A stretch of 64,000 nucleotides of DNA from assembly GCA_029213195.1 (NCBI GenBank), contig JARGNI010000003.1:62001-126000 (forward strand), in the 5' to 3' direction. The position numbers were made by a program, and so were the translations under genes. Under the pieces are notes generated by a model that searched no databases, was not told where the DNA came from, and worked only from the letters and a program-made list of their open reading frames with translations. The stretch is from Verrucomicrobiales bacterium. GTDB lineage: Bacteria; Verrucomicrobiota; Verrucomicrobiia; Verrucomicrobiales; DEV007. Below, one piece after another: positions 1 through 64,000 of this stretch; positions within the stretch are counted from its first letter, which is position 1; every line of letters begins with the position of its first letter.

Positions 1-22
1 ACGAGGCACTCTCTCCCCTTCA

Positions 23-1222
23 ATGCTAACGTTTCCCAGGAACTGCTTTTCTTTTCTCATCTTTCCCTTTCTCCTTGTTTCTGCTTCCGCAAAAGAGGAG
101 ACCCGCAATCCTTTCCAGGTCGAGAGGCTGCCCGAACGAGCGTGGGGCAGCCTGGAATACTACACACTCTACCTCGAACCATCCGACTCCTTCGTTTCCG
201 GGATGTCGGATTTCAAGTTCTGGTCGTCCGGCACGCTCTGGATATTCCCGACGCGGGACAAGGAGGAACTCTTCCTTATCTTCCAGAATGCCGGGCTCCC
301 CGAGGAATGGATTACTCGTCTCCTCGTCGCCGCGAAACCCGTTCCGCAGAGACCGCTTATCGAGATCAGGCCGGATGCAGACATTGTGGAAGGCCTTTCT
401 CCGCAACAAAGGAATCGCCTCTACCCTCACATTCATACCGAGTCAAAGGAGACCGTATTCTCGGATCCATACGCGCTGATGCCGGGAGGAATCGCCGAAG
501 CAGCGCTCTTCCCGAGTGGCCTCCGACCCGAATTGATCGGACTTCTCGAACGGCTGAGCTTCCCTCGTGGCAGAACGATGCGGTTTTCAGATATCTACCA
601 CGTTCTGGGTCACACCCACAGTGAAGAGGAACGTCTCCGGGTGATGAAACTCCTCCTGCGGGAAAAAGCGATTTCCGCCCAACTCCAGATCCATCCAAAC
701 AGCGACACGCTCAAGATTGCGCAATACTGGAGTTCCGGGGAACGAAACAAACGAATTCTCCCCCTTCTCGAATCGGTTGCCGCCACCTCCGGGGTAGAGA
801 AAATCGACATCGCACACCTTCTCCCCTCACTCCCTCGGCGGCTTCTGAACACTTACCCATCGCCTGAAGGCTGGCGAACCAGGGACTTGGCCCCCGACTG
901 TTTCTGGACTTCATTCAGCTTCTTCTCGGAAAGCCCCTCCGCCCGGCTGCTCGAGAACGTCGCTCAGACTTTCGAAGAACGTTACGAGCGGGCCTCCCCT
1001 CCCCTGCAACTGGGAGACCTCATTCTGATTCGGCGTGAAGATGACAGCAGCTGGCTGCACGCTTGCAACTACATCGCCGGAGGGCTGGCGTTTACCAAGA
1101 ATGGTTCGAGTCCCGGAAGGCCATGGGCGATCCAGAGACTGGAAGACATTACCTTCCGCTACCTCGAGGAAGGCAAAGTGGGCATCTCTTTTTTCCGACT
1201 GAAGCCTGAGTATCTCCAATGA
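23..1222 (+). CDS. Exported NlpC/P60-like putative peptidase
   Basis: A 399-residue protein with an N-terminal hydrophobic signal (about residues 8-23, ending ASA). I do not recognise the N-terminal 280 residues, which carry a WGSLEYYTLYLEP motif near residue 41. The C-terminal 110 residues look like an NlpC/P60-type cysteine peptidase: a Cys in PDCFW (C293), a GDLILI strand (331-336), then His in LHACNYI (H346) and TKNG. In that fold the Cys and His form the catalytic dyad, usually cutting peptidoglycan peptides; this assignment is inference from motif order. Its stop overlaps the ATG of the next gene (ATGA), and that gene encodes a clear paralogue, so the two are probably co-translated. The start ATG lies near the window edge, so a promoter cannot be judged. 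Confidence 0.6.
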   Translation: MLTFPRNCFSFLIFPFLLVSASAKEETRNPFQVERLPERAWGSLEYYTLYLEPSDSFVSGMSDFKFWSSGTLWIFPTRDKEELFLIFQNAGLPEEWITRLLVAAKPVPQRPLIEIRPDADIVEGLSPQQRNRLYPHIHTESKETVFSDPYALMPGGIAEAALFPSGLRPELIGLLERLSFPRGRTMRFSDIYHVLGHTHSEEERLRVMKLLLREKAISAQLQIHPNSDTLKIAQYWSSGERNKRILPLLESVAATSGVEKIDIAHLLPSLPRRLLNTYPSPEGWRTRDLAPDCFWTSFSFFSESPSARLLENVAQTFEERYERASPPLQLGDLILIRREDDSSWLHACNYIAGGLAFTKNGSSPGRPWAIQRLEDITFRYLEEGKVGISFFRLKPEYLQ

Positions 1223-2436
1223 AACAGTGTAGCCTGTTCCTTTTCCTTCTTTCAGCTTCACTCGTCTTTTCCTCGAACGGGGCCGAAAATTCTCCATCTG
1301 CAGGCGAGGGGCCATCTCTCGATAGAGAAACCGTGAAATCCGGCCCGCAGATTTTCAAATCCCGCAAGGGTCCCTGGGGGCAATTGGAATACTATTACAC
1401 CCATCTCGAGGCACCCGATTCCCTCGTGAAATCCGTTCCGACACCTTCCTCCGAGATCATCTGGCATCTCCCAGGGAAAACACGTGAAGAACAACGAAAA
1501 TTACTCGAGTCGGCAGGCATGCTGGCCTCACAGGTCGACGCGATTTTCGACAATTCGAATCCCTCCGATGAAGGAGCAGCCCTCTTTCCACCCCCCGATG
1601 TAATCGCCGAACTGAGCCAGGAGGTTCGCGGCCGAGTCTATCGCACCCTTCGTTCCTTCCCGGAGAACCCCCTCTACCGAACTCCCCTCGTCATGAATAC
1701 CGACGATGTCCACCAGTGGTTCTCCGGCGGACAGCTCACCTCGGAGACCCTGGATCTAGTCGACCTCCTCTCCTATCCCATCGGGAACACACTGGCATTC
1801 AGTGATGTGCCTTTTTTGCTCCAGCAGAGCAGTATGAGCGAACGCATGGAACGAAATCTCATCCGATCGATGACGCGGACGAGAAGCCTGATCCTGCGCC
1901 TCAGGATCGACCGGGATTCCGATCTGGCCCAAATCAAAGAGTATTGGACAGCAGGATTCAAGAACAAGGATGTCCTCCCGCTCCTCAACTCGGTATCGCA
2001 GAGTCCCGAGATTGATTATATCGATGTCATTCACCTGCTCCCGCCCATCCCCCGCCAGCACCTCAACACCTTTCCCTCTCTCGCGGAAGGTATTGATGGT
2101 TCGTATCCAGACAGCTTCTGGGCAGCCATGAATTTCTTTGAATATTTGCCTAGAAGCGAGTTCAAGGACCTCAGGCAGGTGGCACGTTACGCCGAGTTCG
2201 CCTACGAGCCTGCCAACAAACCTCTACGCTATGGCGACCTTCTGGTCATCTACGATCCCGAAAGGGATCTCTCGATCCAGGCCGCGGTCTATTTGGCAGA
2301 CTATATCGTCTACACAAAAGACGGTCGCTCGGTCTTGCGACCTTTCATTTTGACACGGCTACCCGATCTCGTCAGCCGATTCCAGGGAGAGATTCCCTTT
2401 GAAGTTCGAGCCTGGAGAAAACGGAGTCGATATTGA
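1219..2436 (+). CDS. Exported paralogue of upstream gene, catalytic residues lost
   Basis: A 405-residue protein with signal peptide (MKQCSLFLFLLSASLVFSS). It aligns with the preceding protein along its length: WGQLEYYYTHLEAPDSLV matches WGSLEYYTLYLEPSDSFV, and PLLNSVSQSPEIDYIDVIHL matches PLLESVAATSGVEKIDIAHL. In the C-terminal NlpC/P60-like part the presumed nucleophile is Ser (PDSFW, S299) instead of Cys, and the presumed His is Gln (IQAAVYLADY, Q354). The fold seems kept but the dyad is gone, so this is probably a non-enzymatic partner or regulator of its neighbour. The start overlaps the upstream stop by four bases. It ends 65 bp before the convergent DUF1501 gene. Confidence 0.6.
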   Translation: MKQCSLFLFLLSASLVFSSNGAENSPSAGEGPSLDRETVKSGPQIFKSRKGPWGQLEYYYTHLEAPDSLVKSVPTPSSEIIWHLPGKTREEQRKLLESAGMLASQVDAIFDNSNPSDEGAALFPPPDVIAELSQEVRGRVYRTLRSFPENPLYRTPLVMNTDDVHQWFSGGQLTSETLDLVDLLSYPIGNTLAFSDVPFLLQQSSMSERMERNLIRSMTRTRSLILRLRIDRDSDLAQIKEYWTAGFKNKDVLPLLNSVSQSPEIDYIDVIHLLPPIPRQHLNTFPSLAEGIDGSYPDSFWAAMNFFEYLPRSEFKDLRQVARYAEFAYEPANKPLRYGDLLVIYDPERDLSIQAAVYLADYIVYTKDGRSVLRPFILTRLPDLVSRFQGEIPFEVRAWRKRSRY

Positions 2437-2501
2437 TTCGGAGTCGGACTCATCGATCAGATGAAGAGGGGGCCCAAGGTCGAGATATCTTCCCGCTTTT
2501 C

Positions 2502-3932
2502 CTACGCAATCAGATCGCGAACGACATGGCCCTCGACATCACTGAGTCGTACATCCCGCCCTGCGTGGCGGAAGGTAAGATCCTCGTGGTCGATTCCAAG
2601 CAGGTGCTGAACAGTGGCCCAGAGATCGTAGACATCCATCTTCCCATCGACCACGTGGTAGCCGAATTCGTCAGTCGCTCCATAGACAAATCCAGGTTTG
2701 GCACCGCCTCCGGCCAGCCAGACACTGAATCCAAATGGGTTGTGATCCCTTCCATTACTGCCCTGTGAGAAAGGAGTGCGTCCAAACTCGCCGGCAAAGA
2801 TGACCAGGGTTTCATCGAGCAGCCCACGCCGCTTGAGATCGACAAGAAGTCCCGCAATGGGCTGATCGACCTGCTCGGCCATGTTACCGTGCCCTTCCTC
2901 AAGCCCACCATGCTGATCCCAGGGGTTCGCGGCCTGGCCTCCGCCTGGCTTCTGGGGGAGACAGGTCAACTCGACGAAGCGAACTCCACGCTCCACAAGT
3001 CGCCTCGCAAGGAGGGCCTGCTTTGCATAGTCCCTCGTCATGGGATTCTTCGCCCCGAATCCATAGAGCTGCTTGGTCGCCTCGGACTCTCCCGAAAGGT
3101 CGCAGAGTTCGGGAACAGCAGTCTGCATTCGATAGGCGGTCTCGTAGTTCCGGATTGCCGCTTCCACTTCGGCATGCCCCCGGGTGGTGTCGGCAAATTC
3201 CCGATCGATCGAACGAATGAAGTCGAGCCGTGACTGCTGCACCGAATCGCTTTCCCTGGGCAACACATTGCGAACCGGCTCGTCAGCATCGACCTGGAGC
3301 AGCGATGCCTGGTGCTGGGCGGGAAGAAATCCACTGCTCCATTGCCCGACACCCCCATGAGGGATCCCGGACGAGCCGCTCCGCAGGACTACATATCCAG
3401 GCAGATTCTGATTCTCCGTTCCGAGACCATAGCTGCACCAGGCGCCGGCACTGGGATGGCCGATGAAAGGAAACCCGGTATGAAAGAAAAAATTCCCCTG
3501 GGCATGCTCATTGACACTGCTCGTCATCGAGCGGATCACGGTGAGATCATCAGCACAATGCTGGCGAAGGTGAGGAAACAGATCCGAGATCGGGATACCC
3601 GAATCCCCTCCCTCGCGAAACTCCCACGGACTTCCGAAAATGTTCCCGTTGTTGTTGAACTGGGTCCGCTCCACTTTCACCGGCATTGGTTTGCCATGCA
3701 GCTCTCGAAGCTTCGGCTTCGGATCAAAAGTGTCGACATGAGAGACCCCTCCCGACATGTAGCAGAGGATGACATGCTTGGCCTTGGGACGGAAATCTGG
3801 TTTTGGCAACGCCCCGTTCGGGCCCGGACCGGCTGCAGAGGCGCGTCCGAGCCCCATTCCGGAAAGAGCAACCATTCCGAATCCGGAGGAAATCCGGCTC
3901 AGCATTTCACGACGAGAGTACGGAAGATTCAT
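2502..3932 (-). CDS. DUF1501 family Tat-exported protein
   Basis: A 476-residue protein of the DUF1501 family (sulfatase/alkaline-phosphatase-like fold), abundant in planctomycetes and Verrucomicrobiota; its biochemical role is not established. The start at 3932 ([19 protein letters not shown]) gives a Tat-type signal with a twin-arginine motif and is preferred over a longer reading frame beginning at 4043 that would overlap the PSCyt1 gene. Family landmarks visible are [17 protein letters not shown] near residue 55, [16 protein letters not shown], and [19 protein letters not shown]. It lies 4 bp downstream of the PSCyt1-DUF1549-DUF1553 gene; this pairing is characteristic of the group. It is the last gene of an IclR-PSCyt1-DUF1501 unit. 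Confidence 0.85.
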
Positions 3933-3936
3933 GATA

Positions 3937-6900
3937 TCAGCGCAGGTAAATGAACTCTTTAAAATTGAAGATGGCATGGGCGAGATCGTGCCAGCCACCC
4001 GACTGGCTCGAGAAGGCCCCGCCTTTTTGGGAATACTCGGCAAGCAGCTTCTCGACTCTGGAAATTTCCGGATCCAGCTTATCCCGCTCTTCCCATTGTG
4101 ATTCTGTCAGGTGCCTTTCGATCTCCTCGGGCGAAACAAAAATCGCCCCCCCGTTCGAAAGGGCTCGGATTTCCTCGGGACTCAGCACACGATCGTAAAG
4201 GCCTGCCTCATAAATGCGTCCCTTCAGGTTCCTCCCCCCCTGGTCGCCCGATCCGGTCGCGCGACCATGACGAAGACCGAGGAGGATCTGGGATTGCCCC
4301 TTTCCGAAATCCTGCAAGGGAGCCTTCCGAATCGGATCCCCCCAGGGTTCTCCATCTCGATAGCAGCGTATCGTCCCGTCCTTCTCATAGGTCAGCAGCA
4401 ACGCAACCGGTCGCTCAAGAGCTTCCGGATCCGACTGGGCGTTGAAGCTTGAGGTACGCCTGTGATTGTTGCTCCCCGCAAGCCATTCCCCCGGTTTCGA
4501 TTCCGCATAGACGATGCTGTCGAACAGCCCTCCCTGGAGGTCCTGGAGAGAGATCACTCCTCCGCCCCGCTGCTGATCCGTTGCCAACTGGACGCGAGCA
4601 AAAAGAGACTTCTCACCGACTCCGATCGGCAGAGGGTCGGTGGCGAGAAACCCTTTCCCGTCGAGGACGAGCGCGCCTTCTTTCACCGAAGCGCTGCCGA
4701 ACAGTTCATGCCCGATCTCATTTCCGGCCCCGGGGGATGCGTCGGAGAAATCCCAATGAATCCGGGGGGCTGCGACCGTGCTGGTTTCCGATCCCGACTC
4801 CTGCTGCTCGTTCTTTTTCTCCCAAAGGGCAGCGTGGATCGGCTCGATCAAGCTGCGCTTCTTCTCTCGAAGCAGGGAAAGCTCCTCGGCAACCTGCGCT
4901 TTCCGAGCCTCGATCCCGGCTTTTTCCTTCTCCACGGTTTCGAGAAATCGCTGAGCGCTTTCCTGTTCCGCTTCGCTCGGCGGACGTCCAAGAGCCAGCT
5001 CGAAAAACTGCTCGATTCTTTCCCCTCGATCGGCATTCCCGGAGGTAGCTGCGAGAACACGATCCGCCCATCGCCCGGCCTGGTCGATGATGAAGCGATC
5101 ATTGAGCAGGGTCAGGGATTGAGCGGGGACATTCGTGCTGCTTCGTTTCCCGACCGTGGTCGCGGGAACGGGAAAATCGAAGGTTGTAAGAAGAGGGTCG
5201 AGGTCGTTTCTCTTCACCCGCAGGTAGACGGAACGCCTCGGCGCATTTCCCGTCACCGCAGGTCCGTATCGGGTCTCATCGAGCGTGCCGGCAACAGCAA
5301 GAATCGAGTCACGTATCGCTTCGGCCTCGAGTCGGCGAGTCGTGAAGTGGGAGAGCAGCCGATTCTCCGGATCGACTGAACTGGCCTCGTCGGTCGGCTC
5401 ACTTGCCTGCAGGAAAGTTTCTGTCAGGACCAACTCGCGAATCAACGATTTAAAAGACCACTGGTGCTCGTTCCGAAAACGAGTCGCCAGGTAGTCCAGC
5501 AGCTCCGGATGCGAGGGCTCTTCTCCCAAGCGCCCGAAATTGTCCATCGTCGCAACCAGCCCATTTCCGAAGAGGTGGTACCAAACCCGATTTACGATCA
5601 CCCGCGCAGTAAAGGGATTGTCTTCTCGGAAGAGATCTTCAGCCATTTCGAGACGGCCACTTTGGTTGGTCTGGTAGGGCGATTCATCAATCGCCTCGAG
5701 GAAGCGTGCAGGGACAATCTCGAGGGGCTTGGTGTGATCCCCCCGGTCGAACAGGGGCTGCTCGTGCCGAGTATGCTCAATCATCCCCGGAGCGCGAGTT
5801 GGTGCGGGAATCTTCGCCTCCAAGGCCCGATACTTGGTCACGAGGTTTTGAACGTCCGGAGAAAAGTTATTCAGCTGATTGGAGAGCAACCCACTCTTGA
5901 GAGCCGATTCGAGAAACAGCGCCTCTTCATCGGTAAGCGAGGCTTTCGCATCCGCCCAGCGGGCAAGAACGTCCTGCAGGGCAGCCCGAACCTTTTCTTT
6001 CGCTTCTTCAGCATTCGTGGCAGAAGACTCGCCCTCTTTGAAGAGAGGCCTCAAGGATTCGTAGTCCTTTTGGATCGGGAATGCAGCGCCCTTCTTCACC
6101 AACCAGGCATCCCGAACGCCAAACCAGGAACGCGGGCGATCCGCCACGAGAATGGGCGCCTCTCCTGCCGTAGCGAACTCCAGGTGAATGCGATCGCCAT
6201 TCCAGTAATCGAGCCGCTGGTAACGGGTCCACTCCCAGTCGTCCGACTTGAGATTGGTCACCGGATACACCGTCCCCCGTCTCGGATAATGCTGAACCGC
6301 GTATCTTCCCGAAGACCCATCTCCTATCATTCGCACATAGAGATCGTAATCTCCATCGAGATCAATCGGCGGGGTGGCGAGAAAACCTCGGTGGCGAGAG
6401 GAGACCAGGTTCGAGTAGAGGCCCGCTGGAAAGATGTTGGCAACCACCCCTTCCCCATCCGAGTCCAGGGTGAAGTCACCCGCTGCTGCTGGTTCTGAAT
6501 CGAGCAACCCTTCCCCTTCCCGAGTCCATTCTCCGGCCTGCTCGGGGTCTCCAAAATCCCATCGATAGCGCGTCTCCTTCGCGGACTCCCATTCTTTCCA
6601 CGCCCGCTCCGAGGCAAGGACTTCGTCTTGGGTTCTTTGCCAGGTATCTGAGGGATTCCCGGAGGCCGCAAGCTTGGCGACCAGTTCGGCAAAGGTGTTC
6701 GCCCCCGGTTCCTCGAGCGCCTGATCCCAATCGAGCGCCCCACTCTCCACCTGCTTCTGCCAATCCAAAGCGATGGATGCGCGAATCTCTTTCTTCAGAT
6801 CGAGCAATCGTTCCCGATGCCGCGTCAGCACACCGGGAGCATCGACGGCGACGGTCGCCGGGAGTGGCGCAGTGAAGATTCCGAAGAGCGCGTAGAAATC

Positions 6901-8028
6901 TTTCTGGCTGATCGCATCGAATTTGTGGTCATGGCAGCGAGCACAGGAGACAGTCAAACCCAGGAACGCTTTCGTGACCGCATTGACCTGATCGTCGGTA
7001 AAGCGGACCCGCTCATCGAGTGCATCGGTCGGGGCGAAGCCATGAAACACCATCCGGAGATGGGCTGGTCCGATCGCACTCTCATTGATCTGCAGTTCCT
7101 CGTTGATTCTCGGCTCGGCAAGAACATCACCGGCCAGGTGCTCGATCGCCAGTTGGTCGTAGGGAACATCCTGATTCCAGGCTCGGATCAGGTAATCGCG
7201 ATATCTCCAGGCATAGGGAATCGCCGGATCCCCCTCACTCCCATGGGAATCGGCATAGCGAATCCAGTCCATCCAGTGTCGCGCCCACTTCTCTCCAAAG
7301 GAAGGTTCCGCCAGCTTTCGATCGACCAGGTCGCGGAGGGCACGGTCGGGATCTTCTTCGTAGGCCACGGAAAAGCTCTGCATCTCCTCCGGAACCGGAG
7401 GAAGTCCGGTCAAGAGAAAGGAAATCCGACGAAGGAGGACGAGTGGTTCGGCCCGAGGACTGAACTCCAGATCGTTTTCTACCAGGGCAGCAGTGACGAA
7501 TGCATCCACGGCAGCACTTCCTTCCTTGTTCCCGGGAACCGCCGGCATCTCGATCGGCTGGAAACTCCACCACCCTTTTCTTCGGTCCCGGATCGCCTCC
7601 CAGTTGGTATCCTCGGACAACTGTTCCGGAGAAGGCGGAGCATCCCTTGGGTCCGGAGCCCCCATCTCGATCCACTCCTCAAAGTCGGAGAGAACGATAT
7701 CTTCCAGCTTGGCCCCAGCCTTGGGCATCTCGAGATCCTCGACCTCATGCCGAATGCTCTGGAGGAGAAGACTGTTTTCGGGATCCCCCGGGATGATCAC
7801 CCCCGTGCCGGAATCGCCGCCTTTTTGCCAACCCGCTCGAGTATCGAGCAGCAAGCCACCCTTGGCCTTGGTCGCTTCCGAATGACATTCGTAGCACTCC
7901 TGCGCGAGAATGGGACGAATCTTCGACTCGAAGAATTCGATCTGCAGGGGAGTCGGCTCCGCGGCGAGCAACAGGGGCGTGAGCATTCCCACCCCCACCA
8001 GCACTGTAGAAAAGACACTTCGCTTCAT
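3937..8028 (-). CDS. PSCyt1-DUF1549-DUF1553 protein with LamG-like domain
   Basis: A very large (1363 aa) exported protein. It starts with a signal peptide ([23 protein letters not shown]), then a planctomycete-type cytochrome c module with the haem motif CYECHSE near residue 46 and a [10 protein letters not shown] segment. DUF1549 follows ([16 protein letters not shown]; a second CARCHDH haem-like motif) and then DUF1553 ([21 protein letters not shown]). The C-terminal third holds a concanavalin/LamG-like carbohydrate-binding region ([29 protein letters not shown]). ATG 8028 is chosen because it starts the signal peptide and overlaps the IclR stop by four bases; a longer frame reaches 8181. 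In related organisms these proteins are suspected to act in periplasmic carbohydrate oxidation, but no reaction is proven. Confidence 0.85.
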
Positions 8029-8831
8029 TGCTTCAATTTCTCCTCGATCTGATTCGCTGCCCGACGACACAATCCTGCGATTCCCTCGAACTCCTCTTCC
8101 CCCATGCGAATGCTCGGCGCCATGACCGTGACCGCTCCGAGAGGCTGTCCATAGGGATCGGAAACGAGAACTGCGACGCAATGGATCCCCTCGATTCCCT
8201 CGGCGCGATCCACCGCATATCCCTGTTCTCGGCAGATCTGCAGTTCGCGATCGAGATCGGCCCGCCGATGGATGGTCGAATCAGTAAACTTCCTTCTCTT
8301 TTTCCCGGGGCCCTGATACCACGACGATCGCTGGCGATCGCTCCACCCCGCGAGAATCGCTTTGCCAGGAGCGCAGGAATAGAGGGGAACGCGCATCCCG
8401 ACCTCGCCGTTGACCTGGAGAGCATGCGTTCCCCGAAACTGCTCGAGGACGAGAGACTTGCCTTCCGCTTCGATGATGAGCTGGACGGTTTCCCCGGTTT
8501 CGTCCCGCAGCCAGCGAAGAGGCTCGTTTGCCGCTGCGGCGAGGCTGACATCGCCAGAGCGAGGGCCCGACAACTCGAGGATCTTCCGGGACAACACATA
8601 GGCTCGATTGTCCTCCCGCTGAACCGCAAACCCGGTTGCCGACAAGGTCTTGAGCAGGCGAAAGACCAGGTTCTGGGTGAGCCCAGAGATCCGGACGACT
8701 TCGGCGGAGGTCAGACCCTCGGGATGCTCGGCCAGCAGCTCCAGCAAATGCAAAGTCTTCGCCCCGGTCGGAGACGGGAGGGCATCCCAGGCAATGGCGC
8801 CTGAATCAAGATCAGAAATCGATGCTTTCAT
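8025..8831 (-). CDS. IclR family transcriptional regulator
   Basis: A 268-residue IclR-family regulator. The N-terminal winged helix-turn-helix (residues about 20-85: TLHLLELLAEHPEGLTSAEV, then GLTQNLVFRLLKTLSATGF) is followed by the IclR effector-binding domain (EPLRWLRDETGETVQLI, SCAPGKAILAGW, GYAVDRAEGIEGIHCVAVLV, LGAVTVMAP). Family members bind a small aromatic or sugar-derived ligand and usually repress a neighbouring catabolic operon. ATG 8831 is taken as the start because the HTH is complete from there and a palindrome touches this codon; the open frame continues to 8993 without family-like sequence. It overlaps the PSCyt1 gene by ATGA and is divergent from the MFS transporter, so both units are likely targets. 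Confidence 0.9.
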   Translation of the reverse strand: MKASISDLDSGAIAWDALPSPTGAKTLHLLELLAEHPEGLTSAEVVRISGLTQNLVFRLLKTLSATGFAVQREDNRAYVLSRKILELSGPRSGDVSLAAAANEPLRWLRDETGETVQLIIEAEGKSLVLEQFRGTHALQVNGEVGMRVPLYSCAPGKAILAGWSDRQRSSWYQGPGKKRRKFTDSTIHRRADLDRELQICREQGYAVDRAEGIEGIHCVAVLVSDPYGQPLGAVTVMAPSIRMGEEEFEGIAGLCRRAANQIEEKLKQ

Positions 8832-8860
8832 CGTATAAAAGAATGAATTCTCAAATACGA
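8831..8860. promoter_or_regulatory. Nested palindrome at iclR start, candidate operator
   Basis: Two inverted repeats share one centre at 8845.5. The outer arms are TCGTAT (8831-8836) and ATACGA (8855-8860); the inner arms are AGAAT (8840-8844) and ATTCT (8847-8851). Twenty-two of 30 positions pair. The element touches the first base of the IclR start codon and lies in the 160-bp divergent gap to the MFS gene. IclR-family proteins bind palindromes in such gaps, so autoregulation is a reasonable inference. Confidence 0.5.
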
Positions 8861-8934
8861 TGACATGGAAACACGCCCTCCCAAATGGCGCATTAAAGGA
8901 TCTCTGCGAGGGAATCCTATGACGACGCGAGTTT

Positions 8935-8953
8935 CGTTGCCATTTTCGCAACG
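8935..8953. promoter_or_regulatory. Inverted repeat upstream of MFS gene, candidate operator
   Basis: A perfect 6-bp inverted repeat, CGTTGC (8935-8940) and GCAACG (8948-8953), is separated by 7 bp and ends 38 bp before the ATG of the MFS transporter. Its spacing suits a dimeric regulator site. Its sequence differs from the palindrome at 8831-8860, so it need not bind the same protein. Confidence 0.35.
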
Positions 8954-8991
8954 GACGATACTGGTGACTTCCGCGCTCCTCCTCACTCTCC

Positions 8992-10191
8992 ATGAATGCC
9001 CTTCGTCGTCAGTTTTTCCTCAGCTTCGCGGTGATCGGTAGCGTCATGCCGCTGATGACCGTGTTCCTGAAAGAACAAGGAGGTTTCAGCTTTCTCCAGA
9101 TTGGACTGGCGATGTCGCTGATGAGTGTCCCCATGCTGTGCTCACCCGCCCTGATCACTCTGCTCGCCGATCGAAATCTCGATTCGCGTCGTATCCTCGC
9201 GGTCGCATTCACCTGCAGTGCGACGGTTCTGTCGCTGATGTATTTTTCCAACCACATCGCGTGGACGCTGACTCTCTTCGTTTTTCACGGCCTGGCTTTC
9301 GTCGCCATGCTCCCGCTGCAGGATGGCTACTTCTTCTCTTTCGCAGAGAAACTTCGCGTGGAGGGAACCCCCGGACCGAGCTATCCGCTGGTGCGAGTCT
9401 GGGGGACTGTCGGCTTCATCCTTCCCAGCCTGCTCCTGTTCATCCCCCTTTCCCGGGGAGCGTCGGCCAGTGCCATCCTTCCCTGTGCGGTTTTCTTCTG
9501 CCTCCTCAGCCTGGCCAACAGCTTTTCCCTGCCGAAAATCGATCGTCCGATTGTCACTTCGGGACGCCTTCCCACGCGCGAAGCGCTGCGGGCCATCTTC
9601 TCGCCCCAGGCGCGCTGGCTCTCGATCGGCCTTTTCTTCGGCTTTCTCGCAGCCTCCTGCTACTATGCCTTCATCGGGAACTACCTCGATGAAGTCGTCG
9701 GGATTCCGAAACGCCACATTGGTCTGATCATCAACCTCGGCGTCGCACTCGAGATCGGGTTCACCCTTGCGATGCCCTGGCTGCAGCAAAAAATCCATCT
9801 CAAGGGCATACTCGTCGCCGGGCTCGGCTGTATGGCAGCACGCATGGTGCTGCTGACGATGTTCCCTCATCCTGTCGTCGCCGTCGTCGTCCAGATTTTT
9901 CACGGACTCGAAGTCCTCGCCCTCTACATCGGCCCCGTGATGTTTCTCGATCGACTGGCGAAGAACGAATATCGGAACTCGATCCAGGGGGTCTTCACCA
10001 TGGTCATCGGAGGAGTTGCTCGAGTCATCGGGGGACTCCTCGCCGGATTTGTCGTCATGAGATCCGGACTCGAAGGTGGCCTCATCTATGGCGCGGTGAT
10101 GGCGACGATCTCCTTCCTGATCCTGACCTTTCTGTTTTCAAGAATCCCTCCTCGAGAAGAGATTGAGGTTTCCCCGGAAGGGGCCTCGTGA
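8992..10191 (+). CDS. MFS transporter, sugar/nucleoside symporter type
   Basis: A 399-residue polytopic inner-membrane protein with about 12 hydrophobic segments in two groups of six, as in the major facilitator superfamily. The N terminus (RRQFFLSFAVIGSVMPLMTV, then GGFSFLQIGLAMSL) and the cytoplasmic ALITLLADRNLDSR between helices 2 and 3 resemble the MFS_1-like/LacY and nucleoside-proton symporter subfamilies. The substrate cannot be read from sequence. It is divergent from the IclR regulator and heads a run of three genes joined by 4-base overlaps (stop TGA lies inside the next gene's GTGA). The likely role is uptake of the metabolite that the IclR unit responds to. Confidence 0.8.
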   Translation: MNALRRQFFLSFAVIGSVMPLMTVFLKEQGGFSFLQIGLAMSLMSVPMLCSPALITLLADRNLDSRRILAVAFTCSATVLSLMYFSNHIAWTLTLFVFHGLAFVAMLPLQDGYFFSFAEKLRVEGTPGPSYPLVRVWGTVGFILPSLLLFIPLSRGASASAILPCAVFFCLLSLANSFSLPKIDRPIVTSGRLPTREALRAIFSPQARWLSIGLFFGFLAASCYYAFIGNYLDEVVGIPKRHIGLIINLGVALEIGFTLAMPWLQQKIHLKGILVAGLGCMAARMVLLTMFPHPVVAVVVQIFHGLEVLALYIGPVMFLDRLAKNEYRNSIQGVFTMVIGGVARVIGGLLAGFVVMRSGLEGGLIYGAVMATISFLILTFLFSRIPPREEIEVSPEGAS

Positions 10192-10859
10192 TACAGGTTT
10201 CCTCCGAGTATATGGCCACCCCCGCTGCAGAAACGTCCGAACCCGCTCACTGGTCCCGTGCCGCGATCGCGAGCCCGATTCTCGGCGTCCTCGGATTCGC
10301 GACGCTCTGGCTCATCGTTGGGCTCTTTCTCTCAGCCGCAGGAGCGATCTGTGGCCATCTCGCAAGGGAAACGACCAAGGATGGTCAGTGGAAAGGGCGG
10401 CGACTCGCCACCTTAGGGGTCAGCCTCAATTACGCCTCGATGATTTTCTTCCCGATTCTCCTTCTCATCATCTCGGCATCGTTTCCCGCTCTCGACATGT
10501 GGAAATCGGAGCAGGGGGAAAGCCAGCGGATGGAAAGCCAGGCGCATGCTGCAAAACTCTATGTGGCCTGCGAAGCCTACGCTCGAGCCAATCGGGGTCG
10601 CTACCCCGCGAGCTGGGAAGAGCTTTCCGGAAAATTCATCGCAGGTCCCGAGTTGAGAAAAAATCTTCGCAGCGTCTATCCGAAAGGGAAGTCGAACGCC
10701 TTCGAGCTGGTCCCCCACGACCGTCCCGTGTTGCCTGCCTTTTCCGACTCCGTTATCGTCATCCAGGAGATTGCTCCCCCCGACGTCGAGAAGATTTCGG
10801 TCGTCTATGCAGACGGAACCGTAAAATCGATCCACAATCCTGATTACGAAAGACCATGA
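10188..10859 (+). CDS. DUF4190-like membrane protein with pseudopilin-like tail
   Basis: A 223-residue protein if it starts at GTG 10188 (overlapping the MFS stop), or 215 residues from ATG 10212 (MATPAAETSEP). After a short cytoplasmic segment come two close transmembrane helices (ASPILGVLGFATLWLIVGLF; ASMIFFPILLLIISASF) joined by a GHLARETTKDGQWKGRRLA loop, as in DUF4190 proteins. The remaining 120 residues (AKLYVACEAYARANRGRYPA onward) resemble the globular part of type II secretion/type IV pilus pseudopilins and lie outside the inner membrane. I cannot assign a function. It overlaps the next gene by ATGA. Confidence 0.65.
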   Translation: MIQVSSEYMATPAAETSEPAHWSRAAIASPILGVLGFATLWLIVGLFLSAAGAICGHLARETTKDGQWKGRRLATLGVSLNYASMIFFPILLLIISASFPALDMWKSEQGESQRMESQAHAAKLYVACEAYARANRGRYPASWEELSGKFIAGPELRKNLRSVYPKGKSNAFELVPHDRPVLPAFSDSVIVIQEIAPPDVEKISVVYADGTVKSIHNPDYERP

Positions 10860-11365
10860 AACCGGCCCTGCTCCTCTGCTCCCTGCTGACCTTGCTGGCG
10901 ATCACCCACGCGGAAGATGCAATCTACATCCCAGCGAATGAAACCGAAGCTCTCGAGAAGAAGGAAGGGCAAAAGGTGACGGTCTACGGGGAAACCAAGG
11001 ACTCCGGGAAGTCCTCGTCGGGCACCAATTTCGTAAACTTCGAGGGAGCGGACTTCTATCTCGTTACCTTCAAGACCGACCTGAGCGGATTCTCCGAAGG
11101 GGAACCCAGTGATTTCTATGAGGGAAAGCGGATCGCCGTAACCGGGACCGTGTCGGTCTACCAGGGAAAACCGCAGATCAAGCTGACCTCTCCAGATCAA
11201 ATCAAGATCCTCCAGGACGACGAAGAATTCCCCCCGAAAGTCATGACGGTAGAGACTCCCGAGCCGGAAGCCAAGGAGGCTCCTAAAACCGAAAAACCTG
11301 TCGAGGAGGTCAAGCCGGACAAACCGAAGCCTCCCGTCGATCCCTCTCAATATTTCAAGAAGTAG
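10856..11365 (+). CDS. Exported OB-fold-like protein with Pro/Glu/Lys tail
   Basis: A 169-residue secreted protein with signal peptide (MKPALLLCSLLTLLAITHA). The middle (residues about 25-115: EGQKVTVYGETKDSGKSSSG, NFEGADFYLVTF, GKRIAVTGTVSVYQGKPQI) follows the strand pattern of OB-fold/tRNA_anti-like domains often found in exported PVC proteins. The last 45 residues are low-complexity and rich in Pro, Glu and Lys. It is the third gene of the MFS-DUF4190-OB run, overlapping the previous gene by four bases. Ligand and role are unknown. Confidence 0.65.
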   Translation: MKPALLLCSLLTLLAITHAEDAIYIPANETEALEKKEGQKVTVYGETKDSGKSSSGTNFVNFEGADFYLVTFKTDLSGFSEGEPSDFYEGKRIAVTGTVSVYQGKPQIKLTSPDQIKILQDDEEFPPKVMTVETPEPEAKEAPKTEKPVEEVKPDKPKPPVDPSQYFKK

Positions 11366-11402
11366 GCCGATCGCCCCGGCGACTCGCGACCGATGATGAT
11401 CC

Positions 11403-11435
11403 AACCCTGTTGAGCCGATGACCTGACCCTGTTGA
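11403..11435 (+). promoter_or_regulatory. Direct repeat in leader of APC permease gene
   Basis: The ten-base string ACCCTGTTGA occurs twice (11404-11413 and 11426-11435), 22 bp apart start to start, in the 133-bp gap before the permease. Two helical turns between copies suits a regulator binding one DNA face. A related AACCCTGTT string sits in the NdpA leader at 56710-56718. No function is shown by the sequence itself. Confidence 0.3.
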
Positions 11436-11498
11436 CTCGCCATCGCGATGTCCGAGTTGTCTTCTTCCTGATCCGTCTTGCCTCCATCCTTCTGCCCC

Positions 11499-12815
11499 AT
11501 GTCCAAGCCTGCCTCCAAAGTCGGTCTGCTCACCGCGACCGCAATTGTCATCGCCAGCATGGTCGGGACAGGTGTTTTCGGAAGCCTCGGATTCCAGGTT
11601 GCGGGCATCCCCTCGGGATTTCCCATCCTCCTGCTCTGGTTCATCGGCGGAGTGCTCTCCTTTTGCGGGGCCGTCTGCTACGCGGAACTGGCCTCGATCT
11701 TCCCCAAGTCGGGAGGAGAGTATCATCTTCTCTCCAAGACCTGGTCGCCCTTCCTCGGATTTCTCGCCGGATGGCTCTCGGTCACGGTGGGGTTTGCTGC
11801 CCCGATCGCTCTGAACGCGACCCTGATGGGAACCTACCTGGGGCGAATCTTCGATACCTCGTCCCTGTTTTTCTCGCTCCCCGTGGTCGTTCTCGTAACC
11901 CTCATCCACTTCGGGAAAATCTCCTGGATCGGTCGTTTCCAGGAATGGTTTACCTACGGGAAGGTCGGCCTCATCCTTCTCCTCGGGATCCTTGCCTTTG
12001 CCCTCGGCACGAGACAACCTGTCTCATTTCTCCCCAAGGAAGGCGACCTGGATCTGATCACCTCATCCTCCTTCGCCATCTCTCTCGTCTATGTGCTCTA
12101 CGCCTACACGGGTTGGAATGCCGCCACTTACATGATGGATGAAGTCGAGCGACCGGAACGCAATGTGCCGCTCGCCCTGCTGATCGGCACCCTTGCCGTG
12201 ATGGCTCTCTACCTCTTCGTGAATGCTTCGTTCCTCTACTCCACCCCCATCGAAAAAATGAAGGGGGAAGCCGAGGTGGGACTCGTCGCTGCAGAGTCTT
12301 TTCTCGGACCCCGTGGCAGCACGGCCATGGGGATCCTGATCAGCTTCGGGCTGATTTCTTCCATCAGCTCCATGGTCTGGGCAGGGCCGCGGGTCTCGGC
12401 TGCGATGGGAAGGGATCACTCCCATTTCCGACTCCTCAGTCGCGTGAACCGCAACGGGGTTCCTGCCATTGCAATTCTCATTCAGAGCCTCATCGTCATC
12501 GCCTTGCTTCTCTCTGCCACCTTCGAGGAATTGATCAACTACGTGCAGGCCCTGCTCACGATTTCATCTCTGATGGTCGTTCTCGGGGTCTTCTATCTGC
12601 GCATCAAGCGGCCTGACATTCCTCGGCCCTTTCGTGCCTGGGGATACCCGATCACCCCGGCTCTCTTTGCCCTCGTCAGCGGATATGTGCTCTGGTTTCA
12701 GATCACGGAGAAGACGACGGAGTTTCTCTGGGGATTGGCAACCCTCGCTGTGGGAGCCGTCATTTACTTCATTCTCGCGCGCAAAGACTCCCCTGCGGAG
12801 GGAAAAAACAGTTAA
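11499..12815 (+). CDS. APC family amino acid permease
   Basis: A 438-residue polytopic membrane protein of the amino acid-polyamine-organocation superfamily, about 12 helices. Helix 1 carries the substrate-binding signature IASMVGTGVFGSLGFQ (family GxGIF), and the loop after helix 2 has the conserved PKSGGEYHLLSK. Helix 6 contains YVLYAYTGWNAATYMMDEVE, again typical. ATG 11499 (MSKPASKVG) is preferred to 11478 because family members start shortly before helix 1. It probably imports or exchanges an amino acid; the substrate is not predictable. It is transcribed alone, with a 133-bp leader containing a direct repeat. Confidence 0.85.
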   Translation: MSKPASKVGLLTATAIVIASMVGTGVFGSLGFQVAGIPSGFPILLLWFIGGVLSFCGAVCYAELASIFPKSGGEYHLLSKTWSPFLGFLAGWLSVTVGFAAPIALNATLMGTYLGRIFDTSSLFFSLPVVVLVTLIHFGKISWIGRFQEWFTYGKVGLILLLGILAFALGTRQPVSFLPKEGDLDLITSSSFAISLVYVLYAYTGWNAATYMMDEVERPERNVPLALLIGTLAVMALYLFVNASFLYSTPIEKMKGEAEVGLVAAESFLGPRGSTAMGILISFGLISSISSMVWAGPRVSAAMGRDHSHFRLLSRVNRNGVPAIAILIQSLIVIALLLSATFEELINYVQALLTISSLMVVLGVFYLRIKRPDIPRPFRAWGYPITPALFALVSGYVLWFQITEKTTEFLWGLATLAVGAVIYFILARKDSPAEGKNS

Positions 12816-12922
12816 ATCCGGGAAAAAGGCCGACTTATCTGCGGCTGGGTCAACAAATCGCTTGCAGGGGTTGATTAAGTTTTCTTAAATAAACTTCCGA
12901 CCGCACCCGCGCCGCCGTTCCA

Positions 12923-15136
12923 TTGCCCGAATACCCTCCAGTCCGAGACGATCAAGGTTCTCAGGATCGAGATTCCGTGAATCCCGCTCCGAATCCTTTC
13001 GGCGCGCCCGGACCGCTTCCGTCGAAGCCGGAGGCCAAGGAACCGCACCACCAGCCGACACCTTCTCCTGTCACCGGCAATCCATTTGCTGCGCCCCCCT
13101 CTTCCCCTCGAAGCAACTCGAAGAACCTCGAGTGGGGAACCATCCTCGACGACCTCCCCTTCGGCCTCATCGTGCTGGATCCTCACATGGAAGTCCTGCA
13201 CGAGAACTCTACCTGCCGGGAGTGGCTCGGGATCGGGATCCGGGAAGCGGGCGGAATCGAAGCCTGGATCGCGAGACTCTGTCCCGAAGAAGAACATCGT
13301 GAGAAAGTGCTTCATTCCTGGAGAAGTCATATCTGGAGGAACCAACTCACCCGGGCCTTCTCCCTGAAAGGCACAAACCAGAAGGTTCGAGAAATCGAGT
13401 TCCGCTCCAACCTGCAACCGGACGGCGGACTCACCGTCGTCCTCCAGGATGTCTCTGAAACGTTCCGAGCACAGGAACTGCAGCGACAGAGCAAGCTGAA
13501 ATTCCGCGCCCTGTTTGATCATTCGCCTCAAGGAGTCGCCCTGCTCGACCGCGAGGAGAAGGTCCTCGAAGCAAATTCCGCTTTCCTTCGTCTCGCGGGA
13601 AGAAATCTCCGGGGAATCCGGCTCACCCCATTCGAGGATCTGCTGCACCCCTCCAGCCTCCCCTTCTGGCAGAAACGAAGTCCCACGGAAGGACGCACCC
13701 AGAAACTGGTCTTCCGAAACAACCAGGGGACAAAGGATGTCCTCGTGCGCTGTGCCCCGCGGGAAGGCAATACCGACCTCACTCCTCTGACCATGGTTTT
13801 CGTGGAGGAGAACATCCCCTCGCCTGCTTCTCATTCGGAGGAGGGACCGAAAGCAAAAATGCTGCTCAAGCGGTTGCAGACCGTCGCACGCAAAGCGCAA
13901 TCCCTGCTCGATGCCGTCCCCGACCTGATCCTGCTGGTCGATCGCGATCTCACCATCGCGGACTTCTCTGCACCTCCCGAACCGTGGAAGGAGCACCATC
14001 CCCAGGACAGCTGGAGAGGGGAATCCCTCGAAGCTGTCTGGCCGATCCTCGGTCAGCTTTTGGCCCGCTCTTACAAGAGAATCCTCGAACAAGGCAAAAC
14101 GATTCATGCCGATCTCGAGGCGCGAAACGAGGGAGCCTACTACTCGATGAGCGCATCGAACGCGGGGGACGGACAAATTCTCGTCGTAGTCCGAAACCAG
14201 AGCGAGTTGGAGCATCTTCGCCGTCAGGAAAAGAACCACTCCTCAACCCTCGATGCCCTCTCGGACGCTTTGCTCTTCTTTGACAAGAAAGGGCGAATCA
14301 CAGGAGCCAACTCAGCCGCCGAGCAACTCCTCGGTGAACCCGAAGCTCAGCTCACCCAGTCCTCTCTCCTCGAAAGAACCGGGAAGGACTCGATCCTTGA
14401 GTTGACGAAGGCGAATCGCTGGCCGTTTCGCGATCGGAGCGGGATCCCTCGGCTTCTCGAAAGCAGGGTGTTCGACGCAGGAGCGACAGGACAATACGGT
14501 GTCTTCCTCGGCTCTCCGCCCTCCCCGCAACTGCCCCAGGAAAACAGAGATGATCCCTTTGTCGCGGAGCAGGCCGAGCACCAGTTTCGCAACCAGCTGC
14601 AGCTCGCCACGAGCCTTCACCAGTTCGAACCCGTTACCCCCGAATCAAGAGAGGCTTCTCTCCGATGGCAGATTCGTCTGCGAACCCTCATGGCCACTCG
14701 CCCGGATCCCGAAACGGGCAGGCTGAGCGTTTCTGCACTCCTTCACGGAGTTGCCGGCGAAATCGGTTCTCTTTCGGGACGCGGCCCCGGCTCTCGCTGT
14801 GTCGCCATCGAAGGAGCCGAGAATCTCTGGCTCGCTCCAGAAACCATGACTTCACTGGGATTGTTTATCGGAGAGGTTCTCCGCATCGTCCTGATCGGAT
14901 CCGAACCTGCCTCTGGTCCGGATCTCCACTTCCGATTCCTCAAGGACAGCCGCGGTTTTCTCCAGCTGCAATTCCAGACCGGTCCGACGCGCCACAAGAT
15001 TTCCGAAGCCCGAGCCTGGGAAGGGGAAATCCTCGAGATTCTCGCAGCGCAGATGCAGGGTTCCCTGACGGGGCGCCCCATCGAGAACAATGAAGAGTGG
15101 ACACTGTGTGCCGCCGTTCTCGACAAGACCTCCTGA
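12923..15136 (+). CDS. Multi-PAS sensor with degenerate HisKA_2 kinase core
   Basis: A soluble sensor of about 737 residues. A proline-rich start (1-65) is followed by four PAS-like segments: about 70-170 (ILDDLPFGLIVLD), 190-300 (LFDHSPQGVALLDREEKVLE), 325-430 (LLDAVPDLILLVDRDL) and 440-540 (LDALSDALLFFDKKGRITGA). The C terminus starts like a HisKA_2 dimerisation helix with the phospho-acceptor His kept (EHQFRNQLQLATSLHQ). The ATPase part has lost its N box: GLFIGEVLRIVLIG stands where the family has Asn-Glu...Asn, and no G boxes are visible. The start is TTG 12923 or GTG 12977. It lies 115 bp upstream of a hybrid kinase and is probably its partner; no transmembrane segment is seen. Confidence 0.7.
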   Translation: MPEYPPVRDDQGSQDRDSVNPAPNPFGAPGPLPSKPEAKEPHHQPTPSPVTGNPFAAPPSSPRSNSKNLEWGTILDDLPFGLIVLDPHMEVLHENSTCREWLGIGIREAGGIEAWIARLCPEEEHREKVLHSWRSHIWRNQLTRAFSLKGTNQKVREIEFRSNLQPDGGLTVVLQDVSETFRAQELQRQSKLKFRALFDHSPQGVALLDREEKVLEANSAFLRLAGRNLRGIRLTPFEDLLHPSSLPFWQKRSPTEGRTQKLVFRNNQGTKDVLVRCAPREGNTDLTPLTMVFVEENIPSPASHSEEGPKAKMLLKRLQTVARKAQSLLDAVPDLILLVDRDLTIADFSAPPEPWKEHHPQDSWRGESLEAVWPILGQLLARSYKRILEQGKTIHADLEARNEGAYYSMSASNAGDGQILVVVRNQSELEHLRRQEKNHSSTLDALSDALLFFDKKGRITGANSAAEQLLGEPEAQLTQSSLLERTGKDSILELTKANRWPFRDRSGIPRLLESRVFDAGATGQYGVFLGSPPSPQLPQENRDDPFVAEQAEHQFRNQLQLATSLHQFEPVTPESREASLRWQIRLRTLMATRPDPETGRLSVSALLHGVAGEIGSLSGRGPGSRCVAIEGAENLWLAPETMTSLGLFIGEVLRIVLIGSEPASGPDLHFRFLKDSRGFLQLQFQTGPTRHKISEARAWEGEILEILAAQMQGSLTGRPIENNEEWTLCAAVLDKTS

Positions 15137-15251
15137 GAACGAACGAGTTCTCTTACCCTCCCATCAGGCTCGGGACAATCTTGGGAAAATAGCTCTGTAA
15201 ATATCAGAGTTTTCACGCTAGCATTCACCCACCCAACACGTCACGAATTTC

Positions 15252-17771
15252 ATGGAGAACCCTTCCCCTCATCGGCCCCGAATCCTCATTGTTGAGGATG
15301 ATCCGGTGACGGCCAGTGACATTCGTGCGGCCCTCGAGCGGAATCATTTCCCAGTGGCAGGACACGCGAAGACCCGGGAAGAGGCAGCAGAGCTCGCCGA
15401 GAATGAAACGGTCGGGATCGCGATTCTCGACATCAAGCTCGACACCATCGACGGGGGAATCGAGATTTCCCGACAACTTCAGGATCAGCACCAGATACCA
15501 TCCGTGTTTGTGACCGGCTATTCTCGAGAAGCAGTCTTTTCGAAAATCGATCACAGCGCAGCGATTGGTTACCTCCGGAAACCTTTCTCCGACGAAGAAC
15601 TTCTCGCCTGTATCGAGTCAGCCTCGGAAAACCGGGAATCGAACGACCAATTGTTGCAACAGCTTCCCGGGCTGGAGGTGATGGGGAACCGACTCGACGA
15701 GCCCTTGCTCATCGCGGATCGGAACGGCTCGATTCGTTTCGCCAACCCCGCCGCGGAGGAGATCATGGGTTGGCCCAAGGATGAAATCACCGGCCGTCTT
15801 CTCGAGGAAGTCCTCACTCCCGCCAGCGAAGAAGGGGAAGATCCAGGCGAGCTTGATCTCGGTGCGAGGAAAGTCACGCTCTCGACCCGTTCCGGAATCG
15901 AATGGCGAGGGAAGGAACGCAGCACTCCGATCAAGTCAGCCTCAGGCGATCTCGTCGGAACGATCAGCTTCTTTTCGGAAGCACCCCCCCAGGCGGGGAT
16001 CACTCCTCCAGCGAAGGATACCGAAGAGGTCAGCAGTTCTCCCGCACCGGCTGTTCGATCCAACACCCTGGAGAAGATCGCCTCCCTCTCGCGAGACCCG
16101 GCGTTTCGGGAACTGATTCGCAAACCTTCCGTTCCTGCCGCCGAAAGTAACAAGGAAGCCCCCTATGGTCTCAAGACGCCGGAGACTCCGCCCGGTGCTC
16201 CGGTTCCTGCACCGGCCCGGGAAAATCAATCCGCTTGGGAGCAGGTCGACGACCCTGTTCTCAAGGTGAATGAGAAAGGGAACATTCAACGGGCCAACGG
16301 GAGTGCTCAATCCGTATTCGGAGACGGCGCTTCGCTGCGGGAGAAACCCCTGCAGGATCTCTTTACCCCGGCAGACTACGAATCTCACGAGTCGGACTTC
16401 CTCAAGCCCTTCACTGACGGGAAGAAGCACTGTTTCGAACTCCGAGACAGTCGCAGGGAACGCAAATTCGAAGTTCGCGTCTACCGCGCGGATGACGAAC
16501 TTCTCCTCCTCTTTTCCGAGAGCAGCGATGCGGAACGACAGGAATGGGTCCGCCAGCAACGTCTCGAGGGCCTCGGGCTCCTCGCTCGCGGTTTTGCGCA
16601 CGATTTCAACAATCATCTCACGACGATCACGGGAAACGTCAGCCTTGCCCGGGAGCGCCACCCCGATGACGACGAACTTCACCAGATGCTCGGCGAGGCG
16701 CAGACCGCAGCTTCACGAGCAACCGGATTGGTGCAGCAACTGATGACCTTTGCCCAGGGCGGGCGCCCGATTCGGAAGCGCACCCGAGTCCCGGACCTGG
16801 TGCGACGCATTCTGACCGAACACCGACTTCAACACCCCGAGATCCGATTCCAGTTCCAGGGAGCCGAGGTGGATCTCGTAGCCAATGTCGATCCGGCCCA
16901 GATCAGTCGCCTGATCGAAAACCTTGTCGCCAATTCTGCAGTCGCGATGACCGATGGAGGAATCCTCATCGTCCGGTGTGCTCGGATCACCCCGGAAGAA
17001 GCCATCGAAATTCGAGACACCCATATTCCTGCGGAAGAAGACCATCTCCTCATCGAAGTCATCGATACCGGTCACGGGATGGACGAGGAATCGCTCCACC
17101 AGGTCTTCGAACCCTACTTCACCACTCGCAAGCAGGACAACGCGAGCGGAATCGGTCTCACCGTCTGTGAATCCATCGCCCGAGCCCACGGGGGTTTTAT
17201 TCAGCTGCAGTCCAAGGAAGGCAAGGGAACCATCGCCACCTTCTGTGCCCCGGTCGGACAGAGCCCCGAGATCGAAACCTCCGATATCTCAATGGCTCCT
17301 CCCGAGAACCTTCCCTCGATGCCTCCTCTCGAGGATCCCAGTTTTCAGCTTACCGCCGAAGGAGACAACATTCTCGTCGGAACCCGGATCCTCATCCTCG
17401 AGGATGATGCCCCCATCCGGCGACTCATGGCAGCGACTCTTCGAAGGGCCGGTCACGAGGTTTTCGAGACCAAAGACGGTCGGGAAACGATTGCGGTCTA
17501 TCGCGAGGCGATGGAGCGAAATGCCAAGTTTCACCTTCTCATCTGCGATCTCACGATCGAGAATGGAATGGGTGGCGTCGAAACGATGAGACAATTGACT
17601 CAACTCGATCCCTCCATTCTCGCCATTGTCTCCAGCGGCTACTCCGACGCTCCCGCGATGTCGAGTCCAGCTGCTTTCGGCTTCCGGGGAGTTCTCCCGA
17701 AACCCTACGCGCCAAGCGAACTGCGGGCCGCCGTGCACCGCATTCTCGCGGCGCACCGGATCATCGCGTAA
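15252..17771 (+). CDS. Hybrid histidine kinase, REC-PAS-PAS-HisKA-HATPase-REC
   Basis: An 839-residue soluble hybrid kinase. The N-terminal receiver (8-125) has the acidic pair D16/D17, phospho-acceptor D60 (AILDIKL) and K110 (YLRKPF). PAS-like segments follow at about 135-245 and 325-425. The HisKA has an NtrB-type H box with H450 (GFAHDFNNHLTTITG). The HATPase shows an N box (LIENLVANSAVA, 554-565), G1 (DTGHGM), the F box (FEPYFTTR) and G2 (ASGIGLTV). A C-terminal receiver (711-832) has D766 (LLICDLTIENG) and K817 (VLPKPY). Phosphate can thus run from H450 to either receiver. No DNA-binding output domain is present. It follows the PAS pseudokinase and converges on the RGG-protein gene with only 16 bp between stops. 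Confidence 0.9.
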   Translation: MENPSPHRPRILIVEDDPVTASDIRAALERNHFPVAGHAKTREEAAELAENETVGIAILDIKLDTIDGGIEISRQLQDQHQIPSVFVTGYSREAVFSKIDHSAAIGYLRKPFSDEELLACIESASENRESNDQLLQQLPGLEVMGNRLDEPLLIADRNGSIRFANPAAEEIMGWPKDEITGRLLEEVLTPASEEGEDPGELDLGARKVTLSTRSGIEWRGKERSTPIKSASGDLVGTISFFSEAPPQAGITPPAKDTEEVSSSPAPAVRSNTLEKIASLSRDPAFRELIRKPSVPAAESNKEAPYGLKTPETPPGAPVPAPARENQSAWEQVDDPVLKVNEKGNIQRANGSAQSVFGDGASLREKPLQDLFTPADYESHESDFLKPFTDGKKHCFELRDSRRERKFEVRVYRADDELLLLFSESSDAERQEWVRQQRLEGLGLLARGFAHDFNNHLTTITGNVSLARERHPDDDELHQMLGEAQTAASRATGLVQQLMTFAQGGRPIRKRTRVPDLVRRILTEHRLQHPEIRFQFQGAEVDLVANVDPAQISRLIENLVANSAVAMTDGGILIVRCARITPEEAIEIRDTHIPAEEDHLLIEVIDTGHGMDEESLHQVFEPYFTTRKQDNASGIGLTVCESIARAHGGFIQLQSKEGKGTIATFCAPVGQSPEIETSDISMAPPENLPSMPPLEDPSFQLTAEGDNILVGTRILILEDDAPIRRLMAATLRRAGHEVFETKDGRETIAVYREAMERNAKFHLLICDLTIENGMGGVETMRQLTQLDPSILAIVSSGYSDAPAMSSPAAFGFRGVLPKPYAPSELRAAVHRILAAHRIIA

Positions 17772-17787
17772 AGAACGAAGAGTGACT

Positions 17788-20004
17788 CTACGAGCTTTCG
17801 GTCTTGGATGATTCGTCCTCTGCAGATTCAGAGGCCTCTGCCGCCGGAGAGTCCTCTTCGACGTCCTGCTCCGCCGGTTCTACTTCAGAATCGGTCGGCT
17901 CGGAACTCTCGGCAACGGCTTCCTTTTCTTCCTGGGACTCCTCCGTCGACGCTTCGATCGAGGAAGCATCTCCGGCGGATTCGGACTTCGTCGAAATCTC
18001 TTCCTCCGGAGGCTTCACATCGAGCTCCGACTCGGCGGGTTTCTCCACGGTTTCTGGGTCTCCCGAAGGATTGTCGACAGCGCTCCCAGGGCTTGCTTCC
18101 GGATCGCTGGAAGGCTCGGGCTTCTTGTCCTTGGCTTCCGATTTCTTCTCCGCCGCTTTCTTCGGTTTTTCGGGAGCCGAGGCCGGAGCCTTGGGTTGCT
18201 TGCCAAGTGCGAGCTTAGTATCGGGGAATTCGATCACATATCCTTCCGAAGTCAGCCAACGGAGGTCTTTGAGCACCTTTCGGGCTCCTTCGCTGAGTTC
18301 GAGCGATTCCGGGGGGACTCCCTTTTCCGGTTTGGTGAAGTCTTCCGCCAAGGCATCAAGGAGATCGACCACCTTGAGCGAGTTTCTCTCCAGGATCAGG
18401 TCGACGATCTTCTGCACCTGGTCTGTCAGGGAAACACTTTCGTTGATGGGACGAGGACGGACTTGCGAGACATGGAGCGCCTTCTTTCCTCGCTTGAAAA
18501 AGCGAAGGCCCTTTTTCTCAAATTCACGACAGAGAGCCTGGACCATCGGAAGAGGAAATCCACGGCGAAGTTTTTCCGTCTCCGTCTTCACATGGGCCAG
18601 CAGGGGTCGGGAAAGCGCGCTTCCGGGAATATTCCCCGGAACCTTGGCTTCTCGAACCTCCTGAACTGCCGCATCGGCAAAATGAGTCTTGAAATGCCGG
18701 GCCAGTTCTTCCGGCGCCTTGAGAACGGGTCGGTCATCCTCCGTCGGTTCGGCGTCTGCAGCAACCACCTCTTCCTCCGGCGAATCCACTGCGTCAGTCT
18801 CCGTCGTCTCCGCATTTTCGGGAACATCCTCTTCCGCCGAATCCGCGACGCTCGCTTCTGCTTCTGCTTCTGCTTCTGCTTCTGCTTCTGCTTCTGCTTC
18901 TGCTTCTGCTTCGACAACAGGTTCGGTGACGGCTTCAGGTTCCGCAGACGATTCGACAGGTGTTTCGGAGTCCTGAGGGGCCAAAGCTTCGCCGTCTTCT
19001 TCCAAAATCTCCGTTTCCTCTTTGGCATCAGAGGCGGGCTCTTCCGTTCCACCCTTCGCCTCTGGCGAGGCGTCGCCTTCGATCTCGGGAGTCCTCTCCT
19101 CCTGCTTCACCCGGTAGTGAAGCGTCTTGCTCACTTTCTCCTTCCAGCGCTCGATCGCTTCTTCGCCAGTCTCCATGACGATGCGGGATTTGAACCGATC
19201 CATCGACATGTTGGAAAACCTCTCAGCGTGGAGACGCGCTACGTTCCTCTGGTACTCATGATGATTCGGAGGCCCGAGGATTTCTCCGCTCATTCCGCAG
19301 ACAGCGATCACCGAAAAATTTCCAGACGGCGCCCCGATGTCGACTTCCTCGACATCGTAGTAGGCCTTGAGATTGTCTCCTCGAAGGGCATGCGCGATGG
19401 CCTCGTCTCGACTCATCCAGAGCGAAGAATCGAAAACGCACTGATACAGTGGCTTTCCATCGGGCTCGACCTGGAACACGACTTCGTAGCGATCACGTCC
19501 TCTCAGAAGAGCCTTGGCCAGATCAGCAACGGGGAAGGCTCGCAAGGTTTCTCGAATGTGCTTTGTGAGCCCATCGACGGCTCCGGAAGAAGGCTCGACC
19601 CGAGCAGTCACTCCAGCAGCGGGTTTGTCTTCGCGAGGACTGCGATCGGAACGCCCGTCTCTGCGGTCGCCACCGCGCCGGTCGCCACCGCGACCTCGAA
19701 AATCTCCACGTCCTCCACCCCGTCGCTCATCCCCACGGCCACCGCCGCCACCACGCCGGTCGCCACCTCGCCGGTCACTACCGTGCCCTCGAAAGTCCCC
19801 GCGGCCGCCTCCACGTCGATCGTCACCGCGACCACCTCCACGCCGATCGCCACCTCTGCGATCCCTGGGAGGACGATCTGACTCACCCTCTTCCTGATCA
19901 CGACGCGCCGGCTTGCGAGTCTCTTTGCCCTTCGGTTTTTCCTGGGCCCAGTCGGGCATCAGGTCGAAGGCCGAAAATTCGATGGGTTTTTCTGGATCGC
20001 TCAT
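17788..20004 (-). CDS. Large RGG-rich, EA-repeat disordered protein, putative RNA-binding
   Basis: A 738-residue cytoplasmic protein without signal peptide. Residues 45-120 are an RGG/GRGD box with many DRRGG and RGDFRGRG units, a composition typical of RNA-binding, phase-separating proteins. A folded segment at about 140-300 (HIRETLRAFPVADLAKALL, RYEVVFQVEPDG, YYDVEEVDIGAPSGNFSVIA) has no family I recognise. An acidic linker (300-425) contains a run of alternating Glu-Ala encoded by a hexanucleotide repeat. A second folded segment (430-620: FPLPMVQALCREFEKKGLRF, VQKIVDLILERNSLKVVDLL) is followed by an acidic tail. Start ATG 20004. It converges on the hybrid kinase. Role unknown; ribonucleoprotein or ribosome-associated function is a guess from composition. 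Confidence 0.75.
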   Translation of the reverse strand: MSDPEKPIEFSAFDLMPDWAQEKPKGKETRKPARRDQEEGESDRPPRDRRGGDRRGGGRGDDRRGGGRGDFRGHGSDRRGGDRRGGGGGRGDERRGGGRGDFRGRGGDRRGGDRRDGRSDRSPREDKPAAGVTARVEPSSGAVDGLTKHIRETLRAFPVADLAKALLRGRDRYEVVFQVEPDGKPLYQCVFDSSLWMSRDEAIAHALRGDNLKAYYDVEEVDIGAPSGNFSVIAVCGMSGEILGPPNHHEYQRNVARLHAERFSNMSMDRFKSRIVMETGEEAIERWKEKVSKTLHYRVKQEERTPEIEGDASPEAKGGTEEPASDAKEETEILEEDGEALAPQDSETPVESSAEPEAVTEPVVEAEAEAEAEAEAEAEAEAEASVADSAEEDVPENAETTETDAVDSPEEEVVAADAEPTEDDRPVLKAPEELARHFKTHFADAAVQEVREAKVPGNIPGSALSRPLLAHVKTETEKLRRGFPLPMVQALCREFEKKGLRFFKRGKKALHVSQVRPRPINESVSLTDQVQKIVDLILERNSLKVVDLLDALAEDFTKPEKGVPPESLELSEGARKVLKDLRWLTSEGYVIEFPDTKLALGKQPKAPASAPEKPKKAAEKKSEAKDKKPEPSSDPEASPGSAVDNPSGDPETVEKPAESELDVKPPEEEISTKSESAGDASSIEASTEESQEEKEAVAESSEPTDSEVEPAEQDVEEDSPAAEASESAEDESSKTESS
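18854..18907. repeat. Hexanucleotide tandem repeat (GCTTCT)9
   Basis: Nine perfect copies of GCTTCT run from 18854 to 18907, followed by an imperfect tenth (GCTTCG). On the coding (minus) strand they encode the Glu-Ala repeat of the RGG-rich protein. Because the unit is six bases, copy-number change would lengthen or shorten the linker by two residues per unit without shifting frame. Confidence 0.95.
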
Positions 20005-20114
20005 ACTCGTTTTCGGCTTCGATCGATTCTACGCCGGTGATTCTCTCCCAGTTTGTTACGCCAGGATGAATTTTCGTTCTCCGTTACTTTGCAAACTTTT
20101 TGCAACAACACAAA

Positions 20115-21419
20115 CTACTTCAACGCCTCTCGGAGGGCTTCCTGAGTCACCTCCGCTGTCCGATCCATATCATCAGGACCGTGGGCCAGGGAAATGAAGC
20201 CAGCTTCATACTGGGAGGGGGCAAAATAGACCCCTTTGTCGAGGGCCGCCCAGAAAAACTTTCGAAACGCATCAAAATCGGCGCGCTTCACATCGTCTAC
20301 ATTGACGATTTCCTCTTCCGTGAAGAAAAGACAGAACATCGAACCGATCCGATTGAGTTGAAGATCGCGCCCGACTTCACGAAGGACCTCCCGGACGGCA
20401 TCTTCGAACTGTTGCCCGATCTCCTCCAATCGGTTCCAACCGCCATGCCGCTCCATTTCCTTCAACTGCGTGATTCCCGCTGTCATCGCCAACGGGTTCC
20501 CAGAAAGGGTTCCCGCCTGGTAGACGGGACCATCCGGGGCGAGGTGATCCATGATCTCCGCCTTTCCTCCAAAGGCCCCCACGGGTAGACCGCCTCCGAT
20601 CACCTTCCCCATTGCCGTCAGGTCTGGAGTGATCCCGACCCTTTCCTGCACGCCACCTTTGGCAAGACGAAAACCCGTCATCACTTCGTCGAAGATCAGG
20701 ACCGTTCCATGCTTCGTACAGAGATCCCGGAGCAGTTGGAGAAAGCCCTCCCGAGGAAAAATGAGCCCGGCATTCGCAGGAATCGGTTCGAGAATCACCG
20801 CTGCGATCTCGTCGCCCGACTCGGCAAAAACTTTCTCGATCGCTTCGGGATGATTGAACGGGAGAGTCAAGGTCAGGCTGGCCAGATCTTTGGGGACTCC
20901 TGCACTGTCCGGCTTTCCAAAGGTCAGGGCCCCACTACCCGCTGCCACGAGGAGAGAATCCACGTGCCCGTGGTAACATCCTTCGAACTTGATGATCTTG
21001 TCCCGACCGGTGTATCCCCTCGCCAGACGAATCGCCGTCATCGTCGCTTCCGTACCGCTGTTGACCATGCGCACCTTCTCGACGGAAGGAACGTAGTCGC
21101 AGATCATTCGCGCTATCTCGACCTCGTGGCGATTGGGAATGCCAAAACTGATTCCCTCCTTGGCAGCGTGACTGACCGCGTCGATGACGGCAGACGGGGC
21201 ATGCCCGAGAATGGCGGGGCCCCAGGTCCCTACGTAGTCGATCATTTCATTTCCATCGACATCCCAAATCCGACAACCTCTTGCTCTCTGCACGAAGAAG
21301 GGATCTCCGTCGACATTTCGAAAGGCTCTGACAGGAGAGTTGACTCCTCCCGGGATCACTTTTTTTGCTGCCTGGAAGAGTTTGGAGGAAAGGTGACGGT
21401 TGGCCATAGAGTCCATCAA
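20115..21419 (-). CDS. hemL: Glutamate-1-semialdehyde 2,1-aminomutase
   Basis: A 434-residue PLP enzyme that converts glutamate-1-semialdehyde to 5-aminolevulinate, the last step of the C5 route to tetrapyrroles, in the cytoplasm. Class III aminotransferase landmarks are clear: IPGGVNSPVRAF (22-33), MVNSGTEATMTAIRLAR (118-134), FEGCYHGHVDSLLV, the FDEVMTGFR motif (243-251) and PLP-lysine K272 in AMGKVIGGGLPVGAFGG. Length is normal for the family. The start is 21419 or the nearby ATG 21407 (MANRHLSSKLF), both acceptable. It is divergent from a LysR-type gene across 147 bp, which may regulate it. The organism therefore makes its own haem precursors, consistent with the c-type cytochromes here. 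Confidence 0.97.
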   Translation of the reverse strand: MMDSMANRHLSSKLFQAAKKVIPGGVNSPVRAFRNVDGDPFFVQRARGCRIWDVDGNEMIDYVGTWGPAILGHAPSAVIDAVSHAAKEGISFGIPNRHEVEIARMICDYVPSVEKVRMVNSGTEATMTAIRLARGYTGRDKIIKFEGCYHGHVDSLLVAAGSGALTFGKPDSAGVPKDLASLTLTLPFNHPEAIEKVFAESGDEIAAVILEPIPANAGLIFPREGFLQLLRDLCTKHGTVLIFDEVMTGFRLAKGGVQERVGITPDLTAMGKVIGGGLPVGAFGGKAEIMDHLAPDGPVYQAGTLSGNPLAMTAGITQLKEMERHGGWNRLEEIGQQFEDAVREVLREVGRDLQLNRIGSMFCLFFTEEEIVNVDDVKRADFDAFRKFFWAALDKGVYFAPSQYEAGFISLAHGPDDMDRTAEVTQEALREALK

Positions 21420-21566
21420 TCAACGCGGAACAGAGTTTACGTCAACCAGCAGTTCGAAGATGGAACTTCTGCCTATCCGACCGAGAATGAGGTCATTTTT
21501 CTGTTTACGGAATTGTCGGCACCCTTTTAGCTGGCCCTTGCCAGAATCCGGGCAGCCCCGAGTGAT

Positions 21567-22472
21567 ATGAACGTACACCATCTCGAACTTTTCTACTACG
21601 TCGCGAAGTTCGAGGGCATCACCGAAGCCGTTCGCAAGATGCCCTACGGAATTCAGCAACCTGCAGTCAGCGGCCAGATTCTCCAGTTGGAGAAATACCT
21701 CGGGGTAAAACTGTTTCACCGCCGCCCCTTCGCTCTGACGCCACCCGGAGAAGAGCTCTACGATTTCATCTACCCGTTCTTCTCGCGCCTCGATCAGATG
21801 ACTGAGCGTTTCCAGGGCGAAGAAAACCAACACCTTCGTCTCTCGGCATCAGCGGCTGCCTTGACCCATCACCTCCCTGACGTGCTTGATCGTCTTCGAA
21901 ACGAGTTCAAGCAGCTTCGGCTCACCCTGAAGGAACTGAGCGCCACCAATCTCGAGCCTTCGTTGCGGAAGCAGGAAGCCGACGTTGCGATCTCGGTGAT
22001 TCATCGAAAAGCTTCTCCGGGGATTCGCGTCATCCGCCTCATCGAACTCCCGCTCGCCCTACTGGTCCCCGAAACGTCCCCGATTCGCAAGTTTCGCGAC
22101 CTGAGTTCGAAAGCCTCCGGTGGGCAGGTCCTACTTCCGCTCATTTCGCTCCCGCCCAAGGAACCCGTCGCGGAGCTCTTCCAGAGAGGCCTGACCGCGA
22201 AAAACCTGATTTGGGAACCTTCGATGGAAGTCTCGGAACTTGGTCTCATCCAGAGTTATGTCGCTCGTGGCTTTGGCTTTGGCGTTGCCGTGGATATTCC
22301 TGGAGCCCAACTACCCGAAGGGGTGAGGAAGATCAAGCTGCCCTCCGATTTCCCCCCACTCTCGATCGGGGCGTTCTATTCGGGAGATCTCAAACCGGTT
22401 GCTCAGCGCTTCATCGAGATCACCAAGGAGCAAGCAAAATTGCTGAAGAAGAACGCGACAGCTGCCAAGTAA
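21567..22472 (+). CDS. LysR family transcriptional regulator
   Basis: A 301-residue LysR-type regulator. The N-terminal winged HTH (4-65: LELFYYVAKFEGITEAVRKM, QQPAVSGQILQLEKYLG, KLFHRRPFALTPPGEEL) is standard; the PxAVSGQI form of the recognition helix differs slightly from the common SQPALS. The effector domain (90-290) shows the periplasmic-binding-protein pattern, with ADVAISVIHR and a YVARGFGFGVAV stretch near 237. It is transcribed away from hemL across 147 bp that contain a small CTGGC/GCCAG dyad (21531-21544), and is followed eight bases later by a HAD phosphatase gene, probably in one transcript. The ligand is unknown. Confidence 0.88.
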   Translation: MNVHHLELFYYVAKFEGITEAVRKMPYGIQQPAVSGQILQLEKYLGVKLFHRRPFALTPPGEELYDFIYPFFSRLDQMTERFQGEENQHLRLSASAAALTHHLPDVLDRLRNEFKQLRLTLKELSATNLEPSLRKQEADVAISVIHRKASPGIRVIRLIELPLALLVPETSPIRKFRDLSSKASGGQVLLPLISLPPKEPVAELFQRGLTAKNLIWEPSMEVSELGLIQSYVARGFGFGVAVDIPGAQLPEGVRKIKLPSDFPPLSIGAFYSGDLKPVAQRFIEITKEQAKLLKKNATAAK

Positions 22473-22480
22473 TTCCAAGA

Positions 22481-23137
22481 ATGGACGCTCTTCTCTTCGA
22501 CTTCGACGGGCTCATTCTCGATACCGAGGTGCCGGTGTTCGAAGCCTGGCAGGCGAACTACCAGGCCCACGGGCATGACCTACCCCTCGAAACTTATATC
22601 CAATGCGTCGGGAGTGACTTTGCGCGCTTCGACCCCAAGATGCACCTCGAGTCACTCACCGGGGATTCGATCGACTGGACGGAATGGGATCAGCGTAGAG
22701 AATCCGAAGCCCTCGCCAAAGTCGAAGCCCTCGCCCCGATGCCGGGAGTCGTCGAACTGCTCGATGAAGCAAAACGGTCCGGCCTCCCCTGCGCCGTTGC
22801 CTCCAGCTCTCCCCGGAGTTGGGTCGAAAGACACCTCGATCGGCTCGGATTGCTCGGTTCCTTCGAGCTGACCCGTTGCCTCGATGATGTGGAGCAGCCG
22901 AAACCTTCGCCGGAGCTTTTCCTGGCGGCGGCGGCCGGGCTCGGGGTCGCGCCCGAGAAAGCCGTCGTCTTCGAGGACTCGTTGAATGGGCTCAAAGCCG
23001 CCCAGGCCGCGGGAAGCCCCTGCGTGGTGGTTCCGAACCAGGTGACCCGACTTCTCGAGTTTCCTGGAGCGACGCGAATCGTCCCTTCCCTTTCCAGGGT
23101 CAATGTAGAGGACTTGAGGACTCTCTTTGCCTCTTAA
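22481..23137 (+). CDS. HAD superfamily phosphatase, beta-phosphoglucomutase-like
   Basis: A 218-residue cytoplasmic HAD hydrolase, subfamily IA, with a helical cap. Motif I is LLFDFDGLILDTE (nucleophile D7, acid D9), motif II the ASSSPRSWV segment near residue 107, motif III the Lys of EQPKPSPELFLAAAA, and motif IV VVFEDSLNGLKAAQAAG. This order matches beta-phosphoglucomutase/phosphoglycolate-phosphatase-like enzymes acting on small phosphorylated metabolites; the substrate is open. ATG 22481 is chosen because motif I then sits at the N terminus, as in the family. It follows the LysR gene by 8 bp. A weak CCGGAG/CTCCGG dyad (23144-23168) marks the convergent end with the secretin gene. Confidence 0.88.
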   Translation: MDALLFDFDGLILDTEVPVFEAWQANYQAHGHDLPLETYIQCVGSDFARFDPKMHLESLTGDSIDWTEWDQRRESEALAKVEALAPMPGVVELLDEAKRSGLPCAVASSSPRSWVERHLDRLGLLGSFELTRCLDDVEQPKPSPELFLAAAAGLGVAPEKAVVFEDSLNGLKAAQAAGSPCVVVPNQVTRLLEFPGATRIVPSLSRVNVEDLRTLFAS

Positions 23138-23159
23138 AAGATTCCGGAGACCCAAAGTG

Positions 23160-25634
23160 CTACTCCGGGAGCGGCTCTCTCACCACTTTCTTCTTTCCAA
23201 AGAGCTTCTGCCCGAGTCGACGCAAAGGGTTGTCTTCTGTTTCCACTTCTTCAATGACCTCGGCTCGATGCTCAATCGTCGGCACACCAGGCTCCGGAAA
23301 AGCAACGACAGCATCTTCACCGACATCACTCCGAACATCCTCATCATAGCTGGTCGTCACGGCCTCCTGGTTGCTGTGAACGACAACGGGCTGAATGAAG
23401 ATCATCAACTCGGAGCGCGACTTTGATCTCGTCGTATTCCGAGCCGCAGCACCGATGAGGGGCAGATCCTTGAAGAAAGGGATTCCATCCTCTCCCTCTT
23501 GTTCATTTTCCGAAATGAGCCCGCCCAGGACAATGGTCGAGCGATTCGCGACAGTAACCGTCGTATTCAATTCCTGCTTACCGATGATAGGCACATTGCT
23601 TCCGGCAACGACCTGGTTTCCGACCACCCGATCATTGACCTGAACGATATCGAGAGTCACCTCGTCATTTTCGTTGATCGTCGGCAGGACTTCCAACTTG
23701 AGGACGACTTCCTTGAAATCAATCGAGGTTCGGACCGCCGCAGTGTTGTTGATGTTCCCCGTCGCATCCGAAAGGCTCTCTACCGGCACGGGAACCTCCT
23801 GGCCGGAGGTGATCTCGGCTCGTTTTCCGTTCTGGGTGTAGACCACAGGACGGGAGAGCACGGTAAATCGATTGGTCGACTCTAGAGCGGTGATCACCAC
23901 ATCGAGGGACTGGCCAATCTGACCATACAGGTTCAATCCACTGGCTGGACCGAACGGAGTCGTCGTGATCATGTTCGAAACATCGGCGATGTTCCCCGTC
24001 GTATTCGTTTGGCCAATGATATCATTCCGCCCATTGATGAGGCCTCCAGTGAAGCCGCCTTTTCGATCGGTCCCGGAATCCCAGGGTGAAAATCGCTGGA
24101 GATAATCGACACCGAACTCGACGTCATCCGTCAGGGTCAACTCGCCAATAACCGTGGCGAGATAGACCTGCACCGGCTTCCGGTCGAGCCGATCAATCAT
24201 ATCGAGGACGATATTTTCCGACTCGCGGTTGCCGATCACGAGAATTGAATTGCTCTGGCGATCCGCAATGATCCGCGTTTTCCCCACGAGGACGGAGATG
24301 GGTGCCACCTCATCCAGGGGGAAGGCAATCTGATCGGCTCGCCCCCCAATCTCCTCCGTAGCACCGCCCTGCACTCGGTTCTGATTGTTTTGGTTGCCCT
24401 GGTTGGTGCCCGTAAGCGTCGCCAACTGAGAAGAAGTCACCGGGGTAGGGCGAGACTGGATTTGTCGTCCCCCGGGCAACTGAGTCTGACCCGTGCCCGT
24501 GTCCTGCAAAATATCGACCAGCACGGGGAGGATGTCGTTGGCTTTCACATATTGCAACTTTCGCTCGATCGGAGGCTTGGCATCCAACGGCATATCAAAC
24601 TGGCGGATCAGTTGAAGAATGTAGGCGGCGTCACTGGGGGAAGCCACCACCATGATCCGGTTCATGCGGTCGTCGGGAATGAGCTGGGCAGCCGGTTGGT
24701 TGGCTGTGCCGACACCGTTCGAATTGCTGTTCGCATTGTTTCCGCCCCGCTGATTGTTGTTGTTGTTGTTGTTCTGATTGTTGCGCGGGTCGTTGTTGCG
24801 CGGCTGGCCAGAAATGGTCCCCCGGCTTTCGCTCTGCCTGAGGCGCTCTTCCATTCTCGCATCCATCGCCGCCTGGATGATCTGGGCGACGACGTTGGCC
24901 TCGGCGTAGTCGAGATTCACGAATTCGGTGATCAATGGCGCATCCTCGATGGGATGATCGATGATCATCCGCAGCCGAATCAGTTGGCGAACAATGGGAG
25001 AAGTCTCGGTGATGAGAAGACCTCTTGGATTCAATACCGGGGTAACCCGGCCGAACTCATTCAATACAATGTGATTGCTGAAAATCGTAGCCGCATCCTC
25101 GGGATCGACGAACTCCAACTCCATGAAAAACCCGACCAAAGACTCTCCATCCGGCAAAGCGCTCGGATCCGTGTAGATGACAACACCCTCACTGAAGGAA
25201 GGACTCCCTCCCCCTTGTCGTTGGCCACCCAGCAGAACCTTGACGCTTTCTTCGCCCGGTTCGGCTACGAGGATGTAGCCGTTGACGAGAAGAGCTGCCT
25301 CGATCAGGCGAATTGCTTCCGCCTTGGGCACTTCGCGAGGAGTAACGAGACTGACCTGGGGGCCATCGAAAATCGAGCTATCCTTGACGATGGGCTTCTC
25401 GATCAGTTTTTCGTAGATATTGAGGATATCATTGACCGGATTGAGCGGGAATTGCAATGAGACATCCTCTCCCCCTCCTGGCCTCGGAGGCCCTGACGGA
25501 CGCTGAATCTGTGATGGTGCCTGAAGTGGTTGCGTTGCATCCTGCGAGAAGAGGCAAGTGACCGAAAATAGCAAAATATACCCTGCTCCGAGTCCTTTCA
25601 GACTGCGGAGCCGATTTCTCAGCTCGAGTTTCAT
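23160..25634 (-). CDS. gspD: GspD/PilQ-type outer-membrane secretin
   Basis: An 824-residue secretin that would form the outer-membrane ring of a type II secretion or type IV pilus machine. A signal region (about 14-30: LGAGYILLFSVTCLFSQ) is followed by N0/N1-N3-like domains: VPKAEAIRLIEAALLVNGYI, FVNLDYAEANVVAQIIQAAM and RKLQYVKANDILPVLVDILQ. Between these is an Asn-rich linker (NNQNNNNNNNQRGGNNANSN). The C-terminal secretin domain has QEVPVPVE, SIDFKEVVLKLEVLPTI, TVTVANRSTIVLGGLISENE and PFFKDLPLIGAAARN. The other gsp or pil genes are absent from the window, so the machine cannot be told. It lies downstream of xseA on the same strand but probably has its own promoter in the 162-bp gap. Confidence 0.92.
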   Translation of the reverse strand: MKLELRNRLRSLKGLGAGYILLFSVTCLFSQDATQPLQAPSQIQRPSGPPRPGGGEDVSLQFPLNPVNDILNIYEKLIEKPIVKDSSIFDGPQVSLVTPREVPKAEAIRLIEAALLVNGYILVAEPGEESVKVLLGGQRQGGGSPSFSEGVVIYTDPSALPDGESLVGFFMELEFVDPEDAATIFSNHIVLNEFGRVTPVLNPRGLLITETSPIVRQLIRLRMIIDHPIEDAPLITEFVNLDYAEANVVAQIIQAAMDARMEERLRQSESRGTISGQPRNNDPRNNQNNNNNNNQRGGNNANSNSNGVGTANQPAAQLIPDDRMNRIMVVASPSDAAYILQLIRQFDMPLDAKPPIERKLQYVKANDILPVLVDILQDTGTGQTQLPGGRQIQSRPTPVTSSQLATLTGTNQGNQNNQNRVQGGATEEIGGRADQIAFPLDEVAPISVLVGKTRIIADRQSNSILVIGNRESENIVLDMIDRLDRKPVQVYLATVIGELTLTDDVEFGVDYLQRFSPWDSGTDRKGGFTGGLINGRNDIIGQTNTTGNIADVSNMITTTPFGPASGLNLYGQIGQSLDVVITALESTNRFTVLSRPVVYTQNGKRAEITSGQEVPVPVESLSDATGNINNTAAVRTSIDFKEVVLKLEVLPTINENDEVTLDIVQVNDRVVGNQVVAGSNVPIIGKQELNTTVTVANRSTIVLGGLISENEQEGEDGIPFFKDLPLIGAAARNTTRSKSRSELMIFIQPVVVHSNQEAVTTSYDEDVRSDVGEDAVVAFPEPGVPTIEHRAEVIEEVETEDNPLRRLGQKLFGKKKVVREPLPE

Positions 25635-25771
25635 GTGTGTTCGTGTAGCGCGAGTCGCCCTTTCAGAGACCGATCAAACACCGGGACTCCGGGAGTGATT
25701 CATCTTTTTTGAGACTTTTCCGCCACTGAGTGTTTACAGCAGAGCTCGTTATCCCACAACCAGATAAACAC

Positions 25772-25791
25772 CCGATTCCGGTTGGAATCGG
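25772..25791 (-). terminator. Perfect hairpin after xseA
   Basis: CCGATTCC (25772-25779) and GGAATCGG (25784-25791) form an 8-bp perfect stem with a GGTT loop, beginning 5 bases after the xseA stop codon. There is no long T tract, so it may slow polymerase or protect the 3' end rather than act as a full intrinsic terminator. Confidence 0.4.
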
Positions 25792-25796
25792 ACTCG

Positions 25797-27125
25797 TTAT
25801 TCAACCCGACTCTGGATCTCACCATCGGCAAGCTTGGTTCGAATTGCATTTCCGCTCTCCACCTGTGCTGTCGAAGTAATCAGGTTCCCTTTTTCATCGG
25901 TGGTGAGAGAATACCCACGTCGAATTGTCATTTCCGGACTGAGGGAACGGAGCAACTCGCCAAGCGCAGAGGATCTCTGTCGCTCTCTCTGCAGGCGATG
26001 GTTCGCCGAATCCTGTAGCCTTTCCCCCAGAAATGCGATCGTTCTTCTCCCCCCTTCGAGAGATCGCTCCGGCGAAACCGAATGAAGGGCGCTGCCGAGA
26101 TGTTGGCATCGGTGACGCCGCTCTGAAATTTCGTTGATCAGGATGCCCTCCATCCGCTCACGCAGATAATCCAGCTCCTGTGCCCTCGACTGGAGGCGAC
26201 GGCGAGGCTCGTGGGCGCGAACCTCTCTCTCGAGGGCACGGACTTCTCGACGACGACTTTCAATCGCTGCCTCGGAACGCGAATCGAACAGTTCCTGCAA
26301 AGAAGACAGGCGATGAAGCAGCGTCGTGGCGTCAGGAGTCGCATTCTCCGCCGCCGCACTGGGTGTGGGCTCTCGACGATCGGCGACAAAATCGGCGATG
26401 GTGAAGTCGATCTCGTGGCCGACTCCGGAAAGGACCGGTATCGGACAAGCCGCAATCGCCCGGGCCACCACTTCTTCATTGAAAGACCAGAGATCCTCGA
26501 TACTCCCACCACCGCGGGTCACCAGGACCAGGTCCGGCGGAGGCAGGTCACGCCCCTCGGAGATTTCCCGAATCCCTTGCGCAATCTCCTCAGCGGCCCC
26601 CTCGCCCTGCACTCGAACCGGCTGGATCAGGATCCGGATCCAGGGAGCACGACGACGCAGAACGTGGAGGATATCTCGAATCGCCGCGCCCGTCGGCGAA
26701 GTCACGATCCCGATCGAATTCGGAAAGGCTGGCAACGGCTTCTTTTTCTCGGAAGAAAAGAGCCCCTCTGCTTCCAGTTTTCGTTTCAGCTCCTCGAACT
26801 TCGCCTGGAGATCTCCCGAACCAGCGGGCTGAATGACCTGGGCAATCATTTGGTATTGCCCCCGCGCTTCGTACACTGAGACGTCCCCGTAGAGCTGAAT
26901 TTTCATCCCGTCCTGCGGCACGATCCGATTCTTTCGCGCCGCGCCTTTGAAGAGGACGCAGGAGATCTGGGCAAACGAATCCTTGAGGGTGAAATAGTGA
27001 TGCCCCGACCCGGGCAGTCGGTGGTTGCTCACCTCTCCTTCGATCCAGATGCCCTGGAACTGCTGCTCGAGACTGCCACGAATATCCGCGGTGAGATCCG
27101 AGACGCTGTAGATTTCCTCGGGCAT
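25797..27125 (-). CDS. xseA: Exodeoxyribonuclease VII large subunit
   Basis: A 442-residue protein, the catalytic subunit of exonuclease VII, which degrades single-stranded DNA from both ends. The N-terminal OB fold (YSVSDLTADIRGSLEQQF, IWIEGEVSNHR, HHYFTLKDSFAQISCVLFKG) is followed by the nuclease core with PNSIGIVTSPTGAAIRDIL, LVTRGGGSIEDLWSFN and PVLSGVGHEIDFTIADFVAD, all family signatures. A long coiled-coil arm follows (about 270-400). Its ATG overlaps the rpe stop by one base (TAATG), so the two are translationally coupled. The small subunit gene xseB, needed for activity in E. coli, is not adjacent. Confidence 0.96.
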   Translation of the reverse strand: MPEEIYSVSDLTADIRGSLEQQFQGIWIEGEVSNHRLPGSGHHYFTLKDSFAQISCVLFKGAARKNRIVPQDGMKIQLYGDVSVYEARGQYQMIAQVIQPAGSGDLQAKFEELKRKLEAEGLFSSEKKKPLPAFPNSIGIVTSPTGAAIRDILHVLRRRAPWIRILIQPVRVQGEGAAEEIAQGIREISEGRDLPPPDLVLVTRGGGSIEDLWSFNEEVVARAIAACPIPVLSGVGHEIDFTIADFVADRREPTPSAAAENATPDATTLLHRLSSLQELFDSRSEAAIESRRREVRALEREVRAHEPRRRLQSRAQELDYLRERMEGILINEISERRHRCQHLGSALHSVSPERSLEGGRRTIAFLGERLQDSANHRLQRERQRSSALGELLRSLSPEMTIRRGYSLTTDEKGNLITSTAQVESGNAIRTKLADGEIQSRVE

Positions 27126-27790
27126 TACGAGCCCCGCATCTTTGAAATTGCACCGGCCATGTCGGGAGCTCGAAACAGTGAGGTTCCCGCGACCATGACA
27201 TTGGCTCCGTGAGCGGCGGCGATTTCGACGGTCTCGAGTTCGATACCCCCGTCGACCTCGATATGAAAATCCAGATTATTGGCGTCCCGAAACTCTCGTG
27301 CTGCAGCGACCTTGGGCATGGTTTCTTTCTCCATAAAAGACTGGCCGCCAAAACCCGGCACGACGGTCATGACAAGGAGTAGGTCAATCTCGTCGAGAAA
27401 GGGAAACACCTTTTCAATGGGAGTGACCGGGTTCAGAGCCAGGCCGGCCTGAAGACCCGCAGCCCGGATCTCCCGGAGTGTCGCCGAGACGTCGTGATCC
27501 GCCTCCACATGCACTGTGATTCGATCGGCTCCTGCCTCGACGAACATGGGGAGATATTTATCCGGCCGAGTGATCATGAGATGCACATCCAGAGTCGTTT
27601 CCGTGTGAGGTCGTACCGCTGCCACGAGCTGAGGACCAAAAGAAATGTTCTCGACGAAATGTCCATCCATGACATCGAGGTGAAGCCAATCCGCTCCCGC
27701 CGTGTCGGCACGTTCGATCTCTTCCTTCAAACGACTCCAGTCGGATGCAAGAATCGAAGGGGCAATGATTCGGCGGTTGCAGTCTCTCAT
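27125..27790 (-). CDS. rpe: Ribulose-phosphate 3-epimerase
   Basis: A 221-residue TIM-barrel enzyme that interconverts ribulose-5-phosphate and xylulose-5-phosphate in the pentose phosphate pathway, with a bound divalent metal. Signatures are IIAPSILASDWSRL (8-21), the metal/catalytic HLDVMDGHFV, LDVHLMITRPDKY, LVMTVVPGFGGQSFM and EVDGGIELETV followed by ANVMVAGTSLF. Length is normal. It is upstream of xseA with a one-base overlap. The start ATG 27790 is 64 bp from the divergent tadA start, so the two share a short promoter region. Confidence 0.97.
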   Translation of the reverse strand: MRDCNRRIIAPSILASDWSRLKEEIERADTAGADWLHLDVMDGHFVENISFGPQLVAAVRPHTETTLDVHLMITRPDKYLPMFVEAGADRITVHVEADHDVSATLREIRAAGLQAGLALNPVTPIEKVFPFLDEIDLLLVMTVVPGFGGQSFMEKETMPKVAAAREFRDANNLDFHIEVDGGIELETVEIAAAHGANVMVAGTSLFRAPDMAGAISKMRGS

Positions 27791-27854
27791 GTTGCGACAC
27801 TATCTTCACGTTTCTCTCCCATCGCAAAATTTTTGTCTCCCTGAATCCCTTTCC

Positions 27855-28394
27855 ATGGTTACCGATTCTCACCTCAACGATTCTCCCGAAGAGCCAACCG
27901 ACGGATGGATCGATCTTCAAAGCGATACTTTTTTCATGGGACAAGCCATGCGACAGGCGCAGAACGCTTACCTTGCTGAGGAGGTGCCAGTCGGCGCCGT
28001 CATCGTCCAGGGGAGCTCGATCATTGCACGCTCTCACAACCAGGTCGAAACCTTGAAGGACGCGACGGCGCACGCGGAAATGCTGGCGCTGACGCAGGCG
28101 CAGGAGGCTCTCGGAGACTGGAGACTGACCGAGTGCGATCTGTATGTCACCAAGGAGCCCTGCCCCATGTGTGCGGGTGCGATTGTTCATTGCCGAATCC
28201 GTCGTGTCATCTTCGGATGTGGAGACCCCAAGGGCGGAGCCGCGGGAGGATTCATCAATCTGCTCCAGCAACCGACCCTGAACCATTCCAGCGAAGTCAC
28301 GCCAGGAGTTCTCGGAGAAGAATCCAAGGCGCTTCTGAAGCATTTCTTTCTCGAGGCAAGGATGAAAAAGAAGGCTGGCGAGCCATCGAATTAG
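27855..28394 (+). CDS. tadA: tRNA-specific adenosine deaminase
   Basis: A 179-residue zinc deaminase that converts adenosine-34 to inosine in the anticodon of tRNA-Arg(ACG). The active site is complete: HAEMLAL (zinc ligand His and catalytic Glu) and PCPMCAGAIVHCRIRRVIFGC (zinc ligands Cys-Cys). GGAAGGFINLLQQPTLNH matches the family substrate loop. ATG 27855 is chosen; it gives an extra 25-residue N-terminal segment (VTDSHLNDSPEEPTDGWIDL) before the usual start, and a longer frame upstream would run into the rpe promoter. It is divergent from rpe and followed 31 bp later by the beta-CASP gene. Confidence 0.93.
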   Translation: MVTDSHLNDSPEEPTDGWIDLQSDTFFMGQAMRQAQNAYLAEEVPVGAVIVQGSSIIARSHNQVETLKDATAHAEMLALTQAQEALGDWRLTECDLYVTKEPCPMCAGAIVHCRIRRVIFGCGDPKGGAAGGFINLLQQPTLNHSSEVTPGVLGEESKALLKHFFLEARMKKKAGEPSN

Positions 28395-28425
28395 GCTCCA
28401 ATGTGCGCCTCTTTCTTCTTTATTG

Positions 28426-29790
28426 ATGCGATTCCACAATCTCGCTCGATTTGCCGATATCGGCTCGAACTCCTATCTTGTCGAGATCGGTAGCACTCGC
28501 ATCGTCCTCGACGCAGGGACGCACCCCAAGCATACCGGGCGAGATACGCTTCCTTTGTTTGAAACGATCGAACAAGACTCGGTTGATGGCATTCTGATCA
28601 GCCACCCTCACCTCGACCATATCGGGGGACTCCCCGTCCTCATGCAGCAGCAGGTCTCGGCGGCCGTGGCAATGACTCCTGAAACCCGGGAAAGCGGCTC
28701 GGCGCTCCTGCACAATTCCGTGAACGTGATGAAGTCACAACGGGATGAACTCGACGAACCGGACTACCCACTCTACTCACATCGAAAAGTCGATGAATTG
28801 GAGAGGCTCTGGTTCACGCGTTCGCCAGGAGAAGTCTTCTCCCTCGGCGAAGTCGACCGGGTTCAGTGCGAGTTCTACCGGGCCGGACATGTTCTTGGTG
28901 CGGTAGGAGTTCACCTCCAGGGGGAAAATGAAAGCGTCTTCTATACGGGTGATGTTCATTTCGAGGACCAGACCATGACTCGGAAGGCCGAGTTTCCGGA
29001 AGAATCCTTTGATACCCTCATCATCGAAACGACTCGAGGAGGGCTGGCTCGCGACCCGGAATACACCCGGGAAAAGGAGAAACAGCGGCTGGGTGAATCG
29101 ATCCGCAATGCAATCGAGCGAGGCGGGGCCGTCCTCCTCCCAGTTTTTGCCTTCGGAAAAACCCAGGAAGTCCTCTTCATGATCGAGGAACTTCGCGAAG
29201 AGGGGCTGCTTCCCATGACTCCGGTACACATCGGAGGTCTCAGCACCAAGATGTCTCACATCGCGGATCAGTTTGCCGATAGCGAAGGGAGAAACCACCA
29301 GGGATACTCCTTGCTCCGGGAATTCCCGGATCTCCACATTTTGCCGAGAGGCCAGAAAGAACCGGAATTTCAGCCAGGTCATATCTACGCTCTCTCCAGC
29401 GGAATGATGTCCGAGCACACCGTCTCCCACCGCTTTGCCAAGCGAATCCTGGGTTCGGAAAAAAATGCCATTTTCTTCGTCGGCTACGCGGATAGCGAGA
29501 CTCCCGGCGGGCGGGTTCTTGCGGCCGGACAGAACGGGCGCGTTCGACTGGATAGCCATCGCGATCACGAGACCCCCATCCAGTGTGAAATCAATCGCTT
29601 CGACTTCAGCGGCCATGCTCCCCGCGACCAGATCGTGGATTACGTTCTGCGTTGCAATCCGAAAAACGTGATCCTGGTCCACGGCGATCCCCAGGCGAGG
29701 GCTTGGTTCCAGGATGAGCTCGAGGCCCGAACATCCGGGATGCGAATCATTTTGCCAGCACCGGGTGAGACCGTCGATACCAGCTCTTGA
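28426..29790 (+). CDS. Metallo-beta-lactamase/beta-CASP RNA-processing nuclease
   Basis: A 454-residue cytoplasmic hydrolase with a two-zinc metallo-beta-lactamase core and beta-CASP insert, the fold of RNase J and CPSF-73-type nucleases. Motif 2 is SHPHLDHIGG (HxHxDH), followed by AGHVLGAVGVHLQ, the TGDVHFED Asp motif and IETTRGG. The beta-CASP insert has LPVFAFGKTQEVLFMIEEL and SGMMSEHTVSHRFAKRIL. The C-terminal RMMBL part shows FDFSGHAPRDQIVDYV and ILVHGDP. Such standalone proteins are predicted exo- or endoribonucleases; the target is unknown. The start is ATG 28426 rather than TTG 28423. It is likely co-transcribed with tadA. Confidence 0.9.
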   Translation: MRFHNLARFADIGSNSYLVEIGSTRIVLDAGTHPKHTGRDTLPLFETIEQDSVDGILISHPHLDHIGGLPVLMQQQVSAAVAMTPETRESGSALLHNSVNVMKSQRDELDEPDYPLYSHRKVDELERLWFTRSPGEVFSLGEVDRVQCEFYRAGHVLGAVGVHLQGENESVFYTGDVHFEDQTMTRKAEFPEESFDTLIIETTRGGLARDPEYTREKEKQRLGESIRNAIERGGAVLLPVFAFGKTQEVLFMIEELREEGLLPMTPVHIGGLSTKMSHIADQFADSEGRNHQGYSLLREFPDLHILPRGQKEPEFQPGHIYALSSGMMSEHTVSHRFAKRILGSEKNAIFFVGYADSETPGGRVLAAGQNGRVRLDSHRDHETPIQCEINRFDFSGHAPRDQIVDYVLRCNPKNVILVHGDPQARAWFQDELEARTSGMRIILPAPGETVDTSS

Positions 29791-29837
29791 AGCCGGCGGT
29801 CAGAGCAGGCCGATGTCGAACCGAGTCTCGCGTCGAT

Positions 29838-30872
29838 TCACTCGGATTCACCGAGTTTCTTCTCCAACGCCTTGACCCGCTTGAGCAGACTTCCGAGTTG
29901 CTTGATCCGCATCGATTCCCTGCGGTCATCCTTCAAGGGACGAGCTGGATAGCCAAAGTATGTGCCGCCGATATCATCAATAGATGCAATCACCCCGGTT
30001 CGCCCGCCACAGGTAACCTGATCGGCAATCGTTAGATGGCCTGCGATCCCACATTGAGCTGCCAAGGTGACGTAATTTCCGATCGTGGTGCTTCCAGAAA
30101 TGCCCGTTTGCGCCACGATGATGCAATGCTTCCCAATCCTGACATTGTGACCAATCTGGACCTGATTGTCGATCTTGGTGCCTTCGCCGATCACCGTCTC
30201 TCCAAAACGCGCACGATCGATCGTCGTCGAGGCACCGACCTCCACATCATCCTCGATCCGCACGATCCCCCACTGCTCGATTTTCCGATGCCGGCCTTCA
30301 ACGAATTCGAAACCAAACCCATCGGCACCGATGACCACTCCAGGATGCAAGACGACACGATTTCCAAGGACACAGCCTTCACGCAAGGTGACATTGGGTC
30401 CGATTTCGCAATCCTCGCCCACTACAACATTCTCCGAAACGACACTGCCAGCCCCAATACGAGACCCCTTTCCGACTCGAACTCCTGAGGCTATCGTGGC
30501 GTTCGGCCCCACCGAGACTTCCGAAGGATCCAGTTCGACATCCTCCGCAACAAAGGCAGTGGAATGGATTCCGGCGACAAAGGCAGGCGGCTTCACTCCG
30601 TACGCCTGGATGATGGAGTCGAACGCGAGGATGGGATTTTCCACCTCGATCGCCGCCGCGCCCGCAGGAACCTCCACTTCGGCTTCAGGCACGAGGACCA
30701 AGCCAGCCCGGGTCGCTTTCAGCTGATCCAGGTATTTCGGATTCCCAAAAAAACTTACGCTCTTTTCGTCAGCTTCATCCAGGGCCGCAAAACCTGTAAT
30801 TTCCTTTTCCAGTTCTCCCTGAGTCAGCCTACCGCCCACGAGACGGGCAATTTCTCCTACGGTTGTTTTCAT
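29838..30872 (-). CDS. lpxD: UDP-3-O-acylglucosamine N-acyltransferase
   Basis: A 344-residue enzyme of lipid A synthesis; it transfers a hydroxyacyl chain from acyl-ACP to the 2-amino group of UDP-3-O-acylglucosamine in the cytoplasm. The N-terminal uridine-binding domain ([23 protein letters not shown]-like [10 protein letters not shown]) precedes a left-handed beta-helix of hexapeptide repeats (about 105-310) with the catalytic-His segment [20 protein letters not shown]-terminal helix ([15 protein letters not shown]) fits the family. ATG 30872 is used; 30875 is also ATG. It comes after bamA and ompH as in many Gram-negatives, but an intrinsic terminator ends only about 20 bp before its start. 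Confidence 0.96.
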
Positions 30873-30891
30873 CATCCAAGTCGATCGACAC

Positions 30892-30919
30892 AAAAAAAGC
30901 GGCGGGTAAAACCGCCGCT
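30892..30919 (-). terminator. Intrinsic terminator between ompH and lpxD
   Basis: Read on the minus strand, an 8-bp GC-rich stem (AGCGGCGG and CCGCCGCT, at 30919-30912 and 30905-30898) with a 6-nt loop is followed by seven Ts (30898-30892). It has all the hallmarks of a Rho-independent terminator for the bamA-ompH transcript. Its T tract ends 17-20 bp before the lpxD start codon, so lpxD must use read-through or a promoter inside the terminator region. Confidence 0.88.
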
Positions 30920-30947
30920 AGATTGAAAAATAACCAGGGAACCCAGA

Positions 30948-31535
30948 TCAGTTCGTCGGAGCACCTGCATTGAGAGCGGACACCACTCCTTCGGTCAGAT
31001 CCACCACATTCTCGGAGGTGTAGAGGATCGCTTTGTTCGCCTTCGGAAGAAAGGACTTATCAAAGACAAGGTCGTGACCTTCTGCTTCGACGATCGCGTT
31101 GACGGCATCCTTGATCTCGCCCACCAGGGTGGCTTCCATTTCCTGCCGAGCCTGCATTACCTCAGACGAAGCCTTGCGCTGGGCATCCTGGATCTCCTTC
31201 GCCTTGGCATCCCGCTCCTGGATCAACGCCTGAAGCTCTTGGAGAGCCGCCTTGCGCTTGTCCTCGGAAAGAAGCGTATCTCTCGCAGTCTTGTCCAGCT
31301 CCATCGCCTTGTCCGTCATTTGCTGGTAGGCAGCCTGGCGCTCATCGATGTTCTTCCGCTTCTCGTCGGCCATCGCGTTGATCTTACCCACTTCGACATC
31401 CGTCTTGTAATAGCGATTCAGAGCGTCCTGCATGTCGACAACGGCGATCTTGATCCCCTGGGCAGAGGCATCGACGGCGAAGGCAGCAAAAAGGACTGCG
31501 GTGAGAGTAAGAAGTGTAGGCAAGTTGAGCTTCAT
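30948..31535 (-). CDS. skp: OmpH/Skp family periplasmic chaperone
   Basis: A 195-residue exported protein with a clear signal peptide ending DASA (MKLNLPTLLTLTAVLFAAFA). The mature protein starts with a beta strand typical of the family (IKIAVVDMQDALNRYYKTD), continues as long charged coiled-coil arms (about 50-150: RQAAYQQMTDKAMELDKTAR, LQALIQERDAKAKEIQDAQR) and ends with a strand pair (GHDLVFDKSFLPKANKAILY). Skp trimers hold unfolded outer-membrane proteins on their way to the BAM complex. ATG 31535 is chosen for the signal peptide. It lies 107 bp downstream of bamA and just before the terminator at 30892-30919. Confidence 0.92.
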   Translation of the reverse strand: MKLNLPTLLTLTAVLFAAFAVDASAQGIKIAVVDMQDALNRYYKTDVEVGKINAMADEKRKNIDERQAAYQQMTDKAMELDKTARDTLLSEDKRKAALQELQALIQERDAKAKEIQDAQRKASSEVMQARQEMEATLVGEIKDAVNAIVEAEGHDLVFDKSFLPKANKAILYTSENVVDLTEGVVSALNAGAPTN

Positions 31536-31642
31536 TGATTTCAGGGGGAATGAAAAAATCGAGTTTCGGACACACGCGTCCGGCAAAGAGAGGGACGAAG
31601 CTGGGAGATTTTCCTTAGAGAATTCCTGCAGAGCAAAAAGTC

Positions 31643-33958
31643 TTAGAACTGGGCACCCATCGTGAACTGGAATCGACCACCTTCGTCATTGAAAGCATCG
31701 GCCTGGAGAGGGAATGCATAGTCCAATCGCACGGGAGCGTTCCCGAGGATGAAGAGACGAACACCTACCCCCCAGTCAGAATTGACTCCGCCACCGACGG
31801 ATCCAACAGGACCATCACTGACTTTACCCACGTCGTAGAAGAGAGCTCCACGAATCTTATCCACGAGAGGAACTGTGACTTCAGCCGTTCCATTCCAAGC
31901 CTGCTTTCCTCCTAGCACCTCCAGGCTGTTGGGATCCCTCGGGCCGACATCACGGAAATCAAATCCACGCAGATTGTTGGCACCACCGAGAAAGTGACGA
32001 GTGAAAATGTGATCACCATCCGAGGAGCGATTGAAATTACCACTCAGGGTTATGATAGCATCGTAAGGCAACTCGAAGTGCTGAGTGACACCGACGTTGA
32101 AGATGGAATCGTCGACATCTCCGCCAAGTCCGGCAAACTCAAACCCTGCCGAGATCTTGTTTCCTTTTCGAGGAAGGAAGAAATTGTCTCGAGTATCACG
32201 GGTGACAGTGATTCCGACGGAGTTCTTCATGAAAGATCCGCCTTCAGCCACGAAGAGCGGCGAGGCAAGAGGATCGGGATCGATGTCGATCTGCTCAGCA
32301 CGGAAGTCAACACTCCCGTAGGTGAATTCTCCCAGTGCTTTCCGGAAGGAAACAGAACCACCAACGGTCTGCTGGTCGTACTGGTCACTGAGGAAAAGAA
32401 GATCACGATAGTATCCTTCCACCGTCATGGAGAGACGCTCACCGAACATCCATGGTTCGGTGAAGGAGATGCTGAAGTCCTTCCGCTCGCTACCACCGCG
32501 AATACTCAGGCGGAAACGCTGTCCTGCCCCGGTGAACTCGGGCCAGTCGTAGAGATCGAAATTCGACTGCGTGATTTCGAGGAATCCCGTGAGGCTGTCA
32601 ATCGAACTGAATCCAGCTCCGAAGTTCATCGTTCCGGTCGGCTTCTCGACAACACGGATGAGAAGGTCCTTCTCGTCGAGGTAACTGGTGTTGAGCGGGC
32701 GAACCTCCACGTTGCTGAAGTAGTTCATGTTCTCGAGACGACGCTGGGTCACCTCGGTCCGAGTCGTATCGAATGGCTGACCCGGCTCGAGAGGAAGCTC
32801 GCGACGGATCACGTGATCCTTCGTTTTGGTATTCCCTTCGATATGGACCTGCCCGACGCGGTAGGCGCGGCCTTCCGTCACACTGAGAACCACCCGAACA
32901 GCGCCGTCACCGGCATCGTCGAGACGTGGAATAACACGAGCATCCGCATATCCACGACGCCCATACTGATCGGAAATGAGCTTGATATCATCCTTGAGCT
33001 TGTTGCCCGCAAAAGAGTCTCCCGCCTTCGTTTTCAAGTAAGGAAGAATATCTTCCTGCATGGAGAGTGCAGTGACCCCATTGACTGCGAGACTGTCGAC
33101 CATGTAGGTTTGGCCCTCGTCGATGGTGATCACCACATCGACATACTTCGCGTCGACTCGCTTACGAGAAACGTTGGTGACCTTGGCGTTGAGGTAACCG
33201 TTATCACGGTAGAAATCTTCGATCGCCCGAACGTCTTGCGCGAGAGTCTCGGCATCGGTCGCGCTACTGCCCTGCGTAAACCAGGTCACGATACCTTTCT
33301 CCTTTTGCGTCATCAGTTCCTGGAGTCGAGCGCCCGGATAGGCATTGTTCCCTACGAACTGAACGTCGCGAAGAATTCCCTGCGTTCCCTCGTCGATCGT
33401 ATAAACGACCGTGGAAAATCCGTCTGCGCTCGGGGCACCGATACGGTAAGTTACGGTTGCCTCAGAGAAACCTTTCTTCCGATACATCTCCTGGATTTCC
33501 TGGCGGGCCCCTTTGAGAACTCCCTCGTCGATGGCATCGTTGCGCTTCAGGGAAACTTTCTTCGCGAGCTTGGAGTCGTCGATCAAGGTGTTCCCACGAA
33601 ATTCAACTCCGCCGTATTGAGCACGAGTTTGCACCACGTAGATGAGCGCGACACCCCCACTTACGTTGTCGGTAAGAACACGCACGTTGTCGACGTCGCC
33701 GCCCTTGTAGAGACTCTTCACATCATCATCGACTTGCGCAATGGAGAGCTTGTCTCCAACCTTCGAAGCTATCTGAGATTTGATCCGCTGCTTGGATACC
33801 GTCTGGTTCCCAACATACTGGATATCGATCGATTTGATGGTCTTGCCGTTCTGAGCATGGGCAGAAGGGCTAAGGATAGAACTCACAATAAGAGCAAGGG
33901 TAAGGCCTGCCACTCGTAGAAGATTTGGTTTCGGCCTGACGCGAGGATTAAAATTCAT
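31643..33958 (-). CDS. bamA: Outer membrane assembly protein BamA
   Basis: A 771-residue Omp85 protein, the central subunit of the machine that inserts beta-barrel proteins into the outer membrane. After a signal peptide ending AHA (residue 35) come five POTRA domains (about 38-430), recognisable by repeats such as IKSIDIQYVGNQTVSKQRI, YGGVEFRGNTLIDDSKLAKK, RDVQFVGNNAYPGARLQELM and GQVHIEGNTKTKDHVIRREL. The C-terminal 16-strand barrel contains the conserved loop-6 RGF in NNLRGFDFRDVGPRDP and ends with Phe (FQFTMGAQF), the usual beta-signal. It is followed by ompH and lpxD. Its promoter must lie in the AT-rich gap shared with ruvB. Confidence 0.97.
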   Translation of the reverse strand: MNFNPRVRPKPNLLRVAGLTLALIVSSILSPSAHAQNGKTIKSIDIQYVGNQTVSKQRIKSQIASKVGDKLSIAQVDDDVKSLYKGGDVDNVRVLTDNVSGGVALIYVVQTRAQYGGVEFRGNTLIDDSKLAKKVSLKRNDAIDEGVLKGARQEIQEMYRKKGFSEATVTYRIGAPSADGFSTVVYTIDEGTQGILRDVQFVGNNAYPGARLQELMTQKEKGIVTWFTQGSSATDAETLAQDVRAIEDFYRDNGYLNAKVTNVSRKRVDAKYVDVVITIDEGQTYMVDSLAVNGVTALSMQEDILPYLKTKAGDSFAGNKLKDDIKLISDQYGRRGYADARVIPRLDDAGDGAVRVVLSVTEGRAYRVGQVHIEGNTKTKDHVIRRELPLEPGQPFDTTRTEVTQRRLENMNYFSNVEVRPLNTSYLDEKDLLIRVVEKPTGTMNFGAGFSSIDSLTGFLEITQSNFDLYDWPEFTGAGQRFRLSIRGGSERKDFSISFTEPWMFGERLSMTVEGYYRDLLFLSDQYDQQTVGGSVSFRKALGEFTYGSVDFRAEQIDIDPDPLASPLFVAEGGSFMKNSVGITVTRDTRDNFFLPRKGNKISAGFEFAGLGGDVDDSIFNVGVTQHFELPYDAIITLSGNFNRSSDGDHIFTRHFLGGANNLRGFDFRDVGPRDPNSLEVLGGKQAWNGTAEVTVPLVDKIRGALFYDVGKVSDGPVGSVGGGVNSDWGVGVRLFILGNAPVRLDYAFPLQADAFNDEGGRFQFTMGAQF

Positions 33959-34272
33959 CGGGAAAAAGTTCTGTCCGGTCTCGGTAAAAGTTGTGTGTCG
34001 AAAGAGGTCTGCAGAAAAGCCACTTAGATAAGAGTTATCGAGCTCGGGTCAAGCTTAAATTTCTCTATCAGCGGTTCTTGAAATGGCAATTTCAGTGCCA
34101 ATTAAAGGGAAAAATGAAGACTCTGCAATCGTTTATACGATCGATACGATTCTGCAATCAAAACCTATCGACTTTTATAATTTTTAGGATATCTTAAATA
34201 TTCGTAAATACAAAAGATTTATTCACAGCCCGCAGAATTCCCTCTGGATCCCTGCGAACCTTACCGCCTCCC
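33959..34272. other. AT-rich divergent bamA/ruvB intergenic region
   Basis: This 314-bp gap holds no convincing gene. It is visibly more AT-rich than its surroundings and full of short repeats: TGAAAT/ATTTCA around GGCA (34079-34094), an overlapping TGGCA/TGCCA pair (34084-34100), TCTGCAATC twice (34122-34130 and 34151-34159) and ATCGT/ACGAT dyads between them. A minus-strand TTGACC (34052-34047) with TATCTA 16 bp downstream is a weak promoter candidate for bamA. It is likely a divergent promoter region with operator-like elements. Confidence 0.5.
34176..34181 (+). promoter_or_regulatory. Consensus -10 box upstream of ruvB
   Basis: A perfect TATAAT lies 91 bp before the ruvB GTG within the AT-rich divergent gap. 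No good -35 hexamer is present at 16-18 bp, so an activator or an extended element would be needed. It is a candidate only. Confidence 0.35.
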
Positions 34273-35295
34273 GTGACTGATCCCATTCCGACAGATCCTT
34301 CCGACCTACCCACCCAGGAGTTCGAGAAAAGTCTGCGCCCGCCGGACTTTGCCGAATTTTGCGGCCAGGCGAAGGTGAAGGAGCGCCTCATGCTGATGGT
34401 GGAGGCGGCAAAACAACGGGACGACGCCCTTGATCACGTACTGCTCTGCGGACCTCCAGGCCTTGGGAAAACGACCCTCGCCCACATCCTTTGTCGCGCT
34501 TTCGGGAGCGAGATTCATATCACGAGTGGCCCCCAGATTGAAAAGGCGGGAGATCTCGCCGGGATTCTCACCAACGTCCAGCACGGTGATTTTCTCTTTA
34601 TCGACGAGATCCACCGTCTTCATCCGGCCATCGAGGAGTATCTCTACCCCGCGATGGAGGACTACAAACTGGACATCATCATCGATCAGGGTCCGAATGC
34701 GCGATCGATTTCTCTGTCTCTCCCGAAGTTCACCCTGATCGGAGCCACGACCAAGGCGGGAATGCTGACTCGTCCGTTACTTTCTCGATTCGGGATCACC
34801 AATCGACTCGATTACTACTCCCCCGAGGAACTGGTCACCATCATCCAGCGTTCGGCCTCCCTACTCAACGTCCCGATCGAAGAACCAGGCGCTCTCGAGA
34901 TTGGAGCACGCAGTCGAGGAACTCCTCGGATCGCCAACGGGCTGCTGCGGTGGGTTCGAGACTATGCCCAGGTCCGAGCCAACAACGTTATTACCCAGAA
35001 AGTCGCCACCGACGCCCTCGCCATGCTCGATATCGATGAGGATGGATTGGATGAGATGGACAAACGCATTCTTGAGGCAGTCGTTTTCAAATATGGAGGT
35101 GGGCCAGTCGGGATCAACTCCATCGCGGTCGCAGTAGGAGAAGACGAAGCAACCATCAACGAAGTCTACGAGCCTTTCTTGATTCTGAAAGGGTTTCTCA
35201 AGAGGACACCGCGGGGAAGGTCTGCGCTCCCGCCCGCTTACGAGAAACTTGGCGTCCGTCCACCGGACCCCTCCACCCAGCAAGAGCTGCTCTAA
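34273..35295 (+). CDS. ruvB: Holliday junction branch migration helicase RuvB
   Basis: A 340-residue AAA+ ATPase that drives branch migration of Holliday junctions as two hexamers on RuvA. It has Walker [11 protein letters not shown] (about 60-69), Walker B FIDEIHRL, sensor 1 IGATTKAG, the arginine finger in LLSRFG, the [19 protein letters not shown] sensor 2 region, and a winged helix ([29 protein letters not shown]). Length is normal. The start is GTG 34273. ruvA and ruvC are not adjacent. It is followed 21 bp later by a small membrane protein gene, possibly in the same transcript. Confidence 0.98.
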
Positions 35296-35316
35296 TACCA
35301 AGATCTCACCCAAGTC

Positions 35317-36024
35317 ATGAGTGAATTCATCATCCAGACTGAACAGCTGCTTTCCGCATTTGGAGATGCAGAATATCGCTACCTCCTGATCGAGCCCCTG
35401 ATCTTCTACGGAATTCTCATCGGAGTCGTCATGCTGATCGTCGCCCATTTCATGAAGAAGCCGAAGATCCAGATGGCCGCTCTCATCGTCGTCGGCATCT
35501 CCGCTCTGGCCCACGTCCCCTACAAAGAAGCGCGTCTGGCTGCCCAACCTCGGATCGAACAGGTCTACAAGATCAGTTCACCGGCACGGGTGAAAGGCTT
35601 CAAGGAGAATACCCAGGCCTGGGTGGCCGCCTCATGGAAATTCCGGCTCCTCATCCTCACGACTGCTCTCGCCGTCATGGTAGGCGTCAATACCAATCGC
35701 GTCGGATTTGCTCTCGGCATCCTGACGGCATTTCTCGGGCTGCTCTCCACCAAGACGGCCGTGTGGCTGCACTACCAGGATGCCATTGCCTACCATCCAA
35801 ATTTGAAGCAGCACGTCGCTCCCATCGATCAAAGGGAAAAATCCGTCCAGCCGAGTCCACCCAAAACCCGGGTGACGGTTCCGGCGGGATCGGTAAGCCC
35901 TCCGCCTCCGAGTTCCCCCCCACCGGCTGCATATCCTCAATACACGCCCTCGACGGGGCGCATCTCTCCTCCGCCCCCGGCTCCAGGGTCCGGACCACGA
36001 CCGCGGAGCGTGAAACCGCTGTAG
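35317..36024 (+). CDS. Membrane protein with proline-rich cytoplasmic or periplasmic tail
   Basis: A 235-residue protein I do not recognise. Four hydrophobic segments are visible: PLIFYGILIGVVMLIVAHF (28-46), MAALIVVGISALAHV (53-67), LLILTTALAVMVGV (111-124) and VGFALGILTAFLGLL (129-143). The last 80 residues are proline-rich and low-complexity (PPPPSSPPPAAYPQY, ISPPPPAPGSGP). It follows ruvB by 21 bp and converges on the PhoD-like phosphatase gene. The start ATG 35317 is the first in frame. Confidence 0.6.
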   Translation: MSEFIIQTEQLLSAFGDAEYRYLLIEPLIFYGILIGVVMLIVAHFMKKPKIQMAALIVVGISALAHVPYKEARLAAQPRIEQVYKISSPARVKGFKENTQAWVAASWKFRLLILTTALAVMVGVNTNRVGFALGILTAFLGLLSTKTAVWLHYQDAIAYHPNLKQHVAPIDQREKSVQPSPPKTRVTVPAGSVSPPPPSSPPPAAYPQYTPSTGRISPPPPAPGSGPRPRSVKPL

Positions 36025-36058
36025 CAAAAAGAAGAGCGAAGCAGAAGAGTTCGGAATC

Positions 36059-37144
36059 CTACTTTCCGAACGGAGCCGGAAAGGAATCGACGACGTTTCC
36101 TTCGATATCCCGAAGCTCCATCGTGACGACTTGTCGTGACCAGTCGATTTGGAGCAGCCCGAAATTGCGACTCTGGAAATTGGTCTTCCCGACCCGATGG
36201 CGATTGACCTCTCCACGACGACCGCCTCCCGCATTGGTCAATCCACTGGAAGTCAGTTCATAGACCGGGAAGCCGGGAGAAAGCGGATCCTCAGTACTGA
36301 GTGCCATGATTTCCCCCATGTGACGGTCTCCGCTGACGAAGATCACGGGGCCAGTTTCTTTCTTCGCAAGAAGTTCGAGAAGACGCCTTCTTTCGACAGG
36401 GAAATTTTCCCACCTCTCCCATCGATGATCCTGGGGCAACACCTGGATACTGCTTCCGATGATGCGAAGGGCCGCCGGCTCCGAGAGCTGCTTCGCCAGC
36501 CAATCCCATTGCTCTGTTCCTAAAATCGTGGCTTCGGGATCCCAATTCTCGCTGTAGGGCCCATCGGCAGATCGGTTCGGCAGCTTTCTCGGGGCATCCC
36601 GAAAGTATCGAGTGTCGAGAAGGAGGACCTGCACTCTCTGCCCGCCTGCTCCCGGGAAATAGTGAACCGAATAAATTCCTTCTCTCTTCCGCGAAGGAGA
36701 ATCGACAGGAGTGCGAAAGAATTCGTGAAAGACCTCGGCGGCTTCTTTTCGCTTCGGATATTCTTTTCCCCCATCATTCACGCCGTAGTCGTGATCGTCC
36801 CAAGTCCCGAGAATGGGACAAGTTTCGCGAAGCTTCGCAAACCCGGGTTTCTCTGCCAACTTCTGGTAGGCCGCTCGCATTTCCTCCATGTCTTCGGTGT
36901 CCGCATAGACGTTGTCGCCGAGAAAAAGAAAGAGGTCGGGTGACTCTGCGAGTATGGAATCCCAGATCTCTTGCTTCCTGTCCTGGTTTGCGCATGACCC
37001 CAGTGCAATCCGAGTCACGACCTTTGCTCCTGGAACTTCCGCCCTTGCCTGCGGCAACAGGCAATCCCAGGAAAACGAGGCCACCATAAGCGCCGCAACG
37101 ACAAGCTTCGGGAGACGGCAAACTGGTCCACGGCCATCCATCAT
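36059..37144 (-). CDS. PhoD-like alkaline phosphatase/metallophosphatase
   Basis: A 361-residue exported protein of the PhoD-like phosphatase family, binuclear metal enzymes that hydrolyse phosphomono- or diesters outside the cytoplasm. The signal peptide is PKLVVAALMVASFSWDCLLP with cleavage near ARA. Metal-site motifs are FLFLGDNVYAD, LGTWDDHDYGVNDGG and FVSGDRHMGEIMAL; TRIALGSCANQ opens the domain. ATG 37144 is favoured over 37186 because it places the charged n-region (DGRGPVCRLPK) just before the hydrophobic core. It is divergent from glnD. Confidence 0.85.
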   Translation of the reverse strand: MMDGRGPVCRLPKLVVAALMVASFSWDCLLPQARAEVPGAKVVTRIALGSCANQDRKQEIWDSILAESPDLFLFLGDNVYADTEDMEEMRAAYQKLAEKPGFAKLRETCPILGTWDDHDYGVNDGGKEYPKRKEAAEVFHEFFRTPVDSPSRKREGIYSVHYFPGAGGQRVQVLLLDTRYFRDAPRKLPNRSADGPYSENWDPEATILGTEQWDWLAKQLSEPAALRIIGSSIQVLPQDHRWERWENFPVERRRLLELLAKKETGPVIFVSGDRHMGEIMALSTEDPLSPGFPVYELTSSGLTNAGGGRRGEVNRHRVGKTNFQSRNFGLLQIDWSRQVVTMELRDIEGNVVDSFPAPFGK

Positions 37145-37266
37145 CAGATCTCTCGATGATTTCCAGATGTTAGGAGTCATTCTCATACTTGCAAGCTAGC
37201 GTGGCATTGGGATTGCGACACAAATTGTTTTCGCAATCCCCTCGAACGTGTTGTAACTCCGATGCC

Positions 37267-40074
37267 ATGCCCTCCTCTCACTCCATCGACCAGGAACGCC
37301 AGCAGGAAGATGAGCGCCTGACCGAGCTAAAGGCCTCCTCGGGCAAGTCCTCTCGACTGACGATCTATCGCGAGTTCCTCAAGTCGGGGCGAAGAACCAT
37401 TCGAGAACTTCACCGGGGTGGAGCAAGCGGTATGGAGATCGCTCGAAAGCGATCCGCCCTGATGGACTCGCTCCTGGCAGATGTTTTCCACGAGTTTCTC
37501 GAGGAGACCCGTGCCGTGGAAAAAACGGGGGACGAAACCCCGATCACCCTGGTCGCCAGTGGAGGCTATGGGCGAGGACACCTCAACCCAGGTAGCGACA
37601 TCGACCTCCAGTTCCTCGTCCCGGGTTCGAGTCACAAGCTGGACGACAGTCTCAAGGAATTCGTCAATCAGTTCTCCCTTCTTCTCTTCGACCTTGGGCT
37701 GGACGTGAGCTACCCGATTCGCTCGATCAAGGAGGCCTGCAAGTTCGCGAACAAGGATCACCAGACCAAGACAACTCTTCTCGACGCCCGATTTATCGTG
37801 GGTGACAAGAAGCTGTTCGACAAATTCCAGAGTGAATTCTTCGAGCACTGCATCCGAGGGCACGAAAAAAGCTATCTCAGCGAGCGAAGCCGTGACATTC
37901 GAACGCGGCACAAAAAATACGGAGGCACGATCCATCTCCAGGAGCCCAATGTAAAAGAGGGATGTGGCGGGCTTCGAGACTACCACAATCTGATCTGGGT
38001 GCTCTGGGTGCTTCGGGAATCGCGCGACCTCAAGGCTCTGATCGAAGAAGGGCGGCTTACCCAGATCGCATACGACGAGATCATGGAGGCCTTCGAGTTC
38101 CTCCTCCAGGTTCGAAACGAACTTCACTATTCTCAGAAAGGGCGGGCTGGTGACATCCTGACATTGCGCTTGCAGGGAGTCGTCGCCACGAATCTCAAGA
38201 TCCCGGGTAAGAACATTCTTCGGAAGAGTGAGACCTTCATGCGGGATTACTATCGGCACACCAAGAATCTCTTTCACCACAGCACCTCCCTGATGCAGAG
38301 CTTCGAACTCGAGGTGGTCGGCGATGACACGAAACGAATTCCTGTTTTCAATTTCCTCGCTCGCCAGGCCACCGACGAGGAAATTTTCGACGGCTTCTAT
38401 TCTCGGGGAGGTCTCATCTATCCGGAGCACGACGACATCTTCAAGGAGGATCCGAAGCGGCTGATGCGGTTCTTCCTGCACACCCAAAGAAGACATCTTC
38501 GTACGAGCCCGGATATTCGTCGACTCTTCAAACTGAACTGGAACCTCATAGACGGGAACTTCCGCCGAAACCGTTCCAATCGCGAAACCTTCGAAGAAAT
38601 CCTGCAGAACCGAGGACAGGTCGCTCACATCCTCCGGAGAATGCATCGAAACGGATTTCTCGGAAGATATATCCCGGAATTCGGGAAACTGACCGACCTC
38701 GTCCAACATGAATTTTTTCATCGCTACTCCGCCGACGAGCACACCCTGCGCTGCATCGACGTCCTCGACAGCCTGATCCACTCGGACAACCCCAAGGAGA
38801 AATTCTTCCGGAAGATCTTCCAGGAGATGGAAGATCCGGTCGCGATGTATATCGCCCTTCTGATGCATGACACGGGTAGGTCGGAAGAAGTTCGCCATCA
38901 CGAGGATGCCAGCGCCATCCTCGCGGCCCAGGTCTGCAAACGCCTGCGATACACAGGACATCGCCTCAAGATGATCATGTTTCTCGTTGATCATCACCTG
39001 ACCTTCTGGAGAACCGCCACGACCAAGGACATCAGCGATCCGAACACCGTGGCGGACTTCGCCGGAGCAGTCAAAAACCCCTCATGGATGGAGGCCCTGC
39101 ACCTTTTCACCTACGTCGACTCGAACGGGACGAATGAGGAGGCATGGAACGATTGGAAGGCCTCCCTGATGAAACAACTCCACCGCTCGACCGACTCCTT
39201 CTTCTCGGATCGAAAATCTTTCCAGGAGCAGTTCAATCGTCCGACCGCGGAAACCAAGAACCGCGTCATCTCCAGACTCCCCGAATCCTACCAGGAAGAG
39301 ATCGAAGCGCACTTTCAGTCCATGCCGGAACGGTACTTTCGGCATCGTGGTTCCACCAGCATTGTGCGTCACATCAAACTTTTCCGACGGTTCTTCAAAT
39401 CGGTCCACCGGAGCACCCACGAAAGCCTCGTTCCCAAGCTGGGATGGGAAGCACGACCCGATGAGGGATACAGCCTGCTCGAGGTTGCAGGGTGGAACCG
39501 TCATCTTCTCCTTGCCAAGGTTGCGGGCGCCCTCGCGGCGAGAAACATCAACATTCTCTCCGCCGATCTATTCACCCGAAGTGATGATCTCGTCCTCGAT
39601 ATCTTCCGAGTCTGCACCTCGACCTTCAATCCCATCACGTCACCCAAGGAGATTGAGAGGATCCAGAAGTTGATGGACGAAGAATTCGGAATCAAGGAAT
39701 GCGACGTCGATTTTTCTGCCTTGATCGAAAAGCAGGAGGCTCCCTCGATCATCGAATCCGAACCACCGAACTTCGATATTCCCCAGCGGGTCTATCTTTC
39801 CAATCACGACGAGGAGGTCGCGACGGTGCTCGAGATCCAGGCCCAGGACCGAATCGGATTGCTTTACGACATCTTCACCGTCCTCGGAAAAATGAATGTC
39901 CAGGTCCTGCATGCCCGCATCAGCACCCAGGCCGGAGCAGCGATCGATCGATTTCATATCGTAGACGCCACGACCGAACAGAAACTGGAGGATGGCACGC
40001 AGCTCCAGAACCTTCGAGACGAAATCAAATCCTGCCTCGACTTCGAGACCACGATCGATCCGCTGATCGTCTAG
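37267..40074 (+). CDS. glnD: Bifunctional PII uridylyltransferase/uridylyl-removing enzyme
   Basis: A 935-residue nitrogen-status sensor that uridylylates PII when glutamine is low and removes UMP when glutamine is high. The nucleotidyltransferase domain shows VASGGYGRGHLNPGSDIDLQ (near residue 100), followed by the UTase-associated region (EGCGGLRDYHNLIWVLWVLR). The HD domain has MYIALLMHDTGRSEEVRHHE and FLVDHHLTFW. Two C-terminal ACT domains bind glutamine: YSLLEVAGWNRHLLLAKVAG and TVLEIQAQDRIGLLYDIFTV. ATG 37267 is chosen; a longer frame begins at 37189 within the PhoD promoter region. No glnB lies nearby. It converges on phoH. Confidence 0.93.
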   Translation: MPSSHSIDQERQQEDERLTELKASSGKSSRLTIYREFLKSGRRTIRELHRGGASGMEIARKRSALMDSLLADVFHEFLEETRAVEKTGDETPITLVASGGYGRGHLNPGSDIDLQFLVPGSSHKLDDSLKEFVNQFSLLLFDLGLDVSYPIRSIKEACKFANKDHQTKTTLLDARFIVGDKKLFDKFQSEFFEHCIRGHEKSYLSERSRDIRTRHKKYGGTIHLQEPNVKEGCGGLRDYHNLIWVLWVLRESRDLKALIEEGRLTQIAYDEIMEAFEFLLQVRNELHYSQKGRAGDILTLRLQGVVATNLKIPGKNILRKSETFMRDYYRHTKNLFHHSTSLMQSFELEVVGDDTKRIPVFNFLARQATDEEIFDGFYSRGGLIYPEHDDIFKEDPKRLMRFFLHTQRRHLRTSPDIRRLFKLNWNLIDGNFRRNRSNRETFEEILQNRGQVAHILRRMHRNGFLGRYIPEFGKLTDLVQHEFFHRYSADEHTLRCIDVLDSLIHSDNPKEKFFRKIFQEMEDPVAMYIALLMHDTGRSEEVRHHEDASAILAAQVCKRLRYTGHRLKMIMFLVDHHLTFWRTATTKDISDPNTVADFAGAVKNPSWMEALHLFTYVDSNGTNEEAWNDWKASLMKQLHRSTDSFFSDRKSFQEQFNRPTAETKNRVISRLPESYQEEIEAHFQSMPERYFRHRGSTSIVRHIKLFRRFFKSVHRSTHESLVPKLGWEARPDEGYSLLEVAGWNRHLLLAKVAGALAARNINILSADLFTRSDDLVLDIFRVCTSTFNPITSPKEIERIQKLMDEEFGIKECDVDFSALIEKQEAPSIIESEPPNFDIPQRVYLSNHDEEVATVLEIQAQDRIGLLYDIFTVLGKMNVQVLHARISTQAGAAIDRFHIVDATTEQKLEDGTQLQNLRDEIKSCLDFETTIDPLIV

Positions 40075-40146
40075 ACTGTCGACCCAATGCCGAGCGACCC
40101 GGGCGAACTCTCCCGGCGATTTCACCGACCAGGGTGGCGAGATCCG

Positions 40147-41133
40147 CTACTCCGATTCGCTCTGGGACCGTCCCTGGTCGTAGGCTTCGATGATTCGGGC
40201 GACGACAGGGTGCCTCACCACATCGTCCTTGGAAAAGTGCGTGAATGAAACCCCTTCGATCCCGTGAAGCAATGACATCGCTTCGAGGAGCCCGGACTTG
40301 GATTTGGGGCGGAGATCAATCTGCGAGGGATCGCCCGTGACGACGCACTTCGACTCCTCGCCCAGCCTCGTGAGAAACATCAGCATTTGTTCCCGGCTCG
40401 CATTCTGGGCTTCGTCGAGGATGACACAGGCGCGATTGAGAGTCCGCCCCCGCATGTAGGCCAGGGGAGCAATCTCGATCAGGTTCTTCTCCGCGTATTT
40501 CACCGCCTCCGAAGCATCGAGCATATCGCTCATGGCATCATAGAGTGGTCGGAGATAAGGCAGGACTTTCTCTTCAAGAGCTCCAGGAAGAAACCCGAGT
40601 GCTTCGCCCGCTTCCACCGCAGGTCGTGTCAGCATGATCCGATCGATCTTGCGATTCTTGAGAAGATCGAGCGCATACGCCATCGCGAGATAGGTCTTCC
40701 CCGTTCCGGCAGGACCGACGCCGAAAGATACGTCGTGAGCATCCAGCGCCTGGAGATACTCTTTCTGAGTCTGCGTCCGCGGGGTCACTGCGGGTTTCCC
40801 CCCTCCGGTAAGAAGCTGGAAATCGAACAGATCACTGACTCCATTCCCGGGCGACTCGCTTTCCTGATTCATACCTAGTTTTGCCGAATTCACTGCGTAG
40901 CGAAACGAATGCGGAGATATGGGTCCACCTCGACGTCGAGCTCTTTCCAGATCTTCGAAGAGCGCAGCTCCTCTCTCGACGGCGGGGGCTTCGCCCTGCA
41001 ACTTCACCCAACTGTCTCGAGTCGTGACCTGCAGAGACAAGGCCGATTCCAGCTCTCGGAGCAGTCCCACATCGTCCGCAAAGAGACTGTGGAGAAAATG
41101 GGGACTCTCAAATTCGAAGGTCTTTTCCAACAT
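40147..41133 (-). CDS. phoH: PhoH family ATPase
   Basis: A 328-residue PhoH-like protein (PhoH/YbeZ type), a cytoplasmic P-loop ATPase thought to act in RNA or ribosome metabolism. Walker A is VGPAGTGKTYLAMAYAL, followed by ILTRPAVEAGE-like IMLTRPAVEAGEALGFLPG, YMRGRTLNRACVILDEAQNA (Walker B) and CVVTGDPSQIDLRP. The N terminus (FESPHFLHSLFADDVGLLRE, LQVTTRDSWVKLQG) has the KH-like element usual for this branch. The start is 41133 or the preceding ATG 41136. In many genomes phoH precedes ybeY; here that neighbour is absent and two small envelope genes lie upstream. Confidence 0.94.
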   Translation of the reverse strand: MLEKTFEFESPHFLHSLFADDVGLLRELESALSLQVTTRDSWVKLQGEAPAVERGAALFEDLERARRRGGPISPHSFRYAVNSAKLGMNQESESPGNGVSDLFDFQLLTGGGKPAVTPRTQTQKEYLQALDAHDVSFGVGPAGTGKTYLAMAYALDLLKNRKIDRIMLTRPAVEAGEALGFLPGALEEKVLPYLRPLYDAMSDMLDASEAVKYAEKNLIEIAPLAYMRGRTLNRACVILDEAQNASREQMLMFLTRLGEESKCVVTGDPSQIDLRPKSKSGLLEAMSLLHGIEGVSFTHFSKDDVVRHPVVARIIEAYDQGRSQSESE

Positions 41134-41191
41134 CATGGAGCGATGGAATACGACGCACGAACGCGAGGAGGTTCAAACGACGTCGAGTCTG

Positions 41192-41716
41192 CTAGCGATA
41201 GCCGTAGACTAATCCCCAGTCCACGGTGCCGGAAAACTCTCCGACGCCATCAACCGCATCGGCAAAGCCTTCTTCTGCTTTCTTGGCTGCCTCGGGATCG
41301 TACTGGGTCACGACGCGGATAAAGTAAGTCCCGGTCTTCTTGGGAAGAGCCCTTACCCCGGCAAAGGATCCTTTCGCAAAGGACTCGAGTCCCACGGAAT
41401 TCCCTTTGCTGTCGAAAATGTCGACCTTGATCGTCGCTCCAGGCCAACTCGTGCCACCCCAGAACCAATACTCATTGCCTCGGAAGAGCTGGTGTCTCAC
41501 CAGGAGCGGTTTCCCGGGCGCCACCTCGCCCGACCAGTTGTCCTCCCGGACTTCAAAGCCCTCCTCGACATAGGGCGTCGCCGCCTCGAGGGCGAGGGAG
41601 ATCGCTTCGTTGACAAAAGCCCAGCCGCGTTCACTGAGAACAATCAGAGACAAAGCTCCTGCAAAGAAGCACAGGCCCCGCCGCACGAGGGAATAGTTTT
41701 CGATCGATGAGATCAT
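41192..41716 (-). CDS. Secreted protein of unknown function
   Basis: A 174-residue protein with an N-terminal hydrophobic segment (GLCFFAGALSLIVLSERGWA, about 14-33). The mature part is beta-rich and contains WFWGGTSWPGATIKVDIFDS and a KKTGTYFIRVVTQYDPE segment that looks like a small immunoglobulin- or PPC-like sandwich. I cannot assign a family. It lies 9 bp downstream of the 290-residue exported protein gene and 55 bp upstream of phoH, so the three may be co-transcribed. Confidence 0.6.
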   Translation of the reverse strand: MISSIENYSLVRRGLCFFAGALSLIVLSERGWAFVNEAISLALEAATPYVEEGFEVREDNWSGEVAPGKPLLVRHQLFRGNEYWFWGGTSWPGATIKVDIFDSKGNSVGLESFAKGSFAGVRALPKKTGTYFIRVVTQYDPEAAKKAEEGFADAVDGVGEFSGTVDWGLVYGYR

Positions 41717-41725
41717 AAGTTTCGA

Positions 41726-42598
41726 TTAATTCTCGTCTGCACTTCCCACTTCTTCCTTCGAAAAATAGTATTGCTTCAACATGCCTTCGCTGATGTCGCG
41801 AAGTCCCAGGACATCCTCCTGCGAGACTGCCCCCTCCGAGACGATGATGGCTTCGAGCCGTGCCAGACCATTCGAAATCTCACGAATCTGGGGGGAAGTC
41901 TTCGAGGGGCCTTTCATCTCGTTCAGCATCTCGCGAAAGTGCGTGACCAGCGCAGGCTGATTCAACAACTCCGCCTTGTCCTCCCGATAGTCGTCTCCAA
42001 TGAATCGAGTCACGACATGGGTTCCACGAAGCCAGCCACCCAGGCTGACCAATCCCGAAAGCTCGGTATCGCGCAGGCTGTCCATGGTCTTGCGGACGGT
42101 CTGCTGGGTGCTGTCGAGTTCTTCCCGAACCTTCTCCCAATCTTTCTCACCCGCCGCTTCGATGATGGCAAGACTGTGAGGGCGAACCGCATTCGCCAAT
42201 CCCAGGGCCTGGGAAATCGTCAGCACCTCTCTGCCAATCTTCTGAATATCATCGGCACTCTTGGCCTGAACCGCAATGAAGCCCTCGCCGACGAGACTTC
42301 CGAAGGTCAGGGCCAGGATGGCACGCTCTCGAGCATTCCCGGCATTCTCCGGAATCTGAATGCCATTGCTCCAGTTCGGTTCGCCCAGCTTATCGAGCAC
42401 GGTAAAAATCTCGGCCGGAATCGGCACGACCACTTGGTCGACAATTTCTCCGGGAAAGTTTGTCAGATCGATTCTCTCCGGGACATCGGTTTTCGTTTCG
42501 TCCTGGGCGGAGAGGGAGAAAAGGGAGCCTGCACCCAGAACCAATCCGAGAGCCGGAACTCGGAAAAATCGAGTGATGGAGTATAGAGGATACATCAT
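41726..42598 (-). CDS. Exported alpha-helical protein of unknown function
   Basis: A 290-residue protein with a signal peptide (FFRVPALGLVLGAGSLFSLS, ending SAQ). The mature protein is mainly helical and acidic: ILALTFGSLVGEGFIAVQAK, VREELDSTQQTVRKTMDSLR and GLVSLGGWLRGTHVVTRFIG are the most distinctive stretches. I do not recognise a family. It is the first gene of a probable three-gene unit with the 174-residue secreted protein and phoH. ATG 42598 or 42595 serve equally as starts. Confidence 0.6.
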   Translation of the reverse strand: MMYPLYSITRFFRVPALGLVLGAGSLFSLSAQDETKTDVPERIDLTNFPGEIVDQVVVPIPAEIFTVLDKLGEPNWSNGIQIPENAGNARERAILALTFGSLVGEGFIAVQAKSADDIQKIGREVLTISQALGLANAVRPHSLAIIEAAGEKDWEKVREELDSTQQTVRKTMDSLRDTELSGLVSLGGWLRGTHVVTRFIGDDYREDKAELLNQPALVTHFREMLNEMKGPSKTSPQIREISNGLARLEAIIVSEGAVSQEDVLGLRDISEGMLKQYYFSKEEVGSADEN

Positions 42599-42696
42599 GG
42601 GGGTAGGAGAATATCGCAGAAATTGACCAAGTATCAATCTGACATCACTTCCGATTCCAGATGCTGTCGGTCGAGATTCTACTGGAGAAATTCGGG

Positions 42697-43656
42697 CTAG
42701 GACGCAGAAATTCGACGTCTCAGTCGATCACAATATTCACTCATCCGGTGGGCCGTGAGCCAGTCGGGAGGCCGCTGGAGTTCTCGATGAAGGGCGGCAC
42801 GGGAGAACGGCAGACGATCTTCCTCCTCGCGATCGAAGTCGTCCCTCCACTGCCCGTCAGGTTGCAACACCTTCGGAGCTACCCCGTGGGTCAGCACCCG
42901 ATCTCCCTGCCGCAAATCGGGAAGAGGCAGCCGTGGCACGACATCGGCCTCATTGACAATGCGCCAGATTTCCGTCGATTCCTGTAGGGTATGGAAAAGC
43001 TCGTTCGCTACTTTGGGAGCGCCGAAACTGCATACGAGGTCCGGTTCCGTGACTCCCGAGGCGAGGTTGGCAAGCGCCCCACCGAGAGAATGTCCCGTAA
43101 AGATCCAAGGGCGAGGGCAATCCTCCAACTCGGTGAGCAAGAGTGGCCAGACCCGTTTGAGCAGCACGTAGAAACCCGAGTGAACAAATCCGCCTTCGGG
43201 TTCCCCTTCGCGCCGAAACCGCCGCCAGCCATGAGGCCGGATCAGGGTATTCATGATCCACTGCCGAAGCTTGCTGGATCCTCGGAAACAGACAATCGCG
43301 CCAGGACGTCCATCACGGAACCGGTAGATCGAGGCGTGATTTCCACTCTTGTGGACGGACTTGATCTCCTCGAAGGGAGTCCGCTCTTCGAGAATCCTGG
43401 CCCGACGGGGAAGGCGCTCCTTCTTGTCCCTTCCGACCTCGATATGATCCGGTGTGTAGGCGAGTCGGCACAACTCCGCCATCCACCAGGCAAGAACGGG
43501 ATCGAAAGCATCCCAAGGCAGCTCAGGGGAACCAATTTCTTCCCAACCCTGAAAAAACGACTCCTCCGGATCGATGCCGAAGGCCCCATCCCATTCCGAG
43601 AGTCGAGCCTGAAAATCACGGTTCCACTCGCGTCGCTGTCGGTCCGAGTCGTTCAT
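42697..43656 (-). CDS. Class 3 lipase family protein
   Basis: A 319-residue alpha/beta hydrolase of the lipase class 3 family (PF01764 type). The nucleophile elbow is FTGHSLGGALANLAS (Ser in GHSLG). GAIVCFRGSSKLRQWIMNTL is the oxyanion-strand region, VCSFGAPKVANELF carries the Asp-side loop, and IVNEADVVPRLP precedes a His late in the domain (LTHGVAP). No signal peptide is visible, so it probably acts in the cytoplasm, unlike typical secreted fungal lipases. It lies 54 bp downstream of surE on the same strand. The substrate is unknown. Confidence 0.85.
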   Translation of the reverse strand: MNDSDRQRREWNRDFQARLSEWDGAFGIDPEESFFQGWEEIGSPELPWDAFDPVLAWWMAELCRLAYTPDHIEVGRDKKERLPRRARILEERTPFEEIKSVHKSGNHASIYRFRDGRPGAIVCFRGSSKLRQWIMNTLIRPHGWRRFRREGEPEGGFVHSGFYVLLKRVWPLLLTELEDCPRPWIFTGHSLGGALANLASGVTEPDLVCSFGAPKVANELFHTLQESTEIWRIVNEADVVPRLPLPDLRQGDRVLTHGVAPKVLQPDGQWRDDFDREEEDRLPFSRAALHRELQRPPDWLTAHRMSEYCDRLRRRISAS

Positions 43657-43710
43657 CCCCTCCCCCTAAGCTGCAGGCGAGCCAGAAAGCCCCGGGCAGT
43701 GGGCCGAGTC

Positions 43711-44421
43711 TCAGACGCTGGCCTGAGACACCGCGATATCGCCGCCAAAGCAGACATCGACATCGCTCCCCTCTCTCCGCGGTCTTTCGTGATAGTTTCC
43801 CACATACCGAACCTCAGTGTCTCCAATCTGCTCGTAGCCGACAAGCAAGGGATGCCGTTCCTGCGGACAAAAAACGACTTCAGGTTCTTTGTCCTCGGTC
43901 TCATTGTGAGGAAGGTTGACGGTCCAGAATTCCCCTGGGGAGAAATTCGTTCCGGGTTTCCCGTCGTCCGACAAATCCGCAAACGCCCGAATGCATCGCT
44001 CTCCCGCGATTGGCCAGTCGAGCGGCAATCCGCGTTTCATGAAATGCGAAAAAGCAATCCCCGGGATGCCCGCAAAGGCACCCTCCCGCACCGCAGCCAC
44101 CGTTCCCGAGATCACGAAATCGTGTCGTCCGAGGTTTCCTCCGTGATTGATTCCGGCAAAGATCCAGTCCGGTTTCTCCGGCATGAGGTGAGCTAGGGCG
44201 ATTCTCGTGCAATCCGCCGGAGTACCATGGATAGCAAAGGTGCGAGTATCCCGCTCTTCGTATCTCAGGGGGCTCGAGGTGGTGACGCGATGGCCGATCT
44301 CCGACATCTGGGAGGCAGGAGCTACTGTCCAGATTTCGTCAAAGAGCGGTTCACAAGCGGAACGGAGAGCGGCAAGGCCCTCGGCATCGATGCCATCGTC
44401 GTTGGTCAGGAGCAGTCTCAT
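43711..44421 (-). CDS. surE: 5'-nucleotidase SurE
   Basis: A 236-residue metal-dependent phosphatase acting on nucleoside 5'-monophosphates and related compounds. The N-terminal metal-site motif MRLLLTNDDGIDAEGLAAL (D8, D9) is intact, as are VAPASQMSEIGHRVT (metal-site Ser) and DWIFAGINHGGNLGRHDFV (metal-site Asn) with GTVAAVREGAFAGIPGIAFS. ATG 44421 is taken because the family starts exactly at this motif; the open frame reaches 44709 without similarity. It is divergent from psd across 80 bp and upstream of the lipase gene. Confidence 0.96.
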   Translation of the reverse strand: MRLLLTNDDGIDAEGLAALRSACEPLFDEIWTVAPASQMSEIGHRVTTSSPLRYEERDTRTFAIHGTPADCTRIALAHLMPEKPDWIFAGINHGGNLGRHDFVISGTVAAVREGAFAGIPGIAFSHFMKRGLPLDWPIAGERCIRAFADLSDDGKPGTNFSPGEFWTVNLPHNETEDKEPEVVFCPQERHPLLVGYEQIGDTEVRYVGNYHERPRREGSDVDVCFGGDIAVSQASV

Positions 44422-44501
44422 CGAAACAAAGTTACGCGCGAAGATCTTGCGGCAACCAGGAGAATGCTCTGGCACCGTAGCAGGACCTCGTCTATCTCTC
44501 A

Positions 44502-45431
44502 GTGGTGGAGCAAAGGCAAGAAATCGTTTTTTTCGACCGATACCAGGAGCAGGAAGTTGTCGAGGAGATCTATGGAGAAGGCCCCTTGCGGTGGGCTTAC
44601 GAGACTTCTCCCGGCCGTTTCTTTCTCGAGACCCTGATCCGGAAACCGTGGTTCTCTCGTCTCTATGGCCGCTGGGCGGATTGCTCCTGCTCCCGCAAAG
44701 AGATCGCAAAGTTCATCGAGAAATTCGACGTCGATGTCAGCGAGTTCAAAGAATCCGCGGAGTCCTTTGCGACTTTCAACGAGTTCTTCTCACGCGAACT
44801 CCAATCTTCGGCCCGTCCCATCGATGACGAAGACTCCAGTGTCATTTTCCCGGCCGACGGCCGTCACCTCTTTCTCCCCGACCTCTCGAAGACCGAGCGG
44901 GTCTACGCCAAGGGACAGGGATTCCCGCTTTCGCTGCTGCTCGGTGACGAGGCCTTGGCTTCGGAATTCCGAGACGGAGCGGCCCTGCTCTCCCGTCTTT
45001 GCCCGACCGACTATCATCGATTCCACTTTCCTCTCTCGGGTACGCCCGGGGAGTCCCGACTCGTCAACGGACCGCTCTACTCGGTCAACCCCATCGCCCT
45101 GCGGCGTTCGATCCGCTATGCCTGCGAAAACAAGCGACAATTGACAATCCTCCGCGATTCCCCGGTCGGAAAAACCCTGTTCCTTGAGGTCGGGGCGACC
45201 AATGTCGGCACGATCGTTTTGACCTCGGACCCCGACACTCCCGTTTTCAAAGGCCAGGAAAAAGGGTATTTCCGGTTTGGAGGGTCCATGGTCATGACCC
45301 TGTTTCCCAAAGGTGCGATCACCCCCGAACCGGATCTCGCAAAGCAGTCGGCCAATGGAGTCGAGCTGTATGCAAAGATGGGAGACCGCATGGGAACGAT
45401 CTCGGGATCGCAAGCGCCCCGAGATCGCTAG
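44502..45431 (+). CDS. psd: Phosphatidylserine decarboxylase proenzyme
   Basis: A 309-residue pyruvoyl enzyme that makes phosphatidylethanolamine at the inner membrane. Family landmarks are FATFNEFFSRELQSSARPID, IFPADGRHLFLPD (Asp of the protease-like triad), YHRFHFPLSG (His) and the self-cleavage site near the C terminus, FRFGGSMVMTLFPKGA, where cleavage at Gly-Ser makes the pyruvoyl group on the small subunit. GGS replaces the LGST of E. coli. The start is GTG 44502 or GTG 44505. It converges on a small lipoprotein gene with only four bases between stops. Confidence 0.93.
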   Translation: MVEQRQEIVFFDRYQEQEVVEEIYGEGPLRWAYETSPGRFFLETLIRKPWFSRLYGRWADCSCSRKEIAKFIEKFDVDVSEFKESAESFATFNEFFSRELQSSARPIDDEDSSVIFPADGRHLFLPDLSKTERVYAKGQGFPLSLLLGDEALASEFRDGAALLSRLCPTDYHRFHFPLSGTPGESRLVNGPLYSVNPIALRRSIRYACENKRQLTILRDSPVGKTLFLEVGATNVGTIVLTSDPDTPVFKGQEKGYFRFGGSMVMTLFPKGAITPEPDLAKQSANGVELYAKMGDRMGTISGSQAPRDR

Positions 45432-45435
45432 CTCC

Positions 45436-45582
45436 TCACTTCGTGTATCCGTATTGAGCAGGAGCCGTCGGATAGGCGTGGAGGGGGGCTTTGGCTCCGC
45501 AGCAGTGCTTCTTCCGGTGTTTGCAGGCTCCGAAAAGCAGGCTGACGGAAAGTATGCAGAGAATAAGAGTGGTTCGTTTCAT
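45436..45582 (-). CDS. Cys-rich mini-lipoprotein, 48 residues
   Basis: This short frame was found by reading the gap after psd. It encodes 48 residues: a lysine/arginine n-region (MKRTT), a hydrophobic core and a lipobox-like FGAC with the lipidated Cys at position 20. After it comes KHRKKHCCGAKA and a Pro/Tyr-rich tail ending YGYTK. It aligns with the 40-residue lipoprotein just upstream: both start MKR, place GAC at 18-20 and carry His then CCG shortly after. The stop is four bases from the psd stop. The Cys/His cluster suggests metal or thiol chemistry at the membrane; function unknown. Confidence 0.7.
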   Translation of the reverse strand: MKRTTLILCILSVSLLFGACKHRKKHCCGAKAPLHAYPTAPAQYGYTK

Positions 45583-45680
45583 GGTTCGTTTGGGTGGAAT
45601 TCATTCGCGCAATTCACATGCGCTTCTCCCAAAACGTTGCTCGTCCCGATTTCTTTCAGAAAACCGTGCTTCGTGGACAC

Positions 45681-45718
45681 AAAAAAGCGATCGCCCCACC
45701 AGGAACGATCGCATTTTT
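45681..45718. terminator. Bidirectional terminator between mini-lipoprotein genes
   Basis: GCGATCG (45687-45693) and CGATCGC (45706-45712) form a 7-bp stem with a 12-nt loop. Six As precede it (45681-45686), giving a U tract for minus-strand transcripts of the 40-residue lipoprotein, and five Ts follow (45714-45718) for plus-strand transcripts. The 48-residue gene lies beyond it, so that gene probably has its own promoter in 45583-45680 or depends on read-through. Confidence 0.75.
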
Positions 45719-45763
45719 GAAATGTATCAGCAAAAGCCTCTGGGCCTTGCTGAGAGCTGCGGA

Positions 45764-45886
45764 CTAGTAAGCGTCGCAGCAGACAGACTTGGCGGAGCAG
45801 GATCCGCAGCAGCTGCTCTTATGGGCGCAAGCTCCGAGGAAGAGAGCAGCAGAAGCAAGGATGGCGATAGTAAGAATTCTTTTCAT
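45764..45886 (-). CDS. Cys-rich mini-lipoprotein, 40 residues
   Basis: A 40-residue frame with signal MKRILTIAILASAALF and lipobox LGAC (Cys20). The remaining 20 residues contain AHKSSCCGSCSAK then SVCCDAY, that is five more cysteines. It resembles entericidin-size lipoproteins in length but not in sequence, and is a paralogue of the 48-residue protein downstream (shared MKR, GAC and CCG positions). A terminator follows it at 45681-45718, and a good minus-strand promoter candidate lies at 46004-46031, giving a leader of about 110 nt. Possible roles are metal buffering or redox at the membrane; this is inference from the cysteines. Confidence 0.75.
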   Translation of the reverse strand: MKRILTIAILASAALFLGACAHKSSCCGSCSAKSVCCDAY

Positions 45887-46002
45887 GAGAATAGATTCGA
45901 GTGAAGGGTAGTTACTTGTTGATTTGATTTTGCAGACTTTTGAATTACGTCAGCAAACCTCAAGCGGTTCCACTTTCGTCCAATCCGACAGTCTACCAAG
46001 TC

Positions 46003-46031
46003 TATAATAACTAGAATTTAAATCTTGTCCA
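46003..46031. promoter_or_regulatory. Overlapping divergent promoters, lipoprotein and asd
   Basis: On the minus strand TGGACA (46031-46026, five of six to TTGACA) is 16 bp from TATTAT (46009-46004, five of six to TATAAT), pointing at the 40-residue lipoprotein gene. On the plus strand the same bases give a perfect TATAAT (46003-46008), 37 bp before the asd ATG, but with no clear -35. The two -10 elements overlap, so transcription of one gene may exclude the other. Confidence 0.5.
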
Positions 46032-46044
46032 CAATTAAAGTGTC

Positions 46045-47058
46045 ATGAATCATTCTGCTCAACACCTTGCTGTCGTGGGAGCGACCGGTGCCGTCGGGAT
46101 CGAAATCTTGAAGTGTCTCGAGCAAAGAGACTACCCGGTGGGTCAGCTCACCTTGCTCGCTTCCGCTCGATCGGCTGGGAAAAAACTGAGCTTTCGAGGA
46201 GAAGAGATCGAGATCCAGGAACTCACTCCCGACTCCTTCGCTGGCGTGGACGTGGCTCTTTTCAGCGCCGGTGGAGGCATCTCGAAGACCTTTGCTCCCC
46301 ATGCCGTCGAGGCCGGGGCCGTCGTCGTCGACAATTCCTCCGCTTTCCGGATGGACGAAGCCGTGCCCCTCATCGTTCCCGAGATCAATCCTGATGACGC
46401 GGCCTCTCACCAGGGCATCATCGCCAATCCGAACTGCACGACCATCGTCACCTTGATGGCCCTGAACCCCATGCACGAGGCATTTGGAGGGGTGACGAAA
46501 ATTCTCGCCTCCAGCTACCAGGCCGTCTCCGGGAGTGGTGCCCATGGCATCGCCGAGTTGGAGGAACAGGTCGAAGCCCTCGCACAAGGGAAACCCTGTC
46601 CTGCAGGCTCGGTCTACCCCAAGCAGATCGCCTTCAACGTCATTCCCCAGGTCGATGTCTTTCTCGAGAATGGCTACACCAAGGAGGAAATGAAGATGCA
46701 TTTCGAGGGGCAGAAGATTCTTCATGCTCCCGATCTGAAAGCCTCGGTCACCTGCGTTCGAGTCCCTGTCTTCCGCTCCCATGCCGTGGCGGTTACCGCA
46801 GCATTCGCAAACCAGCCTTCCGTAGAAGCCGCCCGCGCTGCGATCGATGCCGCTCCCGGTGTCCAGGTCGTGGACGAGCCCTTTGCGGAGTCACCCGCCT
46901 TCCCCACGCCGCTCGACTGCACCAATGGCGATGACTGTCTCGTCGGTCGAATTCGGGAGGATCTCGTTCTCGAAAATGCGCTGACATTCTGGGTCGTTGG
47001 GGATCAGGTCCGAAAGGGAGCTGCTCTCAATGCCGTTCAAATCGCGGAAATCCTCTGA
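46045..47058 (+). CDS. asd: Aspartate-semialdehyde dehydrogenase
   Basis: A 337-residue NADP-dependent enzyme that reduces aspartyl phosphate to aspartate semialdehyde, for lysine/diaminopimelate, threonine and methionine. The Rossmann start is LAVVGATGAVGIEILKCLEQ. VALFSAGGGISK and VVDNSSAFRMDEAVPLIVPE follow, then the active-site Cys131 in ANPNCTTIV and the SSYQAVSGSGAHG loop. The C-terminal half has CVRVPVFRSHAVAVTA with the substrate-binding Arg and catalytic His. Length is normal. It is followed 3 bp later by the prenyl synthase gene, so both are probably in one transcript. Confidence 0.97.
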   Translation: MNHSAQHLAVVGATGAVGIEILKCLEQRDYPVGQLTLLASARSAGKKLSFRGEEIEIQELTPDSFAGVDVALFSAGGGISKTFAPHAVEAGAVVVDNSSAFRMDEAVPLIVPEINPDDAASHQGIIANPNCTTIVTLMALNPMHEAFGGVTKILASSYQAVSGSGAHGIAELEEQVEALAQGKPCPAGSVYPKQIAFNVIPQVDVFLENGYTKEEMKMHFEGQKILHAPDLKASVTCVRVPVFRSHAVAVTAAFANQPSVEAARAAIDAAPGVQVVDEPFAESPAFPTPLDCTNGDDCLVGRIREDLVLENALTFWVVGDQVRKGAALNAVQIAEIL

Positions 47059-47061
47059 TCC

Positions 47062-47955
47062 ATGAGTGACTCCTTCTCCTCCTATTTGAAAGAGCGCTGC
47101 AAGACCGTCGATCGCGCCCTCAACGGATACCTGCCCCAGGCCCGGACCCGTCCAGGAACAATTCACGAGGCGATGCGCTACAGCCTTTTTGCCGGAGGCA
47201 AACGTCTGCGCCCCATCCTCAGCCTGGCCGCTGCGGAAGCCTGCGGAGGAAACCTGGAAGAGGCTCTCGCTCCCGCTTCGGCCGTCGAGTGCATTCACAC
47301 TTATTCGCTGATCCATGACGACCTGCCCTGCATGGACGATGACGACCTCCGTCGCGGAATGCCCACGAGCCACGTGAAATACGGGGAAGGGATCGCGGTC
47401 CTCACCGGCGATGCCCTGCTCACCATTGCTTTCGAAATTCTCGCCCAGACCCCACCGACGAAACGCTATGACGTCGGGGCCTATGTGACCGAGCTCGCCA
47501 CCGCCTCCGGCAGTCGCCACCTCATCGGAGGACAGGTCATGGATCTTGAGGGAGAAGGGAGCGACGTCCTCTTGAGCCCGCCACAGCTGAAATTCATTCA
47601 TCAGAGCAAGACGGCCGCCCTCCTGACTGCGTCAATCCGGCTCGGAGCAATGACGGCCAATGTGACTCCCGGGAAACTGGAAGCCCTCACGGTTTACGGC
47701 CAATCCCTTGGTCTCGCTTTCCAGGTCATCGATGATATCCTCGATGTCACCCAGACCAGCGAAAAGCTGGGCAAGAGCGCGGGGAAGGATGAGGCGACCA
47801 ACAAGTCGACCTATCCAGCACTCTTCGGCCTCGAGAAAAGCCGCAAGGAAGCAGCTCGTCTCACGAAGAAAGCGCACGAAGCCCTCAAGCCTTTCGGAAA
47901 GAAAGGTCAGCGTCTCGGGGAAATCGCCGAGTATCTGCTCAACCGCGACTATTGA
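47062..47955 (+). CDS. ispA: Farnesyl/geranylgeranyl diphosphate synthase
   Basis: A 297-residue all-helical prenyl synthase that condenses isopentenyl diphosphate with allylic diphosphates. The first Asp-rich motif is DDLPCMDDDDLRRG (with FAGGKRLRPIL earlier) and the second is FQVIDDILDVTQTSEKLGKS, preceded by GGQVMDLEGEG. Pattern and length match bacterial IspA-type short-chain synthases; farnesyl or geranylgeranyl product length is not certain. The product feeds undecaprenyl phosphate, quinone and carotenoid synthesis. It starts 3 bp after asd and converges on the DUF4832 gene. Confidence 0.93.
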   Translation: MSDSFSSYLKERCKTVDRALNGYLPQARTRPGTIHEAMRYSLFAGGKRLRPILSLAAAEACGGNLEEALAPASAVECIHTYSLIHDDLPCMDDDDLRRGMPTSHVKYGEGIAVLTGDALLTIAFEILAQTPPTKRYDVGAYVTELATASGSRHLIGGQVMDLEGEGSDVLLSPPQLKFIHQSKTAALLTASIRLGAMTANVTPGKLEALTVYGQSLGLAFQVIDDILDVTQTSEKLGKSAGKDEATNKSTYPALFGLEKSRKEAARLTKKAHEALKPFGKKGQRLGEIAEYLLNRDY

Positions 47956-47989
47956 CCCGAGCGCTCCGACCCCGGATTTGCCCGGAACT

Positions 47990-49315
47990 TTAGGGGAGGA
48001 TGAGCCACTCTCCGTCCTGTTCCTTGTTGGCGAAGCGAAGAGGTTTCCCACCCTTCATGGGATTCGGCACCCGGATTCGAAACTGTCCCGTCGCGTCGAC
48101 TGCGGTTTTCCAGAGTCTCTCTTCTCCCGGCAGGAGACCTTGCAGATCAAAGATCGCGATACGCTTCTCTCCGAGAAAGAGCTCCACGGGCCAGTCGTGA
48201 TAGAACGGAGCCACACCTCGATTCTCCACCCGGATCTGAATCGCCCCTTTCTCCTCGCGCCAACCTGCGACATGAAACTCGTAGCCCATGGACTGGGCCG
48301 CACGAATCGCTCGCTGTTTTCGCTCCGGGGGTAGAGGAATCTCGTGAGAAAACAAACCCGTGTCGAGAAGCCAGGTCACATGGGTCGCTTCGACACAGCG
48401 CGCAAAGCCCTGGGCCCTGGGATGAGGGTCGTCGGTGAAACTCGACTTCCACAATTCGGGACGAACTTCCCCAGCAATCGGAAAGCGTTTCCACTTATCC
48501 ACAGCACCGGCATCTTTGAGCAAAGGTACGAAGAACCAGCTGTCCTCCTCACGCCCCGTGTCGAGCGTCGCCCAATCGAAAGAGTCATCATGATACCCGA
48601 AGGAGCGATCCACATTCGCCGCCTGGTTGTAGTGCCCTTCTTTGGCAGGATAACGAAGAAGAACCGGAGTTTTCTTGAAAGCCTTCTCATAACCATCGAG
48701 GACGACTCGCTGCGTTTCCTCGGAAGCCCACAAATCGGAGCGCGGATAGGTATGCCATTCTCCCCACGACCCGAGCAGTCCCGCGGTGAGAAAGCCGATC
48801 CTCGGATCCCCGTCATACTTCTCTCCAAAGGCTGCGAGAAACTGCTCCAGGGCTCGACGGACCCGGGGATCCTCGTAATCAGGGGTAAAACTGACCCCCT
48901 GTGAGGAATCCTCCGGTTCCCAGCGAATCAACTCGACTCCTTCGTCGACGAGAAACTGCGGAAGCCCCGTCGGTTTTCCGGGATATTCCAGCACGACTCG
49001 GAAGGTGAGCTGACAACCTCTTTCCCGGGCGAGGTTCAATTTCTCTTCGAGGGGCCCCCAGTCGAAGGACTCGTAGCCCAGCATCAGTTCGCGCAGCGAC
49101 AAATAGCAGAACTCCATGCTGTGCGGGAACCGCTCCCTCGCGGCGCTGCTGAGATAGGGGACAAAACCCTTCAGCGGGTTGTCCGGTGGAGCGGGTGAAT
49201 ATTCGAGCCGATTCTCTTCCGCGGAAAGAAAACTGGCGAGCCCAAAGAACAGGAACACGCAGGCCCAATGCTGAAAAGACGAGCGTACGGGTCGGGAGCA
49301 AGAGGATCGCAACAT
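47990..49315 (-). CDS. DUF4832-type exported glycoside-hydrolase-like protein
   Basis: A 441-residue exported protein (signal WACVFLFFGLASFLSAEE). It has the DUF4874/DUF4832 layout: NPLKGFVPYLSS at the N terminus, a TIM-barrel-like core with SMEFCYLSLRELM, CQLTFRVVLEYPG, IGFLTAGLLGSWGEWHTYP, VLLRYPAKEGHY, and GEVRPELWK, then a C-terminal beta-sandwich (IQIRVENRGVAPFYHDWPVE). These proteins are predicted to act on polysaccharides, but no activity has been fixed. It is divergent from the second PSCyt1 gene across 160 bp, which supports a shared saccharide-related role. Confidence 0.8.
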   Translation of the reverse strand: MLRSSCSRPVRSSFQHWACVFLFFGLASFLSAEENRLEYSPAPPDNPLKGFVPYLSSAARERFPHSMEFCYLSLRELMLGYESFDWGPLEEKLNLARERGCQLTFRVVLEYPGKPTGLPQFLVDEGVELIRWEPEDSSQGVSFTPDYEDPRVRRALEQFLAAFGEKYDGDPRIGFLTAGLLGSWGEWHTYPRSDLWASEETQRVVLDGYEKAFKKTPVLLRYPAKEGHYNQAANVDRSFGYHDDSFDWATLDTGREEDSWFFVPLLKDAGAVDKWKRFPIAGEVRPELWKSSFTDDPHPRAQGFARCVEATHVTWLLDTGLFSHEIPLPPERKQRAIRAAQSMGYEFHVAGWREEKGAIQIRVENRGVAPFYHDWPVELFLGEKRIAIFDLQGLLPGEERLWKTAVDATGQFRIRVPNPMKGGKPLRFANKEQDGEWLILP

Positions 49316-49475
49316 GGGGAGGAGCCGTATCCTTACATGACGGAGGGGATCGGTTCCAATGGGAAAACCTCTGCCCCTCGTCTCGCTCGCGGAACCGGAT
49401 ACCGAACCATTACGCGCAAAGTCCTACCGCAATGACGCTGTTGGGGCAGCAACCCACTCCCGCCTACCTTTCTCC

Positions 49476-52370
49476 ATGATTTCTCGCAGGTTGTTTGCCC
49501 TCGGTCTCGCTGCCATCTATCTGCCTTCTCCGGCGGAAGAGACAGTCAGCTTTGCCCGGGACATTCGTCCCATCCTCAACGCCAAGTGCACGGGATGTCA
49601 TGGTGGCGTCAAACAGGCAGGAGGGGTCTCCTTCGTCTACGAGGATCAGGTCATCAATTTCGAAGGGGAAACAGGCAACCCTGTCGTCGTCCCTCGCGAT
49701 GCGGATGTCTCCGAACTCTTTTTCCGGATCGCCCTTCCGGCCGACGACCTCGATCGCATGCCTCCAGCCGACGAGCATCCGAAAGGCCTTTCGGAGAGCG
49801 AGATCGACCTCATCAAGCGGTGGATCGAACAGGGTGCGGAGTGGTCGGAACACTGGTCCTTCGAAACCCCACAGCGCCCCAAGATCCCGGAACTGGAATC
49901 GGCCGCGACACCGATCGACCAGTTCGTGCACGCTCGATTGCAGAAGGAAGGGCTCTCCCCGGCTTCGCCTGCGGAACCCGCGCGACTCCTGCGGAGGCTC
50001 TCTCTCGACCTGACCGGACTCCCGCCTTCTCTCGAGGAACTGGATCAATTCCTCGAAGATCACACCAAGGATCCCGAAAAAGCCATCGCGGCAAAAGTGG
50101 ACGAACTCCTCGCTCGCCCCGCCTTTGGAGAAAAATGGTCCTCGATGTGGCTCGACCTCGTTCGCTATGCCGACTCCCGCGGACTGGGGCAGGATGGAAA
50201 ACGAAACATCTGGCCCTACCGGGACTGGGTCGTCTCCGCCTTCAATGAGGACATGCCTTTCGACCAGTTTACGATCCGGCAACTCGCAGGAGACCTGCTC
50301 CCCGACCCAACCCTGAACGACCTCATCGCGACGGCAGCCCACCGCAATACCCAGACCAACAACGAGGGGGGGACCGATGACGAGGAATTCCGGATCGAAG
50401 CCGTGATCGATCGCGTCAATACCACCTGGCAGACCTGGGGCTCGATCACCTTCGGCTGCGTGCAGTGCCACGATCATCCCTACGAGGCCTTTCATCACGA
50501 CGACTACTACGAGTTCATGGCGTTCTTCAACAACACCGCCGACTCGGACCTGAACAACGACGAACCCCTCCTGCGTGTTCCAAACGACCCGCAGCAATTC
50601 GAAACTGCTGCCCGACTGGACAAGGAAATCCGCTCTCTCCAGGTCGAACTCTGGAAAAGAGGTCGCGAGGTCACGGGGGCAGTTCCCTGGAAACCCCTGC
50701 CTCTCGAAGGGGCCACCACGAGCAACAATACCAAGCTCGAGATCGAATCCCGGGGGGGACAGGATTTCTTCCGCACCGTCGGCACGGTCCAGCGTGGCCC
50801 CGTCTACGAGCTCACGAGCCCCCAGGCAAAGCGCGCGCAACCGATCACGGGATTGAAACTCACCGTGACCCCTGCAAACCCTGACAAAGCGCTCAAAGAC
50901 TCAGAATGGGGATTCGATATCAGCGACCTGACCGTTGAAATCGTGGGAGCCGACAAGAAGGCAACCGCGATCCCTTTTGCAGCCTCCGTCATCGATGTCC
51001 CCTACCTCCCTCACAGCCACGACACGACCGTTGGCGCATCGGGAAAAGGCTTCAGGGCCTGGACACGAATCCATCATGATCGGGAGCTCGTCATCATTCC
51101 AAAGAATTCGATCGAGCTCGGCGAGCAAACTCTCCGGATCCGCATCTCCAACAAGGCCTACATGCTGGGCGCGTTTCCGCTCGTCGTGAAACGCGGGACC
51201 TTCCACTACAGCACGGCTCCCGAACTCCTCGAGTTCGGATCCGACCCGGAGAGACTTGAGGGTGTGAGGCAACTCGCCAAGTTCCAGGCCGATCGCAAGG
51301 CGATTCCCTCGTCCACCCTCCCGGTCATGGCGGAGCGCCCCGCTTCGATCGCTCGCCCGACTCATGTCTTCGCCCGAGGCAACTTCCTGGAGAAGGACAA
51401 GCTCGTCACCGTGGGTCTTCCCGACAGTCTCCCCGAACTACCGAACAAGGACTCCGCCACCCGGCTCGATATGGCCAAGTGGTGGGTCTCGGGAGAGAAT
51501 CCGCTGACAGCACGGGTCTTCGTAAATCGTCTCTGGGAGCAACTCTTCGGCACGGGCCTGGTCGCGACCCTCGAGGACTTCGGCTCTTCGGGTGAAAAGC
51601 CGAGCCACCCCGCGCTTCTCGACTACCTCGCTCTCCGCTTCGAGGAAGACTACCAGTGGAGCATCAAGTCGACCCTTCGCGAGATCGTCCTTTCTTCGAC
51701 CTACCGGCAGTCATCAAAAGCATCGCCCGATGCGATCGAGCGCGACCCCGCCAATCGCCTTCTCGCCCGCGGGCCGAGGAATCGCCTTCCTGCGGAGGTG
51801 CTCCGGGACCAGGCGCTTGCGATCGCGGGACTCCTCACCGAAAAGGTCGGCGGCCCGCCCGTGCACCCTCCCATTCCTCAAGGCGTCTGGAAGCCCTTCC
51901 AGGGCGGCGACAAGTGGGCGACGCCCAAAGCTGGGCAGGAGAATCGTTACCGTCGGGCACTCTACACCTACACCAAGCGGAGCATTCCCTACCCCACCAT
52001 GGCGACCTTCGACGCCCCTTCCCGGGAATTCTGCAGCCCTCGCCGGCTCGTTTCGAACACGCCTCTCCAGGCGCTCACGATGCTCAACGATGAAGCCTTT
52101 GCCGAGGCAGCCCAGGGACTCGCCCGTCGCATAAAATACGATACCGAGGGCACGGTCGCGGAAAAGCTCGCCACCGGCTACCGCATCGCTACGGCACGGC
52201 CCCCGACGCAGGAGCGCCTTGATGAACTGGTCGGTCTCTACGACAAGCTGGAAGCGCAATACCAGTCCGAACCCAAGCTCATGGCGGGCATGGCCGGCAC
52301 CCCCGACGGAGCGGCCTTCACCATTGTGGCCCAGGTCATTCTCAACCTCGACGAAGTCCTCACCAAGTAA
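49476..52370 (+). CDS. PSCyt1-DUF1549-DUF1553 cytochrome protein
   Basis: A 964-residue exported protein. The signal peptide (ISRRLFALGLAAIYLPSPAE) is followed by a planctomycete-type cytochrome c domain with haem motif CTGCHGG near residue 37 and MPPADEHPKGLSESEIDLIK carrying the distal Met. DUF1549 follows (SLDLTGLPPSLEELDQFLED, MWLDLVRYADSRG, second motif CVQCHDH) and then DUF1553 (NPLTARVFVNRLWEQLFGTG, RRALYTYTKRSIPYPTMATF). It lacks the C-terminal LamG region of the first copy. ATG 49476 is chosen for the signal peptide. The DUF1501 gene follows 4 bp later. Confidence 0.88.
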   Translation: MISRRLFALGLAAIYLPSPAEETVSFARDIRPILNAKCTGCHGGVKQAGGVSFVYEDQVINFEGETGNPVVVPRDADVSELFFRIALPADDLDRMPPADEHPKGLSESEIDLIKRWIEQGAEWSEHWSFETPQRPKIPELESAATPIDQFVHARLQKEGLSPASPAEPARLLRRLSLDLTGLPPSLEELDQFLEDHTKDPEKAIAAKVDELLARPAFGEKWSSMWLDLVRYADSRGLGQDGKRNIWPYRDWVVSAFNEDMPFDQFTIRQLAGDLLPDPTLNDLIATAAHRNTQTNNEGGTDDEEFRIEAVIDRVNTTWQTWGSITFGCVQCHDHPYEAFHHDDYYEFMAFFNNTADSDLNNDEPLLRVPNDPQQFETAARLDKEIRSLQVELWKRGREVTGAVPWKPLPLEGATTSNNTKLEIESRGGQDFFRTVGTVQRGPVYELTSPQAKRAQPITGLKLTVTPANPDKALKDSEWGFDISDLTVEIVGADKKATAIPFAASVIDVPYLPHSHDTTVGASGKGFRAWTRIHHDRELVIIPKNSIELGEQTLRIRISNKAYMLGAFPLVVKRGTFHYSTAPELLEFGSDPERLEGVRQLAKFQADRKAIPSSTLPVMAERPASIARPTHVFARGNFLEKDKLVTVGLPDSLPELPNKDSATRLDMAKWWVSGENPLTARVFVNRLWEQLFGTGLVATLEDFGSSGEKPSHPALLDYLALRFEEDYQWSIKSTLREIVLSSTYRQSSKASPDAIERDPANRLLARGPRNRLPAEVLRDQALAIAGLLTEKVGGPPVHPPIPQGVWKPFQGGDKWATPKAGQENRYRRALYTYTKRSIPYPTMATFDAPSREFCSPRRLVSNTPLQALTMLNDEAFAEAAQGLARRIKYDTEGTVAEKLATGYRIATARPPTQERLDELVGLYDKLEAQYQSEPKLMAGMAGTPDGAAFTIVAQVILNLDEVLTK

Positions 52371-52374
52371 ACTC

Positions 52375-53856
52375 ATGCAGCCTGACACTCTTCTCAACGA
52401 ACTCCGCAAGCGACAGCTCGAAGCGGATACTCGTCGGCAGTTCCTGAAGACCTGCACGACCGGCATGGGGAGCTTCTTCCTCGCCGATCATCTTGTCGGG
52501 GCCGCCGCCTCCACGCCGCAGCATTCAGACGGCGATCCGCTGGGCGCCCTGCAGCCTCATTTCAATCCCAAGGTGAAGCGGGTCATCTACCTCCACATGA
52601 TCGGTGCTCCCAGCCAGTTGGAGCTCTTCGATTACAAGCCGGAGCTGGAGAAGCTCGATGGCAAACCCTGTCCCCAGGAATTTCTCGAGGGCAAACGTTT
52701 CGCCTTCATCCAGGGGACCCCCAACATGATGGGGCCCCAGGCGAAATTCCGACAATACGGAGAGTCGGGCGCCTGGATCTCGGATCGACTTCCCCACCTC
52801 GCAAAGCACGCAGACGATCTCTGTTTCATCAAGACGATGAACACGGATCAGTTCAACCATGGTCCCGCCCAACTCATGGTCCACACCGGACACGCCCAGA
52901 TCGGGTATCCGTCGATCGGATCGTGGGTGACCTGGGGCATGGGATCGGAGAATGCCGACATGCCTGGGTTCATGGTGCTCTTGTCAGGGGGAAGACTCCC
53001 GCGAGTTGGCAAAGCACTCTGGAGTGCTGGTTTTCTCCCCTCCGTCTACCAGGGAATCCAGTGCCGTTCCGTCGGTGATCCCGTTCTCAATGTTTCCAAT
53101 CCTGCGGGAACCAATCGTGAGATCCGACGCACCGCGCTCGATGCCCTGAGCCGTCTCAACGAGAAGACCTACGACGAGTTTGGGGATCCCGAGACCCTGA
53201 CCCGGATTGCCCAGTATGAGATGGCCTATCGCATGCAGACCGCCGTACCCGAGGTGATGTCGATCGACGACGAGCCAGAGCGCATTCACGAGATGTATGG
53301 AACCCAACCAGGGAAAGAGAGCTTCGCCAACAACTGTCTCCTCGCCCGTCGTCTTGCCGAGCGCGGGGTCCGCTACATCCAGCTCTTCGACTGGGGGTGG
53401 GATTCCCACGGAGCCAGCAAGGGCGAGGCCCTCAACGGTGGCTTTCTCGACAAGTGCAAACAAGTCGACCGCCCCATCTCGGCTCTTCTCACGGACCTCA
53501 AGCAAAGAGGAATGCTTGAAGACACCCTCGTCGTCTGGAGTGGCGAATTTGGCCGCACCCCGATGCGGGAGAATCGCGGGGGCCAGGAGATGGCGTTGAA
53601 AGGTCGCGATCACAATCCAAGCGCCTTCACCCTCTGGATGGCCGGTGCCGGAGTCAAAGCCGGTACGACCTACGGGGAAACGGATCCCATCGGGTATGAC
53701 GCCGCAATCGACCCTGTGCGGGTCAACGATTTCCATGCGACCCTGCTCCACCTCCTCGGGTTCGACCACAAGCACCTCACTGTCCCCTTCCAGGGATTGC
53801 AGCAGAAGCTGACCGGGGTGAATCACGCATCGGTGGTGAAAGGAGTTTTGAGCTAG
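52375..53856 (+). CDS. DUF1501 family Tat-exported protein
   Basis: A 493-residue DUF1501 protein, partner of the preceding PSCyt1 protein. It carries a twin-arginine signal (ADTRRQFLKTCTTGMGSFFL), then YLHMIGAPSQLELFDYKP, MVHTGHAQIGYPSIGSWV, LARRLAERGVRYIQLFDWGW and WSGEFGRTPMRENRGGQEMA followed by GRDHNPSAFTLWMAGAGVK, matching the alkaline-phosphatase/sulfatase-like fold of the family. It is clearly homologous to the DUF1501 protein at 2502-3932 but from a different subgroup, as the internal lengths differ. ATG 52375 is four bases after the PSCyt1 stop. Confidence 0.9.
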   Translation: MQPDTLLNELRKRQLEADTRRQFLKTCTTGMGSFFLADHLVGAAASTPQHSDGDPLGALQPHFNPKVKRVIYLHMIGAPSQLELFDYKPELEKLDGKPCPQEFLEGKRFAFIQGTPNMMGPQAKFRQYGESGAWISDRLPHLAKHADDLCFIKTMNTDQFNHGPAQLMVHTGHAQIGYPSIGSWVTWGMGSENADMPGFMVLLSGGRLPRVGKALWSAGFLPSVYQGIQCRSVGDPVLNVSNPAGTNREIRRTALDALSRLNEKTYDEFGDPETLTRIAQYEMAYRMQTAVPEVMSIDDEPERIHEMYGTQPGKESFANNCLLARRLAERGVRYIQLFDWGWDSHGASKGEALNGGFLDKCKQVDRPISALLTDLKQRGMLEDTLVVWSGEFGRTPMRENRGGQEMALKGRDHNPSAFTLWMAGAGVKAGTTYGETDPIGYDAAIDPVRVNDFHATLLHLLGFDHKHLTVPFQGLQQKLTGVNHASVVKGVLS

Positions 53857-53866
53857 GACGGGTCAC

Positions 53867-53899
53867 AAAAAAAGCCCGACCGGAAACCGGACGGGCTTT
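53867..53899 (-). terminator. Intrinsic terminator of the Ni-SOD transcript
   Basis: An interrupted palindrome (GCCCG-A-CCGG and CCGG-A-CGGGC around AAA) is followed on the minus strand by seven Ts (53873-53867). It lies 27 bp past the Ni-SOD stop and is a convincing Rho-independent terminator in that direction. On the plus strand only three Ts follow, so it may act weakly for the DUF1501 gene. Confidence 0.85.
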
Positions 53900-53925
53900 G
53901 AGAAAGAAGATTCGACTTCTCGCGA

Positions 53926-54396
53926 TCAGTGGCTGTGAAAGTCGGGCTCTTTGCCTTCGTAAGCACGGTAGAGATCGAAGATGGCCGTTTTGAGGGCCTC
54001 GGCCACTTCAGCGGAAGGATCCTGTTTTGCTTTCATCGCAGCACGCATCACATTGTGAGCGGCAATGAGAGCCTTCTCGTAGTTGTCGGCATCGGGCTTG
54101 ATCCGCTGGGCCATGAAATACTGGGCCACGGACTCCATCACTTTCTTGCAGTGATCTTCCTTCGTCATGATCCAGCGAGCGGCCTGGTTGGCATTCAGCG
54201 GGGTATTTTCCTGGATCAACTCCGCCATCTGCACGTTTGCCTTGGCAATCGTGGTTTGCGCTTCGAGAAGCTTCTCGAACTCGAGTTGGTCCGCGAAGAT
54301 TCCACAGGGAACCTGGCAGTGGGCCGATGCGTTTTGAACAGTGAATGCGGAAAGAACCGCAACAGCGAGGGTGGAAAAGAGCAGTTTGGTTTTCAT
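53926..54396 (-). CDS. sodN: Exported nickel superoxide dismutase
   Basis: A 156-residue precursor. The signal peptide (MKTKLLFSTLAVAVLSAFTV, ending NASA) is followed at once by HCQVPCGIF, the nickel hook HCxxPCGx(Y). Signal peptidase cleavage after ASA would free His26 as residue 1 and Cys27 as residue 2, which the known active site requires as nickel ligands with Cys6. The mature protein (131 aa) is a helical bundle (FEKLLEAQTTIAKANVQMAE, ARWIMTKEDHCKKVMESVAQ), slightly longer than Streptomyces SodN, and ends in FHSH. Residue 9 is Phe instead of the usual Tyr. No sodX peptidase gene is adjacent. A terminator follows and a cytochrome c gene precedes it. Confidence 0.88.
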   Translation of the reverse strand: MKTKLLFSTLAVAVLSAFTVQNASAHCQVPCGIFADQLEFEKLLEAQTTIAKANVQMAELIQENTPLNANQAARWIMTKEDHCKKVMESVAQYFMAQRIKPDADNYEKALIAAHNVMRAAMKAKQDPSAEVAEALKTAIFDLYRAYEGKEPDFHSH

Positions 54397-54464
54397 AGAT
54401 GTTCGACGTTACGATAAGCGAGAGGATTCTGCCGACGAAAATCGGTCACGTTTTCGAGGAACCC

Positions 54465-54902
54465 CTACTCGTCTATATCGCTCAAGGCGACAGGACCCGT
54501 GACTCCTTCGAATTCTTTCCGCCAGGCAGCCGCTTGCTCGGCAGTCACGACATCATCGTGACCTCCCCACTGGTTCCTGACCCAGGTCATGACGGCAGCG
54601 AGACTGCGATCGTCGTAGATCTCCCCCATCCCGGCCATGGCTCCCGTGAAATCCTCGTCCTCTCTCAGCACCCCCTTGAGAATGATCAAAGCCAGCTCGC
54701 GCCCGTCTCCCTTGAGAATTTCGGAGTCTGCATACCCTGGCGCAACCCACTTGCCGTCACGCTCGATTCCCTTGCCATCCATCCCATGACACGCGGCACA
54801 GGACATGGCCTTCATCCGCCCCAAACGCATCGCCGTGGCTTTGGCCTGCTCGTCCGCGATAGCTTCCCAGGCAGGAGCGAGGACCAGGAGCGAAGTCACC
54901 AA
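54465..54902 (-). CDS. Small c-type cytochrome, 5' end possibly frameshifted
   Basis: A class I c-type cytochrome of about 145 residues with haem motif CAACHGMDGKG and a distal-Met candidate in AMAGMGEIYDD; the C-terminal helix is LAAVMTWVRNQWG. The frame opens only after a TGA at 54918-54920, leaving TTG 54902 or GTG 54899 as starts and a signal peptide (VTSLLVLAPAWEAIA) without the usual positive n-region. An ATG at 54928 in another frame reads MKVDRYTLL, which would complete a normal signal peptide after a one-base shift near 54903. It is upstream of the Ni-SOD gene on the same strand with a 68-bp gap. It probably carries electrons in the periplasm. Confidence 0.8.
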   Translation of the reverse strand: MVTSLLVLAPAWEAIADEQAKATAMRLGRMKAMSCAACHGMDGKGIERDGKWVAPGYADSEILKGDGRELALIILKGVLREDEDFTGAMAGMGEIYDDRSLAAVMTWVRNQWGGHDDVVTAEQAAAWRKEFEGVTGPVALSDIDE

Positions 54903-55127
54903 AGGAGAGTATATCGATCAACTTTCATGGATTTGGAAAAAACTTTGAAAAACGAACGTCAGGTACTCCAAATCGGATTCCTGAAAAGAGCAGATTTCCA
55001 GTTTTCTCAACTGGGCTGTCTTTCCATTCTCGGAGAACTCCATCGAGCCGCAACCTCCATAGGGCGGAAACGCTTTGGCCCGATCCCGTCCTCGACTGCC
55101 TCGATCCCACTCGGTAGCCTCCCGATC

Positions 55128-56612
55128 ATGAATCGAGTTTCCGTTTTCGTCGTCGCCCTGGTCACCTTCGCAGCGAGTGCAATTCCTTCCTTCGCGGAAA
55201 AGCCCAACATCATTCTCATCATGGCGGACGATCTCGGTTGGGCGGATATCGGCCCCTATGGGAACGATTTCATCGAAACTCCTCATCTCGATCAGTTGGC
55301 CGAAGAGGGAATCAAGTTCACGGATTTCTATGCTGCCGGGGCGGTGTGTTCTCCGACGCGCTGTGCAGTGCAGTCTGGGCAGAACCAGGCGAGAATCGGG
55401 ATCACAGCCCACATCCCGGGGCACTGGCGCCCCTTCGAGCGCGTTCAGACGCCTCTCACGACCATGGCGCTCCCTTTGGAGACCGTGACGATCGCCGAAA
55501 CCCTGAAGTCCGTCGGCTACACAACCGGTTATGTCGGGAAGTGGCATCTCGGCTGGGATCCCGCCTTCCAACCGGAACACCAGGGGTATGACTGGACCGC
55601 GGTCGTTGGAGGCCCCTTCCTTCCCGGCCGATTTCGCGTCCAACATGGAAACGCCGGGATCCAGCCCGAGGCCGATCAGTTTCGGACCGACTTTGAAGCG
55701 CAGTTGGCCGAAACCTTTGTGAAAGAAAAAGGCGGAGAACCCTTCTTTCTCATGGTCTCTCCCTATGCGGTCCACATCCCCCTCGCCTCTCGCTCCGACC
55801 TGGTCGAGAAATACCAGAAGAAGGCCACCGAGATGGGGCGTGAGCTTCCCCATCCCGTCTACGCCGCCATGACCGAAGAACTCGACGACCTGGTTGGTCG
55901 CGTGGTCGAGGCAGTCGACGAGGCAGGAATCACCGAGAAAACGATGATCGTCTTCACCTCCGACAATGGCGGACTCTATCGCCGCTACGACTACAACCCG
56001 GAAGCCGATGACGATGTCACAAGCAATGCTCCCCTGCGAGGCGAAAAAGGGCAACTCTACGAGGGAGGGATCCGCGTCCCCCTGATTGTAAAATATCCGG
56101 CCATGATCCCCGCAGGATCCGAGTCCTCGGCCATCACGATCAGCTACGATTTCTATCCCACCTTTGCAGCACTGGGTGACGCCAGCTTACCCGCGAATCA
56201 GCCTATCGATGGAGAAAGCCTCGTCCCGATTTTGAAGAAACCAGATGCCACCCTCTCTCGGAAAGCGATTCACTTCCACTACCCCCACTATCACCATCAT
56301 CGCCCGGCCGCGGCGATCCGGGAAGGCGACTGGAAATTGCTGCAGTATCTCGACAACACCAACGAAGTCGAACTCTACCACCTCGCAAATGACCTCGGGG
56401 AGACCCAGGACCTTTCCGGGGAGAAAGCGGGTCGCGTCGCGGATCTGAAGAAGAAGCTTCAAAGATGGCACACCGAGGTCATCGCGAGAATGCCCATTCC
56501 CAACCCCCATTTCGACGAATCCCGGGCCGGTGAATGGTGGAGCTTGCGGAATGGCAAACCCGTCGACAGTGCGGCTCGAAAGCGTTTTCCGCCTACCGAA
56601 AAAGACCTTTGA
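55128..56612 (+). CDS. Exported arylsulfatase family protein
   Basis: A 494-residue type I sulfatase. After the signal peptide (VFVVALVTFAASAIPSFA) the metal-site NIILIMADDLGWADIG opens the domain, followed by the formylglycine motif CSPTRCAVQSGQ (Cys converted to formylglycine in CxPxR) and the family GYVGKWHLGW. IVFTSDNGGLYRRYDYNPEA provides the second metal half-site, and LRGEKGQLYEGGIRVPLIVK is typical. A PHYHHHRP stretch is unusual. It needs a formylglycine-generating enzyme, encoded elsewhere. Marine PVC bacteria use such enzymes on sulfated polysaccharides; its own substrate is not predictable. It is divergent from cytochrome c across about 225 bp. Confidence 0.93.
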   Translation: MNRVSVFVVALVTFAASAIPSFAEKPNIILIMADDLGWADIGPYGNDFIETPHLDQLAEEGIKFTDFYAAGAVCSPTRCAVQSGQNQARIGITAHIPGHWRPFERVQTPLTTMALPLETVTIAETLKSVGYTTGYVGKWHLGWDPAFQPEHQGYDWTAVVGGPFLPGRFRVQHGNAGIQPEADQFRTDFEAQLAETFVKEKGGEPFFLMVSPYAVHIPLASRSDLVEKYQKKATEMGRELPHPVYAAMTEELDDLVGRVVEAVDEAGITEKTMIVFTSDNGGLYRRYDYNPEADDDVTSNAPLRGEKGQLYEGGIRVPLIVKYPAMIPAGSESSAITISYDFYPTFAALGDASLPANQPIDGESLVPILKKPDATLSRKAIHFHYPHYHHHRPAAAIREGDWKLLQYLDNTNEVELYHLANDLGETQDLSGEKAGRVADLKKKLQRWHTEVIARMPIPNPHFDESRAGEWWSLRNGKPVDSAARKRFPPTEKDL

Positions 56613-56687
56613 TTCCCGAGGGTCTGACCCAGAACGAGCCCGCTTCAAGCCAGCGCATAGGGCTGGAAAAAGAACGTATCGCGACGC

Positions 56688-56728
56688 AACAGGGTTGGAC
56701 CGGTGATCGAACCCTGTTAGGTTCGATC
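56688..56728 (+). promoter_or_regulatory. Two mutually exclusive hairpins before NdpA-like gene
   Basis: AACAGGGTT (56688-56696) can pair with AACCCTGTT (56710-56718). Alternatively GATCGAACC (56705-56713) pairs with GGTTCGATC (56720-56728). Both stems are nine perfect base pairs and share bases 56710-56713, so they cannot form together. The second hairpin is followed by TTCTT and ends 14 bp before the ATG. The layout resembles an attenuator or start-site switch, but no ligand or leader peptide is evident. Confidence 0.45.
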
Positions 56729-56742
56729 TTCTTCCCCCACCC

Positions 56743-57798
56743 ATGTCCTTCACTCCGAATTTTCGCAAAGCCAAGCTGACCGCGATGTCCCTCGCCAAGG
56801 TCGGCAACCCGGTCAAGAACGAACCGCTCCAGACCTCGCAGACCCTCTGCCATTTCCAGGATGAGGAGGCGGAACTGCTGACTCACTGTTTCCTGAAGTC
56901 CTTCCGTTCGCTGGAGCTGCATCACCTCGATCACCACACCTCGGTGGAGAGCAATGAGCTCTTCGCCTATACCGCCGCCATCTTCGACGACAACGAATGC
57001 CTGCTCGAAAAAGGGGGGCAAATCGCGCGTCATCTCTACTCCCAGTCGAAACACCCCAATATCAAGTCGGGAGATCTCTGTGTCGCGCTGATCCAGGATA
57101 TCGGAATCGGAGGAGAGCCGACCCAGGCGATCAGCATCGTGAAATCGGAAAGCAAGGTGCCCTTTCTCCAGATCTCTGAGAAAGACGGAGATCTGGTCCT
57201 GACCACGGAACAGGGTATCTACCCCGACAAGATCGACAAAGGGTGTCTCATTCTGAATCACGGAAGAGCGGATGGGTTCTCCGTCTATCTCTTCGACAAG
57301 AGCGGAGGGAATACCCAGTTCTGGGTGCGTGAGTTTGTCGGGGCAAAACCGGTCAAGGATGATGATTTCCTGACCCGACGGTATTCGGAGCTCTGTGTCG
57401 AGTTTGCAGAGAAAGGCCTCCCCGAGGAAACCGCTTCCGAAGATCGCATGCAGGTCGCGAGTCGAGCCATGACCTATCTCAACGAGAACGACACCTTCGA
57501 ACTCGAAGAATTCGTATCGACCGCTCTCGAAGAACCCGAGCGGATCGAGCAATTCAAGAGCTTCAAGAACGACTTCGAAGAAGAACGAGGGGAAGAACTG
57601 GACGAGTCCTTCACCGTCTCGAAGAAAGAAGCGGAAAAAGCGGAGAATCGCCTCAAGAGTCGCATGAAACTGGATGTGGGAGTGACCATGCAGTTTTCGG
57701 CAGGCTTCATCCACGAGGCGGAGAGATTCCTCGAACGTGGTGTCGACGAGGAAAAGGGCATGCAGTTTGTGAAGATCTATTTTCACAAAGAAACCTGA
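56743..57798 (+). CDS. Nucleoid-associated protein, NdpA/YejK-like
   Basis: A 351-residue cytoplasmic protein resembling the 37-kDa nucleoid-associated NdpA family (PF04245 type). Supporting features are the family-like central stretch LCVALIQDIGIGGEPTQAIS, then IVKSESKVPFLQIS, the conserved DKGCLILNHGRADGFSVYLF core, and a C-terminal acidic helical region (ELEEFVSTALEEPERIEQFK). In E. coli YejK binds nucleoid DNA and topoisomerase IV. The match is by pattern recognition only. It is preceded by two alternative hairpins and stands between exported-protein genes, without an obvious operon partner. Confidence 0.65.
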   Translation: MSFTPNFRKAKLTAMSLAKVGNPVKNEPLQTSQTLCHFQDEEAELLTHCFLKSFRSLELHHLDHHTSVESNELFAYTAAIFDDNECLLEKGGQIARHLYSQSKHPNIKSGDLCVALIQDIGIGGEPTQAISIVKSESKVPFLQISEKDGDLVLTTEQGIYPDKIDKGCLILNHGRADGFSVYLFDKSGGNTQFWVREFVGAKPVKDDDFLTRRYSELCVEFAEKGLPEETASEDRMQVASRAMTYLNENDTFELEEFVSTALEEPERIEQFKSFKNDFEEERGEELDESFTVSKKEAEKAENRLKSRMKLDVGVTMQFSAGFIHEAERFLERGVDEEKGMQFVKIYFHKET

Positions 57799-57885
57799 TT
57801 GTCACCCGGCTCACTGAGATAGTCGAAACTCTGTGATTGTGCTACGACTGCCCATCCGCTACACTGAAAGCACTGTGGAGACCTC

Positions 57886-58452
57886 ATGATCCTGAAAAAA
57901 ATTACCGTGCGCGCCCGAGTCGTGCTCACGACTCTTGCCCTCGGTTTGGCGCTCCTGACCTCGTCCTGTGGTCTCATCGGAGCGACCGTTTCGACCGCCG
58001 TCGCCCTCGCTCCTCTCAAGCTCCTCTTTGCCTGTCTCCCCGAAGGAACCGAGATCGATCTCCCCGGAAGAGAAACCCAGCCGATCGAGGACCTGCGGTC
58101 GGGTGACGTGGTCATGGGATATGGTGGAAAGCCTGTCAAGATCACCCAGATCCACGGATACCTCGAGGATCCCGAAGAAACGGACTTCTACGAAATCACT
58201 TTCTCGAACGGAGCGTCCGTCGACCTCTGCGGGATGCATCGCATCGAGGACATCCGGGCACAGGATCTCAAAGTCGGATCCACTCTCCCGAGCGGACTTT
58301 CCGTGGTCGCGATGCAGACCTATCGAGGAGTCGAGCGTTCCTACGACATCCTCACCGAGGACAAAGGCTACCAGGTCGGTGGTGTTTCCGTAAACAGCAT
58401 GATCGAAGAGATGTATCGTACCGGTCGCCAGAACGACTTGCCCGGCGAATAG
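57886..58452 (+). CDS. Lipoprotein consisting of a compact Hint (intein-like) domain
   Basis: A 188-residue protein: signal with lipobox-like LLTSSC (Cys28), a second hydrophobic patch (ATVSTAVALAPLKLLFA), then a Hint domain from Cys50. Block A is CLPEGTEIDLPGRETQPIED with LRSGDVVMGY (Cys50 as nucleophile). Block B is NGASVDLCGMHRIED with His118 in place of the TxxH His. Block G is YDILTEDKGYQVGGVSVNS, ending Asn170-Ser171 like an intein splice junction but with Val instead of the penultimate His. There is no endonuclease and only 18 residues follow. Known Hint domains self-cleave or splice; here the product would be released from the membrane anchor. GGAG lies six bases before the ATG. Confidence 0.72.
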   Translation: MILKKITVRARVVLTTLALGLALLTSSCGLIGATVSTAVALAPLKLLFACLPEGTEIDLPGRETQPIEDLRSGDVVMGYGGKPVKITQIHGYLEDPEETDFYEITFSNGASVDLCGMHRIEDIRAQDLKVGSTLPSGLSVVAMQTYRGVERSYDILTEDKGYQVGGVSVNSMIEEMYRTGRQNDLPGE

Positions 58453-58528
58453 TCGGTGCCCCCGCCGAATCGGCATTGCGTGGAGACTTGACCGTTTCCC
58501 TCTTCTCCTGTTCACTCGGTGGCATCGC

Positions 58529-60694
58529 ATGAAGGGCCACTCCTCCACACTCGCCATCTCGCGTCCTCTTCCGGGTCGACTTTTCCGAGCGCTTCCCGCG
58601 GTCTCCCGATTTCGGCCCTGGACCTTTGCTCTCCTTGTCCTTCTCGCCATCGGAATTCCCTCTCGGCCCAGCGCCCAGATCAAGGTGGAAATCCAGACAG
58701 CCCAGAAGGAAATCGAGTCCAAGAAAGAGGCTGAAAATGCGGAGCCCGAGGACTCTCCCGAAGTCATCGAAGAAAGGAAACAGGAGCTGTTTCGCCGATC
58801 CTCGGAAGCGTACCTGAAGCGAAGTGGTCATCTCGATTACCTCGAAGCCACGGCTGAGGAATTGAAGAAGTCGATTCGTCTCGGTGAGATCCGGGGCGCC
58901 GAAGTCGACAAACTGGTCGAAGCCACTTTCGAGGAACTCATCGGGCTGGGGGTTCCCGCCATCGCCGAGCAATTTTCCAAATACAGCGACTCCTATCGCG
59001 AAGGCCGCCTCGCCAGCGAGCGCGCCGCGCTTCGCAACATCTCGGTCTCTTCCATGCCGGACCTTCCCGATCCCTGCGAAACGAAAACCTGGACCGAAGG
59101 CATCGCAAAGTTGCTGGATCGACAGGAAGCGAAGACCTGGAAAGGAAAGCTCACCCAGCAGCGGAAGAAAGAGCGCAAAGAGGATATCGAAAATCTCGAA
59201 GAGATCCTGGATTTCCGCCAGGAGCGCGATGAGAAATTCCTCAAGAACTGGATCGATCAGAGGGTCGTCCGCATCATCGCCGACCTTTCTCTTTCCGAGG
59301 AAAAGGAAGAGACCATCCGGACCACGGGAAAATCGTTCCTGGAGGACAGCCTCAAGTCGATCGCGGCAAGTTCTCTCGAGCAGATCAAGGAAGCCGCTCC
59401 CCTCGAACGGAAGCGCATCCTGAAAATGGCTCCGAGCCGATCCCCCATCCACGTTCGACCCGAGGAGGAGAGCCAGAAGCTCTGGGAGACCGCGATCTCA
59501 AAACATCTCACAAAAGACCAACTTGAGCGTCTTGCTGCGCAGAAGGAGAAGCGACTCGAACGCAATGTCGAAGCGGTGACCCTTCTCGCCTATCACTCCC
59601 TCGACCGATACCTCCGCTTCAGCGTGGAACAGGAATCCGAAATCCTGCCCATCATCCGAGAAAGAGTCCAGACCCGGGCGGAGCAGTATCCTCGCCCCCA
59701 CCTTCCGCCCCTGACCATGTCGAGCCTGATCGCCGAAGTCCGTCGCGAGGAGTTTCTCGAGAAGCTCGGAGAAGTCCTCGCCCCGGAGCAAAAGGAGCAC
59801 CTCTCCCTCCTCGTCAACAGCTTCACCAACTTCTCCACCGTTCTCGATTTGAGCGAAGCGAACGCGGAAGACCAGGACGAAAAGTTCCCCGAATCGGTCG
59901 CGACACAGCGTTTCGTCGGTCTCTACATGAAGGAACGGCTCGATTGGGAGAGAAAGCGCCGCATGATTCCCCTGCTCTCGCGGATCGATGAACTCCACCG
60001 CGAGTTTGGCCTCGACGAATCCGACGACTGGAAACTCCGGATCGCCGCGAAGGGTGCCGTAACCCGTGAGATCGCTCCTCTCGACGAGAGTCTTCCCAGG
60101 TCGGTAGAAAGTCAGATCGAGCGGGCTATCAAGGCCGGGAACGAAGAACAACGCTTGCAGATTCACATGAATCTTCCATCCAACCACCTCAGGGCAGAAA
60201 AAACCTCCCTCTGGAAGGACACGGTTTTCGCGGTTCTCGCTTCCGAGGAAAAAACCGAGTTCGAGGAGATGCAGAAACTCCGGCTCGAATCGGAAATAGC
60301 GGCTGTCGTCGAGATGGCGCTCTCCGAGATCGATTCCATCCTCTTTCTCAGTGATCGGCAGCGAAAGAAACTCCGCCCACTCTTCGAGAAGGGGCTCCGT
60401 GAATACCTGCCCTACTTCAAGCGCTCACAGATCTTCTCCCGCAACTGGTTCGAATTCTTTTCCGGAGGAGTCATGGTCGCCCTCAAGACCATTCCCGAGG
60501 AAGAGCGGGACTTTATTTTCACGGTCGATCAAATGGAGATCTGGGACTCCCAATACGAAAGACGCGTGCAAAGTTCCTGGAACCGTGTCGTTCAGATCCG
60601 GGAAGAAGAGGAGAAGGCAAAGGCGGACCCACAGCCCGAAAACCTCGAGGAGGGAGTCCAACTTCAACTTCGTGGCGCGCTGCCCCAATTCTAG
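58529..60694 (+). CDS. Secreted helical repeat protein of unknown function
   Basis: A 721-residue exported protein (signal WTFALLVLLAIGIPSRPSAQ, about 31-50). The mature protein is almost wholly charged alpha helix. A unit of about 60-70 residues recurs: a Trp-led helix, then KHLTKDQLERLAAQKEKRLE, then a helix pair ending in a (L/F)S-x2-Q/E-x3-(I/L) motif. Examples are LSLSEEKEETIR, LRFSVEQESEILPIIRERV and LFLSDRQRKKLRPLFEKGL. These resemble the LTxxQ helices of CpxP/Spy-like periplasmic proteins repeated in one chain; this is inference. It follows the Hint lipoprotein on the same strand with a 76-bp gap. Confidence 0.6.
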   Translation: MKGHSSTLAISRPLPGRLFRALPAVSRFRPWTFALLVLLAIGIPSRPSAQIKVEIQTAQKEIESKKEAENAEPEDSPEVIEERKQELFRRSSEAYLKRSGHLDYLEATAEELKKSIRLGEIRGAEVDKLVEATFEELIGLGVPAIAEQFSKYSDSYREGRLASERAALRNISVSSMPDLPDPCETKTWTEGIAKLLDRQEAKTWKGKLTQQRKKERKEDIENLEEILDFRQERDEKFLKNWIDQRVVRIIADLSLSEEKEETIRTTGKSFLEDSLKSIAASSLEQIKEAAPLERKRILKMAPSRSPIHVRPEEESQKLWETAISKHLTKDQLERLAAQKEKRLERNVEAVTLLAYHSLDRYLRFSVEQESEILPIIRERVQTRAEQYPRPHLPPLTMSSLIAEVRREEFLEKLGEVLAPEQKEHLSLLVNSFTNFSTVLDLSEANAEDQDEKFPESVATQRFVGLYMKERLDWERKRRMIPLLSRIDELHREFGLDESDDWKLRIAAKGAVTREIAPLDESLPRSVESQIERAIKAGNEEQRLQIHMNLPSNHLRAEKTSLWKDTVFAVLASEEKTEFEEMQKLRLESEIAAVVEMALSEIDSILFLSDRQRKKLRPLFEKGLREYLPYFKRSQIFSRNWFEFFSGGVMVALKTIPEEERDFIFTVDQMEIWDSQYERRVQSSWNRVVQIREEEEKAKADPQPENLEEGVQLQLRGALPQF

Positions 60695-60819
60695 GGATTG
60701 CTCAGCAGTTCGCGAAACGCCGAGTCGAGATCCTTCGGAGCTGGGTAGGAACGAGGAAAAGTTCCCTCTTTTCATCCGTTCCTCGCGAAAATCCCGATTG
60801 AACCGAGACGAGAGCCATT

Positions 60820-60860
60820 CGCAAAAAGAAAGAGCCTGTTTCCCGAAACGAGAAACAGGC
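60820..60860 (-). terminator. Terminator downstream of the selenoprotein gene
   Basis: On the minus strand a 9-bp stem (GCCTGTTTC at 60860-60852 and GAAACAGGC at 60842-60834, loop of 9) is followed by a T-rich tail (TCTTTCTTTTTGC, 60833-60821). It begins 33 bp after the stop of the thioredoxin-like gene and indicates that the intact transcript extends past the in-frame TGA. Confidence 0.75.
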
Positions 60861-60892
60861 CCTGAATGAAAGGTTGGAAATGTGGGGATGAT

Positions 60893-61393
60893 CTATTCGC
60901 CCTTGAGCTTGGCGAGGACCTTGTCCCGATCGTTCGTGACCATCGTGCCATCAGGATTGACGAGCACCATGTTGGGAATGTAGCCGGTCTTCCCGAGCTC
61001 GGCGAGATCCTTGACGTCTCCCATGTCCGCCTTGTTGACACATGGGAATGGAATACTCGAATCCATCAGATACTTCTCGACGCCGTCCTGGCTCCTGTCG
61101 TATCCGAACAGAACGATTTCGAATTTCCGATCTTTTCCTGCGTCCTTATAGAGCTGCACCAACTGTGCAGTTACAGGTTTGCAGCCGCCTCACCAGGAAG
61201 CCGAGTGATAGAGCACATAGAACTCCGGAGAGCCGGCGAGCGCGGCCTCAGCCACTTCACCGTCCTGAACCTGGATGATCTTGCCTTTGAGTTTCTCGGC
61301 GACCGCAGATTCCTCTGCCTGGATGCCGACCATTCCGAAAATGGCAGTGAGGAAACCCACTGCTGCCATTCTTCCTAACCGATTTTTTTTCAT
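60893..61393 (-). CDS. Exported thioredoxin-like selenoprotein with UxxC active site
   Basis: Read through one in-frame TGA (61192-61190), this is a 166-residue exported thioredoxin-like protein. The signal is KKNRLGRMAAVGFLTAIFGM, ending GIQA. Strand YVLYHSASW leads to the active site, where codon 68 is TGA: SASW-U-GGCKP (U68, C71), matching the SASWCGxC of nucleoredoxin/TlpA-like proteins. After it come the family's FEIVLFGYDRSQDGVEKYL, SIPFPCVNKAD and the cis-Pro strand GYIPNMVLVNPDGTM. Sequence on both sides of the TGA belongs to one fold, and TGA replaces exactly the redox Cys. The likely role is thiol-disulfide exchange in the periplasm. The alternative is a Cys-to-stop mutation making a pseudogene. 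selA/B/C are not in the window. Confidence 0.82.
61152..61186 (-). promoter_or_regulatory. Candidate bacterial SECIS hairpin after the TGA
   Basis: Starting three nt after the TGA, the mRNA can form a 7-bp lower stem (GGCUGCA with UGCAGCU, one G-U pair), an internal loop, and a 4-bp upper stem (CUGU/ACAG) closed by the loop AACUGC. The apical loop falls about 18-23 nt after the UGA, within the range of bacterial SECIS elements. The loop lacks the early G often seen in that consensus, so the match is partial. Confidence 0.5.
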
Positions 61394-61481
61394 CGCCCGA
61401 ACATGGTCAGAAAAGGCGGGAAAAGTAAATCTCGGATTGTCCACAATTCCGCAGGGCGTATCTTTCCGAATCCAGCCGAAA

Positions 61482-62177
61482 ATGAAGGCACTCATGAAAT
61501 CCCTACTCGCCGTTGTTCTCCTCCTCACCAGTCCTGCGCTGGCCTTCGATCCTGTCACCCGGGAGATGGAGGGCTGGACCATTCACATCGATCCCGCCCT
61601 GCTCTCCGATGATCCTCAGTCGGAAGAAAGCCGGTCTCTTCAGATGCTCCGGAATCATCTATTCTTCATCACAAACCTGATTCCCGAAGCCCGTCTCAAG
61701 GAGCTGAAAACCCTTGAAATCTGGATCGAGAAAGATCATCCGACGCTCAAGGCCATGCAATACCACCCCAGCCGCCAGTGGCTGGTCGACAACAAGCACG
61801 ATCCTCGTCTCGCGAAGAAGGTTCACATTCCCGTGGCGCGACAGCTCGTATCGAGGTCTCAGATCATGAAGCACCCCATGGTCGTGCTCCACGAACTGGC
61901 TCATGCCTACCATGATCAGATCCTCGGGTTCGACGATCCGAGAATCCTTTCCACTTTCCAAGCGGCCAAGGATTCAAAGAAATACCGAAGTGTCCTTCTC
62001 TACAACGGGCGTCGCGTCCTTCACTACGGGATGACGAATCACAAGGAGTATTTTGCCGAAGGCACCGAAGCCTTCTTCAACCGCAACGATTTCTATCCCT
62101 TCGTCCAGGCCGAGCTCAAGGAACACGACCCCAATCTCCACGCCCTTCTCGAGGAAATCTGGGGAAAGACTCCGTAG
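61482..62177 (+). CDS. Exported zinc metallopeptidase, HExxH type
   Basis: A 231-residue exported protein with signal MKSLLAVVLLLTSPALA (from ATG 61494; ATG 61482 is also in frame). The zinc site is VVLHELAHAYHDQILGF (H137, E138, H141), and NHKEYFAEGTEAFF some 50 residues later supplies the third ligand Glu, the gluzincin arrangement. The layout recalls small secreted metallopeptidases with an anthrax-lethal-factor-like fold; substrate unknown. It is divergent from the selenoprotein gene across about 88 bp, so the two may share control. Confidence 0.82.
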   Translation: MKALMKSLLAVVLLLTSPALAFDPVTREMEGWTIHIDPALLSDDPQSEESRSLQMLRNHLFFITNLIPEARLKELKTLEIWIEKDHPTLKAMQYHPSRQWLVDNKHDPRLAKKVHIPVARQLVSRSQIMKHPMVVLHELAHAYHDQILGFDDPRILSTFQAAKDSKKYRSVLLYNGRRVLHYGMTNHKEYFAEGTEAFFNRNDFYPFVQAELKEHDPNLHALLEEIWGKTP

Positions 62178-62194
62178 GAACGAAGCATTGCCTT

Positions 62195-63517
62195 CTAGCG
62201 GAAATCGAGCGCTCCCCCGGAGATCTCGTATTCGATCCCGGCTCCGAAAGGCGCGGTGCGCTTGCTCCCGTCTTCCATCTTGAACTTTCCCTCGTCCCGG
62301 TCGTTGGGTGGATCGAGGAATGTCGATCCGTGATACAGGGTCACGACGTTTTTCGTGCCCTCCTTGATTTTCAGATCTTCGTAGGACCCGAAGCGACAGT
62401 TTTCGAAGAGGCAGTTCTTCGTGATGTAGAGAAAGCTCTGAGGAATCACACAGTCGATGAAATGACAGTTCTCCACCGTCAGCCAGTCTCCCTGTGCTTC
62501 CCGGGTGGGATCGTCCCCTTCCTTGAACACGATCGGATCCAGATCGCAGTCGACGAAGGTGGTATTCGTGATCTTGAATCCCATCGCAGGTTTTCCGGGA
62601 CGGCGGAAGTTCGATTTGTAGAGCACACAATGATCAAGAATGATCTTGGCGGAGTACCCGCTCATCCAGGCACCACCCTTCGCAAAAATCACTTCATCGA
62701 AAAGGCTGCGTTTTGCCTCGTAGGTGCCCCCGAGGTCGGCACTGAGGAGGATCTGCCGAAAGCGACTTCCTTCGGCGATCAAGTGCCCTTCATCGAGGTA
62801 AAGAGTCTCCCGCTCCAGGCTGGTCCCCTCGGGTAGGGTGAGCGTCACTTGGCGAAGCTTGCTTTCCTTGGGGAGCGATCCATCGCCACCGATCAGTTTC
62901 TCCTGCAAACGATACACCCCGGGGGTCAGCTCGATCTCTCCGCCCTTTTCGTCGACGAGCCGCGGCGTTTTGATCATGCCCCTTGGACTAGCGACCACTT
63001 CCTGCGGTTTGGAACTGGCGAGAAGGCCATCTCCTTCTTTGCTCTTCAATTCGAGGATGTCGTCGCGCACTGCCAACGCCTCTTCCAGCTTGCCCGCTTT
63101 CGTCAACTCGACCTTTAGGATCTCGAGTCGCTTCACGAAGCGGTCTTTGACCGGCACCTTCGCGTCGGCGACCTCCGCCCTGATCTTCGCCTCTTCGTCC
63201 GCTAGTACGGCACGCATCCTCTCGATCCCGGGAAAGTCCTCGGTTCCGGCTTCCTGCTCTTCGAGGGCGAGCTCCAATTCCTTGTTGGCCTTGATCGTAT
63301 TATCGAGGTTCCCATCGGCTTGAAATTGATCTCGGAGTCGGGCCACCCCTCCAGCGTATTTACGGTAGAGATCGTCGATACGATCCTGACCTTTGGCCTC
63401 GATCATGAGGATCTCCACATTGTAGGCTTTCCGCGCCTCCTCGACGGTATCCGCATGGAGCCCCGACCAGGCTCCCAGCACGGCTATTCCTATCCCTACC
63501 CAGAGAGTCCTTTTCAT
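62195..63517 (-). CDS. Exported coiled-coil and beta-helix-like protein
   Basis: A 440-residue exported protein (signal MKRTLWVGIGIAVLGAWSGL, ending LHA). Residues about 25-165 are a helical coiled coil (RKAYNVEILMIEAKGQDRID, LARLRDQF-like VARLRDQFQADGNL, LEILKVELTKAGKLEEALAV). Residues 190-420 have a repetitive strand pattern with regularly spaced Asn/Cys turns (IILDHCVLYKSNFRRPG, FKITNTTFVDCDLDP, TVENCHFIDCVIP, ITKNCLFENCRFGS), suggesting a right-handed beta-helix. Such coiled-coil/beta-helix proteins occur in PVC genomes without known function. ATG 63517 is chosen for the signal peptide; a longer frame starts at 63583. Confidence 0.65.
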   Translation of the reverse strand: MKRTLWVGIGIAVLGAWSGLHADTVEEARKAYNVEILMIEAKGQDRIDDLYRKYAGGVARLRDQFQADGNLDNTIKANKELELALEEQEAGTEDFPGIERMRAVLADEEAKIRAEVADAKVPVKDRFVKRLEILKVELTKAGKLEEALAVRDDILELKSKEGDGLLASSKPQEVVASPRGMIKTPRLVDEKGGEIELTPGVYRLQEKLIGGDGSLPKESKLRQVTLTLPEGTSLERETLYLDEGHLIAEGSRFRQILLSADLGGTYEAKRSLFDEVIFAKGGAWMSGYSAKIILDHCVLYKSNFRRPGKPAMGFKITNTTFVDCDLDPIVFKEGDDPTREAQGDWLTVENCHFIDCVIPQSFLYITKNCLFENCRFGSYEDLKIKEGTKNVVTLYHGSTFLDPPNDRDEGKFKMEDGSKRTAPFGAGIEYEISGGALDFR

Positions 63518-63666
63518 GATTTCATAGTAAAGGAAGACCTTCTCGATTCCAGCACGGGATTCAGTGACGGTTTTCTTGCTCAAGAGGAGTAACCTTTTCG
63601 CGTCTTGGGGTATGCCAAAGGAGCAATCCGTGCGATCGGTCTTGGGAGCCTTCCTCCCTTTCCTCC

Positions 63667-64000
63667 ATGAGTTCGTATTGCGATATCGCCCCCGGACATC
63701 CGTTTCACGGTCCCTATCATGACAAGGCCTATGGGTTCCCCGTCCTGGGAGACCGCCCCCTCTTCGAGCGGCTCATTCTCGAGATCAACCAGGCGGGACT
63801 TTCCTGGCTGACGATCCTCAAGAAGCAGGAAAATTTTCGCGAGGCCTATGACCAATTCGATATCGAAGCCGTGGCAAACTATGGAGAAGCAGAGCGAAGC
63901 CGCCTGCTTTCCGATGCGGGAATCATTCGAAATCGTCTCAAGGTCGATGCCGCGATTCACAATGCGCAGACCATCCTCGCCCTGCAGGAGTCCCACGGAT
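63667..64000 (+). CDS. tag: DNA-3-methyladenine glycosylase I (partial)
   Basis: The window ends inside this gene; 111 codons are present. The protein is a Tag-type helix-hairpin-helix glycosylase that removes 3-methyladenine from DNA. GPYHDKAYGFPVLGDRPLFE matches the family YHDxEWGxP...LFE, followed by LEINQAGLSWLTILKKQENF, the DQFDIEAVANYGE segment and DAGIIRNRLKVDAAIHNAQT. The zinc ligands Cys5 and His18 at the N terminus are present. The start ATG 63667 gives the usual short N terminus. It is divergent from the coiled-coil/beta-helix gene across about 149 bp. Confidence 0.93.
   Translation, partial: MSSYCDIAPGHPFHGPYHDKAYGFPVLGDRPLFERLILEINQAGLSWLTILKKQENFREAYDQFDIEAVANYGEAERSRLLSDAGIIRNRLKVDAAIHNAQTILALQESHG

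Follow-up and report, generated by a model that had tools for sequence, protein, structure and literature searches.

Hint domains are known as inteins, as processors of toxins and as the maturases of Hedgehog proteins. The locus described here raises the question of what such a domain does when it makes up most of a small predicted lipoprotein, encoded in the window (the whole stretch of DNA that was analysed, 64,000 nucleotides) of a Verrucomicrobiales bacterium. The initial annotation had described the 188-residue product as a lipoprotein with little beyond a Hint domain, a description now borne out by fold, profile and conservation, and its placement of Cys50, His118 and Asn170-Ser171, with 18 residues after Asn170, is correct as given. 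The features of the gene are the following:

57877..57880, plus strand: putative ribosome-binding site GGAG, 5 bases upstream of the ATG (from the sequence)
57886..58452, plus strand: lipoprotein gene, 188 amino acids and a stop (open reading frame call; single copy in its 5.9-Mb genome)
57886..57966, plus strand: signal peptide, residues 1-27, with a charged start and hydrophobic core (from the sequence; same alignment in orthologues)
57958..57969, plus strand: lipobox T25-S-S-C28, with Cys28 the predicted lipid-bearing residue (invariant in 28 orthologues)
57967..58032, plus strand: hydrophobic linker, residues 28-49 (the matching phage segment is predicted to be helical)
58018..58020, plus strand: Lys45, 5 residues ahead of Cys50 (no change in the 72 host and phage copies)
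58033..58398, plus strand: Hint domain, residues 50-171 (Pfam, AlphaFold2, Foldseek and hhalign)
58033..58035, plus strand: Cys50, at position 1 of inteins, the nucleophile of block A (unchanged in all complete homologues)
58228..58239, plus strand: block B Cys115-x-x-His118, corresponding to intein Thr B:7 and His B:10 (His118 invariant)
58345..58347, plus strand: Asp154 in SYD of block F, intein position F:4 (invariant)
58393..58398, plus strand: Asn170-Ser171 (penultimate-His and terminal-Asn columns of the profile alignment)
58399..58449, plus strand: C-terminal tail, residues 172-188, a predicted helix (conservation and AlphaFold2)

The N-terminal part displays the signal peptide and lipobox Cys of a bacterial lipoprotein, both assigned by inspection of the sequence. 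A candidate lipid-bearing Cys is present in all 52 host loci that were read, with a standard lipobox in most of them; in the window's protein the residue at +2 of Cys28 is Gly, and Asp occurs at this place in none of the 52 orthologues. The distance from the lipid Cys to Cys50 takes one of five values in 50 of these 52 proteins, namely 22 (30 copies), 18 (10), 26 (5), 29 (3) or 14 (2) residues, with 15 and 17 making up the rest. These values lie near multiples of a helical turn, a pattern noticed post hoc (L037-L090) that suggests a linker helix with a fixed face. A scan for promoters and terminators at the gene found nothing.

From Cys50 onward the protein is a Hint domain. Taken singly, it scores 15.6 bits against Hint_2 (PF13403), under the curated cut-off of 28.4, and reaches only E 1e-3, below cut-off, against the Hint family PF01079. 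All 28 orthologues nonetheless match PF13403 at E<=1 (best 7.8e-9), and a profile of the 72-member family recovered solved inteins from the PDB at 1.5e-4 to 7e-3 and aligned with four bacterial Hints by hhalign at 1.1e-9. AlphaFold2, run on the 72-member alignment, returned a Hint fold with a mean pLDDT of 88, exceeding 90 across most of the Hint domain, low confidence being confined to the linker and the last residues. Foldseek searches of the PDB with this model gave 51 matches at E<=0.001, nearly all of them inteins, BIL domains or Hedgehog proteins, including BIL2 (E 1e-6, TM 0.66 by target), the BIL structure 2lwy, a DnaB class 3 intein (TM 0.78) and the Hedgehog structures 1at0 (E 1.5e-4) and 6tyy. 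Thus the structural check proposed in the initial annotation yielded the Hint horseshoe, and a phage member of the family, treated in the same way, gave the same fold. The block A Cys, block B His and block F motif of the superfamily are likewise present. A search of PHROGs gave nothing beyond weak terminase-intein matches. Matches to the AXH and PDZ families were judged to be due to chance, and identity with Peptidase_S74 was rejected, as a Hint fold was found instead and the 188-residue protein has no S74 match in Pfam.

Conservation was assessed over 72 copies, 51 from hosts and 21 from phages, in which Lys45, Cys50, His118, Asp154, Val169, Asn170, Ser171, Met172 and Ile173 are all invariant. 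Cys50, His118, Asp154 and Ser171 are moreover invariant in every complete homologue seen; outside the 72-copy set Asn170 is replaced by Asp in one phage copy (L093) and Lys45 is lost in a more distant one (L231). At position 115, the place of Thr B:7, Cys or Ser is found, and Gly in a single copy. The SMIEEM tail does not vary and is predicted to be helical in host and phage alike (Met172, Ile173 and Glu175 are constant in both, and Met176 in hosts), while the length from Val169 to the end varies, being mostly 11-21 residues. The collection scans used the C-terminal motifs VNSMIxEM and SYDLLT, which biases them toward conservation in these regions; in the 28 orthologues obtained by a whole-genome search with no motif requirement, Cys50, His118, Asn170 and Ser171 are also invariant. 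The homologue check of Cys50, His118 and Asn170 therefore came out in favour of the initial annotation in both sets.

In inteins the N-terminal step depends on Cys1, Thr B:7, His B:10 and Asp F:4, and the C-terminal step on His G:6 and Asn G:7 (PMC4031507). An ungapped hhalign alignment sets the ...GGVSVN170 segment against ...NGxxVH, so that Asn170 occupies the column of the penultimate His (G:6) and Ser171 that of the terminal Asn (G:7). The VHN of the C-terminal step is thereby replaced in register by VNS throughout the family. The initial annotation, which took Asn170 for the terminal Asn and Val for the penultimate residue, was off by one in this regard. Its preference for cleavage over full splicing is supported: apart from the Thr to Cys/Ser change the residues of the N-terminal step are kept, and those of the C-terminal step are altered family-wide.

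Of 75 genomes from the same family, DEV007, 29 carry an orthologue of the lipoprotein, as a single-copy gene; in the rest of the class few genomes have one. The GTDB collection yielded 54 loci, which bear the label Verrucomicrobiota almost throughout; one bin is labelled as Planctomycetota. A wide gap in E-value separates complete orthologues (below about 1e-59) from general Hints (above 1e-6). In one genome the orthologue is split across two contig ends bearing adapter-like peptides (L029 with L089; LSLIHI and GDVYKRQ), probably an assembly artefact. No conserved operon partner was found beyond local synteny with an NdpA-like gene, a leucyl-tRNA synthetase and SUF genes; these neighbours are housekeeping genes common to close relatives only. 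The gene directly upstream, at 56743-57798 on the plus strand, encodes a homologue of the 37-kDa nucleoid-associated protein (PF04245); seven close relatives carry it in synteny, at 75-83% identity. The window also encodes a nickel superoxide dismutase that bears a signal peptide (53926-54396, minus strand; PF09055, E 2.6e-26) and a predicted exported metallopeptidase-like protein with the motif HELAHAYHDQ (61275-62177, plus strand), for which family matches are weak only.

The close relatives that are not lipoproteins are confined to uncultured viral contigs, which are computed viral predictions, and there the domain sits at the C-terminal end of large proteins. In IMG/VR we recovered 38 loci in which the Hint domain forms the C-terminal end of proteins of 387-1262 residues, encoded next to genes for tail fibres, internal virion proteins or virion structural proteins; a terminase was found in 3 of 12 phage records, and the T7-type connector PF12236 gave no match in them, its control being silent too. 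The segment ahead of the Cys in these proteins resembles the linker of the lipoprotein. The subfamily is absent from 50,697 named phage records, where a phage Hint query had no match and only intein-like Hints occur, in four large-phage records; a search of plasmids likewise gave no Hint match. In a tree of host and phage Hint domains the copies cluster by host or phage, with several places mixed or unresolved. The best tree requires at least four changes of label but is still compatible with a single origin; it is unrooted and so sets no direction of transfer. Transfer of the module between Verrucomicrobiota and phages is likely.

The main finding beyond the initial annotation is that this domain, which we term VNSM-Hint, is an exchangeable C-terminal module of phage proteins. 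When only the N-terminal portion of one family of phage proteins served as the query, 80 loci were recovered, of which 7 end in a VNSM-Hint, 14 in an S74-like domain and 57 in neither, 2 being cut off; of the S74-like ends put to Pfam, one passed the S74 cut-off and another fell below it. In a second family of phage proteins the C-terminal slot holds a VNSM-Hint, a CFI-box-like Cys module or no module at all. Three of its loci (L229, L233, L234) end in a small module 'SIFCWVAREVYGEDNPKW...' in the slot held by the Hint in their siblings, and this module resembles CFI-box-CTERM (NF041770, E 0.001, below cut-off). After folding its trimer, S74 uses a Ser-Lys dyad to cut ahead of its own Ser, and then leaves (PMC8326128). 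The occupation of one slot by VNSM-Hint and S74 suggests, by analogy, a shared job in phage structural proteins. A partial look at the same bacterial family revealed no stand-alone mini-lipoproteins with a CFI-box or S74; its S74 proteins are mostly large, and those read include no bare-lipoprotein form. In the literature we found no paper that combines Hint, intramolecular chaperone and phage.

The established parts of our overall reading are the fold, homology, conservation, module exchange and distribution. On balance we favour, with some reserve, the view that the lipoprotein consists of a linker and a distinct autoprocessing subfamily of Hint domains that cuts before Cys50, a self-removing phage C-terminal module having been kept by bacteria in lipoprotein form. 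Retention of the N-terminal chemistry, replacement of the C-terminal step residues and the invariant helical tail together favour N-terminal cleavage alone. The lipoprotein would be exported and then lipidated at Cys28, after which the Hint domain would fold; an N-S acyl shift at Cys50, aided by Cys115, His118 and Asp154, would produce a thioester that is then hydrolysed or transferred. The products would be a peptide of some 22 residues held by the lipid anchor, with the linker (residues 28-49) as the part retained in the membrane, and a freed Hint domain; neither full splicing nor Asn cyclisation would be expected. In phages, where the domain terminates large structural proteins, it would probably act as a C-terminal module that removes itself. 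Here we infer cleavage and the position of the cut, what becomes of the products, localisation and the cellular role. A broader version is doubtful: that VNSM-Hint constitutes a new class of such phage modules, interchangeable with S74, and that the Verrucomicrobiota lipoprotein cuts itself off its anchor, or passes its lipopeptide to an acceptor, in a one-shot membrane event.

Certain features count against cleavage. Lys45 and the helical linker are conserved in nearly all copies, which would not be expected of an N-terminal segment that is passive or thrown away; the tail matches the active site in its conservation, so that the domain may have a further role; and the block B Thr is replaced by Cys or Ser. 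The conservation of Lys45, linker and tail, the altered C-terminal step residues and the lack of an operon partner pointing to a substrate would also suit a Hint fold that no longer cleaves. Such a domain would serve a structural or binding purpose at its lipid anchor, and its conserved residues would maintain the fold or bind a ligand. We consider this unlikely, given that Cys50, His118 and Asp154 show no drift in 72 copies spanning 35-70% identity, that position 115 is limited to Cys, Ser or Gly, as fits a polar helper, and that the phage slot alternates with a known self-cleaving module.

Less probable still is the initial proposal of intein- or BIL-like C-terminal cleavage at the Asn170-Ser171 bond, freeing an 18-residue peptide. 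Inteins may have Asn-Ser at the C-junction, several of them function without the penultimate His (PMC7664689) and the sole replacement of Asn170 is the Asp of L093; a one-residue register shift may make Asn170 the terminal residue. The ungapped alignment, however, places it one residue early, and the tail beyond it, variable in length, is invariant in sequence and helical in both host and phage, unlike a released extein. As a helical and invariant segment the tail looks integral to the domain, which leaves release of a C-terminal peptide less well supported. A Hedgehog-like transfer, in which an outside nucleophile takes the Cys50 thioester and the lipopeptide is joined covalently to a lipid, sugar or protein, agrees with the retention of N-terminal chemistry alone, as in the Hedgehog domain, which uses the first acyl shift only (PMC7664689), with an invariant tail that could position the nucleophile and with a linker that is a conserved hydrophobic segment, but is very improbable in view of the short tail and the lack of an identified acceptor or adduct-recognition region.

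A lipoprotein of little but a Hint domain, which many Verrucomicrobiota keep as a single-copy gene, would put the fold to a new use. The exchange of Hint and S74 makes it possible to ask experimentally if phages trim structural proteins by Hint chemistry during assembly, and if bacteria have taken over such a phage module.

With inteins and BIL domains VNSM-Hint shares the fold, the block A Cys, block B His and block F Asp, and the profile match to bacterial Hints. It differs from them in having VNS in register for VHN, a conserved C-terminal helix, no exteins to join and a setting in a lipoprotein or at a phage C-terminus. It departs from class 1 inteins in this motif and in the lack of a host protein around the domain. 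As regards BIL domains, which cleave at both ends and have a terminal Asn, the fold matches BIL2 and 2lwy, and the alignment displaces the terminal Asn by one residue. The Hog domain of Hedgehog is alike in fold (1at0 and 6tyy), in N-terminal chemistry only and in its C-terminal position, and in sequence gives a weak partial PF01079 match (E 1e-3 to 9e-6); in contrast to it, VNSM-Hint is bacterial and phage-borne and has no sterol or adduct recognition region in its last stretch, which starts at Val169 and is mostly 11-21 residues long. The PT-HINT domains of secreted polymorphic toxins and Neisseria MafB are also Hint folds in exported bacterial proteins, but the lipoprotein gene stands alone without a toxin or immunity partner, and the PT-HINT match is weak (5 of 28 orthologues, best 0.017). 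The Peptidase_S74 chaperone, finally, is unrelated in fold and chemistry, with a Ser-Lys dyad (SDRRLK) as against the Cys thioester of VNSM-Hint; yet it takes the same C-terminal slot in homologous phage proteins, and it cleaves itself before its own nucleophile and is released, much as VNSM-Hint would be.
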